This document shows, one piece after another, positions 1 through 64,000 of a stretch of 64,000 nt of DNA. Made by a program: the position numbers and the translations under genes. The first letter of the stretch is position 1, and the number at the start of each line of letters is the position of its first letter. The notes beneath the pieces are model-generated. The model searched no databases and was not told where the DNA came from. It saw only the letters and a program-made list of their open reading frames with translations. The DNA is from Micromonospora vinacea (lineage in GTDB: Bacteria; Actinomycetota; Actinomycetes; Mycobacteriales; Micromonosporaceae). The DNA is taken from contig NZ_JADOTY010000001.1 in the NCBI RefSeq assembly GCF_015751785.1, forward strand, positions 5,580,001-5,644,000. Reading direction: 5' to 3'.

Positions 1-2
1 TC

Positions 3-1337
3 GACTACGCCATCCGGGCCGCCGAGCTGGCCGAGCGGCGGTACGCGTACGACGCCGCTATCGAGCTGCTCGGCAACGCCGTCGAGGCCGCCGCCACTGT
101 CGCCGGGGACCGCGACGCGCTGCGGGTCGATCTGCTCGGACGGTTGCTGCGCGCCCAGGCGCGGGCCGGCGCGGTGGCCGCCGCCCGGCAGACCCGGGCG
201 CGGGCGATCGACGTCGCCGCGGCGTCCGGCCGCGACGAGCTGCTGGTCGCGGCGTTCACCGCGTGGACCGTCCCCACCCCGTGGCTGACCCACGAGTACG
301 GCGTGGTGGACCACCGCGTGGTCGAGTTGCTCACCCGGCTGCTGCGCGCCGACGACCTGGACCCGGTCGCCCGCTGTCGGCTGCTGGAGGCGCTGGCCAC
401 GGAGTTGGACGGCGAGTCCGATCCGCGAGGCGTGGCGGCCGGACGGGAGGCGCTGGCCCTCTCACGACGGCTGGGCGACCCCGAGCTGCGCGCCCTCGGG
501 CTGGCCGCACGGTTGCGCACCATGAGCTACGAGCGGGAGGCGCCGGAGCGCCGGACCTTCGCCCTGGAGCTGCGCGACCTCGCCGACGAGCACGGGCTGG
601 TGACCTACCGTTCGGTCGCCGAGCAGGCGCTGGGCCACTGCGCTGCCGCGCTCAACGAGCCGGACGAACTGCGCCTCAGCGTCGCCCGGCAGGGGTGGCT
701 GGCCGAGACGTACCAGCTGAACGAGGCGCAGACGATCAACCTGTGCTCGCTGGGCGCCCTCGCACACGTCGCCGGCGACTTCGCCGCCGCGCGGCGGCAC
801 TACGACCAGGTAGCCGTGCAGATGCGGCGGCAGGGCTCCCTGCACGCCGAGGCCTTCCACTACTTCTCCATCGGCACCCTGCTGATCAGCCAGGGGCGGT
901 TCGGCGAGCACCTGGAGGCGACCCTGCGGATCCGGGGGTCGTTGGGCCCGATCGTCGACGACCTGCTGGCGCTGGCACTGATCGGAAGCGGACACCTGGA
1001 CGAGGCGCGGGCCATGCCGATCGGGCGGCACACCTACCGCCCGGACTACTTCGAGTCGGCGCTGCTCACCGTACGCGGGATGGTCGTCGTGGCGCTGGGT
1101 CGACGGGACCTGGCCCAGCCGGTGATCGACGCGCTGCTCCCGGTACATGACCAGTTGGCCGGTTTCTCCACCACCGCGGCCGTGGTGCGGCCGGTCGCGT
1201 TGACGCTCGGGGAGCTGTTCCGGCTGGTGGGCCGCGCCGAGGAGGCGACCCGGCACTTCACCCTCGCCGCCCGGGTGGCCCGCCGGTGGGAGTCGCCGCA
1301 CTGGCTGGCCGAGGCGACGGCGGCCCTGGCCGACTGA
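3..1337 (+). CDS. TPR-rich C-terminal part of a large regulator-like protein (5' end outside window)
   Basis: The frame is open from the first bases of the window, so only the last 444 codons are present and the start is missing. The visible part is all-helical and Ala/Arg/Leu-rich. It contains repeated A..A...A.. helices such as AALNEPDELRLSVARQGWLA and GDFAAARRHYDQVA, typical of tetratricopeptide-type repeats. Such tails are known at the C-terminus of actinomycete AfsR/SARP, LuxR/MalT-type and other NB-ARC ATPase regulators, where they sense ligands or partners. The N-terminal DNA-binding and ATPase parts would lie upstream and cannot be checked. It could instead be part of an adenylate-cyclase-like or kinase-linked ATPase. 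The TPR character is well supported; the regulatory role is inferred. Confidence 0.6.
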   Translation, partial: DYAIRAAELAERRYAYDAAIELLGNAVEAAATVAGDRDALRVDLLGRLLRAQARAGAVAAARQTRARAIDVAAASGRDELLVAAFTAWTVPTPWLTHEYGVVDHRVVELLTRLLRADDLDPVARCRLLEALATELDGESDPRGVAAGREALALSRRLGDPELRALGLAARLRTMSYEREAPERRTFALELRDLADEHGLVTYRSVAEQALGHCAAALNEPDELRLSVARQGWLAETYQLNEAQTINLCSLGALAHVAGDFAAARRHYDQVAVQMRRQGSLHAEAFHYFSIGTLLISQGRFGEHLEATLRIRGSLGPIVDDLLALALIGSGHLDEARAMPIGRHTYRPDYFESALLTVRGMVVVALGRRDLAQPVIDALLPVHDQLAGFSTTAAVVRPVALTLGELFRLVGRAEEATRHFTLAARVARRWESPHWLAEATAALAD

Positions 1338-1385
1338 CCGTCACGGTTGGTGGATTCCAAGTCGGTTCCAAGCGACACCGAGCAT

Positions 1386-1411
1386 GATCAACACATCTGT
1401 GCCAGTTGATC
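1386..1411. promoter_or_regulatory. Small inverted repeat upstream of the hemerythrin gene
   Basis: GATCAAC (1386-1392) and GTTGATC (1405-1411) form perfect 7-base arms around a 12-base spacer. They lie 16 bases upstream of the GTG start of the hemerythrin-domain gene, just before its AAAGG ribosome-binding site. This could be an operator or a leader hairpin. Nothing identifies the factor that would bind it. Confidence 0.3.
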
Positions 1412-1427
1412 CCTCGGAAAGGTCACC

Positions 1428-2120
1428 GTGAACCAGAACCACCGCGAAGCCATGGCCGACGTGCGCGACATGTACATGGCGCACTCGGCGCTCCGTCGCG
1501 AGTTCAGCCTGCTGCCGCAGCTCGTCCGCGACGTCACACCGGGCGACGCCACGCGCGCGGAGGTCGTCGGCGCCCACGCCGAGATGCTCTGCCACATCCT
1601 GCACATGCACCACGAGGGCGAGGATCTCCTGCTGTGGCCCCGGCTGTTGGAGCGCGGCGGCGCGGAGGCCGCGGCGATCGTCCCCACCATGGAGGCCCAG
1701 CACCACGCCATCGAGGACGCCCACGCGGCGGTGGTCGCCCTCCTCCCCCAGTGGCGGCGCACCGGACGCGGCGGTGAGCAGCTAGCGGACGCCCTGGAGC
1801 AGCTACGTGCCGCGCTGATCGAGCACATGGCCCTGGAGGAGAACGAGATCCTGCCGCTGGCGGAACGGCACGTCACCGCCCGGGAGTGGATGCAGCTCGG
1901 CGAGCACGGCATGAGCAAGTCGCCGAAGAAGCAGTTGCCGCTGGCCTTCGGTCTGGCCATGTACGAGGGCGACCCGGAGGTGGTCAAGGCGGTGCTGGCG
2001 CACGCTCCGCTGCCGGCCCGGCTGCTCATGCCGATCATCGCACCCCGGCTGTTCGCCAGGCACGCGAAGCGGGTGCACGGCACCGCCACGCCCCCGCGCA
2101 TCGGCGCCAGCGTCCGCTGA
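1428..2120 (+). CDS. Hemerythrin HHE cation-binding domain protein
   Basis: 230 residues from a GTG start preceded by GGAAAGG. Residues about 13-150 form a four-helix HHE domain, with metal-ligand candidates H19, the cluster HMHHEGED (59-66), H92/H93 with E96 nearby, and H133 with E137/E140. HHE proteins bind a di-iron centre and take part in oxygen, NO or iron sensing and storage in the cytoplasm. The C-terminal 70 residues are extra, with a hydrophobic segment (about 195-215) ending in a basic tail. It stands alone between a TPR-protein gene and a convergent TetR gene, so its physiological partner is unknown. Family assignment is solid; the specific role is not. Confidence 0.85.
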   Translation: MNQNHREAMADVRDMYMAHSALRREFSLLPQLVRDVTPGDATRAEVVGAHAEMLCHILHMHHEGEDLLLWPRLLERGGAEAAAIVPTMEAQHHAIEDAHAAVVALLPQWRRTGRGGEQLADALEQLRAALIEHMALEENEILPLAERHVTAREWMQLGEHGMSKSPKKQLPLAFGLAMYEGDPEVVKAVLAHAPLPARLLMPIIAPRLFARHAKRVHGTATPPRIGASVR

Positions 2121-2142
2121 GCGAGGTCCGCAACCCGCCCGA

Positions 2143-2178
2143 CCCAGCCGAGTCGACGACTCGCCCGACCCGGCTGGG
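2143..2178. terminator. Candidate bidirectional terminator between convergent genes
   Basis: CCCAGCCG (2143-2150) pairs with CGGCTGGG (2171-2178). A nested GAGTC/GACTC hairpin (2150-2162) sits in between. The structure fills the 70-base gap between the hemerythrin gene and the convergent TetR gene. There is no T-tract, which is usual for actinomycete hairpin terminators. Confidence 0.5.
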
Positions 2179-2190
2179 CCGCCGGGAGTG

Positions 2191-2838
2191 CTAGCCCATT
2201 TGGCTGCCTCTGGATACCGATGCCGGGGGCGCCAACCGCGCCACGGGCGGGAGCGGCGAGACATCCGGGGAGGCTTGGAAGGCCGCGATGGCGAGCGCGG
2301 CGAAGCGCCGTGAGGCGCTGACCTGAGCAGTCGGCGAGGTCACGCGGATACCGCTGTTGGCCATGAGCACGAGGATGACGTCGTCCAGGACGAAGTCGGG
2401 GCGAAGCCGACCCGCTTCCTTGGCGCGGCGGGCCAGTTCGTCGATCGCTCTGAGCGCGTATTCACGGCGCGCCTCGAAATCAACTGCATGGGGAAAGGTC
2501 GACATGAGAGCTGCGGTAAAGCCTCGGTCGCGTGCGTGCAGTTCACACATTTTCTCGATCACGAGACAGAAACCGTGCCATGGATCCGGATCGGCAAGGC
2601 CCTCGTCGACAACGCCGCGACACGCGTACATCTGTTCTGCGAATGCCTCGGTGACCAGCGTCTCCTTGCTCGGGAACCGGCGGTACAGGGTGGCGGGTGC
2701 AACCCCGGCGCGCCGGGCAACCTCCCGCATCGGCACGTCCAGGCCGTCAACGGCGAAGACAGCGCGGGCGGCCTCGAGGATGCGCTCGCGGTTGTCCAGG
2801 GCGTCGGAGCGAAGAGCGTGAGGCAAACGATCGGTCAC
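2191..2838 (-). CDS. TetR/AcrR family transcriptional regulator
   Basis: 215 residues from the GTG at 2838; a second GTG directly upstream at 2841 is also possible. The frame remains open further upstream, but homologues of this family begin with an M/V-T-D-R stretch. The N-terminal HTH reads RERILEAARAVFAVDGLDV...MREVARRAGVAPATLYRRF, the classic TetR recognition-helix pattern (APATLYRRFPSKE). The C-terminal half is a helical ligand-binding domain. It is divergently transcribed from the quinone-reductase gene across 50 bases. By analogy with such pairs it probably represses that gene and itself, with an oxidant or aromatic inducer. The inducer is not predictable from sequence. Confidence 0.85.
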   Translation of the reverse strand: MTDRLPHALRSDALDNRERILEAARAVFAVDGLDVPMREVARRAGVAPATLYRRFPSKETLVTEAFAEQMYACRGVVDEGLADPDPWHGFCLVIEKMCELHARDRGFTAALMSTFPHAVDFEARREYALRAIDELARRAKEAGRLRPDFVLDDVILVLMANSGIRVTSPTAQVSASRRFAALAIAAFQASPDVSPLPPVARLAPPASVSRGSQMG

Positions 2839-2888
2839 CACTCTCACTTTAGCGAGGCGGACAGCGGCGTGCGTTAGCGTCCGGATGC

Positions 2889-3818
2889 ATGAGGGCTTTG
2901 CAATTTTCGAAGTACGGTCCCGCGAGTGTCCTTGAGGTATCGGAGGCACCGGAACCCCACGCCGGACCCGGCCAGATACGGGTGGCGGTTCGGGCGTCGG
3001 GTGTCAATCCGGCCGACACGTACGTTCGCGCCGGTCGATTCCAGGAGTGGATTCCGCTCCGCCTGCCGCACGTGCCCGGTGTCGACGCTGCCGGCGTGGT
3101 GGATGAGATCGGTGACGGGGTGACCACGGCTCGGGTAGGCGATGAGGTTTTCGGGATCACGGACTACGCCCAGATGGGCGGAGCGAACGCCGAATACGCC
3201 GTCCTGGCCGCGTGGGCACGGAAGCCGGCCACCCTGACCTGGGAGCAGGCCGGGGGCGCGGCGGGCAACATCGAGACGGCCACCCGAGTGCTCGACCGGT
3301 TGGGCGTCAAGGACGGCACCACGCTGTTGATCGAGGGCGCGGCCGGCGGGGTCGGTACGACCGCGATCCAGCTCGCTGTCGCTCGCGGGGCGGCCGTCAT
3401 CGGCACGGCCAGCGACCGCAACCATGAGTTCGTCGCCTCGCTCGGGGCGATCCCGACCACCTACGGCCCCAGGCTGGCCGAGCGTGTCCACACACTGGTG
3501 CCCGGCGGGGTGGATGTCGTACTCGACTGTGCCGGCTCTGGCTCCATGCCAGACCTGGTCGGCCTGGTCGCGAGCCCGGACAGGGTGGTGAGCATCGCCG
3601 ACATCAACGCCGCGGCCTACGGCGTGCACCTGTCGCGCGGCTCTGGCCCCGGCGCGGACACACCGGCTCTCGAAGGAATCGCCGCCGCCAGCGAACTCGC
3701 CGAGCGGAGTCGTTTCACAGTGCCGGTCGCGGCCGTGTTCTCTCTGGAAGAGGCGGCCGCCGCCCACGAGTTGAGTGAGTCCCGCCATGCGCGAGGCAAG
3801 ATCGTGCTGAAGCCGTAG
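2889..3818 (+). CDS. NADPH:quinone reductase-like medium-chain oxidoreductase
   Basis: 309 residues. N-terminal GroES-like domain (VRASGVNPADTYVRAG, PHVPGVDAAGVV), then a Rossmann nucleotide-binding site at about 149-161 (EGAAGGVGTTAIQ). The zinc ligands of classical alcohol dehydrogenases are absent, which places it in the zinc-free quinone oxidoreductase (QOR/zeta-crystallin) branch of the MDR superfamily. These enzymes reduce quinones or enones with NADPH in the cytoplasm. It is divergent from, and probably controlled by, the TetR gene. No good Shine-Dalgarno is visible and the start is close to any promoter, so a short-leader or leaderless transcript is possible. Substrate unknown. Confidence 0.85.
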   Translation: MRALQFSKYGPASVLEVSEAPEPHAGPGQIRVAVRASGVNPADTYVRAGRFQEWIPLRLPHVPGVDAAGVVDEIGDGVTTARVGDEVFGITDYAQMGGANAEYAVLAAWARKPATLTWEQAGGAAGNIETATRVLDRLGVKDGTTLLIEGAAGGVGTTAIQLAVARGAAVIGTASDRNHEFVASLGAIPTTYGPRLAERVHTLVPGGVDVVLDCAGSGSMPDLVGLVASPDRVVSIADINAAAYGVHLSRGSGPGADTPALEGIAAASELAERSRFTVPVAAVFSLEEAAAAHELSESRHARGKIVLKP

Positions 3819-3918
3819 GTGCCCCACCCAACATCTGTCCACCTGACCCGAGCACGCGCGGCCGACCATCCGGCGTGGTGGGCGAGCGCCACGCAGGCGC
3901 GGTCCGTGGGACGGGTGC

Positions 3919-4485
3919 TCAGCGGGCGGCCAGGAAGGCCAGCACGCGTGGCCAGGCCGCCGCGGTGGCGTCCGGGGAGTACTCGGCCAGTTCCGGGTCG
4001 CTGAACAGGTGACCCACACCGGGATAGCGGAAGACCGTCAGGTCGGCACCGGCGTCGGTCAGCGCCTGCTGCCACTCGTCGACCTCGTCCGGCGCGTCGT
4101 ACGGGTCGGGGTCGGCGAGGTGCAGCTGCACCGGCAACCCGGATCGGACCGCGTCCGGGGCGCCACTGGTGCCGTGCAGCAGGAGCAGACCGGCGGCGTC
4201 GGGGCGTTCTGCCAGCAGCGCCCCGGCCACACCGGCGCCCATCGAGAAGCCGGCGAGCACCGTCTCCGGTGGCAGGTCACGCAGCGCGTCGCGGGCCCGG
4301 TCCAGCACCACCTCCTGGCCGATCTTGTCGAGGAGCGCGAAGCCCTCCTCGACGGTGTCGGTGGCCGGGACGCCGTACAGGTCGGGCGTGCTGACCTGGT
4401 GCCCGGCGGCGCGCAACCGGTCGGCGGCGGCGCGCACGGCGGGCCGCAGCCCGTACACGGAGTGGAACAACACGACGTGTCGCAT
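3919..4485 (-). CDS. Dienelactone-hydrolase-family alpha/beta hydrolase
   Basis: 188 residues from the ATG at 4485 (MRHVVLFHSVYGLRP). The frame is open about 10 codons further, but the homologous N-terminal beta strand begins here. The nucleophile elbow is G-F-S-M-G at about residue 81, with serine where true dienelactone hydrolases have cysteine. An Asp-rich strand (LADPDPYDAP) and GVGHLF near residue 160 supply the Asp and His of the triad. The length is short for the DLH family (about 230). The likely activity is ester or lactone hydrolysis of an unknown small substrate. It is followed, in the same direction as the glycosyltransferase and phenylacetate-CoA ligase, by no clear partner gene. 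Confidence 0.75.
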   Translation of the reverse strand: MRHVVLFHSVYGLRPAVRAAADRLRAAGHQVSTPDLYGVPATDTVEEGFALLDKIGQEVVLDRARDALRDLPPETVLAGFSMGAGVAGALLAERPDAAGLLLLHGTSGAPDAVRSGLPVQLHLADPDPYDAPDEVDEWQQALTDAGADLTVFRYPGVGHLFSDPELAEYSPDATAAAWPRVLAFLAAR

Positions 4486-4540
4486 CCGGTCATCCTGCCG
4501 CAGCCGACAACGCATCCAGGGTGGCCACGCGGGGTCGGCG

Positions 4541-5647
4541 TCAGACCAGTGCCTCCAGCCGCCCGACCAGCTCGGTCGGTGCCGGCATCCCGGCGATCTC
4601 GCGGCTGACCTGCCCGGCAGCGGTACGGAGGCGCTCGTCGGTGATCAGCTGGGTCAGCGCCCGCGCGGTGATGTCCCGGGGTCGCAGCGCCAGACCGGCG
4701 CCCCGGCGGGCCACCAGCTCGGCGTTGTGCCGCCGGTCCCCCGGCCCCGTGGTGGCCAGTTGGGGCAGGCCGGCGGCGAGGGCACCGAGGGCACTGCCCG
4801 CCCCGCCGTGGTGCACCAGCGCCGCGCTCGCCGGCAACGCCTCGTCGAGCGGGATCCAGTCGACCACCCGCACGTTGCCGGGCAACGAACGGACCGACCG
4901 CTCGTCGGGGCGGACCAGCACGATCTCCGCGTCCACCTCGGCGGCGGCGGCGACCACTGCGGGCATCGGCCCCCGGTCGCCGGGGCCGGTCAGGGTGCTG
5001 CGGGTGACCAGGATCCGGGGACGCTCACCCGGCTCGCGCAGCCACGCAGGCAGCTCACCGCCGCCCACGTAGGACGTGTAGCGCATCGGCCAACCGCCCT
5101 GCGTGGCTACGCTGGGCGGGGCCACGGCGAGGGCGGCGGCCGGCGGCGGCAGCTCGGTGAGGCCGTGCCGGCGCAGTGCGGCGCCGAGGCGGGCGACGGT
5201 GGCGCGGACCAGGTCCCGGCCGTCGAAGAGGGCGTTCTCCTGGCGTACGGCCGGCACGTCGCGCCGCGCGGCGGCCACCGCACCGGCGACCGCGAACGGC
5301 TCGTGAAGCACCAGATCCGGTCGCCATCGATCCGCCAGCGCGACCACCGGGTCGGTGAGCTGGTCGTTGAGCGCGCCGAACAGCAGGCCGGCGCCCCGGG
5401 TGCCGGCGGTGCCGGCCATTTCCGCCCGTGCGATCAGCGGATGGCGGGTTAAGACCCTCCGCGCGATCCGGCCGAAGTCGAAGCCTGGCGCGATGTCGTG
5501 CACCGGCAGACCGGCGTCGGCGGCGGCCAGTCCCCCACCGCCGGTGGCGACCAGCACGTCGTGGCCGGCGTCACGCAACGCGACAGCGAGTGGGACCAGC
5601 GGGAAGACGTGCCCGACGAGCGGAGCGGAGACCACCAGCACGCGCAT
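4541..5647 (-). CDS. UGT/MGT-type glycosyltransferase (GT1 family)
   Basis: 368 residues from the ATG at 5647; a GTG two codons earlier is possible. The N-terminal Rossmann half starts MRVLVVSAPLVGHVFPLVPLAVALRDAGHDV, the acceptor-binding fold of GT-B enzymes. The C-terminal half has the donor site V-H-H-G-G-A-G-S near residue 275 followed by a PQLATTGPGDRRHNAE stretch. This is the macrolide/antibiotic glycosyltransferase signature. It would move an activated sugar onto a small-molecule acceptor in the cytoplasm. There is no sugar-biosynthesis or natural-product gene beside it, so self-resistance, detoxification or tailoring are all possible. It lies 10 bases downstream of the paaK-like gene and may be co-transcribed with it. 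Confidence 0.8.
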   Translation of the reverse strand: MRVLVVSAPLVGHVFPLVPLAVALRDAGHDVLVATGGGGLAAADAGLPVHDIAPGFDFGRIARRVLTRHPLIARAEMAGTAGTRGAGLLFGALNDQLTDPVVALADRWRPDLVLHEPFAVAGAVAAARRDVPAVRQENALFDGRDLVRATVARLGAALRRHGLTELPPPAAALAVAPPSVATQGGWPMRYTSYVGGGELPAWLREPGERPRILVTRSTLTGPGDRGPMPAVVAAAAEVDAEIVLVRPDERSVRSLPGNVRVVDWIPLDEALPASAALVHHGGAGSALGALAAGLPQLATTGPGDRRHNAELVARRGAGLALRPRDITARALTQLITDERLRTAAGQVSREIAGMPAPTELVGRLEALV

Positions 5648-5657
5648 GGGCACGATC

Positions 5658-6980
5658 CTATGTCGACGACGGCATCGAGGTGGGCCGCTGGTCGACGATG
5701 CGGCGCATCTTGCCCATCGACCGTTCCACAGTGTCCGGGGCGAGGACGTCCACCGCCACGCTGACGCCGATGGTGTTCTTCACCAGCTGAACCAGCGTGG
5801 CGCCGGCCCGCTCGGCGGCGTCCACGTCGACGCCGGCCCGTCGCTCCACCCGCACCGTCAGGGTGTCCAGCCGACCGCGCCGACCGAGGACGCACTGGAA
5901 GTGCGGTGACAGCTGCGGGGTGCGCAGGATCAGCTCCTCGATCTGGGTGGGGAAGATGTTCACCCCGCGCAGGATCATCATGTCGTCGGTGCGGCCGGTG
6001 ATCTTCTCGATCCGGCGCATCGGCCGGGCGGTGCCGGGCAGCAGCCGGGTCAGATCCCGGGTGCGGTAGCGCACGACCGGCATCGCCTCCTTGGTCAGGG
6101 AGGTCAGCACCAGCTCACCTCGCTCGCCGTCGGGCAGCACCGCCCCGGTGACCGGGTCGATGATCTCCGGGTAGAAGTGGTCCTCCCAGAGGTGCAGCCC
6201 GTCCTTGGTCTCGACGCACTCGGTCGCCACGCCAGGACCCATCACCTCGGAGAGCCCGTAGATGTCGACGGCGTGGATGTCCAACTGCTGCTCGATCTCG
6301 CGGCGCATGTCCTCGGTCCACGGCTCGGCCCCGAAGATGCCGACCCGCAGTGAGGTGGCGCGCGGGTCGATGCCCTGGCGGCGCATCTCGTCGACGATGG
6401 CCAACAGGTAGCTGGGCGTGACCATGATGACCTCGGGCTCGAAGTCGCGGATCAGCATGACCTGACGCTCGGTCATCCCCCCGGAGACCGGGATGACAGT
6501 GCAGCCCAGCTCCTCGGCCCCGTAGTGCGCGCCCAGACCACCGGTGAAGAGCCCATAGCCGTACGCGACGTGCACCCGGTCGCCGGGACGGCCGCCGGAG
6601 GCGCGGATCGAGCGGGCCATCAGACGCGCCCAGGTGCGCAGGTCGTCGCGGGTGTAGCCGACCACCGTCGGCCGGCCGGTGGTGCCGGAGGAGGCGTGCA
6701 GGCGGGCGACCCGCTCCCGGGGTACGGCGAACATGCCGAACGGGTAGTTCTCCCGCAGCTCCGCCTTCCCGGTGAACGGGAAGCGCGCCAGGTCGTCGAG
6801 GTCCCGGCAGTCGTCGGGGTGCACCCCGACCGCGTCGAACGCCCGTCGGTAGTGCGGCACGTTGTCGTACGCGTGCCGCAACGACCAGCGCAGTCTCTCG
6901 CGTTGCAGGGCGCGCAGCTCGTCGATGCCGGCCCGCTCGATCGGCTCCAGCTCCTCGGGACGAGGGGTGCGGTCCTGCAT
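5658..6980 (-). CDS. paaK: Phenylacetate-CoA ligase (PaaK-type AMP-forming enzyme)
   Basis: 440 residues with a strong AAGGAGG site before the ATG at 6980. The AMP-binding motif is SSGTTGRPT (about 97-105). Further motifs are YGLSEVMGPGV, the HLWEDHFYPEIIDP region and a C-terminal ACL domain with KITGRTDDMMILRGVNIFP. Length and motifs match PaaK, which makes phenylacetyl-CoA from phenylacetate, ATP and CoA. The oxygenase/ring-opening genes (paaA-E) are not in the window. The MarR gene immediately upstream on the same strand suggests induction by an aromatic acid or its CoA ester. Other aryl or indole acetic acids remain possible substrates. Confidence 0.88.
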   Translation of the reverse strand: MQDRTPRPEELEPIERAGIDELRALQRERLRWSLRHAYDNVPHYRRAFDAVGVHPDDCRDLDDLARFPFTGKAELRENYPFGMFAVPRERVARLHASSGTTGRPTVVGYTRDDLRTWARLMARSIRASGGRPGDRVHVAYGYGLFTGGLGAHYGAEELGCTVIPVSGGMTERQVMLIRDFEPEVIMVTPSYLLAIVDEMRRQGIDPRATSLRVGIFGAEPWTEDMRREIEQQLDIHAVDIYGLSEVMGPGVATECVETKDGLHLWEDHFYPEIIDPVTGAVLPDGERGELVLTSLTKEAMPVVRYRTRDLTRLLPGTARPMRRIEKITGRTDDMMILRGVNIFPTQIEELILRTPQLSPHFQCVLGRRGRLDTLTVRVERRAGVDVDAAERAGATLVQLVKNTIGVSVAVDVLAPDTVERSMGKMRRIVDQRPTSMPSST

Positions 6981-7058
6981 CGGCTGCCTCCTTGGCGCGG
7001 CGGTCCCGGTGGGGCTGCGGGTACCGTACGCCCGCCCTCGCCGGGGCCGGCGGGGCGG

Positions 7059-7508
7059 TCAGCGGGCGGCTGGCAGCCGGTGCAGGGCGTCGACCAGCGG
7101 GGCCAGCTCGGGGGTGGCCTCCGCCTGGGCGAGCGCGTCGGTGAGCACCCGGTCGTGGGTCGGGCGGGTCTGGGCGAGCAGCTCGGAGCCGGCCGGGGTG
7201 AGCTCGGTGTAGATGCCGCGCCGGTCGTCGGCGCAGAGGATGCGGGTGAGCAGCCCCCGCTGTTCGAGGCGGGTGACCAGCCGGGTGGTGGCGCTGCCGG
7301 AGAGCGCGGCGGCGCGGGCGAGCTGGCTCATCCGCATGTGCCAGCCGTCCTGGCGGGAGAGCGCGTCGAGCACCGTGTATTCGACGACGGAGAGCCCGTG
7401 GCCGGCCTGCAGGGCCCGCTCCAGGGACGTCTCGATCAGCCCGTGCAGGGCGGCGAGGGTGCGCCAGCCCTGCGCGCGGATCTCGACCGCGTCGTCGGCG
7501 ATGCCCAT
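7059..7508 (-). CDS. MarR family transcriptional regulator
   Basis: 149 residues with AAGGAGG before the ATG. A winged-helix core (DALSRQDGWHMRMSQLARAAALSGSATTRLVTRLEQRGLLTR, wing ADDRRGIYTELTPAG) is typical of MarR repressors of aromatic catabolism and drug efflux. It lies 78 bases upstream of the paaK-like gene on the same strand and is divergent from an MFS exporter gene. It is therefore positioned to control both, probably relieved by an aromatic acid. The 10-bp inverted repeat in the divergent gap is a candidate site. Confidence 0.88.
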   Translation of the reverse strand: MGIADDAVEIRAQGWRTLAALHGLIETSLERALQAGHGLSVVEYTVLDALSRQDGWHMRMSQLARAAALSGSATTRLVTRLEQRGLLTRILCADDRRGIYTELTPAGSELLAQTRPTHDRVLTDALAQAEATPELAPLVDALHRLPAAR

Positions 7509-7568
7509 GCCGGCCTCCTTGGTGTGATCTGAACGGACCCCAGATTACCACGCTTGCGCCGATATGAA

Positions 7569-7612
7569 GCGCGTGCAAGTATTTCGTTGCCGGCGCGCGT
7601 AGTTGCACGCGC
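7569..7612. promoter_or_regulatory. Inverted repeat between marR and MFS exporter genes (candidate operator)
   Basis: GCGCGTGCAA (7569-7578) and TTGCACGCGC (7603-7612) are perfect 10-base arms 24 bases apart, in the 135-base divergent gap. They flank the likely promoter of the MFS gene. Arms separated by about three helical turns could hold two regulator dimers or form a leader hairpin. Assignment to the MarR protein is inference from position. Confidence 0.45.
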
Positions 7613-7643
7613 CGCATAACTGCCCCCTCCCGATGGGAAGACC

Positions 7644-8864
7644 ATGTCCGTACGCCAAAAGTCCCTGCCGCCCGGCCTGATCGCGCTGGCCATCGGCGCC
7701 TTCGGCATCGGGCTCACCGAGTTCGTGATCATGGGGCTGTTGCCCGAGGTGGCCGCCGACTTCGCGGTCACCGAGCCGGTGGCCGGCTGGTTGATCTCCG
7801 GCTACGCGCTCAGCGTGGCCGTGGGCGGGGTCGCCCTCACCGCGGCTGTCACCCGACTGCCGCGCAAACCGGTGCTGCTCGGCCTGATGGTGCTCTTCAT
7901 CATCGGCAACCTGCTCTCCGCCGTCGCCGGCGACTACGCCGTGATGATGGCCGGCCGGATCGTCGCCGCGCTCTGCCACGGCGCGTTCTTCGGCATCGGG
8001 GCCGTGGTCGCCGCCGGCCTGGTCGCACCGGCCCGCCGGGCGGGCGCCATCGCCATGATGTTCGCCGGCCTGACCATCGCCAACGTGCTCGGCGTGCCGT
8101 TCGGCACCTTCCTCGGGCAGCACTTCGGCTGGCGGTCGACGTTCTGGGCGATCACCGCCATCGGGGTGGTCGCCCTGATCGGGCTGGCCCTGCTCATCCC
8201 GGCCGGCGCGACCGCCAACGCCGACCGCCCGGCCGGCGGGCTGCGCGGCGAGTTGCGGGCCTTCACCCACCCGCAGGTCTGGCTCTCCCTGGTGATCACC
8301 GTCCTGGGCTTCGGTGGGATGTTCGGCGCGTTCACCTACATCGCCTACACGCTGACCGAGGTGAGCGGCTTCGCCACGAGCACCGTGCCGTGGCTGCTCG
8401 TCCTCTTCGGCGTGGGGCTCTTCGCGGGCAACCTGCTCGGCGGTCGGGCCGCGGACAGGTCACTGTCGCGCACCCTGGTCACCGTCCTGGCGGTGCTCAC
8501 AGTGGTGCTCGTCGGCTTCGCGCTGACCGCCACGAATCCGGTGTTGACCATCATCGCGCTGGTGCTGATGGGTGGGTTCGGCTTCGCCACAGTGCCGCCG
8601 CTACAGATGCGGATCATGCGGTACGCCCACCAGGCGCCGACCCTGGCGTCCGGGGCGAACATCGCCGCGTTCAACCTCGGCAACGCGTTGGGCGCGTGGA
8701 TCGGCGGGGTGACCATCGCCGCCGGACTCGGCTACACCTCGCCGATCTGGGCCGGGGCCGCACTCACCCTCATCGGGCTGGGTGTGCTCCTCGGGGCGCT
8801 GCGGCTGGCCCGGCGCGACGAGCCGGCCCGGGCCGACGCGAGCCTGGTGGACAGCACGGTCTGA
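7644..8864 (+). CDS. MFS exporter, DHA1 family (AraJ/chloramphenicol-efflux type)
   Basis: 406 residues with 12 predicted membrane helices in two halves. The N-terminus LIALAIGAFGIGLTEFVIMGLLPEVA is characteristic of the AraJ/Cml drug:H+ antiporter group, and a PARRAGAIAMMFAGLTIANVLGVP stretch matches motif C-like sequences of exporters. It would expel a small hydrophobic compound or sugar derivative from the cytoplasm by proton antiport. Ribosome-binding site GGGAAGA. It is divergent from the MarR gene, a common arrangement for inducible efflux. A strong hairpin terminator follows the stop codon. Confidence 0.87.
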   Translation: MSVRQKSLPPGLIALAIGAFGIGLTEFVIMGLLPEVAADFAVTEPVAGWLISGYALSVAVGGVALTAAVTRLPRKPVLLGLMVLFIIGNLLSAVAGDYAVMMAGRIVAALCHGAFFGIGAVVAAGLVAPARRAGAIAMMFAGLTIANVLGVPFGTFLGQHFGWRSTFWAITAIGVVALIGLALLIPAGATANADRPAGGLRGELRAFTHPQVWLSLVITVLGFGGMFGAFTYIAYTLTEVSGFATSTVPWLLVLFGVGLFAGNLLGGRAADRSLSRTLVTVLAVLTVVLVGFALTATNPVLTIIALVLMGGFGFATVPPLQMRIMRYAHQAPTLASGANIAAFNLGNALGAWIGGVTIAAGLGYTSPIWAGAALTLIGLGVLLGALRLARRDEPARADASLVDSTV

Positions 8865-8880
8865 CCCCGCCGGGAGGAGG

Positions 8881-8912
8881 ACGCCGGGCCGGGCGGTTGC
8901 CCGGCCCGGCGT
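8881..8912 (+). terminator. GC-rich hairpin terminator
   Basis: A perfect 14-base-pair stem (8881-8894 with 8899-8912) with a GGTT loop lies 16 bases after the MFS stop codon. It has no T-tract but is long enough to act as an actinomycete-type terminator. Confidence 0.7.
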
Positions 8913-9006
8913 CGCTCTGATCATCGCTCTGCCATCGTCTCGCAATTGCAAAAGATGTGCAACAAGGTCTGGACAACGCCCGCGTGCCGTAACTAGCCTG
9001 ATCGCC

Positions 9007-9765
9007 ATGAGTCCTTACATTGTGGATCCCTGGGCCTGGCAGGAGAGCTGGGACCGTCAGCAGGAGGCTTACCTCCCCGACCGGGAACACCGGTTCACCG
9101 CCATGCTCGACACCGTCGACGCGGTCCTCGACGGCCGGCCGCCGCGGGTGCTCGACCTGGCCGGCGGCACCGGCAGCATCTCGCTGCGGACCCTCGCTCG
9201 CTTTCCCGCCGCGGAGCCGACACTGGTCGACCTCGACCCGGCGCTGCTCGCCATCGCCGCCGCCTCGCTGGCCGACCGGGCCACCATCGTCACGGCCGAC
9301 CTCGGCACCCCCGAGTGGCGCTCCGCGCTCCCCCACCAGGAGTTCGACGCCGTCCTCACCGCCACCGCCCTGCACTGGCTGCCGGCCGACCGGCTCGGGC
9401 AGCTCTACGCCGAACTGCGTGACGTGCTGCGACCGGGCGGCGTCTTCGTCAACGCCGACCACATGCCCGACGACACCCTGCCGGAGCTGACCAAGCGGCT
9501 GATGGACCGCGCCCGGGACCGGCGCAACGCCCGGTACGCCGCCGGCTCGACGCTGTCCTGGTCGGACTGGTGGGAGCGGGCCGGCGCCGACCCGACGCTC
9601 GCCCCGCTGGTCGCCCAGCGGCACGCCATCTACCCGACCGGGCACAGCCCCGAGTGGAACCCGCCGGTCTCCTGGCACCTGGCCGCGCTCACCGCGGCCG
9701 GCTTCAGCGAGGTCGGCACGGTCTGGCGAGGCGGCCCGGACGCCGTCGTCGCGGCGGTGCGCTGA
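9007..9765 (+). CDS. Class I SAM-dependent methyltransferase
   Basis: 252 residues from the ATG at 9007. The upstream in-frame codons run back into the previous terminator region and were excluded. The SAM-binding motif I is DLAGGTGS (about 50-57), motif II an acidic VDLDP, and motif III ALHWLPADRLGQLYAELRDVLRPGG. This is the UbiE/trans-aconitate-methyltransferase-like layout. It is a soluble enzyme that methylates an unidentified small acceptor. It stands as a single gene with a weak ribosome-binding site and no informative neighbours. Confidence 0.85.
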   Translation: MSPYIVDPWAWQESWDRQQEAYLPDREHRFTAMLDTVDAVLDGRPPRVLDLAGGTGSISLRTLARFPAAEPTLVDLDPALLAIAAASLADRATIVTADLGTPEWRSALPHQEFDAVLTATALHWLPADRLGQLYAELRDVLRPGGVFVNADHMPDDTLPELTKRLMDRARDRRNARYAAGSTLSWSDWWERAGADPTLAPLVAQRHAIYPTGHSPEWNPPVSWHLAALTAAGFSEVGTVWRGGPDAVVAAVR

Positions 9766-9770
9766 CGCCA

Positions 9771-9820
9771 CCCTCGCCGGGAGGTGACTGACGCGCCCTC
9801 GTCGGGAGGTGACCGACGCC
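9771..9820. repeat. Tandem duplication of a 25-base unit upstream of crcB
   Basis: Two adjacent 25-base copies (9771-9795 and 9796-9820) share the core TCGGGAGGTGAC with three mismatches. Both contain a GGGAGGTGA ribosome-binding-like string. They lie in the gap between the methyltransferase stop and the first crcB start. I see no fluoride-riboswitch motif here. Confidence 0.7.
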
Positions 9821-9848
9821 GCCGTCGCCGGCACTACGCTGAGGAGCC

Positions 9849-10322
9849 GTGCCAGAGCCTTTCGAACCGCGTACCGACCCCGACGTCGACCTGCGAGTCC
9901 CCGCCGACCGCCGCGAACTGACCGCGCGTCCCGCGACGATCCTCGCCGCGATCGCGGCCGGTGGGGTGCTCGGCGCGCTGGCCCGGGCCGGCCTGCAACA
10001 CGCCGTTCCGCACCCACCGACCGGCTTCCCGTGGGCGACGTTCACCATCAACACGTCCGGCTGCCTGCTGATCGGCGTGCTGATGGCGGTGCTCGGGCAC
10101 CTCGACGGCGGACCCCCGCTGGCTCGCCCGTTCCTCGGGGTCGGGGTGCTCGGCGGTTTCACCACCTTCTCCACCTACGCGGTCGACGTCCAGCAGGCGA
10201 TCGTCGTGGGCGCGCCGGGCACCGCACTGGCGTATCTCGCCGCGACGGTGCTCGGGGCGCTCGTCGCGGTCGGGGTGGGCGACGCCGCAACCACCGGGCT
10301 GCTGCGGCAGGCGACCCGGTGA
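9849..10322 (+). CDS. crcB: Fluoride exporter subunit CrcB (first copy)
   Basis: 157 residues from a GTG preceded by TGAGGAG. After a 30-residue charged extension come four membrane helices: ILAAIAAGGVLGALARAG; the conserved WATFTINTSGCLLIGVL; GVGVLGGFTTFSTYAVD, which carries the Fluc Phe-box/Na+-site G-[GF]-x-T-T-F-S-T motif; and a final helix. CrcB/Fluc forms dual-topology or heterodimeric fluoride channels in the cytoplasmic membrane. The stop overlaps the GTG of a second crcB, the usual arrangement for an obligate heterodimer with opposite membrane orientation. Confidence 0.93.
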   Translation: MPEPFEPRTDPDVDLRVPADRRELTARPATILAAIAAGGVLGALARAGLQHAVPHPPTGFPWATFTINTSGCLLIGVLMAVLGHLDGGPPLARPFLGVGVLGGFTTFSTYAVDVQQAIVVGAPGTALAYLAATVLGALVAVGVGDAATTGLLRQATR

Positions 10323-10681
10323 CCGTCCTGCTCATCGCCCTGGGTGCGGCCGTCGGCGCGCCGCTGCGCTACCTCACCGACCGGGCCGTGCAGTCCCGGC
10401 ACGGCTCGGCGTTCCCCTGGGGCACGTTGCTCGTCAACGTGGCCGGGTCGCTGCTGCTCGGCATCGTGGTCGGGTGGCCGGCCGGCCCGGCGGTCAGCGC
10501 GTTGCTCGGCACCGGTTTCTGCGGCGCGCTGACCACCTACTCCACCTTCAGCTACGAGACGCTGCGGCTGACCACTGGCGGCCATCGGCTCCTCGCGCTG
10601 ACCAACGTGCTGGGCAGCGTGACCGCCGGGCTCGCCGCTGCCACCGCCGGCTACGCCCTGGCCCGCGCCCTGACCGGCTGA
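10319..10681 (+). CDS. crcB: Fluoride exporter subunit CrcB (second copy)
   Basis: 120 residues starting at the GTG that overlaps the previous stop (GTGA). It has four membrane helices with PWGTLLVNVAGSLLLGI and the pore motif GALTTYSTFSYE. It is shorter than the first copy because it lacks the N-terminal extension. Translational coupling by the four-base overlap fits 1:1 production of the two halves of a heteromeric fluoride channel. Confidence 0.93.
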   Translation: MTVLLIALGAAVGAPLRYLTDRAVQSRHGSAFPWGTLLVNVAGSLLLGIVVGWPAGPAVSALLGTGFCGALTTYSTFSYETLRLTTGGHRLLALTNVLGSVTAGLAAATAGYALARALTG

Positions 10682-10750
10682 CCGCACGCCCGCCGCGCCC
10701 CACCCGTTTCCACCCGGCACCAACGCCTGGACCAGGCATCGGTCGGCAAC

Positions 10751-10787
10751 ACACCGAGGGTATATACGAGAGGTATACCCTCGGTGT
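10751..10787 (+). promoter_or_regulatory. Perfect PadR-type operator over the padR promoter
   Basis: ACACCGAGGGTATA (10751-10764) and TATACCCTCGGTGT (10774-10787) are perfect 14-base arms around a 9-base spacer, ending 11 bases before the padR ATG. The TATA-containing arms overlap the expected -10 element, and no Shine-Dalgarno is visible. The transcript is therefore probably leaderless or nearly so, and blocked by bound PadR. PadR sites are typically dyads with AT-rich ATAC/GTAT cores, as here. Autoregulation of the downstream ABC operon is the natural reading. Confidence 0.85.
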
Positions 10788-10798
10788 AGTCTGCTGGC

Positions 10799-11323
10799 AT
10801 GAGCGTGCCACTGACTCTTCTCGGCCTCCTCGAACGGGAGCCCAGCCACGGTTACGACCTGAAGCGCGACTACGACGCCTTCTTCGGCCGGGGCAAGCCA
10901 CTGCCGTTCGGCCAGGTCTACTCCACCCTCAGCCGACTGGCCCGCGACGGCAAGGTGGTGATCAGCGACGTCGCCCCCGGCTCCGGCCCCGACCGCAAGC
11001 GCTACATCATCACCGACGTCGGCGCGACCGAGGTCGAGCAGTGGCTGACCCAACCGGTCGACCCGGAACCACACCTGCAGACGGTGCTCTTCGCCAAGGT
11101 CGTGCTCGCGCTGATGCTGGACCGGCCGGCCGCCGAATACCTCGACACCCAGCGCAGCGCGCACCTGCACCGGATGCGTGAGCTGACCGAGATCAAGCGC
11201 GCCGGCGGTCTGGTCGACGCGCTGCTCGCCGACCACGGCCTCTACCACCTGGAGGCGGACCTCCGATGGATCGAGATGACCGGTGCCCGACTGGACGCCC
11301 TGCGGAAAGAGGTGCGGCCGTGA
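10799..11323 (+). CDS. PadR family transcriptional regulator
   Basis: 174 residues. The N-terminal winged helix (LTLLGLLEREPSHGYDLKRDYDAFFGR...LPFGQVYSTLSRLARDGKV) is the PadR signature. The C-terminal helical dimerisation/effector region contains LQTVLFAKVVLALMLDRPAAEYL. It is the first gene of a three-gene operon with an ABC ATPase (overlap GTGA) and an FtsX-like permease. PadR regulators of this layout repress their own exporter operon and respond to the exported drug or lipid. The palindrome just upstream is its probable operator. Confidence 0.92.
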   Translation: MSVPLTLLGLLEREPSHGYDLKRDYDAFFGRGKPLPFGQVYSTLSRLARDGKVVISDVAPGSGPDRKRYIITDVGATEVEQWLTQPVDPEPHLQTVLFAKVVLALMLDRPAAEYLDTQRSAHLHRMRELTEIKRAGGLVDALLADHGLYHLEADLRWIEMTGARLDALRKEVRP

Positions 11324-12000
11324 GTGTCGTGATCGAAGCGCGCGACGTGGAGTTCTCCTTCGGTCAGACCCCCGCCCTGCGCGGCGCGAGCGTCGCCGTG
11401 GAGGCGGGCGAGATCCTCGCCGTGATGGGCCCCAGCGGCTCCGGCAAGTCCACCCTGTTGCACTGTCTGGCCGGCATCCTGGTGCCCGACTCCGGAGAGA
11501 TCCTCTTCGACGGGGCGCGGGTCGACGCCATGGCCGAGACCCAGCGCAGCAGCCTGCGCCGGGACCGCTTCGGCTTCGTGTTCCAGTTCGGCCAGCTCGT
11601 TCCCGAGCTGACCGCTGTGGAGAACGTCGCGCTGCCGCTGCTGCTCAGCGGCGTACACCGCAAGCAGGCGCTCCCCAGGGCGCGAGCCTGGTTCGCGCGC
11701 CTCGGCCTGGACGGCCTGGAGCAGCGCCGCTCGGGTGAGCTCTCCGGCGGGCAGGCGCAACGCGTCGCCCTGGCCCGCGGCCTGGTCGCCGAGCCGCAGG
11801 TGCTCTTCGCCGACGAGCCGACCGGCGCGCTCGACTCGCTCACCGGGGAGCAGGTGATGGACCTGCTGGTCAGCGCCGCCCGCGAGCAGGGCACCACTGT
11901 CATCCTGGTGACCCACGAGCCCAGGATCGCGGCGTACGCCGACCGCGAGGTCATGGTCCGTGACGGGCGCGTCAACGCGCCGGACCGGATCGCCTCATGA
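11320..12000 (+). CDS. ABC transporter ATP-binding protein (MacB/LolD type)
   Basis: 226 residues from the GTG overlapping the padR stop. Walker A is GPSGSGKST (37-45). The signature LSGGQAQRVALARG lies near 138-151 and Walker B is VLFADEPTGALD, followed by the switch histidine in VTHEP. Length and DEPTGALD match the ATPases that work with FtsX/MacB-type permeases in antibiotic or peptide export and resistance. It overlaps the permease start by four bases (ATGA), so the pair is translationally coupled. Confidence 0.93.
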   Translation: MSVVIEARDVEFSFGQTPALRGASVAVEAGEILAVMGPSGSGKSTLLHCLAGILVPDSGEILFDGARVDAMAETQRSSLRRDRFGFVFQFGQLVPELTAVENVALPLLLSGVHRKQALPRARAWFARLGLDGLEQRRSGELSGGQAQRVALARGLVAEPQVLFADEPTGALDSLTGEQVMDLLVSAAREQGTTVILVTHEPRIAAYADREVMVRDGRVNAPDRIAS

Positions 12001-14150
12001 TCCGCTTCGGGCTCCGCCTCGCCGTGGCCGGCGGCCGTGAGGCGCTCACCCGCCTGATCGCCATCGCCGCCGCCGTCGCGGTCGGCAGCGGGCTGCTGCT
12101 GACCACTCTCGCCGGGGTCAACGCGGTAAACGCCCAGCTCACCCGGTACGCGTCGATGTATCCCAGTGCCTCGGCCGGCGGAACCGACCCGCTGTGGTGG
12201 TCCACCCGGCAGGACTACTTTCTTGGCAAGCAGATCATCCGGATCGACGTCGCCGCGACCGGTCCGAGTGCTCCCACCCCGGTCGGCATCCCGACCACCC
12301 CGGGTCCCGGCGAGTACTACGCCTCGCCCGCGTTGCGGGAGCTGCTGGCCGCCCACCCCTCCGACCAACTGGGCGACCGCTACCCGGGGCGCGACCTCGG
12401 TACCGTTGGACCCGCCGCGCTGACCTCGCCGGACACCCTGCTCGTCATCGCCGGCGGCGCCCCCGACCAGGTCGCCAAGCTACCCGCTGCGAAGCAGGTC
12501 ACCAGCGTCGGCGACACCCCCGCCCTCCCCGAGACCACTGTGAACCTCATCCTGGGCGTCATCGCCGGCGGGCTGCTGTTCCCGGTGCTGATCTTCATCG
12601 GCACCGCCACCCGGCTCAGCGCGGCCCGCCGCGAGCAACGCTTCGCCGCGATGCGCCTGGTCGGCGCGACACCCCGGCAGATCTCGATGGTCGCCGCCGT
12701 GGAGGCGAGCGCCGCGGCGGTCGCCGGCACTGCCGTCGGCTTCGGGCTGTTCTACGCCTTCCGCGATCCGCTCGCGAGCATCCCGTTCACCGGCATGCCG
12801 TTCTTCCCCGGCGACATGTCGCTGGGCGTGCTGAACGTCCTGCTGGTGGCGCTCGGCGTACCGGCCGGGGCGGCGGTGGCCGCCCAGGTCTCGCTGCGCC
12901 GGGTACGGATCTCGCCGCTGGGCGTCACCCGGCGGGTCACCCCCCGGGCGCCGCGCGCGTACCGGCTGATCCCGGCCCTGCTCGGTGTCGCCGTGCTGGT
13001 CTTCGCCATCGGCTTCAAACCGGAAACGTCCGACGGCCAGACTGCGGTGTTCCTGCCCGGTCTGCTGCTCATCATGGCCGGTCTGGTCTTCGCCGGCCCG
13101 TGGTTGACGATGGTCGGTGCCCGGGTGATGGCCCGGTACGCCAACCGCCCGGCCACCCTCATCGCCGCGCGACGCCTCGCCGACAACCCGAAGGCCGGCT
13201 TCCGGGCGATCAGCGGCATCATGCTCGCGCTCTTCGTCACGAGCGTGTCCGTCGGCGTCATCACCACGATCGTCGCCAACCGCGGCCCGGCACCGGTCGG
13301 TTCGACCGATGCGGGCACGGTGACCACCGTCTTCGACGAGAAGGTGCCGTCGGTGCCCGACGCGCTCTTCGCCGAGCTGCGGGCGATCACCGGGGTGCGC
13401 TCCGCGACCGCCATCCGGGAAGACCCGGACATGATGAACGGTGGCGAGGGCGGGATGATCGCGTGCGCCGACCTGCCGAGCGCGTACGGCCGGTGCGCCG
13501 ACGGCGCGAGCGTCATCGAGGTGCCGATGGGCCTCAGCCGTTGGCGGGAATCGGCATCGCCCGCGACGGTCTGGCCCGCCGCGTCGCTCACCCTCGACGA
13601 ACTCCAGCGGCTACCCGTGGTGTCGATGGTCGTCGGCACCGACGGCTCCGCCGCCGCCATCGAGCGCACCCGCACCGTGCTGGAAGTCGCCTTCCCGACC
13701 TTCTGGGTCGGGCCGAACGTGCCCGGCGACTTCGAGTCGGACTTCGCCAACACGCTGCGCGGCTGGGAACAACTGGCCAACGTCATCATCATCGCCAGCC
13801 TCGCGCTCGGCGGGTGCAGCCTCGCGGTCAGCGTCATCGGCGGTCTCACCGAACGCCGACGCCCGTTCAGCCTGCTGCGCCTCAGCGGCGCTCCGGTGCG
13901 GGTCCTGCGTCGGGTGGTGGCGCTGGAGAGCGCCGTGCCGATGCTCGCCGTCGCCGCCGTCGCCATCGGCATGGGCCTCCTCGCCGCCCACCTGTTCCTA
14001 CGGGCGCAGATGGGCTACACGCTGATCGCGCCGGAGCCACGCTTCTACGTGATCGTCGTGGTCGGGTTGGCAGCCTGCCTGGGCGTCATCGCCTCCACCC
14101 TGCCGTTGCTGGAACGCATCACCGGGCCGGAGACCGCCCGCAGCGAGTAG
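11997..14150 (+). CDS. FtsX-like ABC transporter permease
   Basis: 717 residues. It has an N-terminal membrane anchor (about 15-37), an extracytoplasmic region, then two FtsX-type membrane blocks. The first block begins near LILGVIAGGLLFPVLIFIGTATRLSAARREQRFAAMRLVGATPRQISMVAAVEA; the second near WEQLANVIIIASLALGGCSLAVSVIGGLTERRRPFSLLRLSGAPVRVLRRVVALES. Both carry the E-R-R/R-L-x-G-A signature of FtsX/MacB-family mechanotransmitter permeases. Together with the ATPase it probably exports or excludes a membrane-active compound. It ends three bases before the convergent cobalamin operon, with no visible terminator between them. Confidence 0.9.
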   Translation: MIRFGLRLAVAGGREALTRLIAIAAAVAVGSGLLLTTLAGVNAVNAQLTRYASMYPSASAGGTDPLWWSTRQDYFLGKQIIRIDVAATGPSAPTPVGIPTTPGPGEYYASPALRELLAAHPSDQLGDRYPGRDLGTVGPAALTSPDTLLVIAGGAPDQVAKLPAAKQVTSVGDTPALPETTVNLILGVIAGGLLFPVLIFIGTATRLSAARREQRFAAMRLVGATPRQISMVAAVEASAAAVAGTAVGFGLFYAFRDPLASIPFTGMPFFPGDMSLGVLNVLLVALGVPAGAAVAAQVSLRRVRISPLGVTRRVTPRAPRAYRLIPALLGVAVLVFAIGFKPETSDGQTAVFLPGLLLIMAGLVFAGPWLTMVGARVMARYANRPATLIAARRLADNPKAGFRAISGIMLALFVTSVSVGVITTIVANRGPAPVGSTDAGTVTTVFDEKVPSVPDALFAELRAITGVRSATAIREDPDMMNGGEGGMIACADLPSAYGRCADGASVIEVPMGLSRWRESASPATVWPAASLTLDELQRLPVVSMVVGTDGSAAAIERTRTVLEVAFPTFWVGPNVPGDFESDFANTLRGWEQLANVIIIASLALGGCSLAVSVIGGLTERRRPFSLLRLSGAPVRVLRRVVALESAVPMLAVAAVAIGMGLLAAHLFLRAQMGYTLIAPEPRFYVIVVVGLAACLGVIASTLPLLERITGPETARSE

Positions 14151-14153
14151 CCG

Positions 14154-15809
14154 TCAGGCCGTCGGCCCGGTGGTGGTGAGGGCGACCACCGGGCCGAGGA
14201 CGAAGACAGCGGGCGGACCGACGCCCTCCCGGGCGGCGACCGCGCCGATCTCGTCCAGTCGGGCGGGTACCGATCGCTGGTCGGGCAGCCCGGCGTCCTG
14301 CACGGCCAGCACCGGGGTCTCCGGGGCGCGACCGTGCTCGATCAGCACGCTGGCAATCTTGCCGATGGTGTCGACGGCCATCAGCAGCACGACGGTGCCC
14401 CGGGCCCGGGCCAGCGCCGCCCAGTCGACGAGCGAGTCGGGGTGCCCGGGCGGCAGGTGCCCGGACACGACTGTGACGTCGTGTGCCACGCCCCGGTGCG
14501 TAACCGGCACACCGGCGAGGGCCGGGGCGGCGAGCGCGCTGCTCACCCCCGGGACCACCGTCACCGGCACCCCGGCCGCCACGCAGGCCTGCACCTCCTC
14601 GTGGCCACGCCCGAAGACGTACGGGTCACCACCCTTGAGCCGGACCACCCGGCGACCGGCGCGGGCGTGCGACACCAGGGCCTCGTTGATCGCCTCCTGG
14701 GCCATCGACGGGCCACGGGGCACCTTCGCGGCGTCGACCACCAGCACGTCGGGGCGCAGCCCGGCGAGCAGCCCCTGCGGGGCGAGTCGGTCGACCACCA
14801 CGACGTCCGCCGCATCGAGCAGCGCCTTCGCGCGTACCGTGATCAGGTCGTCCGGCCCCGGGCCGCCGCCGACCACGGCGACCGAGCCGTGGTCATGGTC
14901 GTGGTGGTCGTGCCCGTGGTGGTGGTGGCCGACCGGGTCATCGGGGTGGTCGTGCGGGCGTTGCGGGCGACCCACCTTGTCGGCGAAGCCGGGCATCAAC
15001 ACCCGGTACGCGCAGGTGTCGCAGTTCATCCGGATGTCCCCGCCCAGCGCCTCGGCGTAGCGCTCCAGGACGAGGTCGGCGAGGGCGTCACAGTCGCCGA
15101 TCACCTCGGCGACGCGGACGTCCAGGTCGGGGTGGGCGGCGGCGAACTCCGCCGACTGGGCGACGATCCGGTCCGGCAGCACCCCGGCGAACAGGAAGTA
15201 GGGCGCCACCACGATCCGGCGCGCGCCGAGGCGGCGCAGCCGTTCCAGCACGGCCGGCACCGACGGCTGCGCCAGCGAGATGAACCCCGGCTCCACGCCC
15301 GCGTAGCCGCGCCCCTCCCAGAGCAGCCGGGCGACCTTGGCGACCTCGGCGTTGGCGTCCGGGTCGGTGGACCCCCGCCCGATCAACGCCACCCACGTGC
15401 CGGCCCGGTCGGCACCGGTCAGCTCCGTGCCGGCCCGGTCGGCACCGGCCAGTGCGGCGTCGATGCGCTGTTCGAGGGCTTCGTGCAGCAGCGGGTGGGG
15501 GCCGAGCGGGCGGCCGTAGCGGTAGCTGAGCCCGGGGTGGCGCTGCTGTTCCCGGGCCATCGCGGCGGGGATGTCGCCCTTGCCGTGACCGGCGCCGGTG
15601 AGCACCAGTGGGAGCGCCACCAGCGCCCGGTGCCCACTGGCGACGAGCGCGCCGACCGCGTCGGTCAGCGGTGGGCGGGACAGCTCGATGAAGCCGCCCT
15701 CGACGTCGCCGATGTCCCCGCGACCGCGGACCCGCTCGACGAGAGCGGCGAACTGCTCGACCCCGGCCGCGCTGCGCGTGCCGTGCCCGACGATGACCAA
15801 TCCGGTCAT
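14154..15809 (-). CDS. cbiX-cobA: Fused sirohydrochlorin cobaltochelatase CbiX and uroporphyrinogen-III C-methyltransferase CobA
   Basis: 551 residues with GAGGAGAA before the ATG at 15809; the longer open frame upstream only shadows cobH. Residues 1-260 are a double CbiX chelatase domain (VIVGHGTRS, GGFIELSRPP, VALPLVLTGAGHGKGDIP, second half PYFLFAGVLPDRI). Next come an M-x-C-x-x-C motif (MNCDTC, 261-266) and a histidine-rich linker (286-308). Residues 309-551 are a SAM-dependent CobA/SUMT (VGGGPGPDDLITVRA, RLKGGDPYVFGRGHEE, VPGVSSALAAPALAGVPVTHRG). The fusion joins uroporphyrinogen III methylation to cobalt insertion. B. megaterium CbiX also ends in a His-rich stretch and an MXCXXC Fe-S site. 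A 30-base tandem repeat (15396-15448) duplicates ADRAGT inside the chelatase part. Confidence 0.9.
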   Translation of the reverse strand: MTGLVIVGHGTRSAAGVEQFAALVERVRGRGDIGDVEGGFIELSRPPLTDAVGALVASGHRALVALPLVLTGAGHGKGDIPAAMAREQQRHPGLSYRYGRPLGPHPLLHEALEQRIDAALAGADRAGTELTGADRAGTWVALIGRGSTDPDANAEVAKVARLLWEGRGYAGVEPGFISLAQPSVPAVLERLRRLGARRIVVAPYFLFAGVLPDRIVAQSAEFAAAHPDLDVRVAEVIGDCDALADLVLERYAEALGGDIRMNCDTCAYRVLMPGFADKVGRPQRPHDHPDDPVGHHHHGHDHHDHDHGSVAVVGGGPGPDDLITVRAKALLDAADVVVVDRLAPQGLLAGLRPDVLVVDAAKVPRGPSMAQEAINEALVSHARAGRRVVRLKGGDPYVFGRGHEEVQACVAAGVPVTVVPGVSSALAAPALAGVPVTHRGVAHDVTVVSGHLPPGHPDSLVDWAALARARGTVVLLMAVDTIGKIASVLIEHGRAPETPVLAVQDAGLPDQRSVPARLDEIGAVAAREGVGPPAVFVLGPVVALTTTGPTA

Positions 15810-16402
15810 GACTTCTCCTCGACGTAGAGCAGGGCGTTGAGGGCGGCCGCGGCGACCGCCGAGCCACCCTTCTCCCCCACGTTGGACACTGCGGGCAGGC
15901 CGCTGGCCCGTAGCGCCGCCTTCGACTCGGCGGCGCCCACGAAGCCGACCGGCAGGCCGACGACGAGCGCCGGTGCGGCGTCCACTGTGAGCAGTTCGAC
16001 GAGCGCGGTGGGCGCGCAGCCGACCACCCAGACCGCTCCGGTTCCGACCCGGTCCAGTGCGATCCGCACGGCCGCCGCCGAGCGGGTGATGCCGGCCGAG
16101 CGGCCCAGGGCGGCGGCGGCCGGCTCGGCGACCGGACAGACCAGTTCCAGGCCGGCCCGGGTGATGCCGGCGGCGACCATCGCCACGTCGGTGACCACCG
16201 GCGCCCCGGCGCGCAGCGCGGCCAGCCCCGCTTCCAGGGCGACCTCGTCGCAGACCAGCTCGTCGACGTACGCGAGGTCGGCGCTGGCGTGCACCACCCG
16301 CTCGGTCACGGCGCGGCTCAGCGGCGGCAGGTGCGTCAGGTCGACGCGCTCGCGCAGGATGCGGTACGACTCGGCCTCGATGGGGTGCACGACCCGGCTC
16401 AT
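15806..16402 (-). CDS. cobH: Precorrin-8X methylmutase
   Basis: 198 residues. CobH/CbiC motifs are clear: HPIEAESYRILRERVD, VHASADLAYVDEL, GAPVVTDVAMVAAGI, VGLPVGFVGAAESK. The enzyme migrates the C-11 methyl group to C-12, converting precorrin-8X to hydrogenobyrinate or its cobalt form to cobyrinate. The histidine of the HPIEAESY motif is the known catalytic acid region. It overlaps both neighbours by four bases (ferredoxin upstream, cbiX-cobA downstream). It is therefore an internal gene of the long cobalamin operon. Confidence 0.95.
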   Translation of the reverse strand: MSRVVHPIEAESYRILRERVDLTHLPPLSRAVTERVVHASADLAYVDELVCDEVALEAGLAALRAGAPVVTDVAMVAAGITRAGLELVCPVAEPAAAALGRSAGITRSAAAVRIALDRVGTGAVWVVGCAPTALVELLTVDAAPALVVGLPVGFVGAAESKAALRASGLPAVSNVGEKGGSAVAAAALNALLYVEEKS

Positions 16403-16596
16403 CGGGCTCCTTCACAGGGGTCGGGCTCGACGACGCGGATGGCGTCGACCGGGCAGATCTCCAGGCACTCCAGGCAGCCGGTGCACCGGTCGGCGCGGAC
16501 GGTGAGGCCACCGGCGACGGGTCGGATCGCGTGCGTCGGGCAGGTGAGCAGGCAGGCGCCGCAGCCCTGGCAGGCGTCGATGGTCACGAGCGCCAC
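16399..16596 (-). CDS. 2[4Fe-4S] ferredoxin within the cobalamin operon
   Basis: 65 residues with two C-x2-C-x2-C-x3-C clusters: CQGCGACLLTCP and CTGCLECLEICP. This is the compact bacterial 2[4Fe-4S] ferredoxin fold. It overlaps the end of cbiG-cobJ by 13 bases and cobH by four. The steady overlaps argue that it serves this pathway, probably as an electron donor for a reductive step such as cobalt reduction before adenosylation, Fe-S-dependent CbiX, or ring chemistry in place of CobG. Which step is unknown. Confidence 0.9.
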   Translation of the reverse strand: MALVTIDACQGCGACLLTCPTHAIRPVAGGLTVRADRCTGCLECLEICPVDAIRVVEPDPCEGAR

Positions 16597-18311
16597 CGGT
16601 ACCCCCGGGGTGTGACCATCCGGCCGGCGACCAGCCGGGTGTCGCTGCTGCCGACGACCACCACGCTGTACATGTCGACGACGGCCGGGTCGAGCGTGGC
16701 CACTGTGGCGAGGTGCACCCGTTCGCCGGGGCGGCTGGCGTTGCGCACCACGCCCACCGGGGTGTCCGGTGGACGGTGCGCGGCGAGGATGCCGAGTGCC
16801 TTGCCGAGCTGCCAGTCGCGGGCCCGGCTGCGCGGGTTGTAGAAGAGCGTCACGAAGTCACCCTCGGCGGCGGCGGTCACCCGCCGCTCGATGACGTCCC
16901 ACGGGGTGTGCAGATCGGACAGGCTCAGGTAGGCGTGGTCGTGGCCGAGCGGCGCGCCGAGCAGCGCCCCGGCAGCGAGGGCGGCGGTGACGCCGGGCAC
17001 GCCCACCACGTCGATGCGCTCGTCGGCGTACTCCAGGGCCGGGCTGGCCATCGCGTACACCCCGGCGTCGCCGGAGCCGATCAGCGCGACCGCCCGGCCG
17101 GCGGCGGCCTCGGCGACGGCGGCGCGTGCCCGCGCCTCCTCCGCGCCCAGCCCGCTGGAGAGCACCCGGGTTCCCGGGCGGAGCACGTCACGGACCTGGT
17201 CGAGGTACTGGTCGAGGCCGACCACCACGGCGGCGCGACGCAGCTCGGCCACCGCGCGCGGGGTGCGCAGGTCGGTGGCACCCGGCCCGAGGCCGACGAC
17301 GGCCAGCCGGCCGCGGGGCGCGTGCCGGGCCACCGCCACTGTGGCCATCGCCGTCGCGGTCTTGCCCACCAGCAGCGTCGCCTCGTCGGCCCGGCCGTCC
17401 GGGCCGAGCAGGGCCGCGGCCTCCGCCACGCTCGGCGTGCCGACGGCGGCCCGGACCACCTCGCTGGGGTGCGGCACGTCGACCGCCGCCAGCCGCGTCG
17501 CCGGCCAGGTCACCAGGGGTACGCCGAGCGCGTCGGCGGTGTTGCGGATGCCCGCCTCGTCGGCCTTGATGTCGGCGGTGGCCAGGCAGCGCAGGCTCGC
17601 CGGGTCGAGGCCGGCGTCGGCCAGCGCCCGCTGCAGCAGTTCCGCCACCTCGGCGGCGGGTACGCCCCGACTCGCGCCCACGCCGGCGACCAGCGACGGC
17701 GGCCGCAGCACTGCGGTCCGCTCGTCGGGTGGCACCACGCGATCGGTGACCAGCAGCCGGTACCCGTGGTCCGTCGGGTCCTCGGCGGCGGCGCGCACGT
17801 TCGGGGGCAGGGCGGGCAGCGGCCAGTCGGCGTCGGCGATCAGCCGGACCGGCTCGCCGTCCAGGATGGCCCGGGACACGGCGGCGACCGCGCCCTGGAC
17901 GGGCCAGCCGAGGGTGTCCAACCCTGGCAGGTCGACAGCGTCGGTGGCGGTGGTGATGACCGGGCGGGCGTCCAGCAGGGCGGCGACCTGCTCGGCGAGG
18001 GCGTTGGCCCCGCCGGCGTGCCCGCCGAGCAGCGCCACGGCGTGGCGGGCCGCCTCGTCGACGACCACCACTGCCGGGTCGGTGCGCTTGTCGTCGAGCA
18101 GCGGCGCGACGATCCGCACCACCGCCCCGGTGGCCAGGAACGCGATCACCGCGTCACAGTCGGCCCAGGCGGTCCGCAGCGCGTCGGCGACGGTCTCCCC
18201 CTCGACCAGCCGGGCGTGCGGCCAGGCGGCGGTCACTGTGTCGGCGTGCCGGCGGCCGGCGGCGGTGGCCGCCACCAGGCCGATCCGGGCGGGCGGGTTC
18301 TGGTCGGTCAC
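16584..18311 (-). CDS. cobJ: Fused CbiG and precorrin-3B C17-methyltransferase CobJ
   Basis: 575 residues from the GTG at 18311 (GTGA overlap with cobL); the longer open frame upstream lies over cobL. The N-terminal part, up to about 330, is CbiG: an N-terminal region with GAVVRIVAPLLDDKRTDPAVVVVDEAARHAVALLGGHAGGAN, then GVGASRGVPAAEVAELL and ADIKADEAGI. The C-terminal part is a tetrapyrrole methylase of CobJ/CbiH type (LAVVGLGPGATDLRTPRAV, IGSGDAGVYAMA, SLSDLHTPWDVIERR, FVTLFYNPRSR). CbiG opens the delta-lactone and loses acetaldehyde in the anaerobic route, while CobJ/CbiH methylates C-17 with ring contraction. The fusion covers consecutive steps. Confidence 0.92.
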   Translation of the reverse strand: MTDQNPPARIGLVAATAAGRRHADTVTAAWPHARLVEGETVADALRTAWADCDAVIAFLATGAVVRIVAPLLDDKRTDPAVVVVDEAARHAVALLGGHAGGANALAEQVAALLDARPVITTATDAVDLPGLDTLGWPVQGAVAAVSRAILDGEPVRLIADADWPLPALPPNVRAAAEDPTDHGYRLLVTDRVVPPDERTAVLRPPSLVAGVGASRGVPAAEVAELLQRALADAGLDPASLRCLATADIKADEAGIRNTADALGVPLVTWPATRLAAVDVPHPSEVVRAAVGTPSVAEAAALLGPDGRADEATLLVGKTATAMATVAVARHAPRGRLAVVGLGPGATDLRTPRAVAELRRAAVVVGLDQYLDQVRDVLRPGTRVLSSGLGAEEARARAAVAEAAAGRAVALIGSGDAGVYAMASPALEYADERIDVVGVPGVTAALAAGALLGAPLGHDHAYLSLSDLHTPWDVIERRVTAAAEGDFVTLFYNPRSRARDWQLGKALGILAAHRPPDTPVGVVRNASRPGERVHLATVATLDPAVVDMYSVVVVGSSDTRLVAGRMVTPRGYRWRS

Positions 18312-19585
18312 TGGCGCTCCCCGGTGAGGACGACCACCGGGTTGGTGGCCGCGAGGCGGATCGACCCGCCGGGCAGGTCGGCGAGGCGGGCGGCGGAGAG
18401 CTGGCTGCCCTCGACCGTGTAGCCGGCGGCGCGCAGGAGGCCCACGGCCGGTGCGACCCGGTCCAGTGCGGCCAGGGTGAGCACCACCCGCTCGGGCCGG
18501 CGGGCCACCACGGCGGGGAGGACGTCGACGCCGCCACCGCCGACGAAGACCGCGTCGGGCTCGGGGAGGTCGGCCAGCGCCGCCGGGGCGCGTCCGGTGA
18601 CCAACCGGACGTGCACGGCGTGCGCGGCGGCGTTGGCCCGGATGGTCGCGCCGGCCTCGGGGTCCTGTTCGACGGCGAGGACGGCCGCGCCGAGGAGCGC
18701 GCACTCGATGCCGACCGAGCCGCTGCCCGCGCCGACGTCCCAGATCAGCCGGCCCAGTCGGGGGCGCAGCCGGGCGACGACGAGGGCGCGCACCTCCGAC
18801 TTTGTGATCATGGAGTCGCGGTGGGCGTACCGGTCCTCCGGCAGCGCCCAGCCACCGGCCGGTGCGGCGGCGGGTTGGTTGTCGGCGCGCATCCCGCCGG
18901 GCGCGACCCGATCGGGCGCGGCGTCGGTGGGCACGGCGTCGCTGGGCGCGGCGGGTGCCCCGTCGGCGAGGCTGAGCAGGACGTGCGGCTCGGCCCAGGT
19001 CTCGGTGGCGGCCTGCTCCGGGGTCACCGCGCGGATCCGTTCGGCGGCGGCGCCCAGGTGCTCGGCGACCAGCAGGCGCCGGGACCAGCCGATCAGGCCG
19101 GCGCCCAGCTCGGCCGCACCGGCGCCGGGCGCGGTGAGCACCGCGACCAACGGCAGCGCCCGGCAGGCGTTCACTGCGGCTCGGGGGTCGCGCCCGTGCG
19201 CGGTGACCACTGCGGCACCGTCCCAGGGCAGCCCGGCGCGGGCGAACGCGGCGGCCACACTGGACACCGCCGGCACCACCCGCAGTGGCAGTCCGGCCGC
19301 GCGCAGCCGCCGGACGATGCCGAACAGACCGGGATCGCCGCTGGCCAGCACCACGGCCGGCACTCCGGCGTCGACGGCCTCGGCGAGGCGGCGCAGGGCG
19401 GGGGCGAGCGGCCCGAGGACGATGGTGTCCGCGCCAGCCGGTACGGGCACCGCGGCCAGGTGCCGGGCGGCCCCGACCACCAGCCCGGCGGTGGCCAGCA
19501 CCGGGGCGAGCGCGGGGTGCGGCGGCGCGCCCGCCGCGTCCAGCCCGACCACCGTCACGGCGGTCACCGGGGCCATCGGCGTCAT
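18308..19585 (-). CDS. cobL: Precorrin-6Y C5,15-methyltransferase (decarboxylating)
   Basis: 425 residues from the ATG at 19585, which overlaps the cbiD stop; an ATG three codons later is also possible. The N-terminal CbiE-type methylase domain (VTVVGLDAAG, LASGDPGLFGIVRRL, VVPAVSSVAAAFARAGLPWDGAAVVTAHGR) is followed by an Ala/Pro-rich linker (about 220-255). The C-terminal CbiT domain carries the SAM motif WDVGAGSGSVGIECA. CobL methylates C-5 and C-15 and decarboxylates the C-12 acetate. The lengthened disordered linker is the only unusual point. Confidence 0.94.
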   Translation of the reverse strand: MTPMAPVTAVTVVGLDAAGAPPHPALAPVLATAGLVVGAARHLAAVPVPAGADTIVLGPLAPALRRLAEAVDAGVPAVVLASGDPGLFGIVRRLRAAGLPLRVVPAVSSVAAAFARAGLPWDGAAVVTAHGRDPRAAVNACRALPLVAVLTAPGAGAAELGAGLIGWSRRLLVAEHLGAAAERIRAVTPEQAATETWAEPHVLLSLADGAPAAPSDAVPTDAAPDRVAPGGMRADNQPAAAPAGGWALPEDRYAHRDSMITKSEVRALVVARLRPRLGRLIWDVGAGSGSVGIECALLGAAVLAVEQDPEAGATIRANAAAHAVHVRLVTGRAPAALADLPEPDAVFVGGGGVDVLPAVVARRPERVVLTLAALDRVAPAVGLLRAAGYTVEGSQLSAARLADLPGGSIRLAATNPVVVLTGERQ

Positions 19586-20733
19586 CGGGGCCACCGGCCG
19601 GACGAGGCGACGACGTGCGCTCCGGCGAAGTCGACCATCGCCACGTCCACCGTTACCGTCGGCCCGGCGAAGCGCCGCAGCACCTGGCGGACCCGCTGGC
19701 AGAGCAGGTCGCCGGCCGGGGTGAGCAGACCGGCGGCCTCCCACAGCTCGTACGCGTGCCGACCGGTGTTCGCCTCGGTCACGGCGGCGACCAGCGACGG
19801 GTCACCGCCGGCCTCGGCGGTCACCGCGCCGAGCAGGGAAAGGTCCACAGTGGAGCGGGTGTAGTGGGTCATCAGGATGCCGGCCGCGAGTTTGGCGAGC
19901 TTGCCAGCCATGCCGACGAAGACCACTCCGGTCATCGCGTCACCCACGGCGGCGGTCACGGCCGCCCCGGTGAAGTCGCCGACCTCGACGAAACAGACCT
20001 CGGGCAGGTCGGGCAGGAGTGCGCGGGCGGCCCGCTCGGTACGCCCACCGGTGCACAGCACCACTGTCGGCTCGCCCTGGGCGGCCATCACGTGCACGGC
20101 CTGCACGACGCTGGCCCGCCACGACGCGGTGGAGAACGGGCGGACGATCCCGGTGGTGCCGAGGATCGAGATGCCGCCCAGGATGCCGAGGCGACGGTTG
20201 GTGGTCTTGCGGGCCATGATCTCGCCCCGGGGCACGCTGATCACCACGCGGACACCGACCTCGCTGAGGTCGACCACCTCGGCCACCGCCTCGCCGATCA
20301 TCCGGCGGGGGGTGTCGTTGATCGCCGGGCCGCCGACAGCGAGCCCGAGACCGGGCTTGGTGACCGTGCCGACGCCGGCACCACCGGCCAGCCGCAGGCC
20401 TGGGACGTCGGTCCAGTCCACCGTGGCGGTCAGTTCGGCGCCGTGGGTGACGTCCGGGTCGTCCCCGGCGTCCTTGACCACCACCGCCTCGGCCCGGACC
20501 GGTGGGGTGCCGGTCACCTCGCAGCGCTCCACCGGGAAGCGCACCCGGCGCCCGGCGGGCAGCCCGATCTCCACCTCCTGCTGGGTGGTGCCGGTGACCA
20601 GCGCGGTGACCGCGGCCTTGGCCGCCGCCGTCGCGCACGCGCCGGTGGTCCAGCCGGTGCGCAGCGCGGTAGGCCGGACCTTCGCGGTGCGCGGCAGGTC
20701 CGGCTCGCGCAGCGGCGGCTCGGCGTACGTCAT
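19582..20733 (-). CDS. cbiD: Cobalt-precorrin-5B C1-methyltransferase CbiD
   Basis: 383 residues. CbiD motifs: LRTGWTTGACATAAAKAA, KDAGDDPDVTHGAEL, VGTVTKPGLGLAVGGPAINDTPRRMI, SVPRGEIMARKTTNRRLGILGGISILGTTGIV. CbiD is the anaerobic-pathway counterpart of the aerobic CobF methyltransferase. Its presence together with CobN-type machinery marks the operon as a hybrid. Four-base overlaps with cobM and cobL put it in the same transcript. Confidence 0.95.
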   Translation of the reverse strand: MTYAEPPLREPDLPRTAKVRPTALRTGWTTGACATAAAKAAVTALVTGTTQQEVEIGLPAGRRVRFPVERCEVTGTPPVRAEAVVVKDAGDDPDVTHGAELTATVDWTDVPGLRLAGGAGVGTVTKPGLGLAVGGPAINDTPRRMIGEAVAEVVDLSEVGVRVVISVPRGEIMARKTTNRRLGILGGISILGTTGIVRPFSTASWRASVVQAVHVMAAQGEPTVVLCTGGRTERAARALLPDLPEVCFVEVGDFTGAAVTAAVGDAMTGVVFVGMAGKLAKLAAGILMTHYTRSTVDLSLLGAVTAEAGGDPSLVAAVTEANTGRHAYELWEAAGLLTPAGDLLCQRVRQVLRRFAGPTVTVDVAMVDFAGAHVVASSGRWPR

Positions 20734-21563
20734 GGTGTGGCGTTCCCCCCGGTGCGGGCGCTGGCCTGACGGCGCAGCTCGGCGCGGGCGGCCGGCTCCG
20801 CTCGCCGGAAGGTGTGGAAGTGCCCAGGGTGGTAGAGGTGCGAGCGGGTGCCCTCGGCGGCGAGGGCCGGCCCGACCAGGAAGAGGGTGTGCTTCCACAG
20901 CTTGTGCTGCTTGACAGTCGCCTCCAGGGTGCCGACCGTGCAGCGCACCACCAGTTCGTCGGGCCAGGTCGCCTGGTACGCCACCACGGCCGGGGTGTCG
21001 TCCGGGTAGCCGCCGGCCAGCAGCTCGGCCTGCACCTGCCCGGAGCGGGCGGCGGAGAGGAACAGCGCCATTGTGGTGCCGTGCCGGGCGAAGTCGCGGA
21101 CCCGTTCGCCGGGCGGCATCGGGGTCTTGCCGCCTTCGAGGCGGGTGAGGATGACCGACTGGGCCACCTCGGGCACTGTCAGCTCCCGTCCGACGATCGC
21201 CGCGACGGCGGTGAACGAGGACACCCCGGGCACGATCTCGACGGCCAGGCCGAGCGCCCGGCACACGTCCAGTTGCTCCTGCACCGCGCCCCACAGCGCC
21301 GGGTCTCCGGAGTGGATCCGGGCCACTGTCAGCCCCTGTTCGGCGGCGCGCTGGTAGAGCGGCAGCACCCCCTCGATGGGTAGCTGCGACGAGTCGACGA
21401 TCTCCACGTCGGGGCGCGCGTGCTCGAGCACGTCGGCGTGCACCAGGCTGGCCGCCCAGATGACGATGTCCGCATCGGCAATGACCCGGGCGGCCCGCAG
21501 TGTCAGCAGATCCGCCGCCCCCGGGCCGGCTCCGACGAACCACACAGTGCCGTCGCTGGTCAC
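20730..21563 (-). CDS. cobM: Precorrin-4 C11-methyltransferase
   Basis: 277 residues. The tetrapyrrole methylase fold begins FVGAGPGAADLLTLRAARVIADADIVIWAASLVHADVLEHARPD, typical of CobM/CbiF. It continues with RIHSGDPALWGAVQEQ and VPGVSSFTAVAAIVGRELTVPEV. It transfers methyl from SAM to C-11. It overlaps cobI upstream (ATGA) and cbiD downstream (ATGA). The C-terminal 30 residues (EPAARAELRRQASARTGG) are an extra basic tail. Confidence 0.95.
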   Translation of the reverse strand: MTSDGTVWFVGAGPGAADLLTLRAARVIADADIVIWAASLVHADVLEHARPDVEIVDSSQLPIEGVLPLYQRAAEQGLTVARIHSGDPALWGAVQEQLDVCRALGLAVEIVPGVSSFTAVAAIVGRELTVPEVAQSVILTRLEGGKTPMPPGERVRDFARHGTTMALFLSAARSGQVQAELLAGGYPDDTPAVVAYQATWPDELVVRCTVGTLEATVKQHKLWKHTLFLVGPALAAEGTRSHLYHPGHFHTFRRAEPAARAELRRQASARTGGNATP

Positions 21564-22339
21564 AGCTTTCCTCCTCGGTGCTCGCGGCGGGCCGGAACCA
21601 GCAGCGTCGACAGGTAGGGCAGGTCGTGCTCGGTGTCGTCGACCGGCCCGATGCGTTCGCCGGGCAGCCCCAGGCTGCGTCCGAGCACGGCGTCGGCGAG
21701 GCGGCCCTGCCGGCGCAGTTCGGCGAGCAGCTCCGGGTGCCGCCGCCAGCCCTTGTAGGCGACCACGGTGCCCGGGCCGGCGAGGGCGTCGGCGAAGAGC
21801 GCCAGGCCCGCGGTCGCCGGCAGCAGGGTGAGCGGTTCGCGTCCCTCGCAGAGCGGGGTGCCGCTGCGGGCCGCCAACTCCTGCATGGCGGTGATGCCGG
21901 GGACTGTCGCCACCCGCACCGTGGGGCGCAGCGCGCGGACGCTCTGGGCCAGGTAACCGAAGGTGGAGTAGACGTTGGGGTCGCCGATGGTGGCGAACGC
22001 GAGGGACCGCGCGCCCGCGTCGATCGCCTCGACCACTACCCGGGCGGCGTCGTCCCAGGCCGCCGCCCGGCGCGCGGTGACTCCACCCCGGTCGTCGAGC
22101 GCGAACGGCAGCCGGCGCAGCCGGTCCGCCGCGACGTGGGAGCGCACTGTCGCCTCGGCCCGCCCGGGGTCCGCGTCCGGCGGCGTCGGACCGGCGGTCG
22201 CGGTGGGCGCCACCCGGTCCGCCATCACGGGTACGAAGACCAGGTCGGCCTCGCGCAGCAGACGCACCGCCTTGACGGTGAGCAGTTCCGGGTCGCCCGG
22301 GCCGACGCCGACCCCGGTGAGCGTGGCGTCGGCGTTCAT
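21560..22339 (-). CDS. cobI: Precorrin-2 C20-methyltransferase
   Basis: 259 residues from the ATG at 22339. Motifs: LTGVGVGPGDPELLTVKAVRLLREADLVFVPVM, FATIGDPNVYSTFGYLAQSVR, VPGITAMQELAARSGTPLCEG. These match CobI/CbiL, which methylates C-20 of precorrin-2 or cobalt-factor II. A Pro/Ala/Asp-rich insert (about 46-60) interrupts the first domain. It overlaps cobB by four bases upstream and cobM downstream. Confidence 0.94.
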   Translation of the reverse strand: MNADATLTGVGVGPGDPELLTVKAVRLLREADLVFVPVMADRVAPTATAGPTPPDADPGRAEATVRSHVAADRLRRLPFALDDRGGVTARRAAAWDDAARVVVEAIDAGARSLAFATIGDPNVYSTFGYLAQSVRALRPTVRVATVPGITAMQELAARSGTPLCEGREPLTLLPATAGLALFADALAGPGTVVAYKGWRRHPELLAELRRQGRLADAVLGRSLGLPGERIGPVDDTEHDLPYLSTLLVPARREHRGGKL

Positions 22340-23688
22340 CGGCACGCCTCGACCAGTCGACGGGCCGCCTCCGGGTGGCCGGCCCAGTGGGTGTGCAGGT
22401 AGGAGGCGTGCACCCGGCCGGCGACGAAGCCGTGCTCGGCGTCGTTCCAGCGCCACGCCGGCGCGTCGCCGTGCCCCGGGTCGGTGGTGGTGCGGTGGAA
22501 CTCGTGGCCGCGTACGGGCTCGCCGGCGCGCGCCACCGGGGAGTCGGTGACGGCCACCGCCTCCCGGTAGCCGAGGGTGAGCCGGTCGGTCATCCGGGCG
22601 GTCAGGTCCAGTCGACCGCACATCGGCAGGCCGTCCAGGGACCGCCCGAGGTAGAGCAGCCCGGCGCACTCGGCCACGACCGGCCCGTCGAAGTCGGCCA
22701 GTTCGGCACGGAGCGCCGTGTTGCCGGCCAACGTCTGGGCGTACGCCTCGGGGAAACCGCCGCCGATCACCACCGCCCGGGTGCCGGTGGGCAGCGCCGG
22801 GTCCCGCAGCGGGTCGACGGTGACGACCTCCGCGCCGGCCGCGGTGAGCAGTTCGGCGGTCTCCGCGTACGAGAAGGTGAAAGCCGGGCCACCGGCGAGG
22901 GCGACCCGTGGCCGCTCGACGTCGGCGGGCCCGCCGACGGCGGCGACCGGGTCCCACGCCGGGGCGGTCAGCGGCGGGGCGGTCCGGGCCAGGTCGAGCA
23001 CGGCGTCGAGGTCCACCGTGGCCTCGACCAGCTCGGCGAGCGCGGTGACGATCGCTACCGATTCGGGTGCCCGCTCGGCGACCGGCACCAACCCGAGGTG
23101 CCGGGCCGGCGCGGCCACCTCGGCGGCGCGGGTGACCGCCCCGAGGACCGGTACGCCCACCTCGGCGAGGGCGTCGCGCAGCAGCGTCTCGTGCCGGGGC
23201 GAGCCGACCCGGTTGAGGATCACCCCGCCGATCCGGACCGCCGGATCGAACGCGGCCATGCCGAGGGTGAGCGCGGCGGCCGACCGGCCCTGCGCTGTGG
23301 TGTCCAGCACCAGCAGCACGGGTGCCTCGATCAGCCGGGCCACGTGCGCGGTGGAGGCGTAGTCGCGCCGGCCCACCGCGCCGTCGTGCAGGCCCATGAC
23401 GCCCTCGACCACGGCGATGTCGGCGGGAGTGGGGACGCTCGCGCCGTGTCGCAGCAGGGGCGCGATCCGGTCGGCGCCGACCAGGAACGGGTCGAGGTTG
23501 CGCCCGGGTCGCCCGGCGGCGAGGGCGTGGTAGCCGGGGTCGATGTAGTCGGGGCCGACCTTGTGCGGGCTGACCGTCAGGCCCCGACGGCGCAGCGCGG
23601 CGAGCAGTCCGGTGGCCACTGTGGTCTTGCCGTGGCCACTGGCCGGGGCGGCGACCACCACCCGGGGCAGCGACAGGTGCGCGCTCAC
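22336..23688 (-). CDS. cobB: Cobyrinate/hydrogenobyrinate a,c-diamide synthase
   Basis: 450 residues from the GTG at 23688, overlapping the cobO stop. The dethiobiotin-synthetase-like ATPase half has P-loop APASGHGKTT (about 14-23) and HKVGPDYIDPGYH. The class I glutamine amidotransferase half has the nucleophile Cys341 in AECAGLLYLG and a C-terminal HTHWAGHP. The enzyme amidates the a and c carboxylates with glutamine and ATP. In the aerobic pathway its hydrogenobyrinate diamide product is the CobN substrate; in the anaerobic pathway it is CbiA. The sequence does not decide between these. Confidence 0.94.
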   Translation of the reverse strand: MSAHLSLPRVVVAAPASGHGKTTVATGLLAALRRRGLTVSPHKVGPDYIDPGYHALAAGRPGRNLDPFLVGADRIAPLLRHGASVPTPADIAVVEGVMGLHDGAVGRRDYASTAHVARLIEAPVLLVLDTTAQGRSAAALTLGMAAFDPAVRIGGVILNRVGSPRHETLLRDALAEVGVPVLGAVTRAAEVAAPARHLGLVPVAERAPESVAIVTALAELVEATVDLDAVLDLARTAPPLTAPAWDPVAAVGGPADVERPRVALAGGPAFTFSYAETAELLTAAGAEVVTVDPLRDPALPTGTRAVVIGGGFPEAYAQTLAGNTALRAELADFDGPVVAECAGLLYLGRSLDGLPMCGRLDLTARMTDRLTLGYREAVAVTDSPVARAGEPVRGHEFHRTTTDPGHGDAPAWRWNDAEHGFVAGRVHASYLHTHWAGHPEAARRLVEACR

Positions 23689-24296
23689 CACTCGATGCCC
23701 TTCTGGCCCTTCTGGCCGGCGTCCATCGGGTGCTTGACCTTGGTCAGCTCGGCGACCAGGTCGGCGGCGGCGACCAGGCGCGGGTCGGCGTCCCGTCCGG
23801 TGATCACGACGTGTTGGAAGCCGGGCCGGTCGGCCAGGGTGGCGACCACCTCGTCGACGTCCACCCAGCCCCACTTCATCGGGTAGGTGAACTCGTCCAG
23901 CACGTACAGCCCGTACCGCTCGGCGGCCAGGTCGCGCTGGATCTGCCGCCAACCCTCCAGGGCGTCGGCGGCGTGGTCGGCGTCGCCGCCGCGCCGGATC
24001 CAGGACCAGCCCTCGCCCATCTTGTGCCAGGCCACCGGCGCGCCCTGGCCGGTGCGCTCGTGCACCTCGCCGAGCGCCCGGAAGGCGTTCTCCTCCCCCA
24101 CCCGCCACTTGGCGCTCTTGACGAACTGGAACACCCCGACCGGCAGCCCGGCCGTCCAGGCCCGCAACGCCAGCCCGAAGGCCGCCGTCGACTTCCCCTT
24201 CATCTGTCCGGTGTGCACGATCAGCAGTGGTCGGTGCCGCCGCTGCCGGGTGGTCAACCCGTCAGCGGGCACGTTGCTCGGCTGTCCCTGCGGCAT
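23685..24296 (-). CDS. cobO: Cob(I)yrinic acid a,c-diamide adenosyltransferase
   Basis: 203 residues. The modified P-loop is HTGQMKGKST (28-37), with GLALRAWTAGLPVGVFQFVKSAKWRVGEENAF and YVLDEFTYPMKWGWVDVDEVVATL. These identify the CobA(Salmonella)/CobO/BtuR family. It transfers the 5'-deoxyadenosyl group of ATP to reduced cobalt in the cytoplasm. Its ATG shares one base with the stop of the chelatase subunit gene (TGATG), indicating translational coupling. Confidence 0.95.
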   Translation of the reverse strand: MPQGQPSNVPADGLTTRQRRHRPLLIVHTGQMKGKSTAAFGLALRAWTAGLPVGVFQFVKSAKWRVGEENAFRALGEVHERTGQGAPVAWHKMGEGWSWIRRGGDADHAADALEGWRQIQRDLAAERYGLYVLDEFTYPMKWGWVDVDEVVATLADRPGFQHVVITGRDADPRLVAAADLVAELTKVKHPMDAGQKGQKGIEW

Positions 24297-26620
24297 CAGG
24301 CAACGCTCCTGTCGGGCGTGAGGGTGGTGCCGGTCGAGATCTTGGAAGGAAGCCGCCCTTCCAGGGGCCGTTTCGTTCCAAGATCTCCTCGGGCGGGGGC
24401 GTGGGCGTGGGTGAGGTCTTCTAGTTGGTGACGGGGGGCTTTTAGCTGGGTGGCCAGGCGGTTCGCCAGGTGCAGGCGGATCGGGCCGGATTCGCAGTCC
24501 ACAACGACGCAGGGGGCGTTCGTCGCGACCAGGACCTGTGCGGCTGCTGCCGCCCGGTCGAGCGGGCGGGTGCCGGCGGTGGCCCGACCGTCGGTGACGA
24601 TGAGAACCAATGGGCGGCGCTTCGGGTCCCGCAGGCGCTCCACCCGCAACAGGTCCGCGGCGGCGAGCAGGCCCTCGGCCAGCGGCGTACGCCCGCCGGT
24701 GGGCAACTCGGCCAGCCGGGTCGAGGCGGCCAGCACCGACGAGGTCGCCGGCAGCAGGGTCCGGGCACCGGCACCCCGGAACGCGATCACGGCGACCTTG
24801 TCCCGCCGCTGGTACGCGTCGGTGAGCAGGGCGAGCACCGCGTCCTTCACCGTGGCCATCCGCTGCCGGGCGCCCATCGAGCCGCTCGCATCCACCACGA
24901 ACAGCACCAGGTTGCCCTCGCGCCCCTCGCGAACCGCCTCGCGGACGTCGTCCCGGCGCAGTCGCAGCGGACCGGTGAGCCGGCCCCGGGCCGCCTGGTG
25001 CGGCGCGGCGGCGCGGATCGTGGCCGGCAGGTGCAGTGCGCCGACCCGGCCCGCCGGCACCCTTGCCCCGGTGGTGCGGCCCCGCCCGGTGCGGGCCCGC
25101 GACCGTCGGCCCGGCACTCCGTCTCCCAGGCCCGGCGCGGTCAGCACCCGCGCCTTCAGCCCACCCCGGGGTACGGCCACCGGCTGGGACTCGCCGCCGC
25201 GGGTCGGGTCGTCGTCACCCGCCCGCGATTCCCGGCCACCGCGCGGGCGCGCGTCCCGGCCGTCACCACCCCGATCGTCCGCCGAGCGCTGCGACCAGCC
25301 GTCGTCGTCGCCCCGCTCGCCCGTCGGGTGCTGCGGCCAGCCGTCGGCACGGTCCGGCCCGTCGGCACGCCCGTCCGGGCCGGTGCCGTCCCGAGCCGTC
25401 GAGTGCCCGACCGACTCGGGTTCGCCCTGGTCGGCGCCATCGCCACTGCCCTGCGGGCCACTGCCGGCCGGGCCGCCCCCGTTCGGGCCGCCACCGCCGG
25501 CCGGGCCGCCACCGCCGGCCGGGCCGCCACCCTCCGGGCCGCCGCCGTCCGGACCACGATCCTCGGGGCCGCCGTCGGGGCCGTCGTCGTCCGGGTCGTC
25601 GGGGTGGGCGTCCTGGGCGCGCTGCAACGCCTCGTCGAGGCGCTTCTCGTCCAATCCCGGGGTGTCGAACGGGTCGCGGCGGCGGCGGTGCGGCAGGGCC
25701 AACCGGGCGGCCACCCGGACGTCGTCGATGGTGACCCGGTCCCGGCCGTGCCAGGCAGCGTGGGCGAGGGCGGTACGGGCGGTGACGATGTCGGCCCGCA
25801 TCCCGTCCACGTCGAACGCCGCGCACACCTCGGCGATCTGCCGCAACGCGGCGTCCGGCAGTCGTACCCCGGGAAGTCGGCGGCGGGCGGCGGCCACCTG
25901 GCCGGCGATCTCCGCGTCGGCGTCGGCCCAGCGGGCGGCGAAGCCGACCGGGTCCGCGTCGGCGGCCAGCCGGCGGCGGACCACCTCGACCCGGATCTCC
26001 GGGTCCCTGCTAGCGCCCACCTCCACTGTCAGCCCGAACCGGTCGAGCAACTGCGGGCGCAGCTCGCCCTCCTCCGGGTTCATCGTGCCGACCAACAGGA
26101 ACCGGGCCGCGTGGCTGACCGAGACGCCCTCCCGCTCCACGTGGCTGCGACCCATCGCCGCGGCGTCGAGCAGCAGGTCGACGAGGTGGTCGTGCAGCAG
26201 GTTGACCTCGTCGACGTAGAGCACCCCCCGGTGCGCGGCGGCCAGCAGGCCCGGCTCGAAGGCGCGTACCCCCTCGCCGAGTGCCTTCTCCAGATCGAGT
26301 GCCCCGACCACCCGGTCCTCGGCGGCGCCCACCGGCAGCTCGACGAGACGGGCCGGGCGGATCTCGGCGGCGGCGTCGGCCGGGTGCGGGCCGTCCGGGC
26401 AGGCCGGGTCGGGTTCGGCCGGGTCACAGCCGAAGCGGCAGCCGGCCACCCGGCGCACCGGGGGAAGCAGAGCGGCGAGGGCCCGCACCGCTGTGGACTT
26501 GGCGGTCCCCTTCTCACCGCGCACCAGCACCCCGCCGATCGCCGGGGACACCGCGTTGAGCAGCAACGCCAGCCGCATGTCGGCCATGCCGAGCACCGCA
26601 CTGAACGGGTAGATCGTCAC
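24296..26620 (-). CDS. ChlI/ChlD-type fused AAA+/VWA chelatase subunit, partner of CobN
   Basis: 774 residues from the GTG at 26620 (GAAGG upstream). The AAA+ domain has Walker A GEKGTAKS (35-42), Walker B VLYVDE (133-138) and an arginine-finger region ([20 protein letters not shown]). Residues about 350-520 are a disordered Gly/Pro/Asp-rich linker with repeated PAGGGG-like units. The VWA domain has the MIDAS D577-A-S-G-S581. This combines BchI/BchD- or CobS/CobT-like functions in one chain, driving cobalt insertion by CobN, which follows it in pathway and lies 56 bases upstream. The last 30 residues are encoded by a palindromic repeat (24335-24391), so the native C-terminus was probably altered. 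Confidence 0.88.
24335..24391. repeat. Palindromic repeat element, copy A, inside the chelatase-subunit gene
   Basis: GAGATCTTGGAA (24336-24347) pairs perfectly with TTCCAAGATCTC (24376-24387). The centre contains CCCTTCCAGGGG. A second copy (51880-51937) shares GTCGAGATCTTGGAAG and CCCTTCCAGGGGC. This copy is read through by the last codons of the chelatase subunit gene. Confidence 0.85.
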
Positions 26621-26676
26621 TGCGCCTTCTTTCGTTCGCGACTGCGGGGCTCGCAAAACCGGCTCACTCCTCGCGC

Positions 26677-30345
<3,669 letters not shown>

Positions 30346-30491
30346 GGTTGGCTCCGGAAAGTGACGCCCTGGGCCCCCACGAGGGGGGCGACCGGGACGG
30401 TGCGGATGGGTACGGCGTCAGCCGGTACGACGGCCCTAGCGAACGGCGCGCCGACGCGGGCGTCGGGGCCGGTCAGCGGCGGGCGCTCGGC

Positions 30492-30635
30492 TCAGCGGTA
30501 CCGGAAGCCAGCGGCCTGGCGCACGCCGCAGCGGCCGGCCCGAGGCGTGCGGGCGCGACCGGTTCCGGGCGCGGTGCGGCGCCCTGCACACAGATTGTGA
30601 CGATGCTCGTCGATGAATGAGACGCCGTGCGTCAT
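30492..30635 (-). CDS. 47-residue leader ORF between cobalamin riboswitch and cobN
   Basis: Starts at an ATG preceded at ideal distance by GAGGAGG, the best ribosome-binding site in this leader. It begins MTHGVSFIDEHRHNLCAG and then becomes Arg/Gly/Pro-rich. It is not a CbtB cobalt-transporter protein (no membrane helix), and I do not recognise a family. The His/Cys cluster DEHRHNLC near the start could bind metal. Its start lies about 35 bases after the riboswitch B12 box, so it is the first translation start the riboswitch can reach; cobN follows 146 bases later. A translated leader or small metal-binding protein are both possible. Confidence 0.5.
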   Translation of the reverse strand: MTHGVSFIDEHRHNLCAGRRTAPGTGRARTPRAGRCGVRQAAGFRYR

Positions 30636-30669
30636 CGGGTCCTCCTCGGGTGTCCACGCCCTGGGGTAC

Positions 30670-30845
30670 GTCCCGACGGCCGAAGTATCCTGGCTTCCGG
30701 ATCGACGCTCTCCCCCGGCCTTCCAACCGCAGACACACGGCCGTGACTCACGAGGGGGGATCGCTCCCCGGTGACAGTGGCGGGACCGCGTCGGATTCAC
30801 ACCGACTTCCTTCACTGCCGTCAGGCCGCGAATGCTGCCACACCG
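30670..30845 (-). ncRNA. Cobalamin (AdoCbl) riboswitch
   Basis: Read on the minus strand, the core contains GGAAGTCGGTGTGAATCC, GACGCGGTCCC and the conserved GCCACTG box (30775-30781). It ends in the B12 box AGCCAGGATACTTCGGCC (30678-30695). These are the sequence hallmarks of class I cobalamin riboswitches. It lies directly upstream of the leader ORF and the whole cobN-to-cobA operon. The Shine-Dalgarno of the leader ORF begins about 20 bases after the B12 box, and no T-tract terminator is seen. Control of translation initiation (with knock-on transcription effects) therefore seems likelier than attenuation. Confidence 0.93.
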
Positions 30846-30962
30846 CCGCGCCGCCGGTCAACGCCGGTCCGGCTCGACCAGGCGCACGGAACTCATCGAG
30901 ATTCAGCGATTGGTGCGAGCGCGAGTCCGCGCGCCGCAATGCCCCAGATCAATGCTCGACAT

Positions 30963-31033
30963 CCTTTGCTCTGCTTACCTATGTGCACCACACACGGAGC
31001 GTCACCGGTGCGTATAGGTAAGCAGAGCAAAGG
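30963..31033. repeat. Very long perfect hairpin element between divergent genes
   Basis: CCTTTGCTCTGCTTACCTAT (30963-30982) is exactly complementary to ATAGGTAAGCAGAGCAAAGG (31014-31033). After two G-T wobbles the stem continues with GCACC/GGTGC, giving about 27 pairs around a 17-base loop. It is less GC-rich than its surroundings. It lies between the riboswitch promoter region (minus) and the metallo-hydrolase gene (plus), so it cannot terminate either gene. It looks like a dispersed palindromic repeat (REP/MITE-like) or a regulator site. The rest of 30846-31153 shows nothing else recognisable. Confidence 0.85.
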
Positions 31034-31153
31034 GAGGTTGCACCTACCCTGGCCTGCGCCGATCGTCCGGCGGCGCGTTGCCGGCCGACACCCTCACATA
31101 GGATCGGCGATCGCCACACCAGTGTCCGTGATCAATCTCGGAGGTCGATCACC

Positions 31154-31870
31154 ATGGTCGCCCCGCAGTTCCACCACCTCGCCGGTCGGGTCTGGCTCTG
31201 TCCGGGCGATCCGGACCCGGAGGCGGTCCAGGCCGGCGTCGCCGTCGTCGCCGACGAACGCGGCAGTGTGATGATCGACGCCGGGCAGAGCCCCGCGCAC
31301 GCCGGCGACATCCAGGCCGCGCTGGCCGCCGCCGGGCTACCCGAGCCGCGCTGGCTGGTCTACACCCACCATCACTGGGACCACGTGTGGGGCGCCTGCG
31401 CCTGGCCCGGGGTGGAGATCGTCGGGCACGAGACGGCCGTGTCGCTGCTGCGCGCCGAGGCCACCCGGCCGTGGAGCCACCACTACCTGCAGGAGCAGGT
31501 ACGCGCCGATCCCCGCCTCCGCCCGAGCTTTCGGGCACGCGCGCGCGCCATGGCGTCCTGGGAGGGCTTCGCCATCCTGCCGCCGACCCGGACCTTCACC
31601 GACGTGGACGAGCTGCCGGTCGGGGTCCGGCTACGCCACGTCGGCGGGGGGCACGCGCCGGATTCGACAGTGGTGCTGGTGCCCGACTCGGGGGTCATGC
31701 TTCTGGGCGACTGCTTCTACCCGCCGCCGGCACATCTGCGCCGGCCGGAGGACGGCCTCGATCTCGACCTGGTCCGGCGGCTGCTGGACGACACCTACCA
31801 CTGGTACGTCTCCAGTCACGCCGAGCCGATGACGCTCGAGCAGGCCCGCTCAGCCGTCGAGGCTGCCTGA
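31154..31870 (+). CDS. Metallo-beta-lactamase-fold hydrolase
   Basis: 238 residues. The metal motif is THHHWDH (71-77), giving the canonical H-x-H-x-D-H. It also has DERGSVMIDAG before it, VGGGHAPDSTVVLVPDSGVMLLGDCFYPP with the later metal Asp, and HAEP near the C-terminus. This is a glyoxalase-II/lactonase-like cytoplasmic hydrolase with two metal ions; no signal peptide. Substrate cannot be told. ATG start with a GGTCGATCACC leader lacking a strong ribosome-binding site. Confidence 0.85.
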   Translation: MVAPQFHHLAGRVWLCPGDPDPEAVQAGVAVVADERGSVMIDAGQSPAHAGDIQAALAAAGLPEPRWLVYTHHHWDHVWGACAWPGVEIVGHETAVSLLRAEATRPWSHHYLQEQVRADPRLRPSFRARARAMASWEGFAILPPTRTFTDVDELPVGVRLRHVGGGHAPDSTVVLVPDSGVMLLGDCFYPPPAHLRRPEDGLDLDLVRRLLDDTYHWYVSSHAEPMTLEQARSAVEAA

Positions 31871-31881
31871 GCGGACGAGCC

Positions 31882-32217
31882 TCAGCGGGCGTGGCGTTCC
31901 GGGTGGGCGCGGCTCCAGGTCCGCATCCGTTGCGGGTAGCCGGTGCGCGCCGCCTCGTAGAGCGGCACCGCGTGCTTACGGGCGATGGTCCCGGCCGCGC
32001 GGGGCGTTCCGGTACGACGACGGATCCACTCGCCGTCGTGGGCAATCGCCACCACCGTGGTGTCCGTCGCGGTCGTCTCCGGCTCGAGGTAGAACTCCAC
32101 CCCGCGCCGGGTGGCCACGAACGCCTCCAGCGCCGCGAGGTCGTCGCGGGTCGCCTCCCGGTCCAGCTTCGTCGGGGTCGCCTCGGCACCCCGTGACCGC
32201 CGATTGAACCAGCTCAT
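31882..32217 (-). CDS. Conserved hypothetical small basic protein
   Basis: 111 residues from the ATG at 32217 with GAGGAGAGGGG upstream; the longer open frame beyond is a shadow of the sigma-factor gene. It starts MSWFNRRSRG, then helix-forming KLDREATRDDLAALEAFVATRRGVEFYLEPETT. A beta strand TDTTVVAIAHDGEWIRR follows, and the tail is Arg/His-rich with KHAVPLYEAARTGYPQRMRTW. No membrane segment or known motif. Codon use matches its neighbours. It is convergent with the metallo-hydrolase gene (12-base gap). Function unknown. Confidence 0.7.
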   Translation of the reverse strand: MSWFNRRSRGAEATPTKLDREATRDDLAALEAFVATRRGVEFYLEPETTATDTTVVAIAHDGEWIRRRTGTPRAAGTIARKHAVPLYEAARTGYPQRMRTWSRAHPERHAR

Positions 32218-32344
32218 GCCCCACCCCTCTCCTCGACGCCCCTCCAGTGCAGCACCGATTCCTGGCAATACGCTGCACGCCGGATGGGAGACAGCTGACC
32301 TGCCCCGAAAAGTCCTGTGGAACCCGCGGCGGGTGAGCGGTGTC

Positions 32345-32929
32345 ATGACAGTGATCCGAACGGAGGTCTTTCCCCTGGACGACCAGGCGCTCGTTATCCG
32401 CGCTCGGGCAGGTGACCTGGAGGCGTACAACCTCCTGGTCGCCCGGCACACCGCGTCCGCGTACCGGACGGCGGTGCTGCTCGGCGCGGGCTCGGACTCC
32501 GAGGACGTCATCCAGGAGGCGTTCGTGAAGGCGTACCGGAAGTTGTCCCGTTTTCGCGGCGACGCGTCCTTCCGATCGTGGCTGCTCACGATCGTCGCCA
32601 ACGAAACCCGCAACCTGCACCGCTCCCGGGGCCGGCGGGACGGGCTCGTCCTGCGGGCGGCGGCAGCGGACCCGGCGTCCGAGATCGTCGAGGACGACGC
32701 GGTCGGCGCGGTCCTCGCCGGAGAGCGCCGGGCGTCGCTGGTGCAGGCGCTGCGGCAACTGCCGGTACGGGACCGCGAGGTGATCGTCTGCCGGTACTTC
32801 CTCGATCTCACCGAGGAGGAGACGGTGGCGGCTCTGGGCTGGCCCCGGGGCACTGTGAAGTCGCGTACCTCCCGGGCGTTGGCGAAGCTTCGCAGCCTGC
32901 TCGACCGTGAGGAGGTCCGGCATGGGTGA
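32345..32929 (+). CDS. ECF-type RNA polymerase sigma factor
   Basis: 194 residues from the ATG at 32345; a GTG four codons earlier is an alternative. Region 2: LVIRARAGDLEAYNLLVARHTASAYRTAVLLGAGSDSEDVIQEAFVKAYRKLSRFRGDASFRSWLLTIVANETRNLHR. Region 4: ALRQLPVRDREVIVCRYFLDLTEEETVAALGWPRGTVKSRTSRALAKLR. It lacks regions 1 and 3, as in group 4 factors. The stop overlaps the ATG of a single-pass membrane protein gene that is its probable anti-sigma factor. It directs an unknown envelope or stress regulon. Confidence 0.92.
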   Translation: MTVIRTEVFPLDDQALVIRARAGDLEAYNLLVARHTASAYRTAVLLGAGSDSEDVIQEAFVKAYRKLSRFRGDASFRSWLLTIVANETRNLHRSRGRRDGLVLRAAAADPASEIVEDDAVGAVLAGERRASLVQALRQLPVRDREVIVCRYFLDLTEEETVAALGWPRGTVKSRTSRALAKLRSLLDREEVRHG

Positions 32930-33641
32930 CCTCGAACGGGAACTGCGTGACCTCTCCGCCTGGCTGGACACCCCCGATCCGCCCGACGTGACCGCCCGCG
33001 TCCGCGTACGACTCAGCACGCCCGCGCCCCGGCGGCGCCGGTGGCGGTCGCTCGCCGCGGTGGCGCTCGTCACCCTGCTGGTGGCGCTGTTGCCGCCGAC
33101 GCGGGCCGCGATCGCCGACGTCGTCACGGGGCTGCTGCGTTTCGCCGGGGTCAGCATCGCCACCTCACCCACCCCGATGCCGCCCGCCGGCACCGCGTCA
33201 CCGTTGCCCGGGCAGCGGACCGTCGCCCTGGACGAGGCCCAACGGGCGGTGCGGTTCCCGATCCGCCTGCCGGCGAGGCTCGGCCCGCCCGAGCAGGTGC
33301 TGGTCGCCGACCCGGACGCCACGGGCCGGTACCGGGTGGCGACGCTGCTCTACGACGGAGGCACGTTGCGCGTCGACGCGTTCGACGGTCACCTCGACCT
33401 GGCCTTCCACAAGGAGGTCACCCCACCAGGCGCGAACTGGGTCCAGGTCAACGACCACTTCGCCGTCTGGGTCGACGGCCCACACGCCCTGTCCTACGTG
33501 GACCGGGCGGGCGAGATCCGCAGGGAGACCGCCCGGCTGGCCGCCTCGACCCTGATCTGGCAGGACGACGACGTGAGCTACCGGCTGGAGGGCACCTTCA
33601 CCAAGGCCGAGGCGATCGAGATCGCGCGTTCACTGGGCTAG
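32922..33641 (+). CDS. Single-pass membrane protein, probable anti-sigma factor
   Basis: 239 residues, GAGGAGG six bases before the ATG, overlapping the sigma gene. The N-terminal 40 residues are charged (MGDLERELRDLSAWLDTPDPPDVTARVRVRL). One membrane helix (about 45-62, LAAVALVTLLVALLPPT) follows an Arg-rich inside signal. The rest is an extracytoplasmic domain of about 170 residues. The zinc-binding HxxxCxxC motif of ZAS anti-sigma factors is absent. Gene order, overlap and topology support sigma-factor sequestration; the sequence alone does not prove it. Confidence 0.7.
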   Translation: MGDLERELRDLSAWLDTPDPPDVTARVRVRLSTPAPRRRRWRSLAAVALVTLLVALLPPTRAAIADVVTGLLRFAGVSIATSPTPMPPAGTASPLPGQRTVALDEAQRAVRFPIRLPARLGPPEQVLVADPDATGRYRVATLLYDGGTLRVDAFDGHLDLAFHKEVTPPGANWVQVNDHFAVWVDGPHALSYVDRAGEIRRETARLAASTLIWQDDDVSYRLEGTFTKAEAIEIARSLG

Positions 33642-33709
33642 GAACCTGGCGGGCGCGGGCGGTGTCGGAAGGGTGCGACGAGTCGTCGACGCGTACCGGA
33701 AGGGGCGAG

Positions 33710-34225
33710 ATGGGTTCCTGGGGCAGGTTGATGTTGGCATCCTCGATGATCGTGCTGGCGGGGTGCACGCCCACGACCGGCAGCGCCTCGCCGGCGGCGG
33801 GTACGGCCACCACGGCCACCACGGCGAGCACCGCGACCGCCTGCGCGGCGCGGGTCGAGACGGGGTCCCTGCCCGACTGGGCGGACGCCGGGTTCAGTGG
33901 GGACGCGCGGGTTCCGCACGTCTTCGGCGCGAAGGGTGACATCGTGGCGGTGCTGTTCGCCCATCCGCTGCGCCAGGTTCGCAAGGACGGGTCGAACAAC
34001 AAGATCCTCTGGGTGGCCCGCGCCGCCACTACCTCGCCCGACCCGACGGCGCCGGCGACCCTGGTGATCACCGCGAGGCTGGACGGCACCGACACCCGGG
34101 TGACCCGGGAGGTCGCCGGCGGCCCCGGCCCGTCGATCATCGACCTGCCCGAGGCCGGTTGCTGGCGCCTCGACCTGCGCTGGTCCGGGCACACCGACAC
34201 GATGGACCTGGTCTACGCCCCCTGA
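33710..34225 (+). CDS. Putative lipoprotein
   Basis: 171 residues from the ATG at 33710 (GGAAGGGG upstream). Signal peptide MGSWGRLMLASSMIVLAGC with lipobox LAGC (16-19), then a Thr/Ala-rich linker (20-45) and a compact domain rich in beta strands. That domain contains GDIVAVLFAHPLRQVRKDGSNNKILWVAR and ends PEAGCWRLDLRWSGHTDTMDLVYAP. It should be anchored on the outer face of the cytoplasmic membrane. It lies 68 bases after the sigma/anti-sigma pair and may be in its regulon. No enzymatic motif. Confidence 0.78.
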   Translation: MGSWGRLMLASSMIVLAGCTPTTGSASPAAGTATTATTASTATACAARVETGSLPDWADAGFSGDARVPHVFGAKGDIVAVLFAHPLRQVRKDGSNNKILWVARAATTSPDPTAPATLVITARLDGTDTRVTREVAGGPGPSIIDLPEAGCWRLDLRWSGHTDTMDLVYAP

Positions 34226-34256
34226 GCCGGCGCCCCGGCTGTCTAGACTGCCTGGC

Positions 34257-34922
34257 GTGCTGGAGGACGAGCGGGTGGCGGCGGCCCGCAACAACGCCGA
34301 ATGGTGCGACATCGTCTGCGGCAGCCATGGACTGGCCGGCCGTACCGACGCCGCCGCCTGGTCGGTCCCCCACCGTTCGCCACGGTGGTACCCGGACGCT
34401 GTCACAGTGCGGCCGGGCGTCGACGCCGAGGCCCTGCTGGCCCGGATCGACGTGGGTCCCGGCGCGTCGGTGAAGGACAGCTTCGCCGACGTCGACCTGT
34501 CCGGGTACGGGTTTCGGGTGCTCTTCGACGCCCAGTGGATCCACCGGCCGGCGTCGGCCCCGCCGCCCGTCCCGCCGCTCACCCCGGTCAGCACACCCGA
34601 CGAGTTGGCGGCCTGGGCGGCGGCGCACGGCGGTGGGGAGCTGTTCCGCCCCGCGCTCCTGACCGACCCCCGGGTACGGATCCTCGCCCGCCACGACGAC
34701 CGGGGTGTGCTCACCGGTGGAGCGGTGCTCAGCGGCTGCGGCCCGTACGGCGTCTCCAACCTGTTCACCCGCACCGACGACTCCCGGGACATCTGGCGGG
34801 CGGTGTGTGCCACAGTGCCCAACGCGCCGCTGGTCGGCTATGAAACCAGCGCTGACCTGCCGTCGGCGCTCTCCGCTGGCTTCACCGCCACCGGCCCTCT
34901 CCGCGTCTGGTTGCACGCCTAG
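34257..34922 (+). CDS. Conserved hypothetical protein, possibly GNAT-like
   Basis: 221 residues from a GTG. It begins VLEDERVAAARNNAEWCDIVCGSHGLAGRTDAAAWSVPHRSPRWYPDAVTVRPG and ends LPSALSAGFTATGPLRVWLHA. The second half (RILARHDDRGVLTGGAVLSGCGPYGVSNLFTRTDDSRDIWRAV) resembles the strand-loop-helix of a degenerate acetyltransferase fold, but no clear acetyl-CoA site is seen. It is monocistronic and lies immediately upstream of the ileS T-box leader. Function unknown. Confidence 0.65.
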   Translation: MLEDERVAAARNNAEWCDIVCGSHGLAGRTDAAAWSVPHRSPRWYPDAVTVRPGVDAEALLARIDVGPGASVKDSFADVDLSGYGFRVLFDAQWIHRPASAPPPVPPLTPVSTPDELAAWAAAHGGGELFRPALLTDPRVRILARHDDRGVLTGGAVLSGCGPYGVSNLFTRTDDSRDIWRAVCATVPNAPLVGYETSADLPSALSAGFTATGPLRVWLHA

Positions 34923-34954
34923 TGTTCCGGCCACTGGCTCTGCGCGCGGACAGC

Positions 34955-35195
34955 TATGCTGGGCGGCATCGGCACCGATCCGGCCATCACCGGGGAGCCT
35001 CCGGAAGAACGGGCGGTTCGCCGCCCCAGTAGAACCGGACGTAGCGGCACGTCACGTCGCGAAAGTGAGCGGCGCCTGCACCGTCGAGGCGCAAGCGGGG
35101 TGGTACCGCGGAGTCCTGGCCATACGCCCGGCGCTTCGTCCCCGCATGGGCAGTGAGCTGATGCCCTTGCGAGCGGATGTGAAGTGTAGGGAGAA
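34955..35195 (+). ncRNA. T-box leader of ileS
   Basis: The conserved T-box AAGCGGGGTGGTACCGCGG (35093-35111) is followed by an ileS gene. Upstream, GGCCATCACCGGGGAGCC (from 34983) carries a candidate isoleucine specifier ATC at 34986-34988. It lies beside a small CCGG...CCGG stem and AAGAACGG, matching the short Stem I layout of actinobacterial ileS T-boxes. A -10-like TATGCT lies at 34955-34960. No terminator with T-tract occurs before the GTG, so uncharged tRNA-Ile probably controls access to the AGGGAGA ribosome-binding site (translational class). Confidence 0.9.
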
Positions 35196-35200
35196 CGTCG

Positions 35201-38200
35201 GTGCCGGACGGTCCATCGAAGTCGCCATTCGTGCCACTGCCCACCAAGATCGACCTCGGCGGGATGGACCGTGCGGTCATCGAGTGGTGGCAGACCAACA
35301 ACGTCTTCAACCGGAGTCTGGAGCAGACGGCCGACGGTCCGCCGTGGGTGTTCTACGAGGGGCCGCCGACCGCCAACGGCACGCCGGGCACCCACCACAT
35401 CGAGGCGAGGGTCTTCAAGGACCTCTTTCCCCGATACCGGACGATGCGGGGCTTCTCGGTGCCGCGCCGTGCCGGGTGGGACTGCCACGGCCTGCCGGTT
35501 GAGCTCGCTGTGGAGAAGGAACTGGGGCTGAGTGGCAAGCCCGACATCGAAAAACTGGGCGTCGCGGAGTTCAACGCCCGGTGCCGCACCTCGGTGCTGC
35601 GGCATGTGGACGAGTTCGTCCAGCTCAGCGAACGTATGGGTTACTGGATCGACCTGGAGCACCCGTACCAGACCATGTCCGCAGAATACGTGGACAGCGT
35701 CTGGTGGTCACTGAAGCAGATCCACGACGGCGGGCGTCTGGTGGAGGACTTCCGAGTCGCGCCGTACTGCACCCGCGACGGCACGACCCTCTCCGACCAC
35801 GAGGTGGCGCAGGGGTACGAGACCGTCACCGACCCCTCCGTGTACGTGCGGTTTCCGGTGCGCGGGGCGGTAGCCGGACACAGCGGTGTCGACCTGCTGA
35901 TCTGGACCACCACCCCGTGGACCCTGGTGTCCAACACCGCCGTCGCCGTACACCCCACCGTGACGTACGCCCTCGCCCGCACCGAGCAGGGCACGTTCGT
36001 CGTCGCCGAACCGCTGACCCGGCGGGTCCTCGGCGACGAGGCGGAGATCCTGGCGACCGTACCGGGGTCGGCCCTCGAGGGTTTGCGGTACGAGCGGCCG
36101 TTCGACCTGGTGGACATCCCGGACGCGCACCGGGTGGTCCTCGCGGAGTACGTCACGACCGAGGACGGCACCGGCCTGGTGCACCAGGCGCCGGCCTTCG
36201 GCGCGGACGACCTCGCCGTCTGCCGCGCCTACGGGTTGCCGCTGGTCAACCCGGTCGCCCCGAACGGGCGGTTCAACGACGGCATCGACCTGGTCGGTGG
36301 GGTGTTCTTCAAGGACGCCGACGCGTTGCTCATCGACCGTCTCCGGACGTCTGGCCGGTTGTTCCGGCACGAACCGTTCGAGCACCCCTACCCGCATTGC
36401 TGGCGGTGCCACACCCCGCTGATGTACTACGCGCAGCCATCCTGGTACATCCGGACGACCGAGGTCCGTGACGAACTGACGCGGGAGAACGAGAACACCA
36501 ACTGGTTCCCGGAGCACATCAAACACGGCCGCTACGGCGACTGGCTGAAGAACAACATCGACTGGGCGGTGTCCCGCTCCCGGTACTGGGGCACCCCGCT
36601 GCCGCTGTGGCGATGCCCGGACAACCACGTGACAGCTGTCGGTTCCCGTGCGGAGCTCGGAGTGCTGGCCGGCGCCGACCTGTCCGAGCTGGATCCGCAC
36701 CGCCCGTACGTCGACGAGATCACCGTCGCCTGCCCGGACTGCGGTCAGGTCGCCACCCGGGTCCCCGAGGTGATCGACGCCTGGTACGACTCGGGAGCGA
36801 TGCCGTTCGCGTCGGTGGGCTACCCCCACGTGCCGGGTAGCAGGGAGATCTTCGAGCGCACCTACCCGGCCCAGTACATCTGCGAGGCGATCGATCAGAC
36901 GCGGGGGTGGTTCTACACGCTGATGGCGGTGGGCACGCTGGTCTTCGACCGGTCCCCGTACGAGAACGTCGTCTGCCTCGGGCACATCCTGGCGGAGGAC
37001 GGCCGCAAGATGAGCAAACACCTGGGCAACATCCTGCTGCCGATCCCGTTGATGGACACCCACGGCGCCGACGCGGTGCGCTGGTTCATGGCGTGCTCCG
37101 GCTCACCGTGGTCGCCGCGCCGGATCGGGCCCGGCCCGCTCGACGAGATCGTCCGCAAGGTGTTGATGACCTACTGGAACACCGCGGCGTTCTTCTCCCT
37201 CTACGCGGCGAACTCGACGTGGGCGCCGCATCTGGCGCAGCCGGTCGCCCAGCGACCGGTGTTGGACCGGTGGATCGCCGGCGAGGTCCACGCCCTCGCG
37301 GCAGCCGTTGACGAACGGATGCAGAACTACGACACGGCGCGCGCCGGCCGACTGCTCGCCGACTTCATCGACGACCTGTCGAACTGGTACGTACGGCGGT
37401 CGCGGCAGCGTTTCTGGGAGGGCGACCCCGATGCGCTCACCACCCTGTACGAGTGCCTCGACATCCTCACGCGGCTGCTCGCGCCGTTCATTCCCTTCGT
37501 GACGGAGGAGGTGTGGCAGCAGGTCGTCCGGCGGGGGTCCGCGTCGGCTCCGGAGTCGGTGCACCTGGCGACCTGGCCGACACCCGACACCACGGTGATC
37601 AGCACTGAGTTGTCGGCCCAGGTGGCCATGGCGCGGGCGTTGGCTGAGGCGGGCCGGTCCGCGCGTAAGGCGAGTAGCTTGCGGATCCGTCAGCCGTTGA
37701 GCCGGGCGCTCGTGGGGCTGCCGGCCGGCACGGTTCTCCCGCAGGCGTTGCTGGACGACATCGGCGACGAGTTGAACGTGAAGGTCCTCCAGCCGCTCGA
37801 TCCGCAGAGCGGGGTCATCGACGTGCAGGTCAAGGCGAACTTCCGGACCCTGGGCCGCCGGTTCGGCAACCGCACCCAGCACGTCGCGAAGGCCATCGCC
37901 GCCGTGGCCCCCCGGGACCTGGTCGACGGCCTCCGGGCGAACGGGACGTACCCGCTGTCGGTCGACGGTGCGCAGGTCGAGGTGGGCCTGGACGACATCC
38001 TGATCACGGAGGTGCCGCGCAGCGGTTGGGTAGTGGAGTCCCAGCGCGGCGTGACGATCGCGTTGGACACCGAGATCACCCCCGAACTGGCAGCCGAGGG
38101 CGTCGCACGCGACGTCGTACGGATCATCCAGCAGGCCCGCCGCGACGCAGACTTCGAGGTCTCCGACCGGATCACGGTGTCGATCGCCGCCTCCGCTGAC

Positions 38201-38347
38201 GTCGCGGCGGCGATCTCCACGCATCAGAAGCTCATCGCGCACGAGACCCTCGCGCTCCAGTTGACGGTTGCGGACGCGTTGTCGGAGGGGTTCTCCGGCA
38301 CTGTGGGCGACGGTCAGGAGATTGTGGTGCACGTCGTGCGGGCCTGA
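35201..38347 (+). CDS. ileS: Isoleucyl-tRNA synthetase
   Basis: 1048 residues from a GTG with AGGGAGA upstream. Class I signature HIGH appears as GTHHIEAR (H65-H66) and KMSKS as KMSKH (603-607). The amino-acid site (AGWDCHGLPVE), CP1 editing insertion, and anticodon-binding C-terminal domain are complete. It is the long form with GPPTANG-type N-terminus seen in Mycobacterium and other actinobacteria. Essential cytoplasmic enzyme charging tRNA-Ile. No second ileS is visible in the window. Confidence 0.97.
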   Translation: MPDGPSKSPFVPLPTKIDLGGMDRAVIEWWQTNNVFNRSLEQTADGPPWVFYEGPPTANGTPGTHHIEARVFKDLFPRYRTMRGFSVPRRAGWDCHGLPVELAVEKELGLSGKPDIEKLGVAEFNARCRTSVLRHVDEFVQLSERMGYWIDLEHPYQTMSAEYVDSVWWSLKQIHDGGRLVEDFRVAPYCTRDGTTLSDHEVAQGYETVTDPSVYVRFPVRGAVAGHSGVDLLIWTTTPWTLVSNTAVAVHPTVTYALARTEQGTFVVAEPLTRRVLGDEAEILATVPGSALEGLRYERPFDLVDIPDAHRVVLAEYVTTEDGTGLVHQAPAFGADDLAVCRAYGLPLVNPVAPNGRFNDGIDLVGGVFFKDADALLIDRLRTSGRLFRHEPFEHPYPHCWRCHTPLMYYAQPSWYIRTTEVRDELTRENENTNWFPEHIKHGRYGDWLKNNIDWAVSRSRYWGTPLPLWRCPDNHVTAVGSRAELGVLAGADLSELDPHRPYVDEITVACPDCGQVATRVPEVIDAWYDSGAMPFASVGYPHVPGSREIFERTYPAQYICEAIDQTRGWFYTLMAVGTLVFDRSPYENVVCLGHILAEDGRKMSKHLGNILLPIPLMDTHGADAVRWFMACSGSPWSPRRIGPGPLDEIVRKVLMTYWNTAAFFSLYAANSTWAPHLAQPVAQRPVLDRWIAGEVHALAAAVDERMQNYDTARAGRLLADFIDDLSNWYVRRSRQRFWEGDPDALTTLYECLDILTRLLAPFIPFVTEEVWQQVVRRGSASAPESVHLATWPTPDTTVISTELSAQVAMARALAEAGRSARKASSLRIRQPLSRALVGLPAGTVLPQALLDDIGDELNVKVLQPLDPQSGVIDVQVKANFRTLGRRFGNRTQHVAKAIAAVAPRDLVDGLRANGTYPLSVDGAQVEVGLDDILITEVPRSGWVVESQRGVTIALDTEITPELAAEGVARDVVRIIQQARRDADFEVSDRITVSIAASADVAAAISTHQKLIAHETLALQLTVADALSEGFSGTVGDGQEIVVHVVRA

Positions 38348-38365
38348 GCGGTGACGGGTGGACGA

Positions 38366-39262
38366 TCAGTGCAGACGGGTCAGGTCTTCCGGGGTCAGGC
38401 GTAGGGCTCCAGCGGCGATGTTCTGCGCCAGGTGCTCCGGGTCCGAGGTGCCGGGGATGGCGAGCACGTGGGGGCCCTGGTGCAGGGTCCAGGCGAGGCG
38501 TACCTGCTGCGGGGTGACGCCGTGCTGGCGGGCGACCGCCTCGACGGCCTCGCTCGACGCGGTGCTCGCGCCCGCCTCCCGACCGGTGCCGGCCAGCGCG
38601 AAGAACGGCACGTAGGCGATGCCCCGCTCACCGCAGAGCCGGACGAGCGCGTCCTGCTCCCGGTAGGCGTCCACCCCGTAGTTGTTCTGCACGCAGACCA
38701 CCGGCGCGATGCCCGCCACCTCGTCCAGCTGCTCCGGCCGGACGTTGGAGAGCCCGAGGTGCCGAATCAGCCCGGCGGCCCGCAACTCGGCGAGCGCGCC
38801 GAACCGGTCGGCCACCGGCACCGCACCCGGCCCCCGGCCGAGGCGCAGGTTCACCACGTCGAGCTGGTCGCGGCCGAGCCGGCGAAGGTTCTCCTCCACC
38901 TGGGCCCGCAACTGCGCCGGGGTGAACGCCTCGGTGAAACCCGCCTCCGGGTCGTACCCGAAACCGACCTTGGTGGCGATCACCAGATCCTCCGGGTACG
39001 GGGCGAGCGCCGCGCGGATCAGCTCGGTGGCGTAGCGGGCCGGGCCGGTGCCGACGCGCAGGGTGCCGCCGGGCGAGACGTAGAACGCGGCCGTGTCGAT
39101 GTGGTTGACGCCCAACTCCACGGCGCGGCGCAGCAGGGCCCCTGCCTGGTCACTGTCGGGGTTGGCGGTGATCCGCATCGAGCCGAAGCCCATCCGGTGC
39201 ACGGTGCGGTCGCCCAGGGTCCAGCTACCCGCTGCGGCGGCGGTGATCTCGTCGGTTGGCAT
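38366..39262 (-). CDS. Aldo/keto reductase
   Basis: 298 residues. The AKR barrel starts HRMGFGSMRI. The catalytic set Asp (HIDTAAFYVSP), Lys (VIATKVGFGYDPEAGF) and a later His-containing strand (LDVVNLRLGRG, His replaced by Asn) are partly altered. Further motifs are HLGLSNVRPEQLDEV, VVCVQNNYGVDAYREQDALV and IPGTSDPEHLAQNI for NADPH binding. Length is standard. The enzyme reduces an unknown carbonyl substrate. It is convergent with ileS with an 18-base gap. Confidence 0.88.
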   Translation of the reverse strand: MPTDEITAAAAGSWTLGDRTVHRMGFGSMRITANPDSDQAGALLRRAVELGVNHIDTAAFYVSPGGTLRVGTGPARYATELIRAALAPYPEDLVIATKVGFGYDPEAGFTEAFTPAQLRAQVEENLRRLGRDQLDVVNLRLGRGPGAVPVADRFGALAELRAAGLIRHLGLSNVRPEQLDEVAGIAPVVCVQNNYGVDAYREQDALVRLCGERGIAYVPFFALAGTGREAGASTASSEAVEAVARQHGVTPQQVRLAWTLHQGPHVLAIPGTSDPEHLAQNIAAGALRLTPEDLTRLH

Positions 39263-39335
39263 CGGGCGACCGTAACCAGCACGGGCGCGCGGCGCAGTCG
39301 GCCGCGCACCCGATACCGCCCGGCGGCGAAATGGG

Positions 39336-40598
39336 TTAGTTTTTATCTACCGACGGAGCAGTTTCAGCGGGGTGCGGCGGGCGCAGCACCGGCACCAGCA
39401 GCAGGGTCGGCAGCAGCAGCAGCGGCACCGCCAGCAGCGCGCGCAGGGTGCCGACCTCATCGCCGATCAGCCCCAGCAACGGCGGGCCACCGAGGAACGC
39501 GGTGTAGCCGATCACCGCGACCACGCTCACCCGCACCGCCGCGTGCGCCTCGTCGTCGGCCGCCGCGCTCATCCCGACCGGGAAGCCCAGCGACGCGCCG
39601 AGGCCCCACAGAGCGACGCCGATGATGGCCACCGGCCCGGAGCCCGCCAGCACGGCCAGGCCGGCGCCGACCACGGCGAGGCCGATGGTGCCGCTGAGCA
39701 CCGGGACTCGACCCCACCGGTCCAGCGCGATGGTGCCGGCGGTGCGCCCGACGGTCATGCCCACCACGAAGACGGCGAAGACCGCCGCTCCGGCCGCCTC
39801 GCTGAGGTTCCGTCCGTCGATGAACGCGACGGCCAGCCAGTCGTTGGCGGCACCCTCGGTGAACGCCGCCACCAGCACGAACAGCCCGATCAGCAGGGTG
39901 CGCGGCTCCCGCCAGGCGGCGAGTTGCGCCCGGCGACGGGCGGCCGGGGTGGCGTCCGCCGGGTCGCCGGTGTGATCGCTGCCCACGGGCAGGAACGTCC
40001 GGGCGGCGAGCGCGGTGCCGGTCAACACGACCACCGCCACCGCGACGAGATGCGCGCCGACCGACACGTCGAACCGGGCCGCCCCGGCGCCGAGCGCCGC
40101 TCCGGCCACCGAACCGAGGCTCCACCCGGCGTGGAAACGGGGCATGATCGTACGGCCCAGCCGTCGTTCCACCGCCGCGCCCTCGACGTTCATCGCCACG
40201 TCGCAGGCGCCGGAGCCGTAGCCGAGGGCGACCAGTCCCAGGGCGACGATGGCGAACGACCCGGTCATCGTGGCGCCCAGCCCCGCCACGGTCAGGCCGA
40301 CCGCGACCAGCACGGTGGCCATGGTGACGGTGCGGGCCGCACCGAATCGCTGGGCGAGCAGGCCGGAGGTGGGCATGGCGAGCAGCGCGCCGACGCTCAT
40401 CGCCAGCAGCAGCAACCCGAGTCGGCCGGCGGAGAGGTCCAACGCCTCACGGACCGCCGGGACGCGGGAGAACCAGCTGCCGACGGCCAGCCCGTTGAGG
40501 GTGAAGGTGACGGCGACGCCGTTGCGGGCGAGCCGCACCGTCCGCAGGGTCGGCGTTGCGATGTCCGGGGCTACCGGTCGACTGGTGGGGGCGCTCAC
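39336..40598 (-). CDS. MFS transporter
   Basis: 420 residues from the GTG at 40598 (AGAGGA upstream). Twelve membrane helices. It begins with a charged 25-residue tail, then RNGVAVTFTLNGLAVGSWFSRVPAVREALDLSAGRLGLLLLAMSVGALLAMPTSGLLAQRFG. The central loop carries GSDHTGDPADATPAARRRAQLAAWREPRT. This resembles the FucP/YbjJ-like group of sugar or drug transporters. Divergent from the LacI gene, with a LacI-type palindrome between them, so sugar-linked control is likely. Confidence 0.85.
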   Translation of the reverse strand: MSAPTSRPVAPDIATPTLRTVRLARNGVAVTFTLNGLAVGSWFSRVPAVREALDLSAGRLGLLLLAMSVGALLAMPTSGLLAQRFGAARTVTMATVLVAVGLTVAGLGATMTGSFAIVALGLVALGYGSGACDVAMNVEGAAVERRLGRTIMPRFHAGWSLGSVAGAALGAGAARFDVSVGAHLVAVAVVVLTGTALAARTFLPVGSDHTGDPADATPAARRRAQLAAWREPRTLLIGLFVLVAAFTEGAANDWLAVAFIDGRNLSEAAGAAVFAVFVVGMTVGRTAGTIALDRWGRVPVLSGTIGLAVVGAGLAVLAGSGPVAIIGVALWGLGASLGFPVGMSAAADDEAHAAVRVSVVAVIGYTAFLGGPPLLGLIGDEVGTLRALLAVPLLLLPTLLLVPVLRPPHPAETAPSVDKN

Positions 40599-40647
40599 GG
40601 GGGTGGGTCCTCTTTCTCGGGGTGATCTCCTGGCACGATCGCACACC

Positions 40648-40661
40648 TGAGAGCGCTACCA
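40648..40661. promoter_or_regulatory. LacI-family operator-like palindrome
   Basis: TGAGAGCGCTACCA differs at two positions from TGGGAGCGCTCCCA, the operator of actinomycete CelR-type LacI regulators. It lies in the divergent gap, 50 bases upstream of the MFS start and 97 bases upstream of the LacI gene. Confidence 0.6.
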
Positions 40662-40758
40662 CCGCAACCGGCAACCGCCCCTTACCGCTGTTGGTGCGGC
40701 CGGGGCATGATGTGAGCAGGCGTTGGTCCGACCGGACGGGCCGCCGCAGGAGGCGACG

Positions 40759-41748
40759 ATGACGACAGCGGCACACCGAGCGGCCACCCTCGAGGACGTG
40801 GCCCGGGTCGCCGGGGTGTCCCGGTCCACGGCGTCGCGCGTGATCGCCGGCACCGGGTTCGCCTCGCCGGCCGCCCGGAAACAGGTCACGGCAGCCGTCG
40901 ACCAGCTCGGCTACGTGCCCAATCCGGCCGCCCGGGCGCTGGTCCGCGGCGTCGGCGTACGCCTTGTCGTGGCCGTCCAGGGGACCAGCGCCGCGGTGCT
41001 GGACGACCCGTACGTGCACCAGGTGGTCGGCTCGGCCGCCCGGGTGTGCACGCCCGCCGGTGTCGGGGTGGCGCTGCACTGGCTGCCGTTCGGCGACCCC
41101 CGCAGCCTCGACCAACTCGACGGCGATCGCAGCGTGTGCGGGGTGATCCTGGTCAACACGACCGAGGATCTGCTGGAGGCGGTGCCCCCGTCACTACGCG
41201 GTCGGGTCGTCTCGATCGGCGTCGGCTCGGCGACAGTGCCGTCGTTCGACGTCGACAACGCCGCCGGCTCCGAAGCGGTGCTGCGCCACCTGTACGCCTC
41301 GGGTCGCCGCCGGATCGCCATGGTGACCGGCCCCCGGTGGCTGCCCTGCGCACAACGCCCGGTGCAGACGTACCGCCGGCTCATGGCCGAGGCCGGTCTA
41401 CCGGAGCGGATACTGCCCGGGGACTTCAGGGCGGCGCGCGGCCGGACGGCGGCCGGCGAGGCGCTGCGCCGCTGGCCGGACATCGACGCGATCTACGCGA
41501 TCAGCGACGACACCGCGCTCGGGGTGATCGCGGGCCTGCGGGACGTCGGCGCGCGGGTGCCCGGCGACGTCGCGGTGGCCGGCTTCGACGACATTCCGCT
41601 GGCCGGGATGACCGCACCGGCGCTGACCACGGCGAGTCATCCGGTGGGGCGGATCGCCGTCGCTGCGGCCTCCGCTCTGCTGGACGGTCGCCCGGCGGCA
41701 CCGGTGACCCTCTTCCCCTCCGCTCTGGTGGCGCGGGCCAGCGCCTGA
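40759..41748 (+). CDS. LacI family transcriptional regulator
   Basis: 329 residues with CAGGAGG before the ATG. N-terminal HTH and hinge: TLEDVARVAGVSRSTASRVIAGTGFASPAARKQVTAAVDQLGYVPNPAARALV. The periplasmic-binding-like effector domain ends in AVAGFDDIPLAGMTAPALTTASHPVGRIAVAAASALLDG. It probably represses the divergent MFS gene and senses the transported sugar or derivative. The specific ligand is unknown. Confidence 0.93.
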   Translation: MTTAAHRAATLEDVARVAGVSRSTASRVIAGTGFASPAARKQVTAAVDQLGYVPNPAARALVRGVGVRLVVAVQGTSAAVLDDPYVHQVVGSAARVCTPAGVGVALHWLPFGDPRSLDQLDGDRSVCGVILVNTTEDLLEAVPPSLRGRVVSIGVGSATVPSFDVDNAAGSEAVLRHLYASGRRRIAMVTGPRWLPCAQRPVQTYRRLMAEAGLPERILPGDFRAARGRTAAGEALRRWPDIDAIYAISDDTALGVIAGLRDVGARVPGDVAVAGFDDIPLAGMTAPALTTASHPVGRIAVAAASALLDGRPAAPVTLFPSALVARASA

Positions 41749-41839
41749 GTCGACGCCCAGTTGGGCACGCCGACGGTTAACCCCGCACCGGCCGGGTAAC
41801 CGCGTCGGACCTTTCGTCCACAGCGAGGAGCGCCGACCC

Positions 41840-42568
41840 GTGTCCGACTCCGCGCCGTCGCACTGGGACCCGGCGCCGAGCCCCCGGGACGGCCGGTTGA
41901 CCGCCCGCCGCCACCCGCCGGTGGCGCCGGGCCGCACCGGGCTGGTGCCGATGACCGGCCCCGCCGGGGACCGGCTGGCCCTGGGGTACGCCCCGGAGTC
42001 GGCGAGCGACGGTTCGGCGTACCGGTTGGTGGTGCTCCTGCACGGTGCGGGCGGTTCGGCGCGACAGGGGCTGGACCTGCTGTTGCCGGTCGCGGACGCG
42101 CAGCACCTGCTGCTGGTCGCCCCGGATTCGTCGGCGGCCAGTTGGGACCTGATCGCCGGCGGCTTCGGGGCGGACGTGGGACGCATCGACGGGCTGTTGG
42201 CGACCGTCTTCGACACCTATCCGGTGTCCGACGTGACGGTCGGTGGCTTCTCCGACGGCGCCTCGTACGCGCTGTCGCTGGGCCTGGCGAACGGGGATCT
42301 GGTCGACGCGGTGCTGGCCTTCTCCCCCGGTTTCGCCGCGCCACCGGTCACCCACGGCCAGCCACGGATCTTCATCTCGCACGGCGTCGACGACCGGGTG
42401 CTGCCCATCGACGTGTGCAGCCGCCGCCTCGTCCCCCGCCTGCACGACCTCGGCTACGACGTGACCTACCAGGAGTTCCCCGGCGGCCACGACATTCCCA
42501 CCCCGATCCGCGATTCCGCCATCGCCTGGCTCACCGCCCATCCCCCACGGGCAGCGGACCACCCCTGA
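41840..42568 (+). CDS. PHB-depolymerase/esterase-like alpha/beta hydrolase
   Basis: 242 residues from a GTG with GCGAGGAG upstream. LVVLLHGAGGSARQGLDLLL carries the oxyanion turn. The nucleophile is S138 in GGFSDGAS, the acid D near 188 (SHGVDDRVLP), and the histidine in GGHDIPTP near the C-terminus. The motifs match carboxylesterase/phospholipase and PHB-depolymerase-like enzymes. No signal peptide. Follows the LacI gene by 91 bases; a shared transcript is possible. Confidence 0.8.
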   Translation: MSDSAPSHWDPAPSPRDGRLTARRHPPVAPGRTGLVPMTGPAGDRLALGYAPESASDGSAYRLVVLLHGAGGSARQGLDLLLPVADAQHLLLVAPDSSAASWDLIAGGFGADVGRIDGLLATVFDTYPVSDVTVGGFSDGASYALSLGLANGDLVDAVLAFSPGFAAPPVTHGQPRIFISHGVDDRVLPIDVCSRRLVPRLHDLGYDVTYQEFPGGHDIPTPIRDSAIAWLTAHPPRAADHP

Positions 42569-42580
42569 GCGGTGCGGACG

Positions 42581-43705
42581 TCAGACCGGCGGGAGGCCGA
42601 GGGCGTCGTCGACGCGGGCGAGGACGGCGGCGTCGTCCTCCGGGTTGACCCCGCGCAGCAGGTCGATGGCAGTGGCCCGGACCTGACCGATGATCATCGC
42701 CAGGGGGAGGGTCTGCGTGGAGCCGAAGAGCTGCCCGGCGGTGTGCACCGCGGCCAACGCCGACTCGTCGGCCCGGGTGGCATGCTGGTCGGCGGTCTCC
42801 TCCTGCCCGTTCAGGTCGGCGGCGAGTGCGGCACCGGCCTGACGGACCGCCTCGGCCAGTGACCGCAGGGCGGCGCCCAGCTCCGCCGGCGCCGGGGTGT
42901 GCAGCCGGCTGAGGGTCACGCCCGCACGGGCCAGCACCCGGACGTTGCGGACCGCGTAGTCGATCTGCCGGATCGACTCGTCCACCGAGCGCAGGCGACC
43001 GATGTGCCGGCGTCGACGGACGTTGAGCCGCAGCGCCTCACCGGCGGCCAGCACTCCGTCGCGCAGCCCGTCCACCCGGGCGTCCATCCCCCGGGCCTGC
43101 CTCAGCGCGGCGACCGCCGCCGGCTCGTCGCGGTCGTCCAGCGCGTCGGCGATCCCGCCCAGCAGCCCGGCCAACTCGTCGAAGGTCCGCCGCACCTCGG
43201 CGACCAGCGGGGCCAGCGGATGCCGGGCGTCGACCAGCAGACTGGCCGCGAGCGCGACAGCGCCGCCGACCAGCGCGTCGACGAAGCGGAACGGCACCAA
43301 CGACCCGTCCGGCGGTGCGACCACCACCAGGTAGAGCGCGGAGACCGCCGCCTGCACCAGCGTCACGCCGGTGGCGCCGAAGGCCACCGCGAGAAGGACG
43401 GTGAGCAGGATGACGGTGAAGACCGTCCAGGTGCTGCCCGGGCCGAGCGCCTGCACCACAAGGTCCGCGACGAGCACCCCGGCGGCGACCCCGAGGACGA
43501 CCTCGACGGCTCGGCGGATGCGCTGCCCCCGGGCCTGACCGAGGACGATCAGCGCGGCGGCCGGCGCGAAGAACGGCTGCGGGTGCCCGAGCAGCCGGGT
43601 GGCCAGCAGCCAGGCCACGGTAGCCGCGACGGTCGCCTCCAGCACCGGCCGCCAGCCGTGCCGCAACCGCCCGCCGGCCGTCCGCAGGCCGCTGAACCGC
43701 ACCAT
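42581..43705 (-). CDS. FUSC/aromatic acid exporter-like membrane protein
   Basis: 374 residues from the ATG at 43705 (GGGAGAGG upstream). The N-terminal half has about six membrane helices (VLEATVAATVAWLLATRLLGHPQPFFAPAAALIVLGQARGQRIRRAVEVVLGVAAGVLVADLVV...), the FUSC/ArAE layout. The C-terminal half is a cytoplasmic helical domain with EVRRTFDELAGLLGGIADALDD. Proteins of this type export aromatic acids or small organic compounds. The stop is 12 bases from the convergent hydrolase gene. Confidence 0.83.
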   Translation of the reverse strand: MVRFSGLRTAGGRLRHGWRPVLEATVAATVAWLLATRLLGHPQPFFAPAAALIVLGQARGQRIRRAVEVVLGVAAGVLVADLVVQALGPGSTWTVFTVILLTVLLAVAFGATGVTLVQAAVSALYLVVVAPPDGSLVPFRFVDALVGGAVALAASLLVDARHPLAPLVAEVRRTFDELAGLLGGIADALDDRDEPAAVAALRQARGMDARVDGLRDGVLAAGEALRLNVRRRRHIGRLRSVDESIRQIDYAVRNVRVLARAGVTLSRLHTPAPAELGAALRSLAEAVRQAGAALAADLNGQEETADQHATRADESALAAVHTAGQLFGSTQTLPLAMIIGQVRATAIDLLRGVNPEDDAAVLARVDDALGLPPV

Positions 43706-43942
43706 CGCCCAACCTCTCCCGCCCCCGCCGGCCGGCCCGCCCCGGCCCGACACCAAGCCGCCAGCTCACCACACTCGCCACCCGCTCACGCCGGCACACC
43801 GCCGACCCGCGACACCACACCACCGCACCGCCGCCGCCGCATCACGCACGGCACCGTCAGGTCGCAACAGACACTCGCTCACGGCGGCACACCGCCAACG
43901 CGACACCGCGCCGCAGGTCTACGGCAGCATGGGGTCCGCTCC

Positions 43943-44006
43943 CCCTTTCGAGCTGATGCCGTAGACGCATCAGGCTCGATGTCGTAAACGATTCAGCTCC
44001 AAAGGG
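43943..44006. repeat. Imperfect palindrome with two direct subrepeats in a 420-base gap
   Basis: CCCTTTCGAGCTGA (43943-43956) and TCAGCTCCAAAGGG (43993-44006) are 14-base arms with one mismatch. Between them two direct copies of GATGYCGTARACGMWTCAG start at 43955 and 43984. The first copy also forms CTGATGC/GCATCAG. It lies between the FUSC gene start and the TetR gene end (same strand). The remainder of 43706-44127 is GC-rich, with CACACCGCC-like strings, and shows no gene. Confidence 0.7.
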
Positions 44007-44127
44007 CCGGCCCATGGCACCATGCCGCGGCCCACGGCATCCCTGGGCGATCGTCTCCCATCACGCGCCGGACCTGATCACCGGGCCGCTCCCCGCCCCT
44101 GCTCGACGACGACCAGCGGCGGTCGGG

Positions 44128-44757
44128 TCAGGTTCCGGTGAGGGCGCGCAGCAGCGTACGGACGGCAGCGCTCAGGTCGGCGCGGCTGGCCGCGCTGCCG
44201 GGCTGTGGGGCGCTGAGCGCGCCCGCGCCGGCCAGTCGGTCGAAGAGCAGCCCGTCCACGAACGCGACGAACTGGTCGCCCTGCCGCTCGGGGTCGGTCG
44301 CCCCGGCCCGCGTCAGCAGGTCCCTGGCCTGCACCCGCAGGCCGGTGCCGTGCTGCAGGATGCCGCGCAGCTCGGGCCGGTGCACCGCCTCCAGCAGGCA
44401 GGCGTAGCGGGCGAGGCTCCGGCTGCGTCCGACGCTCAACCAGCGGTCGAGCACCTCGGCGACGCCGGCGGCGAGCGCGTCGAGGTCGTCGCCGTCGAGC
44501 CGGGGGGCCGGCGTCGGGGGTGGCGGGCCGGTCGGCAGGTCGTACGCCGCCAGGTCGGCCCGGTCCCGCTCGGCGAGCCGACCCACCACCGCCTCGATCA
44601 GGGCCTGACGGGTCCGCAGGTACGCGGAGGTGGTGCCCGGCGGCATCCCGGCGCGGGCGTCGACCGCCCGGTGGGTCAGGGCCCTCATGCCACCGTCGGC
44701 GATCAGTTCGATGGCCGCGTCGGTCAGCGTCGCGATCCGGTTCGCCCGCGCCGTCAT
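44128..44757 (-). CDS. TetR family transcriptional regulator
   Basis: 209 residues with AAGGAGG before the ATG. HTH: RIATLTDAAIELIADGGMRALTHRAVDARAGMPPGTTSAYLRTRQALIEAV. The C-terminal ligand domain is helical. It is divergent from a FAD monooxygenase gene. The perfect palindrome TTCTACAGATGTAGAA in the gap is its likely operator, controlling both genes. The inducer is probably the monooxygenase substrate. Confidence 0.9.
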   Translation of the reverse strand: MTARANRIATLTDAAIELIADGGMRALTHRAVDARAGMPPGTTSAYLRTRQALIEAVVGRLAERDRADLAAYDLPTGPPPPTPAPRLDGDDLDALAAGVAEVLDRWLSVGRSRSLARYACLLEAVHRPELRGILQHGTGLRVQARDLLTRAGATDPERQGDQFVAFVDGLLFDRLAGAGALSAPQPGSAASRADLSAAVRTLLRALTGT

Positions 44758-44796
44758 GGCACTCCTCCTTTCCGGGGTCCGCAGGTAGTATCGCTC

Positions 44797-44812
44797 TTCT
44801 ACAGATGTAGAA
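44797..44812. promoter_or_regulatory. TetR operator in front of the FAD monooxygenase gene
   Basis: TTCTACAGATGTAGAA has 7-base perfect arms with a GA centre. It lies directly in front of the AAGGAGG ribosome-binding site and 12 bases before the ATG, in the 66-base divergent gap. A bound repressor would block the start of transcription. Confidence 0.8.
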
Positions 44813-44823
44813 GGAGGATCGCC

Positions 44824-45987
44824 ATGGACGACTCACACGCGGTGGTGGTGGGCGCCGGCATCGGCGGGTTGAGCGCGGCGCTCGCCCTGCACCGGCACGG
44901 CTGGCGGGTCACCGTGCTGGAGCGCGCCTCGGAGCTGCGTGAGGTCGGCGCCGGCCTGAGCCTGATGGCCAACGCCGTACGCGGGGTGGACGCCCTCGGC
45001 CTCGGCCCGGCCCTGCGCCGGGGTGGACACGGCGAGGCGCCCGGTGGAATCCGCAACCGGCACGGGCGGTGGTTGTCCCGGGTGGACGCCTCGGAGATGA
45101 TCCGGCAGCTGGGCACCACGGCGCTCGGCGTGCACCGGGCCACGCTGCACCGCACCCTGCGCGAGGCCCTGCCCGCCTCGTCACTGCACACCAACGCCAC
45201 TGTGCAGCACGTCGAGTCCGGCCCGGACCGCGCCGAGGTGCGCTACCAGGGGCCTGACGGCCCGCACACCCTCACCGCCGATCTGGTGGTCGGGGCCGAC
45301 GGCCTGCGCAGCCAGGTTCGCGCCCAGCTCTGGCCGCAACACCCCGGCCCGGTGTACGCCGGTTCGACGACGTGGCGGGCGGCCATCGCGTTTCCCGATC
45401 CGATCCCGGCCGCCATCACCTGGGGGCCGGGAGCCGAGTTCGGCATGGTGCCGATCGGCGACGGCCAGCTCTACTGGTACGGCGCGCTGAACGCCCCGCC
45501 CGGCGGCCAAGCCCCCGACGAGCTGGCGGCCGTGCGGGAGCACTTCGGCGAATGGCACGACCCCATCCCGGCGCTTCTCGCGGCAACCCCACCCGACGTC
45601 GTGCTGCGCAACGACATCCACTACCTGGCCGAGCCGCTGCCCTCGTACGTGCGGGGTCGGGTGGCGCTGCTCGGCGACGCCGCTCATCCGATGACACCCA
45701 ACCTCGGGCAGGGCGCCGGGCAGGCGATCGAGGACGCGGTGGTGCTCGGCGCGGTCTGCGCCGGCGGCGCCGAGGGAGTGCCCGCCGCCCTGGCCGCGTA
45801 CGACGAGCAGCGTCGACCACGCAGTCAGTCCGTTGCCCGTGCCTCCTACGTCGCCGGGCGGTTCGGACAGCAGCTGCACAACCCGATCGCCTTCGCGATG
45901 CGGACCATCGCGTTGCGACTCATCCCGGGCCGGGTGGCCCTGCGCAGCATGGCCCGCTACGCGGACTGGCGACCGCCGGCGGGCTGA
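44824..45987 (+). CDS. FAD-dependent monooxygenase (PHBH/salicylate-hydroxylase type)
   Basis: 387 residues with AAGGAGG upstream. FAD-binding VVGAGIGGLSAALAL (8-22), then ADLVVGADGLRSQVR (DG motif). GDAAHPMTPNLGQGAGQAIEDA (about 284-305) is the second FAD contact. These are the three signatures of group A flavoprotein hydroxylases using NAD(P)H. It hydroxylates an aromatic or polyketide substrate in the cytoplasm. Divergent from its TetR regulator. The last 31 bases overlap the convergent Nudix gene. Confidence 0.92.
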   Translation: MDDSHAVVVGAGIGGLSAALALHRHGWRVTVLERASELREVGAGLSLMANAVRGVDALGLGPALRRGGHGEAPGGIRNRHGRWLSRVDASEMIRQLGTTALGVHRATLHRTLREALPASSLHTNATVQHVESGPDRAEVRYQGPDGPHTLTADLVVGADGLRSQVRAQLWPQHPGPVYAGSTTWRAAIAFPDPIPAAITWGPGAEFGMVPIGDGQLYWYGALNAPPGGQAPDELAAVREHFGEWHDPIPALLAATPPDVVLRNDIHYLAEPLPSYVRGRVALLGDAAHPMTPNLGQGAGQAIEDAVVLGAVCAGGAEGVPAALAAYDEQRRPRSQSVARASYVAGRFGQQLHNPIAFAMRTIALRLIPGRVALRSMARYADWRPPAG

Positions 45988-46421
45988 GCCGGCCCGGCGA
46001 TCCGGCCGCTGGCCAGGGCGGCGTACTCCGCTGAGGCGAGGAACTCGGTCAACACCTCCACGGTGCCCGGCGTCCACTGACGACCGTCGAGCACCTCGGC
46101 ACCGGGAACGAAGAGCATCGCGGCGCCCTCGCCGAGCACCACGTCCTCCTGCCGGGCCCGGGTGCTGCCGAGGAAGTAGTGCTTCACCCGGTCCAGCTCG
46201 GGCAGCGTCTGCACGGCGACCGGGTGCAGTGGCCCGTCGGCCCGCAGGCCGGTCTCCTCCCACAGCTCCCGTTCGGCGGTCTGCTCCGGCGTCTCCCCCG
46301 GCTCGCCGTGGCCGCCGGGCAGCCCCCACACGTTCGGGTGGTGCGTCGCGTCGCCGTCACGCAGTTGCAACAGCAGTTGCCCGTCGGGATCCACCAGCAT
46401 GACGCACGCGACAATTCTCAT
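45957..46421 (-). CDS. Nudix hydrolase
   Basis: 154 residues. It begins MRIVACVMLVDPDGQLLLQLRDGD. The complete Nudix box G-x5-E-x7-R-E-L-x-E-E-x-G-L lies at about 37-59 (GHGEPGETPEQTAERELWEETGL). The C-terminal quarter is variable. It hydrolyses a nucleoside diphosphate-linked compound with Mg2+; the substrate is not predictable. Its 3' end overlaps the monooxygenase gene by 31 bases on the other strand. Confidence 0.92.
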   Translation of the reverse strand: MRIVACVMLVDPDGQLLLQLRDGDATHHPNVWGLPGGHGEPGETPEQTAERELWEETGLRADGPLHPVAVQTLPELDRVKHYFLGSTRARQEDVVLGEGAAMLFVPGAEVLDGRQWTPGTVEVLTEFLASAEYAALASGRIAGPAQPAGGRQSA

Positions 46422-46466
46422 CCGACCAGACTACGGCCGACGAGGAACCGTCGTGGCCCCAAAGCT

Positions 46467-46484
46467 CCAGAATAGTCATTCTGG
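46467..46484. promoter_or_regulatory. Small palindrome between Nudix and lipoprotein genes
   Basis: CCAGAAT and ATTCTGG are perfect 7-base arms around AGTC, in an AT-richer stretch of the 170-base divergent gap. It could be an operator for either gene. No binding family is suggested by the sequence. Confidence 0.4.
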
Positions 46485-46591
46485 TCGTCGTCGGGGCTAA
46501 TCAAAGGCGACAGTGCGCCGGTACAATCGGCGACTTCGTTGTGACCGATCGCTGACTGCTGATGGTGAAAGCGATCACACACACTGAGCCC

Positions 46592-47371
46592 ATGAACAGG
46601 AGAGTCAACCGCGGTAGGGCACTCCGCGTCGCGGTGTGCCTCCTTCTTCTCGCCGCGCTGAGCGGCTGCATGCAACTCAACATGGGGTTGACGGTCAACG
46701 CCGACGACACGGTCGACGGTCAGCTCCTGCTGACGGCCCAGAAGTCCGTGCTGACCGCCCGGAACAAGAACATCCCGCTGGCCTTCGCGGAGTTGCGGCA
46801 GAACATCCCCGCCCTACCGGCGGGCGAGGAGACCCTCTACCAGGACGACACTTTCTACGGCTCCCAGATCAGTTACCGCAAGGCGCCGCTGGCCGGTTTC
46901 GACACCGAGAGCGTGAAACTGGTCAGGGATGGCGATCTGTACCGCTTCACGTTGCCGCTCGACCCGAAAAAATATGGCGGAAAGGTCGCGGAGCAGAATC
47001 CGCAAAACCAACAGGCGTTCCTCAAGCTCATGTCGTTCGAGATCTCGGTGACATTTCCCGGCCGGGTGATCGACAGCAATGGCACCGTCAACGGCCGTTC
47101 GGTCAGTTGGAAGGTCGACCCTAACCAGGAGAAGCCGGCCGAACTGCGGGCCGTGGCCGAGGCGCCACCTCGACCGTCCACCTCGCCGGTTGCCGCCGGC
47201 GAGGAGGACGACGGGTTCCCCTGGCTGCTGCTCGTCGGCGGTGTCCTCCTCCTGCTGGTGCTCGCCGCGGTGGGCGTACTCCTGGTTCGCCGCCGTCACC
47301 CCGCGGCGCCGGCTGCGCCCGGTCCGACCCCGCCGCCGGGCCCACCCGCCGGCGCCCCGGGGCCCGGCTGA
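46592..47371 (+). CDS. LppM-like lipoprotein with C-terminal membrane helix
   Basis: 259 residues from the ATG at 46592; an in-frame ATG at 46562 would add ten residues. Signal peptide MNRRVNRGRALRVAVCLLLLAALSGC with lipobox LSGC (23-26). The following domain contains MQLNMGLTVNADDTVDGQLLL and FEISVTFPGRVIDSNGTVNGRSVSWKVD. This matches the LppM/DUF3153 family of mycobacterial and other actinomycete envelope lipoproteins. A Pro/Ser linker is followed by a membrane helix (WLLLVGGVLLLLVLAAVGVLLV) and a Pro-rich cytoplasmic tail. It precedes the CIS cluster but a hairpin separates them. Confidence 0.82.
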   Translation: MNRRVNRGRALRVAVCLLLLAALSGCMQLNMGLTVNADDTVDGQLLLTAQKSVLTARNKNIPLAFAELRQNIPALPAGEETLYQDDTFYGSQISYRKAPLAGFDTESVKLVRDGDLYRFTLPLDPKKYGGKVAEQNPQNQQAFLKLMSFEISVTFPGRVIDSNGTVNGRSVSWKVDPNQEKPAELRAVAEAPPRPSTSPVAAGEEDDGFPWLLLVGGVLLLLVLAAVGVLLVRRRHPAAPAAPGPTPPPGPPAGAPGPG

Positions 47372-47379
47372 TCCATCTG

Positions 47380-47400
47380 GTGGCCGGCTCAGCCGGCCAC
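47380..47400 (+). terminator. Palindromic hairpin after the lipoprotein gene
   Basis: GTGGCCGGCT (47380-47389) and AGCCGGCCAC (47391-47400) are perfect 10-base arms, starting nine bases after the stop codon. It probably terminates the lipoprotein transcript and sets the CIS cluster apart. Confidence 0.55.
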
Positions 47401-47514
47401 GCCCGGCCCCGGCCGCCCCCGAAACGACGGCGACCGGTCCCGGTGCTCCCCCGCGGGGCACCGGACCTCACCACCACCACATCCCGGTCGCACCATCGCA
47501 GAAGGGGGATCGTC

Positions 47515-47859
47515 ATGAACGATCTCTTCACCTGGGCAGCCCTGGGGACCATCGCCGGCGCGAGCGCCGCCACCCTGCTGGCCACCAACGTCATCGGCGG
47601 GCTGATCGGCCCGAGCGGCGACAAGCTCCGCAAGTGGATCGCCATCGCCATCGCGCTGCTGCTGTCCTACCTGACCGCGGCGTTCGCCGACGACGCCGGC
47701 GGCGAGAAGTGGGTCATCGCGTTCTTCAACGCGCTGGTCATCTTCTCCGCCGCGCTCGGCGTCAACCAGTTCCCGCCCGGCAACCGGCAGGCGACCCAAC
47801 CGTCGCCGACCCAGGTCGCACAGGGTCGTGAACCCCGAGTCTTCCGTTCCTGGGTCTGA
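47515..47859 (+). CDS. Small membrane protein at the head of the CIS cluster
   Basis: 114 residues with GAAGGGGGA before the ATG. Three hydrophobic stretches: WAALGTIAGASAATLLATNVIGGLIG, WIAIAIALLLSYLTAAFA and WVIAFFNALVIFSAALGV. A Gln/Arg/Pro-rich cytoplasmic tail follows. No signal peptide cleavage site. It resembles small phage holin-like or anchor proteins in size and layout, but no family is recognised. It is 11 bases upstream of the next membrane protein gene and in line with the contractile-system genes, suggesting membrane attachment or release of the particle. Confidence 0.7.
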   Translation: MNDLFTWAALGTIAGASAATLLATNVIGGLIGPSGDKLRKWIAIAIALLLSYLTAAFADDAGGEKWVIAFFNALVIFSAALGVNQFPPGNRQATQPSPTQVAQGREPRVFRSWV

Positions 47860-47870
47860 GGGGTGTCGTC

Positions 47871-48479
47871 ATGGTCTTCGGAATTCTCAGCGCGGCCGTT
47901 CAGGTCGGCTTCGGCGCCCTGCTCGGCTTCCTCGCCGGTGGCCCCATCGGGCTGCTGATCGGCGCCGTCGTGGGCCTGGTGGTCGGCGCGGTCTTCGGCT
48001 GGTCGGTGGCCTCCGCCGGGGTGTACGGCTCGGACGCCCGCGGCATCTTCCTCTTCGTCGTCGACCACACCTGGAGTCTGCTCAACACGGTCGTCGGCGC
48101 CATCTACCTGACCGTGCACCTGATCTTCGGGCACTCACTGGACCGGCCCACGTCACTGAACAGCGGTCGGGTCAGCGTGGTGGAGGGGGTCTCCCCCCGG
48201 TACGCCACCACCATCGGCACCGTCTGCGCCGGCTCCAGCTCGGGCATCCAGCGGCACGAGGACGTGCACATCTTCCAGGGTCGCCTGCTCGGGCCGCTCT
48301 ACATCCCGCTGGTGCTCGCCAACTACGTCCTGTTCACCATCGCGCCGGTGTGGCTGCTCTACCACGACCACACCAACGCGCCGATCAACCGCTTCACCCG
48401 GTACTTCGAGATCGGCGTCTACCCGCACGTGTGGAACGAGGCCATCGCGTACCGGATCCAGGGGACGCCGCCGCGATGA
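47871..48479 (+). CDS. Membrane protein with HEDVH motif, CIS-cluster component
   Basis: 202 residues. The N-terminal glycine-rich membrane region (VGFGALLGFLAGGPIGLLIGAVVGLVVGAVFGW) has glycine-zipper character. A central domain carries the metalloprotease-like H-E-D-V-H (about 127-131, followed by IFQGRLLGPLYIPLVLANYVLFTIAPVWLL). The C-terminal HVWNEAIAYRIQG could supply a third ligand Glu. HExxH proteins occur in other eCIS loci (DUF4157), but this is a different, membrane-embedded arrangement. Overlaps the next gene by four bases (ATGA). Enzymatic activity is a guess. Confidence 0.7.
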   Translation: MVFGILSAAVQVGFGALLGFLAGGPIGLLIGAVVGLVVGAVFGWSVASAGVYGSDARGIFLFVVDHTWSLLNTVVGAIYLTVHLIFGHSLDRPTSLNSGRVSVVEGVSPRYATTIGTVCAGSSSGIQRHEDVHIFQGRLLGPLYIPLVLANYVLFTIAPVWLLYHDHTNAPINRFTRYFEIGVYPHVWNEAIAYRIQGTPPR

Positions 48480-49174
48480 GCACCCACGGGCGCGGACCGA
48501 TCGAGACCGCCACCGCCGAACTGGTCGCCTGGGTGACCAGCGCGGCGGGGGAACCCGTCCCGGTCGGTCCGCCCCGCCCGTGCGACGACGCCGACGGGCT
48601 CACCCTCTGGCCGATGGAGCTGCGCCCGGCCCGCCAGACCCGCTCCAGCGGCGCGGTCCGCGAACCGTACCGGTTCACGGTCCGCCACCTGCTCTGCGTG
48701 ACCGGGCCGGCCGGGTTGCCCCGGCTGGACCGGGTGCTCACCGCCGCGACCAGCGACGGCAGTTACCCGGTCGTACTGGAGGCCGGCGACCACCCACTGT
48801 GGACGGCCTTCGGCACGGCACCCCGACCGGCGCTGCTGATCGACGTGGCGGCGCAGGTGGACCACCCGACTCCGGCCGCGCCGCCGGTGCTGCAACCGCT
48901 GCGGTTGCGGCAGCTCGACGTGCGCAGTCTCGGTGGGCGGGTGGTCGGCCCCCAGGAGCAGCCACTGGCCGCGATGCGGGTCGAGCTGCCCGCCACCGGG
49001 TCCGCCACCCGCACCGACACCGAGGGCCGGTTCCTGATCGTCGGCGTCCCGCACGACCCCGAGCACCCGAGCCCGGTACGGCTGCGGCTGACCGGACGCG
49101 GGCTCGTCCTCACCGCCGACGTCGACCCGGCCGAGGACGACATCGTCATCGTCTGCGCGCCACCGACCCACTGA
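48476..49174 (+). CDS. Pvc16/DUF4255-like tail-terminator protein with carboxypeptidase-regulatory-like domain
   Basis: 232 residues overlapping the previous gene. The N-terminal region (IETATAELVAWVTSAAG...LTLWPMELRPARQTRSSGAVREPYRFTVRHLLCVTG) resembles the Pvc16/DUF4255 N-domain of contractile injection systems, which caps the sheath/tube. The C-terminal part (RQLDVRSLGGRVVGPQEQPLAAMRVELPATGSATRTDTEGRFLIVGVPH) is a CarboxypepD_reg-like beta-sandwich. It lies directly upstream of the sheath gene (23-base gap), the usual neighbour of such terminators. The DUF4255 match is moderate, as judged by eye. Confidence 0.72.
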   Translation: MSTHGRGPIETATAELVAWVTSAAGEPVPVGPPRPCDDADGLTLWPMELRPARQTRSSGAVREPYRFTVRHLLCVTGPAGLPRLDRVLTAATSDGSYPVVLEAGDHPLWTAFGTAPRPALLIDVAAQVDHPTPAAPPVLQPLRLRQLDVRSLGGRVVGPQEQPLAAMRVELPATGSATRTDTEGRFLIVGVPHDPEHPSPVRLRLTGRGLVLTADVDPAEDDIVIVCAPPTH

Positions 49175-49197
49175 CACCCACAGGCACAGGAGGACCG

Positions 49198-50457
49198 ATG
49201 CCCAGTTACTTCTCCCCCGGCATCTATGTCGAGGAGGTCCCCAGCGGCGCCCGACCGATCGGGCCGGCGAGCACCAGCATCGCCGCCTTCGTCGGCGTCG
49301 CCCCGGACCGCTCCGCCCACCTGGGCAAGGCGGTGCCGGTCAACAACTGGACGGAGTTCCTGCGGCTCTTCGCCGGTGGGGAGCGGGTGGAGAGCACCCC
49401 GCTGGCCCGGGCGGTCTTCGGCTTCCTGGACAACGGAGGTGCCCGCTGCTGGGTGGTCAACGTCGGCGAGGGTGGCGCGATCACCGGCACCGGGCAGCGG
49501 CGCGGCGGCCTGCAACTGCTGGAGGCCGTCGACGAGATCTCCATCATCGCCGCGCCCGGCTTCCACGACGTGGTGTCCCACGAGGCGCTGCTCAGCATGG
49601 CCGAGCGCACCCGCACCATGGTCGCGATCTGCGACCCGGCACCGGACATCGACGACATCTCCGCGTTGACCCGGGTCGCCACGCCGTCCTCCGGCAAACC
49701 CCCAAAGCCCGCCGAGGGTACGGGCAGCGGCGCGGCCGGCCCCGGTGGCGGCGCGGCCCAGCCGGGCGGCTCCGGCGGCCACGAGGGGGCCGCGTACCGG
49801 CCGCGACAGTCCGAGTTCGGCGCCTTCTACTACCCGTGGCTGCGGGTCCGCGACCCGATCAGCGGCGAGTTGGAACTCACCCCGCCGAGCGGGCACCTGG
49901 CGGGCATCTGGGCCCGCACCGACGCCCTGCGCGGGGTGCACAAGGCCCCGGCCAACGAACCCGTGCGCGGCGCCGTCGACCTGGGTTACCTGGTCACCCG
50001 ACCGGAACACGACGTGCTCAACCCCAAGGGCGTCAACGTGATCCGCTACTTCGCCGGCGAGGGCATCCGCGTCTGGGGCGCCCGTACGCTCGCCGCCGAG
50101 GCCAGCGAGTGGCGCTACCTCAACGTCCGACGCCTCAGCATCGCCATCGAGCAGGCCATCGCCAACGGCACCCGGTGGATGGTCTTCGAGCCCAACGACT
50201 TCACTCTCTGGCGTTCGATCCGGCGCGACATCGGGGCGTTCCTCACCCGGGTGTGGCGGGACGGCGCGCTGCTGGGACGCAGCCCCGAGGAGGCGTTCTT
50301 CGTCAAGTGCGACGAGGAGACCAACCCGGTGGACGTCCGCGACGCGGGCATGGTGATCGCCCACATCGGCATCGCGGTCGTCAAGCCCGCCGAATTCGTG
50401 GTGTTCAAGCTGAGCCAGTGGGCCGGCGGCACCGAGACCGAGACGATCGGAGGCTGA
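49198..50457 (+). CDS. Contractile tail sheath protein
   Basis: 419 residues with CAGGAGGA before the ATG. The conserved N-terminus is YFSPGIYVEEVPSGARPI. Central LLEAVDEISIIAAPGFHDVVSHEALLSMAERTRTMVAICD is followed by the C-terminal sheath domain: ISGELELTPPSGHLAGIWARTDALRGVHKAPANEPVRGAVDLGY; NVIRYFAGEGIRVWGARTL; EWRYLNVRRLSIAIEQAI. A Gly/Pro/Ala-rich insertion (164-198) separates the two domains and replaces an outer domain of longer homologues. This is the contractile sleeve of eCIS/R-pyocin-like particles (Afp2-4 type). Only one sheath gene is present. Confidence 0.95.
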   Translation: MPSYFSPGIYVEEVPSGARPIGPASTSIAAFVGVAPDRSAHLGKAVPVNNWTEFLRLFAGGERVESTPLARAVFGFLDNGGARCWVVNVGEGGAITGTGQRRGGLQLLEAVDEISIIAAPGFHDVVSHEALLSMAERTRTMVAICDPAPDIDDISALTRVATPSSGKPPKPAEGTGSGAAGPGGGAAQPGGSGGHEGAAYRPRQSEFGAFYYPWLRVRDPISGELELTPPSGHLAGIWARTDALRGVHKAPANEPVRGAVDLGYLVTRPEHDVLNPKGVNVIRYFAGEGIRVWGARTLAAEASEWRYLNVRRLSIAIEQAIANGTRWMVFEPNDFTLWRSIRRDIGAFLTRVWRDGALLGRSPEEAFFVKCDEETNPVDVRDAGMVIAHIGIAVVKPAEFVVFKLSQWAGGTETETIGG

Positions 50458-50458
50458 C

Positions 50459-50941
50459 ATGCCCACCACCGCCACCCCGCAACCAGGGGCCCCGGTCGAC
50501 CCGTACCGGGCGTACAACTTCCGGCTGCTCATCAACGGCGTCACCAACGGCCACTTCACCGAGATGACCGGCCTGGAGGTGAACATCCCCGGGCAGCCGT
50601 ACCGGGAGCACGGCCTGGGTCGGATGCGGATGGTGCCCGGTCAGGCCGAGTACGAGCCGGTGACGCTGCACTTCGGCCTCACCGCCTCCCGCGAGTTGTG
50701 GGACTGGGTGAACGCCACCGCCCAGGGCACCCTCAACCGTCGCAACGTCTCAGTGGTGCTGCTCGACTCTGTCGGCACCGCCGAGGTGCTGCGCTGGAAC
50801 CTGATCGACGCCTGGCCGACCCGGTGGCGCGGCGCGCACCTCAACACCCTCAGCCACGAGATCGCCATCGCCTCGCTGACCCTGCGCTACGAGGGCCTGG
50901 AGCTGGAGACCGGCGGTGCCACCGCGCCGACGCCCGCGTAG
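50459..50941 (+). CDS. Inner tail tube protein
   Basis: 160 residues, one base after the sheath stop. The T4 gp19-like tube fold: DPYRAYNFRLLINGVTNGHFTEMTGLEVNIPGQPYREHG, WDWVNATAQGTLNRRNVSVVLLD and WNLIDAWPTRWRGAHLNTLSHEIAIASLTLRYEGLE. It stacks in rings inside the sheath and carries the payload. Most eCIS encode two or three tube paralogues; only this one is seen here. The end overlaps the next gene by 26 bases. Confidence 0.95.
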   Translation: MPTTATPQPGAPVDPYRAYNFRLLINGVTNGHFTEMTGLEVNIPGQPYREHGLGRMRMVPGQAEYEPVTLHFGLTASRELWDWVNATAQGTLNRRNVSVVLLDSVGTAEVLRWNLIDAWPTRWRGAHLNTLSHEIAIASLTLRYEGLELETGGATAPTPA

Positions 50942-52385
50942 CTGGCTGGCCGGCCGGCTGCGCTCGGCGGCCGGGGTGGTGCAGCGCCTCGCCGGGCGGG
51001 TCGAGCCCGCCGGCCACCTTCCGACGCCGTCACAGGCGCCCGTGGCGACACCACGCCGTTTCGGGGAGCCTCCGCAGCACTGGCTGGACCTGGTCGCCGC
51101 CCACGCGCCCGGCCTCCTGCACGACCTGGACCTCGACCCGCCCGGTGCGGAACCGGCGGAGGGGCGCGATGAACCCGCCGGCGGCCCCGGCTTCGGCGAT
51201 CGGCTCGATCAGGACGGTCCGGACCGGTGGACCGCGGCGACCCGACCGGCGCATCCCGTCGGGGAGGACGCCGGGTTCCCCGCCGACTCGATGGATGGTC
51301 GTGCCCCCGGCACCGTGGGTCGTCGTGCCCCCGGCACCGTGGGTCGTCGTGCCCCCGGCACCGTAGGTAGTCGGCCCGGCCGCGCAACCAGCACGAGTGG
51401 GACTGACCTGGCCGGACACCCCGACGGGCGTGGCCGCGCGGCGTCCGCCACGCGCGCCACGGTGGGTGACGGCGCAACGGTGGACACGGCGTACGGCGTC
51501 GACGGGCCGGAGATGGCGACCGGGGGTGGAGGGCCGGACGGGTCACACTCGACGAGCGGAACCGGGAGGTCGGCGCACGCGTCGAGCGCAGCCGACCGGC
51601 CCGGCGGCCCAGGCATGAGCGGTGCCGGCCCCCCACGGGGCAGCAGCGACGCCTTCGCCGTCGCGCTGACCGCCGAGGTACCGCTCGCGTCGGATGGGGA
51701 CCGACGTTCGCCGGGCCGGCTGCTGGACGGTTGGCGTCTGCGCCCGCCATTCGGACGGGTCGCCGCGACAGGACCGGCGCGGGACGGCACCCCGGCCGCC
51801 GACTCGAGAGGGCTGCCCCGAATCGGGGAGCCAACCTCCCCGGCGAGCCCTCCGACCCCCACCGCCCATACCGCCCCTGTCGAGATCTTGGAAGATTTCG
51901 GCCCTTCCAGGGGCACTTACCTTCCAAGGTCCACGACTGACTCCGCCGGCGTCGCCGGGGCGAGTCCCGACCGGGGGGTGGGTCGGCACGGGCGGTCAAC
52001 TGTCGGCGAGGCAGACACAGGCTGGGGGTCGACCGAGGGCGGAATGACGGCGGCCGGCGGCGTGGCGGTGACCGGCGACGGCCTGTGGCCGGCCCTTCCG
52101 GACGATCGGGCACGGTCGGGGCAGCGGGTCGGCGAGCGATGTGGACCAGGCGCCAGAGACCGGAACGGGTCAGCCGCGAGGGCCGCAGGTGTCACCTGGA
52201 CTGGCTGGGCGCACCGCGATCCGGGCGTCGGGCGAGGGCCGGAGAGCGCGGCGTTCCAGGCCGACACGACGGCGCTCGACCCGTGGCCGGCGCTGCCCGA
52301 CGACACCGCACTCTGGTCGGTCGCCGGTGCGGCGGTGGACACCGCCCAGCTGACCCGGCTGGACCGGGAACAGGCGGGCGACTGA
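50916..52385 (+). CDS. Long disordered CIS-cluster protein with conserved C-terminal WPALPDD motif
   Basis: 489 residues from a GTG overlapping the tube gene (GGAG upstream). A short basic, helical start (RSWLAGRLRSAAGVVQRLAGRVEPAG) is followed by about 400 residues rich in Gly, Ala, Ser, Thr, Arg and Asp with no predicted fold. It includes a 24-base tandem repeat (RAPGTVGR units, about 129-150) and a palindromic element translated as VEILEDFGPSRGTYLPRS (322-339). WPALPDD occurs twice; the final one (PWPALPDDTALWSV...LTRLDREQ) lies at the extreme end. It sits where other clusters encode a short protein, so the core may have been expanded by repeats. Role unknown. Confidence 0.65.
   Translation: MPPRRRPRSWLAGRLRSAAGVVQRLAGRVEPAGHLPTPSQAPVATPRRFGEPPQHWLDLVAAHAPGLLHDLDLDPPGAEPAEGRDEPAGGPGFGDRLDQDGPDRWTAATRPAHPVGEDAGFPADSMDGRAPGTVGRRAPGTVGRRAPGTVGSRPGRATSTSGTDLAGHPDGRGRAASATRATVGDGATVDTAYGVDGPEMATGGGGPDGSHSTSGTGRSAHASSAADRPGGPGMSGAGPPRGSSDAFAVALTAEVPLASDGDRRSPGRLLDGWRLRPPFGRVAATGPARDGTPAADSRGLPRIGEPTSPASPPTPTAHTAPVEILEDFGPSRGTYLPRSTTDSAGVAGASPDRGVGRHGRSTVGEADTGWGSTEGGMTAAGGVAVTGDGLWPALPDDRARSGQRVGERCGPGARDRNGSAARAAGVTWTGWAHRDPGVGRGPESAAFQADTTALDPWPALPDDTALWSVAGAAVDTAQLTRLDREQAGD
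51301..51370 (+). repeat. 24-base tandem repeat inside the disordered CIS gene
   Basis: Two identical 24-base units (51301-51324, 51325-51348) and a third partial unit (51349-51370) each begin GTGCCCCCGGCACCGT. They are multiples of three and encode an RAPGTVGR-like octapeptide. Each unit contains the small hairpin GTGCC/GGCAC. Confidence 0.85.
51880..51937. repeat. Palindromic repeat element, copy B, inside the disordered CIS gene
   Basis: Shares GTCGAGATCTTGGAAG, CCCTTCCAGGGGC and a CTTCCAAG right arm with copy A (24335-24391). Its arms are less perfect (right arm CTTCCAAGGTCCACGAC). It keeps the host gene in frame. Confidence 0.85.
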
Positions 52386-53269
52386 TGGAACGCGTCGCCT
52401 TCCTCATCGACTCCTCCGGCGAGAGGGTGGACTGCCTGCTCAACCCGGAGACCGTTCAGGTGACCCGGCTCGCCGGCGTACGCCAACGCGGTGCCGGTGG
52501 CGGGCAGCTCACCGGGGCCGGCCTGGCCGACGACCCGCTGGTCTTCACCGGCGGTGGCCGCACCGAACTGGTGCTCGACCTGCTCTTCGATGTCGACTTC
52601 GTGGAGGCGCAACTGCGTCCGGCCGACGTCCGGGTGCTCACCCGTCCATTGTGGATGTTGGCGGAGAACTCCACCGCCGAGCACGGTTGGCTGCGACCGC
52701 CGCTGGTCCGGTTGGTCTGGGGCAAGACCTGGAACGTGCCCGGTGTGATCATCGCGGTGGCGGAACGGTTCGACGCGTTCACCGGCACCGGGTCGCCGCG
52801 ACGGTCCTGGCTGCGGCTCAAACTGATCCGCGCGGCAGAGACGGCCGATCAGGCCGAGGCCGGCTTCGCCGAGGAGTTGGCCGCCGCGAGCACACCGACC
52901 GCCGCGCCGGGCAGCGCGGTGATCGCCGCCGGTGACGGGGCGGCCGAGCCGGGTCGTTCGGGTGTGCGCTTCGACCTGCTGGCCAACGACGCGCTCGGCT
53001 CGCCGCTGCGGTGGCGACTGCTGGCCGAACACAACCGGATCACCGATCCCCTCGCCGTGCCGGCCGGCACCACCCTCGCCGTCCCACCGGCTGCCGGCAC
53101 CGGCGGCGGGTCGACCATCGGCGGAGCGGTGACCGGGCTGGCGCGGGCGGTGGCCGGTGCAGTGGGCGCGGGAGCGTCGTCCGTGGGCGCCTCGATCGCC
53201 GGCACGCCGCGGGACGCGGCCGTCGGCCCGACCGCGAGTGGTTTCGGAAACCCCGGCGGTACGCCGTGA
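52385..53269 (+). CDS. CIS tube-initiator/LysM-type baseplate adaptor (Afp7-like)
   Basis: 294 residues; its ATG shares a base with the previous stop (TGATG). The N-terminal CIS_tube-type domain (VAFLIDSSGERVDCLLNPETVQVTRLAGVRQRG, ELVLDLLFDVDFVE, PPLVRLVWGKTWNVPGVIIAVAERFDAFTGTGSPRRSWLRLKL) is followed by a LysM-like segment (LANDALGSPLRWRLLAEHNRITDPLAVPAGTTLAVPP). An Ala/Gly-rich tail ends the protein. Afp7/gp53-like proteins connect tube and spike in the baseplate hub. Overlaps the spike gene by four bases (GTGA). Confidence 0.85.
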   Translation: MERVAFLIDSSGERVDCLLNPETVQVTRLAGVRQRGAGGGQLTGAGLADDPLVFTGGGRTELVLDLLFDVDFVEAQLRPADVRVLTRPLWMLAENSTAEHGWLRPPLVRLVWGKTWNVPGVIIAVAERFDAFTGTGSPRRSWLRLKLIRAAETADQAEAGFAEELAAASTPTAAPGSAVIAAGDGAAEPGRSGVRFDLLANDALGSPLRWRLLAEHNRITDPLAVPAGTTLAVPPAAGTGGGSTIGGAVTGLARAVAGAVGAGASSVGASIAGTPRDAAVGPTASGFGNPGGTP

Positions 53270-54858
53270 CCAGCATCGCGCCCCGGGCGTTGATCGTCGC
53301 ACTCGACGGTGCCGAACTGGTCGGCGCGGCCCGTCAGCGGGTCCGCTCGCTGCGGGTGGCGGCCCGCCTCGACCAGCCCACCCAGGCCGAGCTGGTGCTC
53401 GCCACCACGGTCGGGCCCGGCGCGCTCGACCCGGCGGTACGCCCCGGCACGACGCTCGACGTACGGCTCGCCGACCACGCGGACGCCCTGTTCACCGGTG
53501 AGGTCACCTGCGTGGAGGTGGAGTACGCCGCCGACGGGGCGGCGGTGCTGCGGCTGCGGGCGTACGACCCGCTGCACCGGCTGCGCAAGCGGCAGGGGCT
53601 GCGGGTCTTCACCTCGGTGACCGCCGTCGAGCTGGCCCGGGAGCTGTGCGGCGCGGTGGGGCTGGCGGTGACCGCCGAGGCCGACGGCCCTCGGTTGGAG
53701 CGGCTGCTCCAGCACCGGCACAGCGATCTGGAGTTGCTGCGCGAGGTGGCCGGCCGGGCCGGGCTGCACCTGGTCGCCGACGGCGACGGCGTCCGGCTGG
53801 TCACGCTCGCCGGCTACGGGGAGCCTGTCGCGTTGACGCTCGGCGCGGAGGTGCACACCCTGCGGCTGTCCACCAACACCGACCAGGCCAGCGGCGCCAG
53901 CGCGGCCCTGGGCTGGCACCCGCAGCGGGCCGAGGTGATCAGCCAGCAGGTCGACGAGGCGCGCTGCGGCCGGCCCGCCGAGGACCGCCCGGACCCGGCC
54001 GACGTGGGTGCCGACGGCGTTCGCACCGCCGTGGACCAGCCCGGACGCAGCGACGACGAGTTGGCCGCGCTGGCCCAGGCCCGCCTGGACACCCGGGCGG
54101 CGACGCTGGTCACGGCCGAGGGGGTGACCGAGGGCGATCCGGCGCTCCGGCCAGGCCGCCGCGTCGACATCGGCGGGGTGCCCGACCCGGTCTCCGGGAC
54201 GTACGTGCTGACCGAGGTGGTGCACACGGTGGACGGCAACGGGCACCTGACCCGTTTCTCCACGGTGCCGCCGGCCACAGCGGCCACCCCGACCGGCGGG
54301 GCGGTGGTCACCCTCGGCACCGTCACCGACGTCGCCGACCCGGACGGGCTGGGCCGGGTCCGATTGACCCTGCCGGCGTACGGGGACCTGGACGCCGGTT
54401 GGCTCGCCGTGCTCTGCCCCGGGGCGGGGCCGGGCAAGGGCCTGGTGGCGCTGCCCGATCCGGGTGACACCGTGCTGGTGGTGCTGCCCGGCGGCGAGCC
54501 GGCCTCGGGCATCGTGCTCGGTTCGCTGTTCGGCGCCGTCGAGCCGTACGACGCGGGCATCGACGACGGAAAGGCCCGCCGCTGGACGATGCGCACCGCC
54601 GGCGGGCAGTCGATAGTCGTCGACGACGTGCGGCGCAGCCTGCGGCTGGCCACCGAGGGCGGCAGCTTCCTGGAGTTGACCCCCGACCTGGCCACCCTTC
54701 ACGCGGCGTCCGACCTGGTGATCTCCGCACCCGGCCGGGCCATGGTGGTACGCGCCCGCAGCGTGGACTTCCTGCACGCCGACTCGACCGAGGACCCGAC
54801 CACCGCGGCGGAGCAGGCCCGTTCGCTCGCCCGCGCCCACCACCAAGGAGGCGGCTGA
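53266..54858 (+). CDS. VgrG-like central spike protein
   Basis: 530 residues from the GTG at 53266. A gp27/phage late control gene D-like N-terminal domain (FTGEVTCVEVEYAADGAAVLRLRAYDPLHRLRKRQGLRVF, then RHSDLELLREVAGRAGLHLV) is followed by a gp5/VgrG OB-fold (LGTVTDVADPDGLGRVRLTLPAYGDLDAGWLAVLCPGAGPGKGLVALPDPGDTVLVVLPGGEP). A short beta-helix follows (RWTMRTAGGQSIVVDDVRRSLRLATEGGSFLEL). It forms the trimeric needle under the tube (Afp8 type). No extra effector domain is fused. One-base overlap with the PAAR-like gene. Confidence 0.93.
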   Translation: MTSIAPRALIVALDGAELVGAARQRVRSLRVAARLDQPTQAELVLATTVGPGALDPAVRPGTTLDVRLADHADALFTGEVTCVEVEYAADGAAVLRLRAYDPLHRLRKRQGLRVFTSVTAVELARELCGAVGLAVTAEADGPRLERLLQHRHSDLELLREVAGRAGLHLVADGDGVRLVTLAGYGEPVALTLGAEVHTLRLSTNTDQASGASAALGWHPQRAEVISQQVDEARCGRPAEDRPDPADVGADGVRTAVDQPGRSDDELAALAQARLDTRAATLVTAEGVTEGDPALRPGRRVDIGGVPDPVSGTYVLTEVVHTVDGNGHLTRFSTVPPATAATPTGGAVVTLGTVTDVADPDGLGRVRLTLPAYGDLDAGWLAVLCPGAGPGKGLVALPDPGDTVLVVLPGGEPASGIVLGSLFGAVEPYDAGIDDGKARRWTMRTAGGQSIVVDDVRRSLRLATEGGSFLELTPDLATLHAASDLVISAPGRAMVVRARSVDFLHADSTEDPTTAAEQARSLARAHHQGGG

Positions 54859-55196
54859 TGCGCTGGATCCACAGTGACTCCGTGATCACCTGCGATCACG
54901 ACGGCCGGGTCGAGAACCGACCCTCGCGGCAGTGGGTGACGGTCACCGGCGTGCCCGTGCTCGTCGACGACGACCCGGAGGGACGCACGATCACCGCCTG
55001 CCCGAACTACGGCCCGACCATCAAGCCGTGCACGACGACGCTGACCGTCCGGGTCGGCTACAGCGACTGGCTCCGGATCGACGGGCACCGGGTGGTGCTG
55101 TCGCACCTGGAGGGGTTCACCAACGGCACACCGCCGGGGCTGGTCAAGCACACGGTGCGCGACCCCCGCCAGCAGTTCCTGGGGGCGGACCGATGA
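54858..55196 (+). CDS. PAAR-like spike tip protein
   Basis: 112 residues with AAGGAGG before the ATG. It contains ITCDHDGRVENRPSRQWVTVTGVPVLVDDDPEGRTITACPNYGPTIKPCTTTLTVRVGY, with Cys and His residues at positions that coordinate metal in PAAR-type cones. It caps the VgrG-like spike (Afp10 type). It lies between spike and gp25 genes with one- and four-base overlaps. Confidence 0.85.
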   Translation: MRWIHSDSVITCDHDGRVENRPSRQWVTVTGVPVLVDDDPEGRTITACPNYGPTIKPCTTTLTVRVGYSDWLRIDGHRVVLSHLEGFTNGTPPGLVKHTVRDPRQQFLGADR

Positions 55197-55627
55197 GGGC
55201 GTTCCGCTTCGTCGGCGCCGGCTTCGACGCCGGCCGTACCGGCGGGTTGGCGCTCACCGCGGCCGGCGGCCTGGCGATGACCGAGGGCGACGAGAGCGTA
55301 CGGCAGGCGCTGTTCCTGCTCCTGTCGACCACGCCGGGCGAGCGGCTGATGCGACCCGGGTACGGCTCCCGGCTGCACCGGTTGGTCTTCGCGCCCAACG
55401 ACGACACCACGGCCGGTCTGGCCATCCACTACGTCCGGCAGGCCATCGCCCGGTGGGAGCCCCGGGTCGAGGTGATCGACGTGGACGCCGGGCCGGACCC
55501 GGACGACGCGTGGCGGTTGGTGATCCGGTTGGACTACCGGGTGCGGGCCAGCCTGACACCCGGGCAACTGGTCTTCTCCGTGGACCTGCTCCCGGCCGAC
55601 GAGCCCGCCCAGGGAGGACCCTCATGA
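55193..55627 (+). CDS. GPW/gp25 baseplate wedge protein
   Basis: 144 residues, ATG overlapping the previous stop. Diagnostic gp25 stretch ESVRQALFLLLSTTPGERLMRPGYGSRLHRLVFAPNDD, including the E-R-L-M-x-P-x-Y-G-S/C core. Then AGLAIHYVRQAIARWEPRVEVIDV. It starts sheath assembly in the baseplate wedge (Afp9 type). A four-base overlap links it to the baseplate J gene. Confidence 0.95.
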   Translation: MRAFRFVGAGFDAGRTGGLALTAAGGLAMTEGDESVRQALFLLLSTTPGERLMRPGYGSRLHRLVFAPNDDTTAGLAIHYVRQAIARWEPRVEVIDVDAGPDPDDAWRLVIRLDYRVRASLTPGQLVFSVDLLPADEPAQGGPS

Positions 55628-58302
55628 CGCTGCCCGTGCCGCACCTGGACGATCGCGGCTTCCTCGACCTGGTCACCGAGGCCCGGGAACGGATCCGGCA
55701 GTCCTGCCCGGCGTGGACCGACCTGTCCGCGCACGACCCCGGCATGGCGCTGGTGGAGACGTTCGCGCACCTCACCGAGGTGATGATCTACCGGTTGAAC
55801 CAGTTGCCGGAGAAGGCGTACGTCTCGTTCCTGAACCTGCTCGGGGTCACCCGGCACGCGCCGACAGCGGCCTGGGCGGACGTCCGGTTCACCCGTACCG
55901 GCACCGACCGCGGCGCGGTCCGGATCCCGGCCGGGCTGCGGGTCGCGGCGGCCCGGGGCGCGGACCCCCGGCCGGTCGTGTTCGTCACCACCGAACCGAC
56001 GCTGCTGCCCGCCGACGAGACGTCGGTGACGGTACGGATGCACCACTGCGAACCGGTCGAGGCGGAGCTGCTCGGGGTGGGCACCGGCCAGCCGGGGCAG
56101 GTGCTGCGCGCGGCGCACGCGCCGCTGACGCACACCGCCGAGGCACTGGACCTGCTGCTCGGGGTGGAGGTGCCGGCCGGCACTGTCGAGCTGGGCGCGG
56201 CGGCCCGCGAGCACGACGGTCGCACGTTCGAGATCTGGCAGCCGGTGGAGAGCTTCGCCGGGCTCGGCCCGCAGGCCAAGGCGTACCTGGTCGACCGCTG
56301 CTCGGGCACTGTCATCTTCGCCCCGGCCCTCGACCTGCGGGCCCCCGCCGGGGCGACCCCGCCCGGCGAGGTCACCGCCGACACGGCCACGCCGGCGAGC
56401 ACTGTGACAGTCGCGGCGGTGCCGCCGACCGGACGACAGATCCGGCTCTGGTACCGCGCCGGTGGCGGACCCACCGGCAACGTGGCGGCGGGCACCCTGA
56501 CCAGCCTGCGCGACCCACTACCCGGGGTACGCGTCGACAACCCCGCCCCGGCGGCCGGCGGCCGGGAGGTGGAGGCGCTGGAATCGGTGCTGCTGCGCGG
56601 CCCGTACGAGTTCTTCGCCCAGCAGCGCGCGGTCACCGCCCGCGACTTCGAGGTCCTCGCGACCAGCTCCGGCGCGGTGGCGCGGGCGCGGGCCTTCACC
56701 CGCGCGGCGGTGTACAGCTTCGCCCGGCCGGGTGAGGTCGAGGTGGTGCTGGTGCCGTACGTGCCGGAGGCGGCCCGACCGGGCGGTCGGCTGCCGGTGG
56801 CGGTGCTGCGCGAGCACGAGGTGCCCGAGGCGCGGCACCGGGTCGAGGCGGACCTGGAGGAACGCCGGATGGTCGGCATCCGCTCCCGGGCCAGCTGGGC
56901 GCGGTTCAAAGCGGTGTCGGTGCGGGCCCGGGTGGTGGTCCGTCGCGAGGAGGACGTGGACGCTGTCCGTCGCCGCATCCACGACCGGCTGCACCAGACG
57001 TTGAGCCCGCTGCCCACCGCGCTCAACCCGACCGGCTGGCCGTTCGGCGAGCCACTGCGGGCGTCCAACGTGTACCGGCTGCTGGAGCACGCCGAGCCGG
57101 GGGTGCGCTACGTCGAGTCGGTGCGTTTCGTGGTCGACGAGGCGCCCGACGCGAACGTCCGCGCCCTCGCCGTGGACCAGTACCAGCCGCGCACCTGGTA
57201 CGCGGGGCGCGGCCCGGTGCTGTTCCGCTCCAGCAACGGCGGCGCGGGTTGGGAGCCGGCCGGTCGCTTCGACGACGAGACGGTGCTGCGGGTGGCGCCC
57301 GCACCCGCGCCGGTACGGCCGGGCATCGTCGCCCGTCCCGGCTCGGTGGCCGTGGTGACGCTTCGCGAATCGGGTGGCTCCCGGGTGCACCTGAGCACCG
57401 ACCTGGGTGATACGTGGTCGCTGCTCACCGACCTGGATTCGCGGATCTCCGACGTGGCCTGGCTGGACCGCGACGGCGCGGGCGCGCTGCTGGTGGCCAC
57501 CGACACCGGCCTGTACGAGGTGTCGCTGCTGCCCGGGGCGGTGCCGTTGCAGATCCTGGTCGACCCGTCCGACGCCGACCGGGGCTTCTACGCGGTCCGC
57601 ACGTTCGTCTCCGAGCGGGGCGCGCCGGGCGTTGCGGTGGCGGCGCAGGCCAGCTTCGGGGTGTACCTGTCGACCAGCGGTGGCCGACCCGGCAGCTTCA
57701 CCCACGTCGGTCTGGCCAACGTGGACAACCGGGTCCTCGCCGTGCAGTACGACGGCCCGGCCACCCTGCTGTGGAGCGGCGCCGGCGAACCGGACCCGAA
57801 GAAGCCCGGCCAGGGCTGCCATCGCACCCGGCTGTTCGAGTCCGACGTGAAGTGGCAGGCGATGCAGGCCGGGTGGATCGGCGGCACCTGCCGGGACCTC
57901 GCGTTCGCCGGTCAGCAGGCGGTGGCGGCCACGCAGAGCGGAGGGGTGCTGCGGCTGGACACCCTGGCCGCCCAGCCGCAGTGGCAGGCGGTGTCGGTCA
58001 ACTGCGGGTTGCCGTTGCGGGACCGGACCCGGTTCGTGCCGGTCGACGCCATCGCGGTGAGCGGCCCGACAGCCGGCAGCACGGCAACCGGCGGCGCGGC
58101 AACCGGCGGCACCGTCGCGGCGGAGCGGCTGATCCTGGCCAGCGGCGAGCGCGGCGTGCACCGCAGCGCCGACGCCGTCACGTGGACGCCCAGCGCCAAC
58201 CAGGCCACCGCCGACGTGGTGACCGTCCCGGATACCTGGCTGCTCTGCTCCGGCGAGCACGACATCGAGGTGGTGCGCCAGGATGCGACGCTCGGCGATT
58301 GA
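55624..58302 (+). CDS. Baseplate J-like protein with C-terminal Asp-box beta-propeller
   Basis: 892 residues. The N-terminal 510 residues are a baseplate J protein (SAHDPGMALVETFAHLTEVMIYRLNQLPEKAYVSFLNLLGV, YEFFAQQRAVTARDFEVLATSSGAVARARAF, SVRARVVVRREEDVDAVRRRIHDRLHQTLSPLPTALNPTGWPFGEPL). From about 530 onward there are BNR/Asp-box repeats: FRSSNGGAGW (534-543), LSTDLGDTW (590-598), YLSTSGGRPG (682-691) and HRSADAVTW (846-854). These are typical of sialidase/sortilin-like propellers. This propeller would face outward from the wedge and could bind a glycan or protein. A short STATGGAATGG linker lies near 818-828. The 3' end overlaps the tail-I gene by 20 bases. Confidence 0.93.
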   Translation: MTLPVPHLDDRGFLDLVTEARERIRQSCPAWTDLSAHDPGMALVETFAHLTEVMIYRLNQLPEKAYVSFLNLLGVTRHAPTAAWADVRFTRTGTDRGAVRIPAGLRVAAARGADPRPVVFVTTEPTLLPADETSVTVRMHHCEPVEAELLGVGTGQPGQVLRAAHAPLTHTAEALDLLLGVEVPAGTVELGAAAREHDGRTFEIWQPVESFAGLGPQAKAYLVDRCSGTVIFAPALDLRAPAGATPPGEVTADTATPASTVTVAAVPPTGRQIRLWYRAGGGPTGNVAAGTLTSLRDPLPGVRVDNPAPAAGGREVEALESVLLRGPYEFFAQQRAVTARDFEVLATSSGAVARARAFTRAAVYSFARPGEVEVVLVPYVPEAARPGGRLPVAVLREHEVPEARHRVEADLEERRMVGIRSRASWARFKAVSVRARVVVRREEDVDAVRRRIHDRLHQTLSPLPTALNPTGWPFGEPLRASNVYRLLEHAEPGVRYVESVRFVVDEAPDANVRALAVDQYQPRTWYAGRGPVLFRSSNGGAGWEPAGRFDDETVLRVAPAPAPVRPGIVARPGSVAVVTLRESGGSRVHLSTDLGDTWSLLTDLDSRISDVAWLDRDGAGALLVATDTGLYEVSLLPGAVPLQILVDPSDADRGFYAVRTFVSERGAPGVAVAAQASFGVYLSTSGGRPGSFTHVGLANVDNRVLAVQYDGPATLLWSGAGEPDPKKPGQGCHRTRLFESDVKWQAMQAGWIGGTCRDLAFAGQQAVAATQSGGVLRLDTLAAQPQWQAVSVNCGLPLRDRTRFVPVDAIAVSGPTAGSTATGGAATGGTVAAERLILASGERGVHRSADAVTWTPSANQATADVVTVPDTWLLCSGEHDIEVVRQDATLGD

Positions 58303-58798
58303 ACGGCTGCTGCCCGCCGCCTACCAGCGGGCCTGCGTGCCGGGCAGCGTGCTGTGGGCGCTGCTGGACGTGATGGAGGGCCTGCACGCCCCGGACGAGG
58401 CGATCCTCGCCGAGGTGGATGCGCTGTTCGACCCGTACCGGGCACCGGACGGGCTGGTGGTGCGGTTGACCCGCTGGGTGGCGATGGACCACGTGGTGGC
58501 CTCGCCCCGGCCGGACACCCCGCTCCCGCTGCCGGTGGGTCGGCTGCGCGACCTGGTGGCCAACGCCGCCCTGCTGGCCCGCTGGCGCGGCACCCCGTAC
58601 GGATTGCGCCGGGCCCTGGAGCTGGCCACCGGGATGTCGGGCTTCGCCATCGACGAGCCCGCCGAGCGGGCCTTCCACGTCGTGGTGCGGGTGCCGGTCG
58701 CCGCCGCCGGTCAGCTCGCCGTGATCACCCGCATCGTCGAGGCGGAGAAACCCGCCTCGGCCACCGTCGAGATCGTCCTGGAAGAGGAGTCGCCATGA
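58283..58798 (+). CDS. Phage tail protein I-like baseplate component
   Basis: 171 residues overlapping baseplate J. Contains IERLLPAAYQRACVPGSVLWALLDVMEGLHAPDEAILAEVDALFDPYRAPDGLVVRLTRWVAMD and LARWRGTPYGLRRALELATGMSGFAI. This is the pattern of the TIGR02242-type tail protein found next to baseplate J in contractile systems. It links wedge and host-contact structures. Four-base overlap with the following gene. Confidence 0.88.
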   Translation: MRRSAIERLLPAAYQRACVPGSVLWALLDVMEGLHAPDEAILAEVDALFDPYRAPDGLVVRLTRWVAMDHVVASPRPDTPLPLPVGRLRDLVANAALLARWRGTPYGLRRALELATGMSGFAIDEPAERAFHVVVRVPVAAAGQLAVITRIVEAEKPASATVEIVLEEESP

Positions 58799-59724
58799 CC
58801 ACCGAGTGGGCGGTCGTCGCCGCCGCCGAGCAGTTCACAGTCGACCCGCGCAACAGCGGCGAGCTGACCTTCACCGTCTCCAACCCGGGCAACGCGCCGG
58901 ACACCGTGGTGTTCGACGTGGCGCCCGGCGACGGCTCCCAGCGGGCCTGGTTCACCGTCGCCGAGCCGCAACGGGTGGTACCCGGCCAGGGGTCGGTGTC
59001 GTTCCTGGTCAAGCTCGCCGTGCCGGCCGGCACCCCGCCCCGGCGCTACGACATGACCGGGTTCGCGTACTCGGCGAACACCGCGCCGGAGGAGAGTTCC
59101 CGATCCAGCGGCCGGGTCACCTACGAGGTGCGGGCGGTCGCGCCGCCACGGCGTACCCCGTGGTTGTGGATCGCCGCCGCCGCGGCGTTGGTGCTGGTGG
59201 TGGTCGCCGTGGGGGTGGTGTTGCTGACCCGCGACGGCGAGCCGGCCCCCGGCGAGCCGCGGGTGGTCACCGTCGAGGCGGAGAGCCTGGTGGAGGGCGC
59301 GGTGATCAAGTCGCCGCAGAACAGCAAGGCGGCCGTTGGCGCGCAGCCCAACTGCTGCGGGGTGACCTGGTCCGGTGACAAGCAGCTCTTCTTCACGGGG
59401 CTGGCGATCGGCGATCAGGTCACCGTGACGGTGCAGATCCCGGCCGACGGCACCTGGCGTTTCGCCACGGTACGGACCACCGCCCTCGACTACGCCAACA
59501 CCGTCTTCGCCATCGACGGCAACCAGGTCGGCGGCACGTTCCTCGGCTTCACGCCGACTGTGCGAAAGACCGAGTTCCTGGACGTCGGCACGGTCCGGCT
59601 CACCAAGGGCCCCCACCAGGTCACCCTGCTGGTGGTCGGCAAGACGCAGGGCACGAACTCCTACTTCGCCGGGGTGGACACGTTCCGGTTCACCGAGATC
59701 GTGGCGCAGGCCGTGGCGCGATGA
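58795..59724 (+). CDS. Ig-like / transmembrane / carbohydrate-binding-like CIS-cluster protein
   Basis: 309 residues. Residues 1-115 form an Ig-like (CARDB/NEW-type) beta domain without signal peptide. A membrane helix (about 122-145, TPWLWIAAAAALVLVVVAVGVVLLT) is preceded by Arg/Pro, placing the N-terminus inside. The outer C-terminal part (VVTVEAESLVEGAVIKS...GVTWSGDKQLFFTGLAIGDQVTVTVQIPADGTWRFATVRTTALDYANTVFAIDGNQVGGTF) resembles CBM6/CBM35-type carbohydrate-binding modules. It could anchor the CIS at the membrane with the Ig-like domain toward the cytoplasmic particle. Translationally coupled on both sides. Confidence 0.75.
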   Translation: MTTEWAVVAAAEQFTVDPRNSGELTFTVSNPGNAPDTVVFDVAPGDGSQRAWFTVAEPQRVVPGQGSVSFLVKLAVPAGTPPRRYDMTGFAYSANTAPEESSRSSGRVTYEVRAVAPPRRTPWLWIAAAAALVLVVVAVGVVLLTRDGEPAPGEPRVVTVEAESLVEGAVIKSPQNSKAAVGAQPNCCGVTWSGDKQLFFTGLAIGDQVTVTVQIPADGTWRFATVRTTALDYANTVFAIDGNQVGGTFLGFTPTVRKTEFLDVGTVRLTKGPHQVTLLVVGKTQGTNSYFAGVDTFRFTEIVAQAVAR

Positions 59725-60182
59725 GTGGTCGGCAGAAGGCCCTGCTGGGGCTGCTCGCCGTCCTGCTGGTGGCGCTCTTCGTGGTCGCGGTCGGCGCGGG
59801 CCGCGACGACAGTGGTGATCCGGGGGCCCGGTACGGGTTCGTCGACCGGTTGGGCGCGCTGGGAGGCGACCGGTCCGCTGTGGATCCGGCGACGGTCAGC
59901 GCCGACTGCGCCGACGAGACGGGTCGGCTGGCGTTCTCGGGCAGCTGCCTGGTGCGGGTGGCGGACCCCGGCGGACTGCGCACCCTGGTGCTGCGCAGCA
60001 CGGCCCGGTTCACTGTCGTCGCCCCGGCACCCGGGGACGCCGACCTCACCATCCGCGACGAGGTCGAGCCGGCGGCGGACGGCACCGGCGCGGTGGCGAA
60101 GATCGCCGTCGACCAGGCCACCGAGGTGGGCCTGGTCTGCCCCGGCCTGGGCGGGTGCACTGTCGTCGTGGCCACCTCCTGA
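59721..60182 (+). CDS. Single-pass exported/anchored protein of the CIS membrane module
   Basis: 153 residues. An N-terminal helix (ALLGLLAVLLVALFVVAVG, about 7-25) has no lipobox or clear cleavage site. The rest is a small beta-rich domain with two cysteine pairs (C63/C77-region and C143/C149-region, approximate) that could be disulfides outside. ATG overlaps the previous stop. No family recognised. Expected to sit on the outer membrane face as partner of the CBM-like protein. Confidence 0.7.
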   Translation: MSGRQKALLGLLAVLLVALFVVAVGAGRDDSGDPGARYGFVDRLGALGGDRSAVDPATVSADCADETGRLAFSGSCLVRVADPGGLRTLVLRSTARFTVVAPAPGDADLTIRDEVEPAADGTGAVAKIAVDQATEVGLVCPGLGGCTVVVATS

Positions 60183-60224
60183 GTCGTTCCTGGCCCCACC
60201 CGGATTGGAAAGGAAGGTGCCGCC

Positions 60225-60980
60225 GTGGGTGACCTGCGCAAGCCGTTCCTGCTGCTGGCCATGCTCGCCATCGTCCTGGCGATCGGGGTCGAGCTCGGCG
60301 CCGGGCTGCTGCTCGGCGGCGCCGACGCCGGCGCGGCCCTCGCCGACAGCGCCGGCGCGCTGGACGTGGAGCTCGACGACGTGTCCGGGGTCAGCGAACC
60401 GTCCGGCCGGGGCACCGGCTACCTGGCGTTGATCGACGCGGTGGCGGTCTGGAGCACCGGGCTGTTCTGCCTGGGCCTGCTACTGCCCGAACGCGTGCAG
60501 GGTCGGGTACAGGGCGTCGCCAGCCTGATCTTCTCGATCATCCTGATCATCGTCGGGCTGATCGCGCTGGTCGTCGCGTTCGTGGAGCTGTCCATCATGG
60601 TGTCGCTGTTCCTGGCCGTCCCGTTCGGCACCCTGGCGTACCTGGCACTGTGGGGGTTCTTCCCGGTCGGCGAGGCGGCGGTGCTGCTCGGGCTGGTGCT
60701 GCTGCTCAAACTGGTGTGGGCCGGGATGCTGGTGCTGGCCCAGCCGCGCTTCCTGCAGAACAAGGGGCTCGTCCTGCTGATCCTCACCACCCTGTTGTGC
60801 ACTGTCGTGCTGGAGTTCCTGCACAACCTGGTGCCGGTGATCCTGGTCAGCATCGTCGACGACGTGGCGGCGCTGGTCTTCGCGATCATCGCGATCATCT
60901 GGGGGCTGGTGCTGTTGATCGGCTCCATCCCGGCGATCGTCAAGGCCATCCGAGTCACCGCCGCCCTACCGACCCGTTGA
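60225..60980 (+). CDS. Polytopic membrane protein closing the CIS cluster
   Basis: 251 residues from a GTG with GGAAAGGAAGG upstream. About six membrane helices: LLLAMLAIVLAIGVELGAGLLL, ALIDAVAVWSTGLFCLGLLL, LIFSIILIIVGLIALVVAFVEL, AAVLLGLVLLLKLVWAGMLV, LVLLILTTLLCTVVLEFLHNLVPVILV and VFAIIAIIWGLVLLIGSIPAI. No transporter motif. Its 42-base gap from the previous gene and same direction place it at the end of the operon. The role is unknown; a membrane platform for the CIS is possible. Confidence 0.7.
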   Translation: MGDLRKPFLLLAMLAIVLAIGVELGAGLLLGGADAGAALADSAGALDVELDDVSGVSEPSGRGTGYLALIDAVAVWSTGLFCLGLLLPERVQGRVQGVASLIFSIILIIVGLIALVVAFVELSIMVSLFLAVPFGTLAYLALWGFFPVGEAAVLLGLVLLLKLVWAGMLVLAQPRFLQNKGLVLLILTTLLCTVVLEFLHNLVPVILVSIVDDVAALVFAIIAIIWGLVLLIGSIPAIVKAIRVTAALPTR

Positions 60981-61019
60981 CGCCACCACCCGCCCCTCGG
61001 GAGCCGGGCCTGACGGGGA

Positions 61020-61529
61020 TCAGGTTGTCGAGGCGGACAGGTCCAGCACGGCGATCGCCTCACGGGTGTAGGCCTCCAGGTCTTCGAACCACTGTGGATA
61101 GGACCCCCGCCGGCTGAAGAAGCGGATCGTGGCGCCCTGGAGGGCGAAGTCCTCGTCATCCACGTCGACGTGGATGGCGACCGCCGCCTGGAGCGTCTCC
61201 GAGCCCGGCAGGCCACGCGCCGCCGCCAGCATTCGGCGGGCGAAGTACAGCCCACGCGACGCCGCCCTGGGGAGGAACTCGACTTTCTCCCTACCCAGGT
61301 CGTCAAGAGACACGTAGACGTCGTTGATCTCGTACTCGCCTTCCCCGAGCGCCTCCGCCGGGATGTCGTGCACGCGCTTCGGCCGATGCGCCACGAGGAG
61401 GAGCGCGCCGCTCGGTTCCACCGTCCAGCCCGCGTCGAGTGTGTCCTGCTCCAGCTCGGGAACGGTCGGCTGGTCGGCGGCGAAGACCGCGCTGCCGAGC
61501 AGGCTCCGCATGGCGGCGTTGGTCCTCAT
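61020..61529 (-). CDS. Conserved hypothetical protein
   Basis: 169 residues from the ATG at 61529; the ATG at 61595 would add 22 residues. Soluble, acidic in its second half. Contains TVEPSGALLLVAHRPKRVHDIPAEALGEGEYEINDVYVSLDDLGREKVEFLPRAASRGLYFARRMLAAARG and HVDVDDEDFALQGATIRFFSRRGSYPQWFEDLEAYTREAIAVLDL. No known domain identified. It lies convergent to the CIS cluster with a 39-base gap, so a role in that system is not indicated by operon structure. Confidence 0.6.
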   Translation of the reverse strand: MRTNAAMRSLLGSAVFAADQPTVPELEQDTLDAGWTVEPSGALLLVAHRPKRVHDIPAEALGEGEYEINDVYVSLDDLGREKVEFLPRAASRGLYFARRMLAAARGLPGSETLQAAVAIHVDVDDEDFALQGATIRFFSRRGSYPQWFEDLEAYTREAIAVLDLSASTT

Positions 61530-61563
61530 CACGATCGTGGAACCCCCGTGGACGTGACTGCCC

Positions 61564-61939
61564 CATTGACGACTTCCTCCGGCAACGTACGTCATCTCAT
61601 CGCACCGCGAACGGATCCTCGACCACCCGGTCGTGACCCGGGTCGCCGGGATCACGCACGCGGGCTTTTTCCGGCCCCGGCCGGGCAGCGGCACCGCCGG
61701 CGGGGCCACCGACGGGGTCGCCGTCGAGGCGTACCGCTGGGGTTCGCTGACCGCCGGCGCGGGGGGTACGGACGGCCTCGATGTTGCTGCTGCTGCCCTT
61801 CATTCGACTGCGTGATCCCCGCAGCCTGACCATCGACCCGGCGGACACCGTGCCGCCGCCGATCGAAGGCCACTGGCCGTACCACACCCAGGCCGCGTAC
61901 CAGGTGGCGATCCGTGAGCTGATCGACCGGTCCGGTTGA
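61564..61939 (+). pseudogene. Remnant of a membrane-protein/hydrolase-like gene
   Basis: A frame without start reads SSHRERILDHPVVTRVAGITHAGFFRPRP...VAVEAYRWGSLTAGAG. It then breaks near 61765; the continuation in another frame is SMLLLLPFIRLRDPRSLTIDPADTV...PYHTQAAYQVAIRELIDRSG, ending at 61938. The pieces look like two ends of one protein (a long actinomycete membrane protein with AYRWGSLT followed by a LLLLPF helix) joined by deletion and frameshift. No intact gene fits in 61530-61958. Confidence 0.55.
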
Positions 61940-61958
61940 CCACCGGGGCCGCGCGGGT

Positions 61959-62804
61959 TCACGGCACCGTCGCGACCAGGGCCGCCGCCCCTTCCCGGTC
62001 GAGGGTTCCGTCGGCAACCCACACCCGGTACCGGCCGTGCCGGCGTCCACCGGCCGGCACCACCGCCGGGCGGTCGAACGCGAACGCCACGCAGACCCCC
62101 GGATACATCCCGGTCCGCACGAACCAGCGGTCGTCCGGGCCGAGGCCCGCGAAGACCAGGGTGTACGCCCCGCCGCCCGACCCGGCCCCGGTCAGCGCGA
62201 GCCACGGCGCCGCACTGCCGTTGACCGTCTCCTCCCCCGCCGCGTCGGCGGTGAACACCGCCGGTTCGCCGTCGGCGGAGGCCCGCCAGAAGAACCCGCC
62301 GTAGCCGGCCCCGCCCGGTCGGCCGTTGGTGGCCGGGCTGCCCAGGTGCACCTCCCGGTCGACCGGGGCGGTGAGGGCGGAGTCCACGTCGAGCCGCCAG
62401 GTGTCCGGCGCGACCGTCGACACGGTGAGCGCTCGTCGTTCGGTCAGCAGCACCCCGCCGGCCTGGTCGCGCCACTGAAGATCGTGGGCGTAGCGGCCCG
62501 GGGACCGCTCGACCTCGCCGGTGTGCGCGATGACGCCGTGGTCGTCGCGCCAGGTGTAGCCGACATCGCGGACGTAGGTGCGCCCGCCCCAGAGGTTGCT
62601 GCCGTCGACGTCCTGCACCGCGAGGGACGCGCCGAGGTGCCATACGTGGTCGGCGGGGAGCGCGTCGGTGACCACCGTTCCGCCGAGCGTGCGGACCGGG
62701 TGCAGGTACGGTCGGGGCCCGTGCCGTGGGTCCAGCGCCGGGTCGAGCACGTACCGCGCCACCTCCGTGGCATCGACCGTCAGCCGCACCGGTTCCCCGC
62801 TCAC
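61959..62804 (-). CDS. DUF6807 (PmoA-like) family protein
   Basis: 281 residues from the GTG at 62804 (GTGA overlap with the upstream gene). Motifs: RPYLHPVRTLGGTVVTDALPADHVWHLGASLAVQDVDGSNLWGGRTYVRD, LLTERRALTVSTVAPDTWRLDVDSALTAPVDREVHLGSPATNGRPGGAGYGGFFWRA and PDDRWFVRTGMYPGVCVAFAFDRPAVV. This all-beta family (annotated DUF6807/methane-oxygenase PmoA) is found in sugar-utilisation loci; biochemical role unknown. Neighbouring sugar-ABC permease supports carbohydrate metabolism. Confidence 0.82.
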   Translation of the reverse strand: MSGEPVRLTVDATEVARYVLDPALDPRHGPRPYLHPVRTLGGTVVTDALPADHVWHLGASLAVQDVDGSNLWGGRTYVRDVGYTWRDDHGVIAHTGEVERSPGRYAHDLQWRDQAGGVLLTERRALTVSTVAPDTWRLDVDSALTAPVDREVHLGSPATNGRPGGAGYGGFFWRASADGEPAVFTADAAGEETVNGSAAPWLALTGAGSGGGAYTLVFAGLGPDDRWFVRTGMYPGVCVAFAFDRPAVVPAGGRRHGRYRVWVADGTLDREGAAALVATVP

Positions 62805-63472
62805 GTCAGCTCCCGGCGGCCGACTGCGGCGGCCGGGACCGACCGGCCGGCGGTGGGATCGGCCGGGACCGGCCGGCGGGCGGCGACGGCGTGCAGGGCG
62901 GCCACTGTGTAGCCGGCGAGGATCGGCACCGCGACCGGGGTGACCAGGACGGCGAGCAGCCCGGCCAGCGCGACGACCCCGGTGAGCGCGGCCCAGCGGT
63001 TGGGCGCGTCGAGGCAGGCGCGGGCGGCCGACCGGGCCGAGGCCCGCCACCGCCCTCCCCCGTTGCCGCCCACCTCGACGACGACCAGCCCGGCGTACCC
63101 GGCCAGGCCGGCAGCGATCAGCGCCGTCACCAGCAGCGCCGCCGGGCCGCCCGGCACCCGGCCGGTGGCCAGCGCCGCCAGGTCGGCGGCGAGCAGCGCG
63201 GCGCCGGTGAGCGCGAGCAGGCTGACCGGGACACCGGGCAGCACCGAACGGCCGAACCGGCGCACTGTCGTGCGCGCCGACGGCCAGCTGCCGGTGCGCG
63301 TCCAGTCGTGCACCGCCGCACTGGCAGTGCCCGCCGCCGCGGCGGCGGTGAGCAGGGGCGCCGCCGCCAGGGTCAGCAGGATGCCGAGCAGTGCGAGGTC
63401 GGCGGCGTCGCGGGCGACGTCGCGCCAGTCCCGCCGCCCGCCGGTGTCGACCGGTTCAGCCCTTGATGCCAC
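62801..63472 (-). CDS. DUF624/YesL-like membrane protein
   Basis: 223 residues from a GTG. About five to six helices, Ala/Leu/Val-rich. DLALLGILLTLAAAPLLTAAAAAGTASAAVHDWTRTG resembles the start of YesL/DUF624 proteins, which accompany sugar ABC transporters. It overlaps the permease gene by 17 bases and DUF6807 by four, so the three are one transcript. No catalytic motif. Confidence 0.68.
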   Translation of the reverse strand: MASRAEPVDTGGRRDWRDVARDAADLALLGILLTLAAAPLLTAAAAAGTASAAVHDWTRTGSWPSARTTVRRFGRSVLPGVPVSLLALTGAALLAADLAALATGRVPGGPAALLVTALIAAGLAGYAGLVVVEVGGNGGGRWRASARSAARACLDAPNRWAALTGVVALAGLLAVLVTPVAVPILAGYTVAALHAVAARRPVPADPTAGRSVPAAAVGRRELT

Positions 63473-64000
63473 TGGTGTTGATCCCCTCGACGAGCATCCG
63501 CTGGAACGCGACGAAGAACAGGAAGACCGGCAGCAGCGACAGCACCGACATGGCGAACATCGGGCCGACAGCGCTCTGGCTGGTCGAGTCGATGAACAGG
63601 GTCAGCGCGACCGGGACGGTGTAGTCCTCCAGTTGGGACAGGAAGACCAACTGCCGGAAGAAGTCGTTCCAGGTCCAGATGAACGAGAAGATCGCCGTGG
63701 TGACCAGCGCCGGACGGCTCAGCGGCAGGATGATGTGCCGGAAGATGCCGAACGGTCCGGCGCCGTCGATGCGGGCCGCCTCGTCCAGCTCCCGGGGGAC
63801 GCCGCGCATGAACTGCACCATGAGGAAGACGAAGAACGCCTCGGTGGCCAGGAACTGCGGGATGAGCAGCGGCAGGTAGGGCCAGTCACCGCCGACCAGC
63901 CCGAGCGTGCGGAACAGGATGTACTGCGGAACGATCAGCACGTGCTGGGGCAGCAGCAGCGTGCCGATCATGACGGCGAACCACATGCCGCGCAGCCGGA
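63456..64000 (-). CDS. Carbohydrate ABC transporter permease, MalG type (5' end outside window)
   Basis: Open to the right edge; the start is missing. The C-terminal 181 residues include the EAA loop PRELDEAARIDGAGPFGIFRHIILPLSRPALVTTAIFSFIWTWNDFFRQLVF and membrane helices typical of MalG/UgpE-type permeases of family CUT1. The chain ends VEGINTSGIKG, the usual C-terminus. The partner MalF-like permease and binding protein would lie beyond the window. It imports an oligosaccharide with an external ATPase. Confidence 0.92.
   Translation of the reverse strand, partial: RLRGMWFAVMIGTLLLPQHVLIVPQYILFRTLGLVGGDWPYLPLLIPQFLATEAFFVFLMVQFMRGVPRELDEAARIDGAGPFGIFRHIILPLSRPALVTTAIFSFIWTWNDFFRQLVFLSQLEDYTVPVALTLFIDSTSQSAVGPMFAMSVLSLLPVFLFFVAFQRMLVEGINTSGIKG

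Follow-up and report, generated by a model that had tools for sequence, protein, structure and literature searches.

The 71-nt hairpin between cobN and a metallo-hydrolase gene of Micromonospora vinacea is one copy of a dispersed family of short palindromes, found mainly in Micromonosporaceae, that are probably non-autonomous, REPIN-like mobile elements. The repeat family itself is real, widespread and apparently unreported within the literature searched, where no work joined Micromonosporaceae with 'repetitive extragenic palindromic' or Micromonospora with REPIN; the passages of PMC5765111 consulted deal with CRISPR alone. A preliminary description of this DNA had offered three explanations for the hairpin, of which a mobile palindrome is now the best supported, because copies are dispersed and near-identical elements stand at unrelated loci. 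The other two, a structured RNA and a site for a multimeric regulator, are possible, with pairing kept by changes on both sides and outer boxes that hardly vary. The argument for mobility is drawn from dispersed near-identical copies, not from any observed insertion, and that for a role behind genes from location and modest extra conservation.

An exceptional hairpin in the cobN-hydrolase gap

Positions below are those of the window, the whole 64,000-nucleotide stretch analysed. The element and its neighbours are as follows.

30963-31033, strand not assigned: whole palindromic element, 71 nt, defined by inverted arms and fold
30963-30974, plus strand: left-arm outer box CCTTTGCTCTGC, near-invariant across own-genome and pooled arms
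30975-30982, plus strand: left-arm genome-specific co-varying segment, here TTACCTAT, from arm comparison and covariation
30985-30989, plus strand: left-arm inner box GC[AG][AC]C, here GCACC (base 23 is G in 201, base 24 C in 200 and base 27 C in 200 of 202 arms)
30990-31006, strand not assigned: loop, 17 nt, from inverted-repeat search and fold
31007-31011, minus strand: right-arm inner box, from arm comparison
31014-31021, minus strand: right-arm co-varying segment, from arm comparison and covariation
31022-31033, minus strand: right-arm outer box, from box searches in the own genome and the pool
30661-30837, minus strand: cobalamin riboswitch aptamer, a neighbour outside the element (RF00174, 87.1 bits)
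26677-30345, minus strand: cobN, neighbour (PF02514, 1348 bits)
31154-31870, plus strand: metallo-beta-lactamase-fold hydrolase gene, neighbour (PF00753, E 2.6e-14)
31099-31104, plus strand: TAGGAT, putative -10-like hexamer before the hydrolase gene and 3' of the element, read by eye

The arms (30963-30989 and 31007-31033, 27 nt each) are 93% complementary; counted from the foot, 20 exact pairs are followed by two G-U wobbles in the plus-strand RNA and then by five exact pairs, in agreement with the 27-pair hairpin first described. The preliminary judgement that such a structure lies far beyond chance was also sound. Folding of window positions 30955-31040 gave -52.0 kcal/mol for plus-strand RNA (z -9.2) and -48.4 for the minus strand (z -8.2), with 0 of 200 shuffles as good in either case. 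Within the 64 kb the hairpin is the longest inverted repeat (loops ≤60 nt, ≤2 mismatches), the next independent one being 18 nt and the longest in six order-1 Markov resamples 16-20 nt; poorer but longer arm pairs exist in the window, e.g. 35 nt at 71% and 30 nt at 80%. An Rfam search of the window at gathering score returned RF00174 alone, the hairpin matching no Rfam family.

Two other origins had been named at the outset, the terminator of an unannotated transcript and an assembly artefact. Neither terminator-like nor sigma-70-like sites were scored across 30600-31200, and the hairpin, whose end reads ...GCAAAGG, is not followed by the U-tract that an intrinsic terminator would require. An artefact was rejected because several other genomes carry the hairpin at the same site.

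A dispersed repeat family centred on Micromonosporaceae

A search of the 7.34-Mb own genome (G000) gave 8 matches to the 15-nt arm and 28 + 25 to the 12-nt outer box CCTTTGCTCTGC; the reversed control of each gave 0. Using one exact 12-mer to find loci and allowing ≤2 mismatches in the partner arm, the boxes assemble into 26 paired elements, and three exact boxes stand apart from any close partner. Genome-wide search, as proposed in the preliminary description, uncovered dispersed copies. The 18-mer suggested there is, within the window, unique to the two arms (≤3 mismatches) and represents the minority TTACC subtype. The 15-nt TTACC arm occurs in 45 of 151 Micromonospora genomes, compared with 113 of 151 for the general gapped pattern, TTTGCTCTGC N25-85 GCAGAGCAAA, whose reversed form served as control and gave 0.

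Copy number by the gapped pattern is 23 in the own genome and reaches a maximum of 34 (G039). In the family sample the pattern matched 46 of 150 genomes, representing 17 of 44 Micromonosporaceae genera (control 0), and in a class-wide draw 3 of 296 genomes, two of them in the genus and the third G359; the remaining 292 class-draw genomes outside Micromonosporaceae gave zero matches. G359, a low-completeness actinomycete genome, matches the box pattern through CTGCTGCACATGCGGTGCAGACCTG-like tandem repeats (e.g. L470), which by eye are probably unrelated to the family. Among the matches listed, the genera with the family are Micromonospora, Verrucosispora, Rugosimonospora, Actinoplanes/Paractinoplanes, Catellatospora and Catenuloplanes; these matches also include one well-formed 63-nt element in Pseudonocardia oceani (L183, near 748-810) and, in P. 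ammonioxydans (L099), one arm on its own. Since the P. oceani copy lies outside Micromonosporaceae, the family is not strictly confined there. The scan of named contigs from which such loci come returned at least 120 stretches, among them single chance-like boxes in unrelated bacteria.

When the box was relaxed at two bases, 5 of the 38 element-free congeners matched, with a single copy each, and 33 gave no match; one of these 33 (G140) has a decayed copy fitting neither pattern, so such remnants are under-counted. Phages and plasmids searched with the window copy yielded no match, and four viral contigs matching the bare box pattern appear unrelated.

Two-box arms with maintained pairing

Each arm leads from the fixed outer box through about 8 genome-specific bases, co-varying between arms, to an inner GC-box. 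In all 26 own elements both arms match the outer box perfectly at bases 2-12. In a pool of 159 elements (≤1 mismatch), biased toward the TTACC arm, no fewer than 317 of the 318 arms carry the same base at every one of these positions. Copies in other genera may differ at base 2 (L451, L454, L455). Arm types were compared over 101 distinct elements from nine genomes, after N-containing elements, those longer than 100 nt, inexact boxes and duplicates had been dropped. Bases 13-16 vary by genome: ACCC predominates in G000, G029, G030, G117, G056 and G133, TTC is found in 22/22 arms of G128, and TGCC in 5/6 arms of G038. The own genome holds ACCC and TTCA types together, the window copy belonging to the smaller TTACC type. 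The near-constant inner-box bases were not required by the search.

The commonest element length, 71 nt, is that of 110 of the 261 distinct elements in the retrieved loci, and other lengths cluster at 80, 83, 115 and 124-127; length steps of ~11 bp, suggested by early listings, were abandoned, as the fuller list shows many other lengths.

Over bases 13-27, the two arms of one element agree in 1092 cells versus 973.5 ± 17.6 when arms are re-paired within the genome (maximum of 500 re-pairings, 1026), and the excess is confined to bases 13-20, with none at 21-27. At the window site, followed by synteny through nine genomes, 88.1% of cells pair versus 80.0% when shuffled, both-side changes occur at 11 of 27 pairs, and covariation in this set, which omits the decayed G140 copy, is 0.217, against which shuffling gives 0.108 and sliding 0.017-0.111; further pair types are no more numerous than in shuffles (221/500 reach the observed number). 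Paired variants at this site include TTACC/GGTAA, TGCCC/GGGCA (G030) and ATACC/GGTAT (G133, G056). The pairing excess and the both-side changes therefore show that complementarity between arms is maintained, which could come about by selection for a folded substrate or by hairpin-templated (quasi-palindrome, template-switch) correction.

Several variants of this plan were seen. In some other genera, at L437-L447 (G158), L448-L454 (G254) and Rugosimonospora africana loci including L070, L103, L125 and L180, the palindrome extends ~10 bp past the box; this outward extension is genome-specific (e.g. TGCGCG... in G158), and the own genome shows none. Elements in G117 (L410, L404, L409, L397) and G056 (L376) are nested or in tandem with arms in common, resembling REPIN clusters, and L410 carries one of its boxes twice, 17 bp apart. 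Arms stand in direct tandem or partnerless in Actinoplanes sp. NBRC 103695 (L091, L167, L182, L111). Long elements (126-137 nt) occur in the own genome at L287, L311 and L294 and at the same sites in other Micromonospora, with related loci at L105, L145, L110 and L184; among the genes beside them are one for a LigD-type primase-polymerase and one for a glyoxalase.

Copies are dispersed while their sites persist

All 11 of the 23 G158 copies that were fetched measure 80 nt, and their 1-kb flanks have just two common stretches, of 37-38 nt. G254 has two identical 70-nt elements with no flank match, two G117 elements at separate loci (L402 and L403) differ at 1 of 71 bases, and Rugosimonospora has several copies with like interiors. 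Near-identical copies with unrelated flanks thus establish dispersal, placing homologous copies at non-homologous loci as in mobile repeats.

Many sites are nevertheless held in common. Among 114 element rows (a few nested) from nine genomes, we found 21 site groups common to at least two genomes, beyond which there were 24 single sites and one group internal to G128; sites were grouped when one flank or both matched over ≥200 nt, and for some genomes the copies fetched were a part of the total (G128 13/16, G038 3/10). Within this sample 17 of 26 own elements are shared. Sites common to different species indicate long persistence: the convergent gap beside hemB (ALAD) has an element in G000, G029, G030, G038, G056 and G117, and also at L425 in another Micromonosporaceae genus (G167), where both neighbours are homologous at 70-79%. 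Across the 52 closest pairs, identity between the boxes is 0.792 versus 0.736 in the 60-nt flanks, the interior being higher in 36/52 when each interior's better orientation is taken; identity is 0.883 at 300-600 nt away and 0.617 for unrelated elements. Shared sites and a slower-changing interior also fit a function in place, which counts against the mobile reading, and a 3'-end RNA or protein-binding role is possible.

At the 7 fetched sites that G128 shares, its own arms are all of the TTC type and the partners are of another type at 6, as might be expected if the copies formed a network bound by one dedicated protein (an insulator, nucleoid or loop-forming factor) whose drifting specificity for DNA carries all arms with it; genome-specific arm types and boxes fixed as double strand fit such a network as well. 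The G128 loops, however, are no closer to orthologous sites (0.522) than to unrelated elements (0.518; permutation on per-site means, p = 0.19), so that the whole interior seems to have been replaced rather than the arms alone adapted, and near-identical interiors at unrelated loci require copying. We therefore regard a binding-site network as distinctly improbable. In-place arm change with a conserved loop, suggested by eye for L346/L295 and L337/L353, was set aside with overall loop identity at chance. Frequent in-place inversion of the interior was likewise rejected, with 3/156 pairs passing a 0.15 margin (two loci, all with G133, where the flanks are too diverged for sure orientation).

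It seems that the site stays while its content changes wholesale, either through inter-copy conversion or because one element is lost and another inserts into that gap. One tentative and rather doubtful extension is that the enzyme of an undescribed hairpin-processing system uses the fixed 12-bp boxes as recognition sites and continually swaps interiors among dispersed sites, giving per-genome homogenisation at old positions without a RAYT; if true, short palindromes would be undergoing concerted evolution while their loci stay fixed.

Elements gather behind genes

We placed 25 of the 26 own elements relative to genes called by a codon-usage script, with intergenic spaces of the same 8-kb loci and the window as control. 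Twenty of the 25 lie ≤140 bp from a gene 3' end, where random placement in intergenic DNA would put 42% (p = 1.4e-4). Convergent gaps hold 10/25 (14% expected, p = 1.3e-3) and divergent gaps 3/25, window copy included (27% expected, p = 0.11), and in 11/12 tandem cases the element is nearer the upstream gene's end (p = 0.006). No gene class is favoured: at most 2/50 own neighbours, and at most 4/64 other-genus neighbours (64 of 68 listed proteins examined), match one Pfam family, which answers in the negative the question, raised at the start, of whether copies sit next to particular classes.

Enrichment at 3' ends and in convergent gaps, together with a strong fold on both strands, double changes that preserve pairing and a between-box part more conserved than its near flanks, would suit a 3'-end element (bidirectional terminator, mRNA stabiliser or RNase site) that spread through its usefulness behind genes. 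We consider this origin unlikely. Apart from the want of a U-tract or terminator-like site noted above, termination needs no fixed 12-bp stem, and a fixed stem points to sequence recognition; the window copy stands upstream of two divergent genes; and 38 of 151 Micromonospora genomes do without a match, 33 of them also without a relaxed-box match. The same 3' location bias is described, in a part of PMC3733652, for REPs, which are thought to be mobile.

Search for a mover

In REPINs, which PMC3116915 ties to RAYTs, the architecture is the same, with inverted conserved ends, a spacer, a hairpin and several flavours per genome. That the family is a true REPIN mobilised by a Y1 tyrosine transposase (RAYT) is nonetheless very improbable and largely refuted. 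A PF01797 (Y1_Tnp) profile search gave 0 matches in the own genome; the domain is present in 44 of 151 Micromonospora genomes, of which 32 belong to the 113 that bear elements and 12 to the 38 that do not, and 81 of the 113 have none. RAYT/Y1_Tnp was rejected as the mover because its presence and absence across the genus do not track the elements.

Other marks of transposition were sought. Target-site duplication, assessed for 159 elements at k = 2-10 and three offsets, showed no excess over shuffles (largest z 1.5). Among 309 shorter orthologous stretches there was no clean empty site; two passed a loose filter and neither stood, one being a tandem array inside G117 and the other a comparison of G030 with G108 in which the surrounding sequence is scrambled. 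Neither 120 named loci (≤8 kb) nor the own genome's exact boxes yielded an autonomous element with the same ends, the sole longer arm pairs in the named loci (356-524 bp; L109, L117, L174) enclosing no whole gene. No conserved tetranucleotide such as a GTAG/CGTC foot tag lies outside the boxes in the own genome, the highest flank information being 0.46 bits.

If the palindromes are non-autonomous mobile elements, a trans-acting enzyme would recognise their arms, probably in a cruciform or folded single-strand state, and from time to time would copy the unit, or move it, to an intergenic place. Those landing near promoters would be purged, so that survivors would collect behind genes, and once placed the elements would be inherited vertically.

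Relation to known repeat systems

The family is known in kind, as small mobile palindromes, and unusual in its freedom from a RAYT link, its fixed-box and co-varying arms and its shared sites. Integron attC sites have two conserved boxes per arm and a variable centre, and are recognised as a folded strand. Their resemblance to the family's two-box arms and variable centre is of the works-like kind only, as the family consists of dispersed single units with different boxes. MITEs (Correia/NEMIS, RUP, ERIC) are short, non-coding and dispersed, have inverted ends and form a hairpin when transcribed. The family shares with them its short non-coding dispersed units and inverted ends and differs from MITEs (treated in part of PMC2229807) in that no target duplication and no insertion sequence with the family's ends were found.

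Closest are REPINs, the REP doublets of Pseudomonas and others: like them, the family consists of short hairpin-forming doublets whose inverted ends are conserved and whose spacer varies, and it occurs in multiple extragenic, dispersed copies of several flavours. Unlike them, it needs no RAYT, the own genome and 81 of 113 element-bearing ones having none, shows no GTAG/CGTC foot tag, carries a co-varying genome-specific segment between two fixed boxes and occupies many sites common to species. CGTC-type REPs, apparently without a dedicated transposase according to PMC3733652, are similar palindromes downstream of genes and between convergent genes. REPs are described as measuring 20-40 bp and carrying a tag on one side, whereas the present family is ~71 bp, has two boxes per arm and is tagless.

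Small palindromic repeats are best understood in RAYT-bearing bacteria. Here a family that shows no RAYT link, and whose arms co-vary by genome, is spread widely among antibiotic-producing actinomycetes and offers a clean comparative system, comprising 26 own copies and, by one exact pattern, 113 element-bearing versus 38 element-free congeners. It could help to find the repeat enzyme and to separate structure selection from hairpin-templated mutation.

The copy beside the cobalamin riboswitch

With cobN on the minus strand and the hydrolase gene on the plus strand, the window copy lies upstream of both divergent genes, just as first described, and would be a tolerated passenger there. When 30 hydrolase loci were read by eye, 8 had an exact-box element (window included) and 2 a decayed one (G108, G140); G029, G030, G133, G056, G092, G128 and G038 retain the element here. 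Such persistence, in 10/30 hydrolase loci, could be read as local regulation of cobN or the hydrolase gene, an explanation we hold to be extremely unlikely: family members elsewhere sit beside unrelated genes, and the same cobN/hydrolase gap has no element in G118, G020, G067 and G051, for example (by eye). A link to the riboswitch or to the two genes, suggested by the location, thus finds no support, because neighbour classes differ and relatives with the same gap lack the element, which most likely has no role in B12 control. For annotators, such a hairpin beside a riboswitch or promoter should not be taken for local regulation.

Some further observations concern this locus. In M. sp. H61 (L147), the hydrolase is 92% and a 527-aa stretch of cobN 98% identical to the window's. 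The hydrolase upstream region of G140 (L204) holds a decayed element with a diverged outer box and an intact inner stem, which both box patterns miss. The TAGGAT hexamer recurs, by eye, in several aligned upstream regions, with no sigma-70 pair scored. Between riboswitch and element, at window positions 30937-30956, a GCAATGCCCCGGATCAATGC-like block recurs by eye in several relatives and is possibly the cobN promoter or operator.
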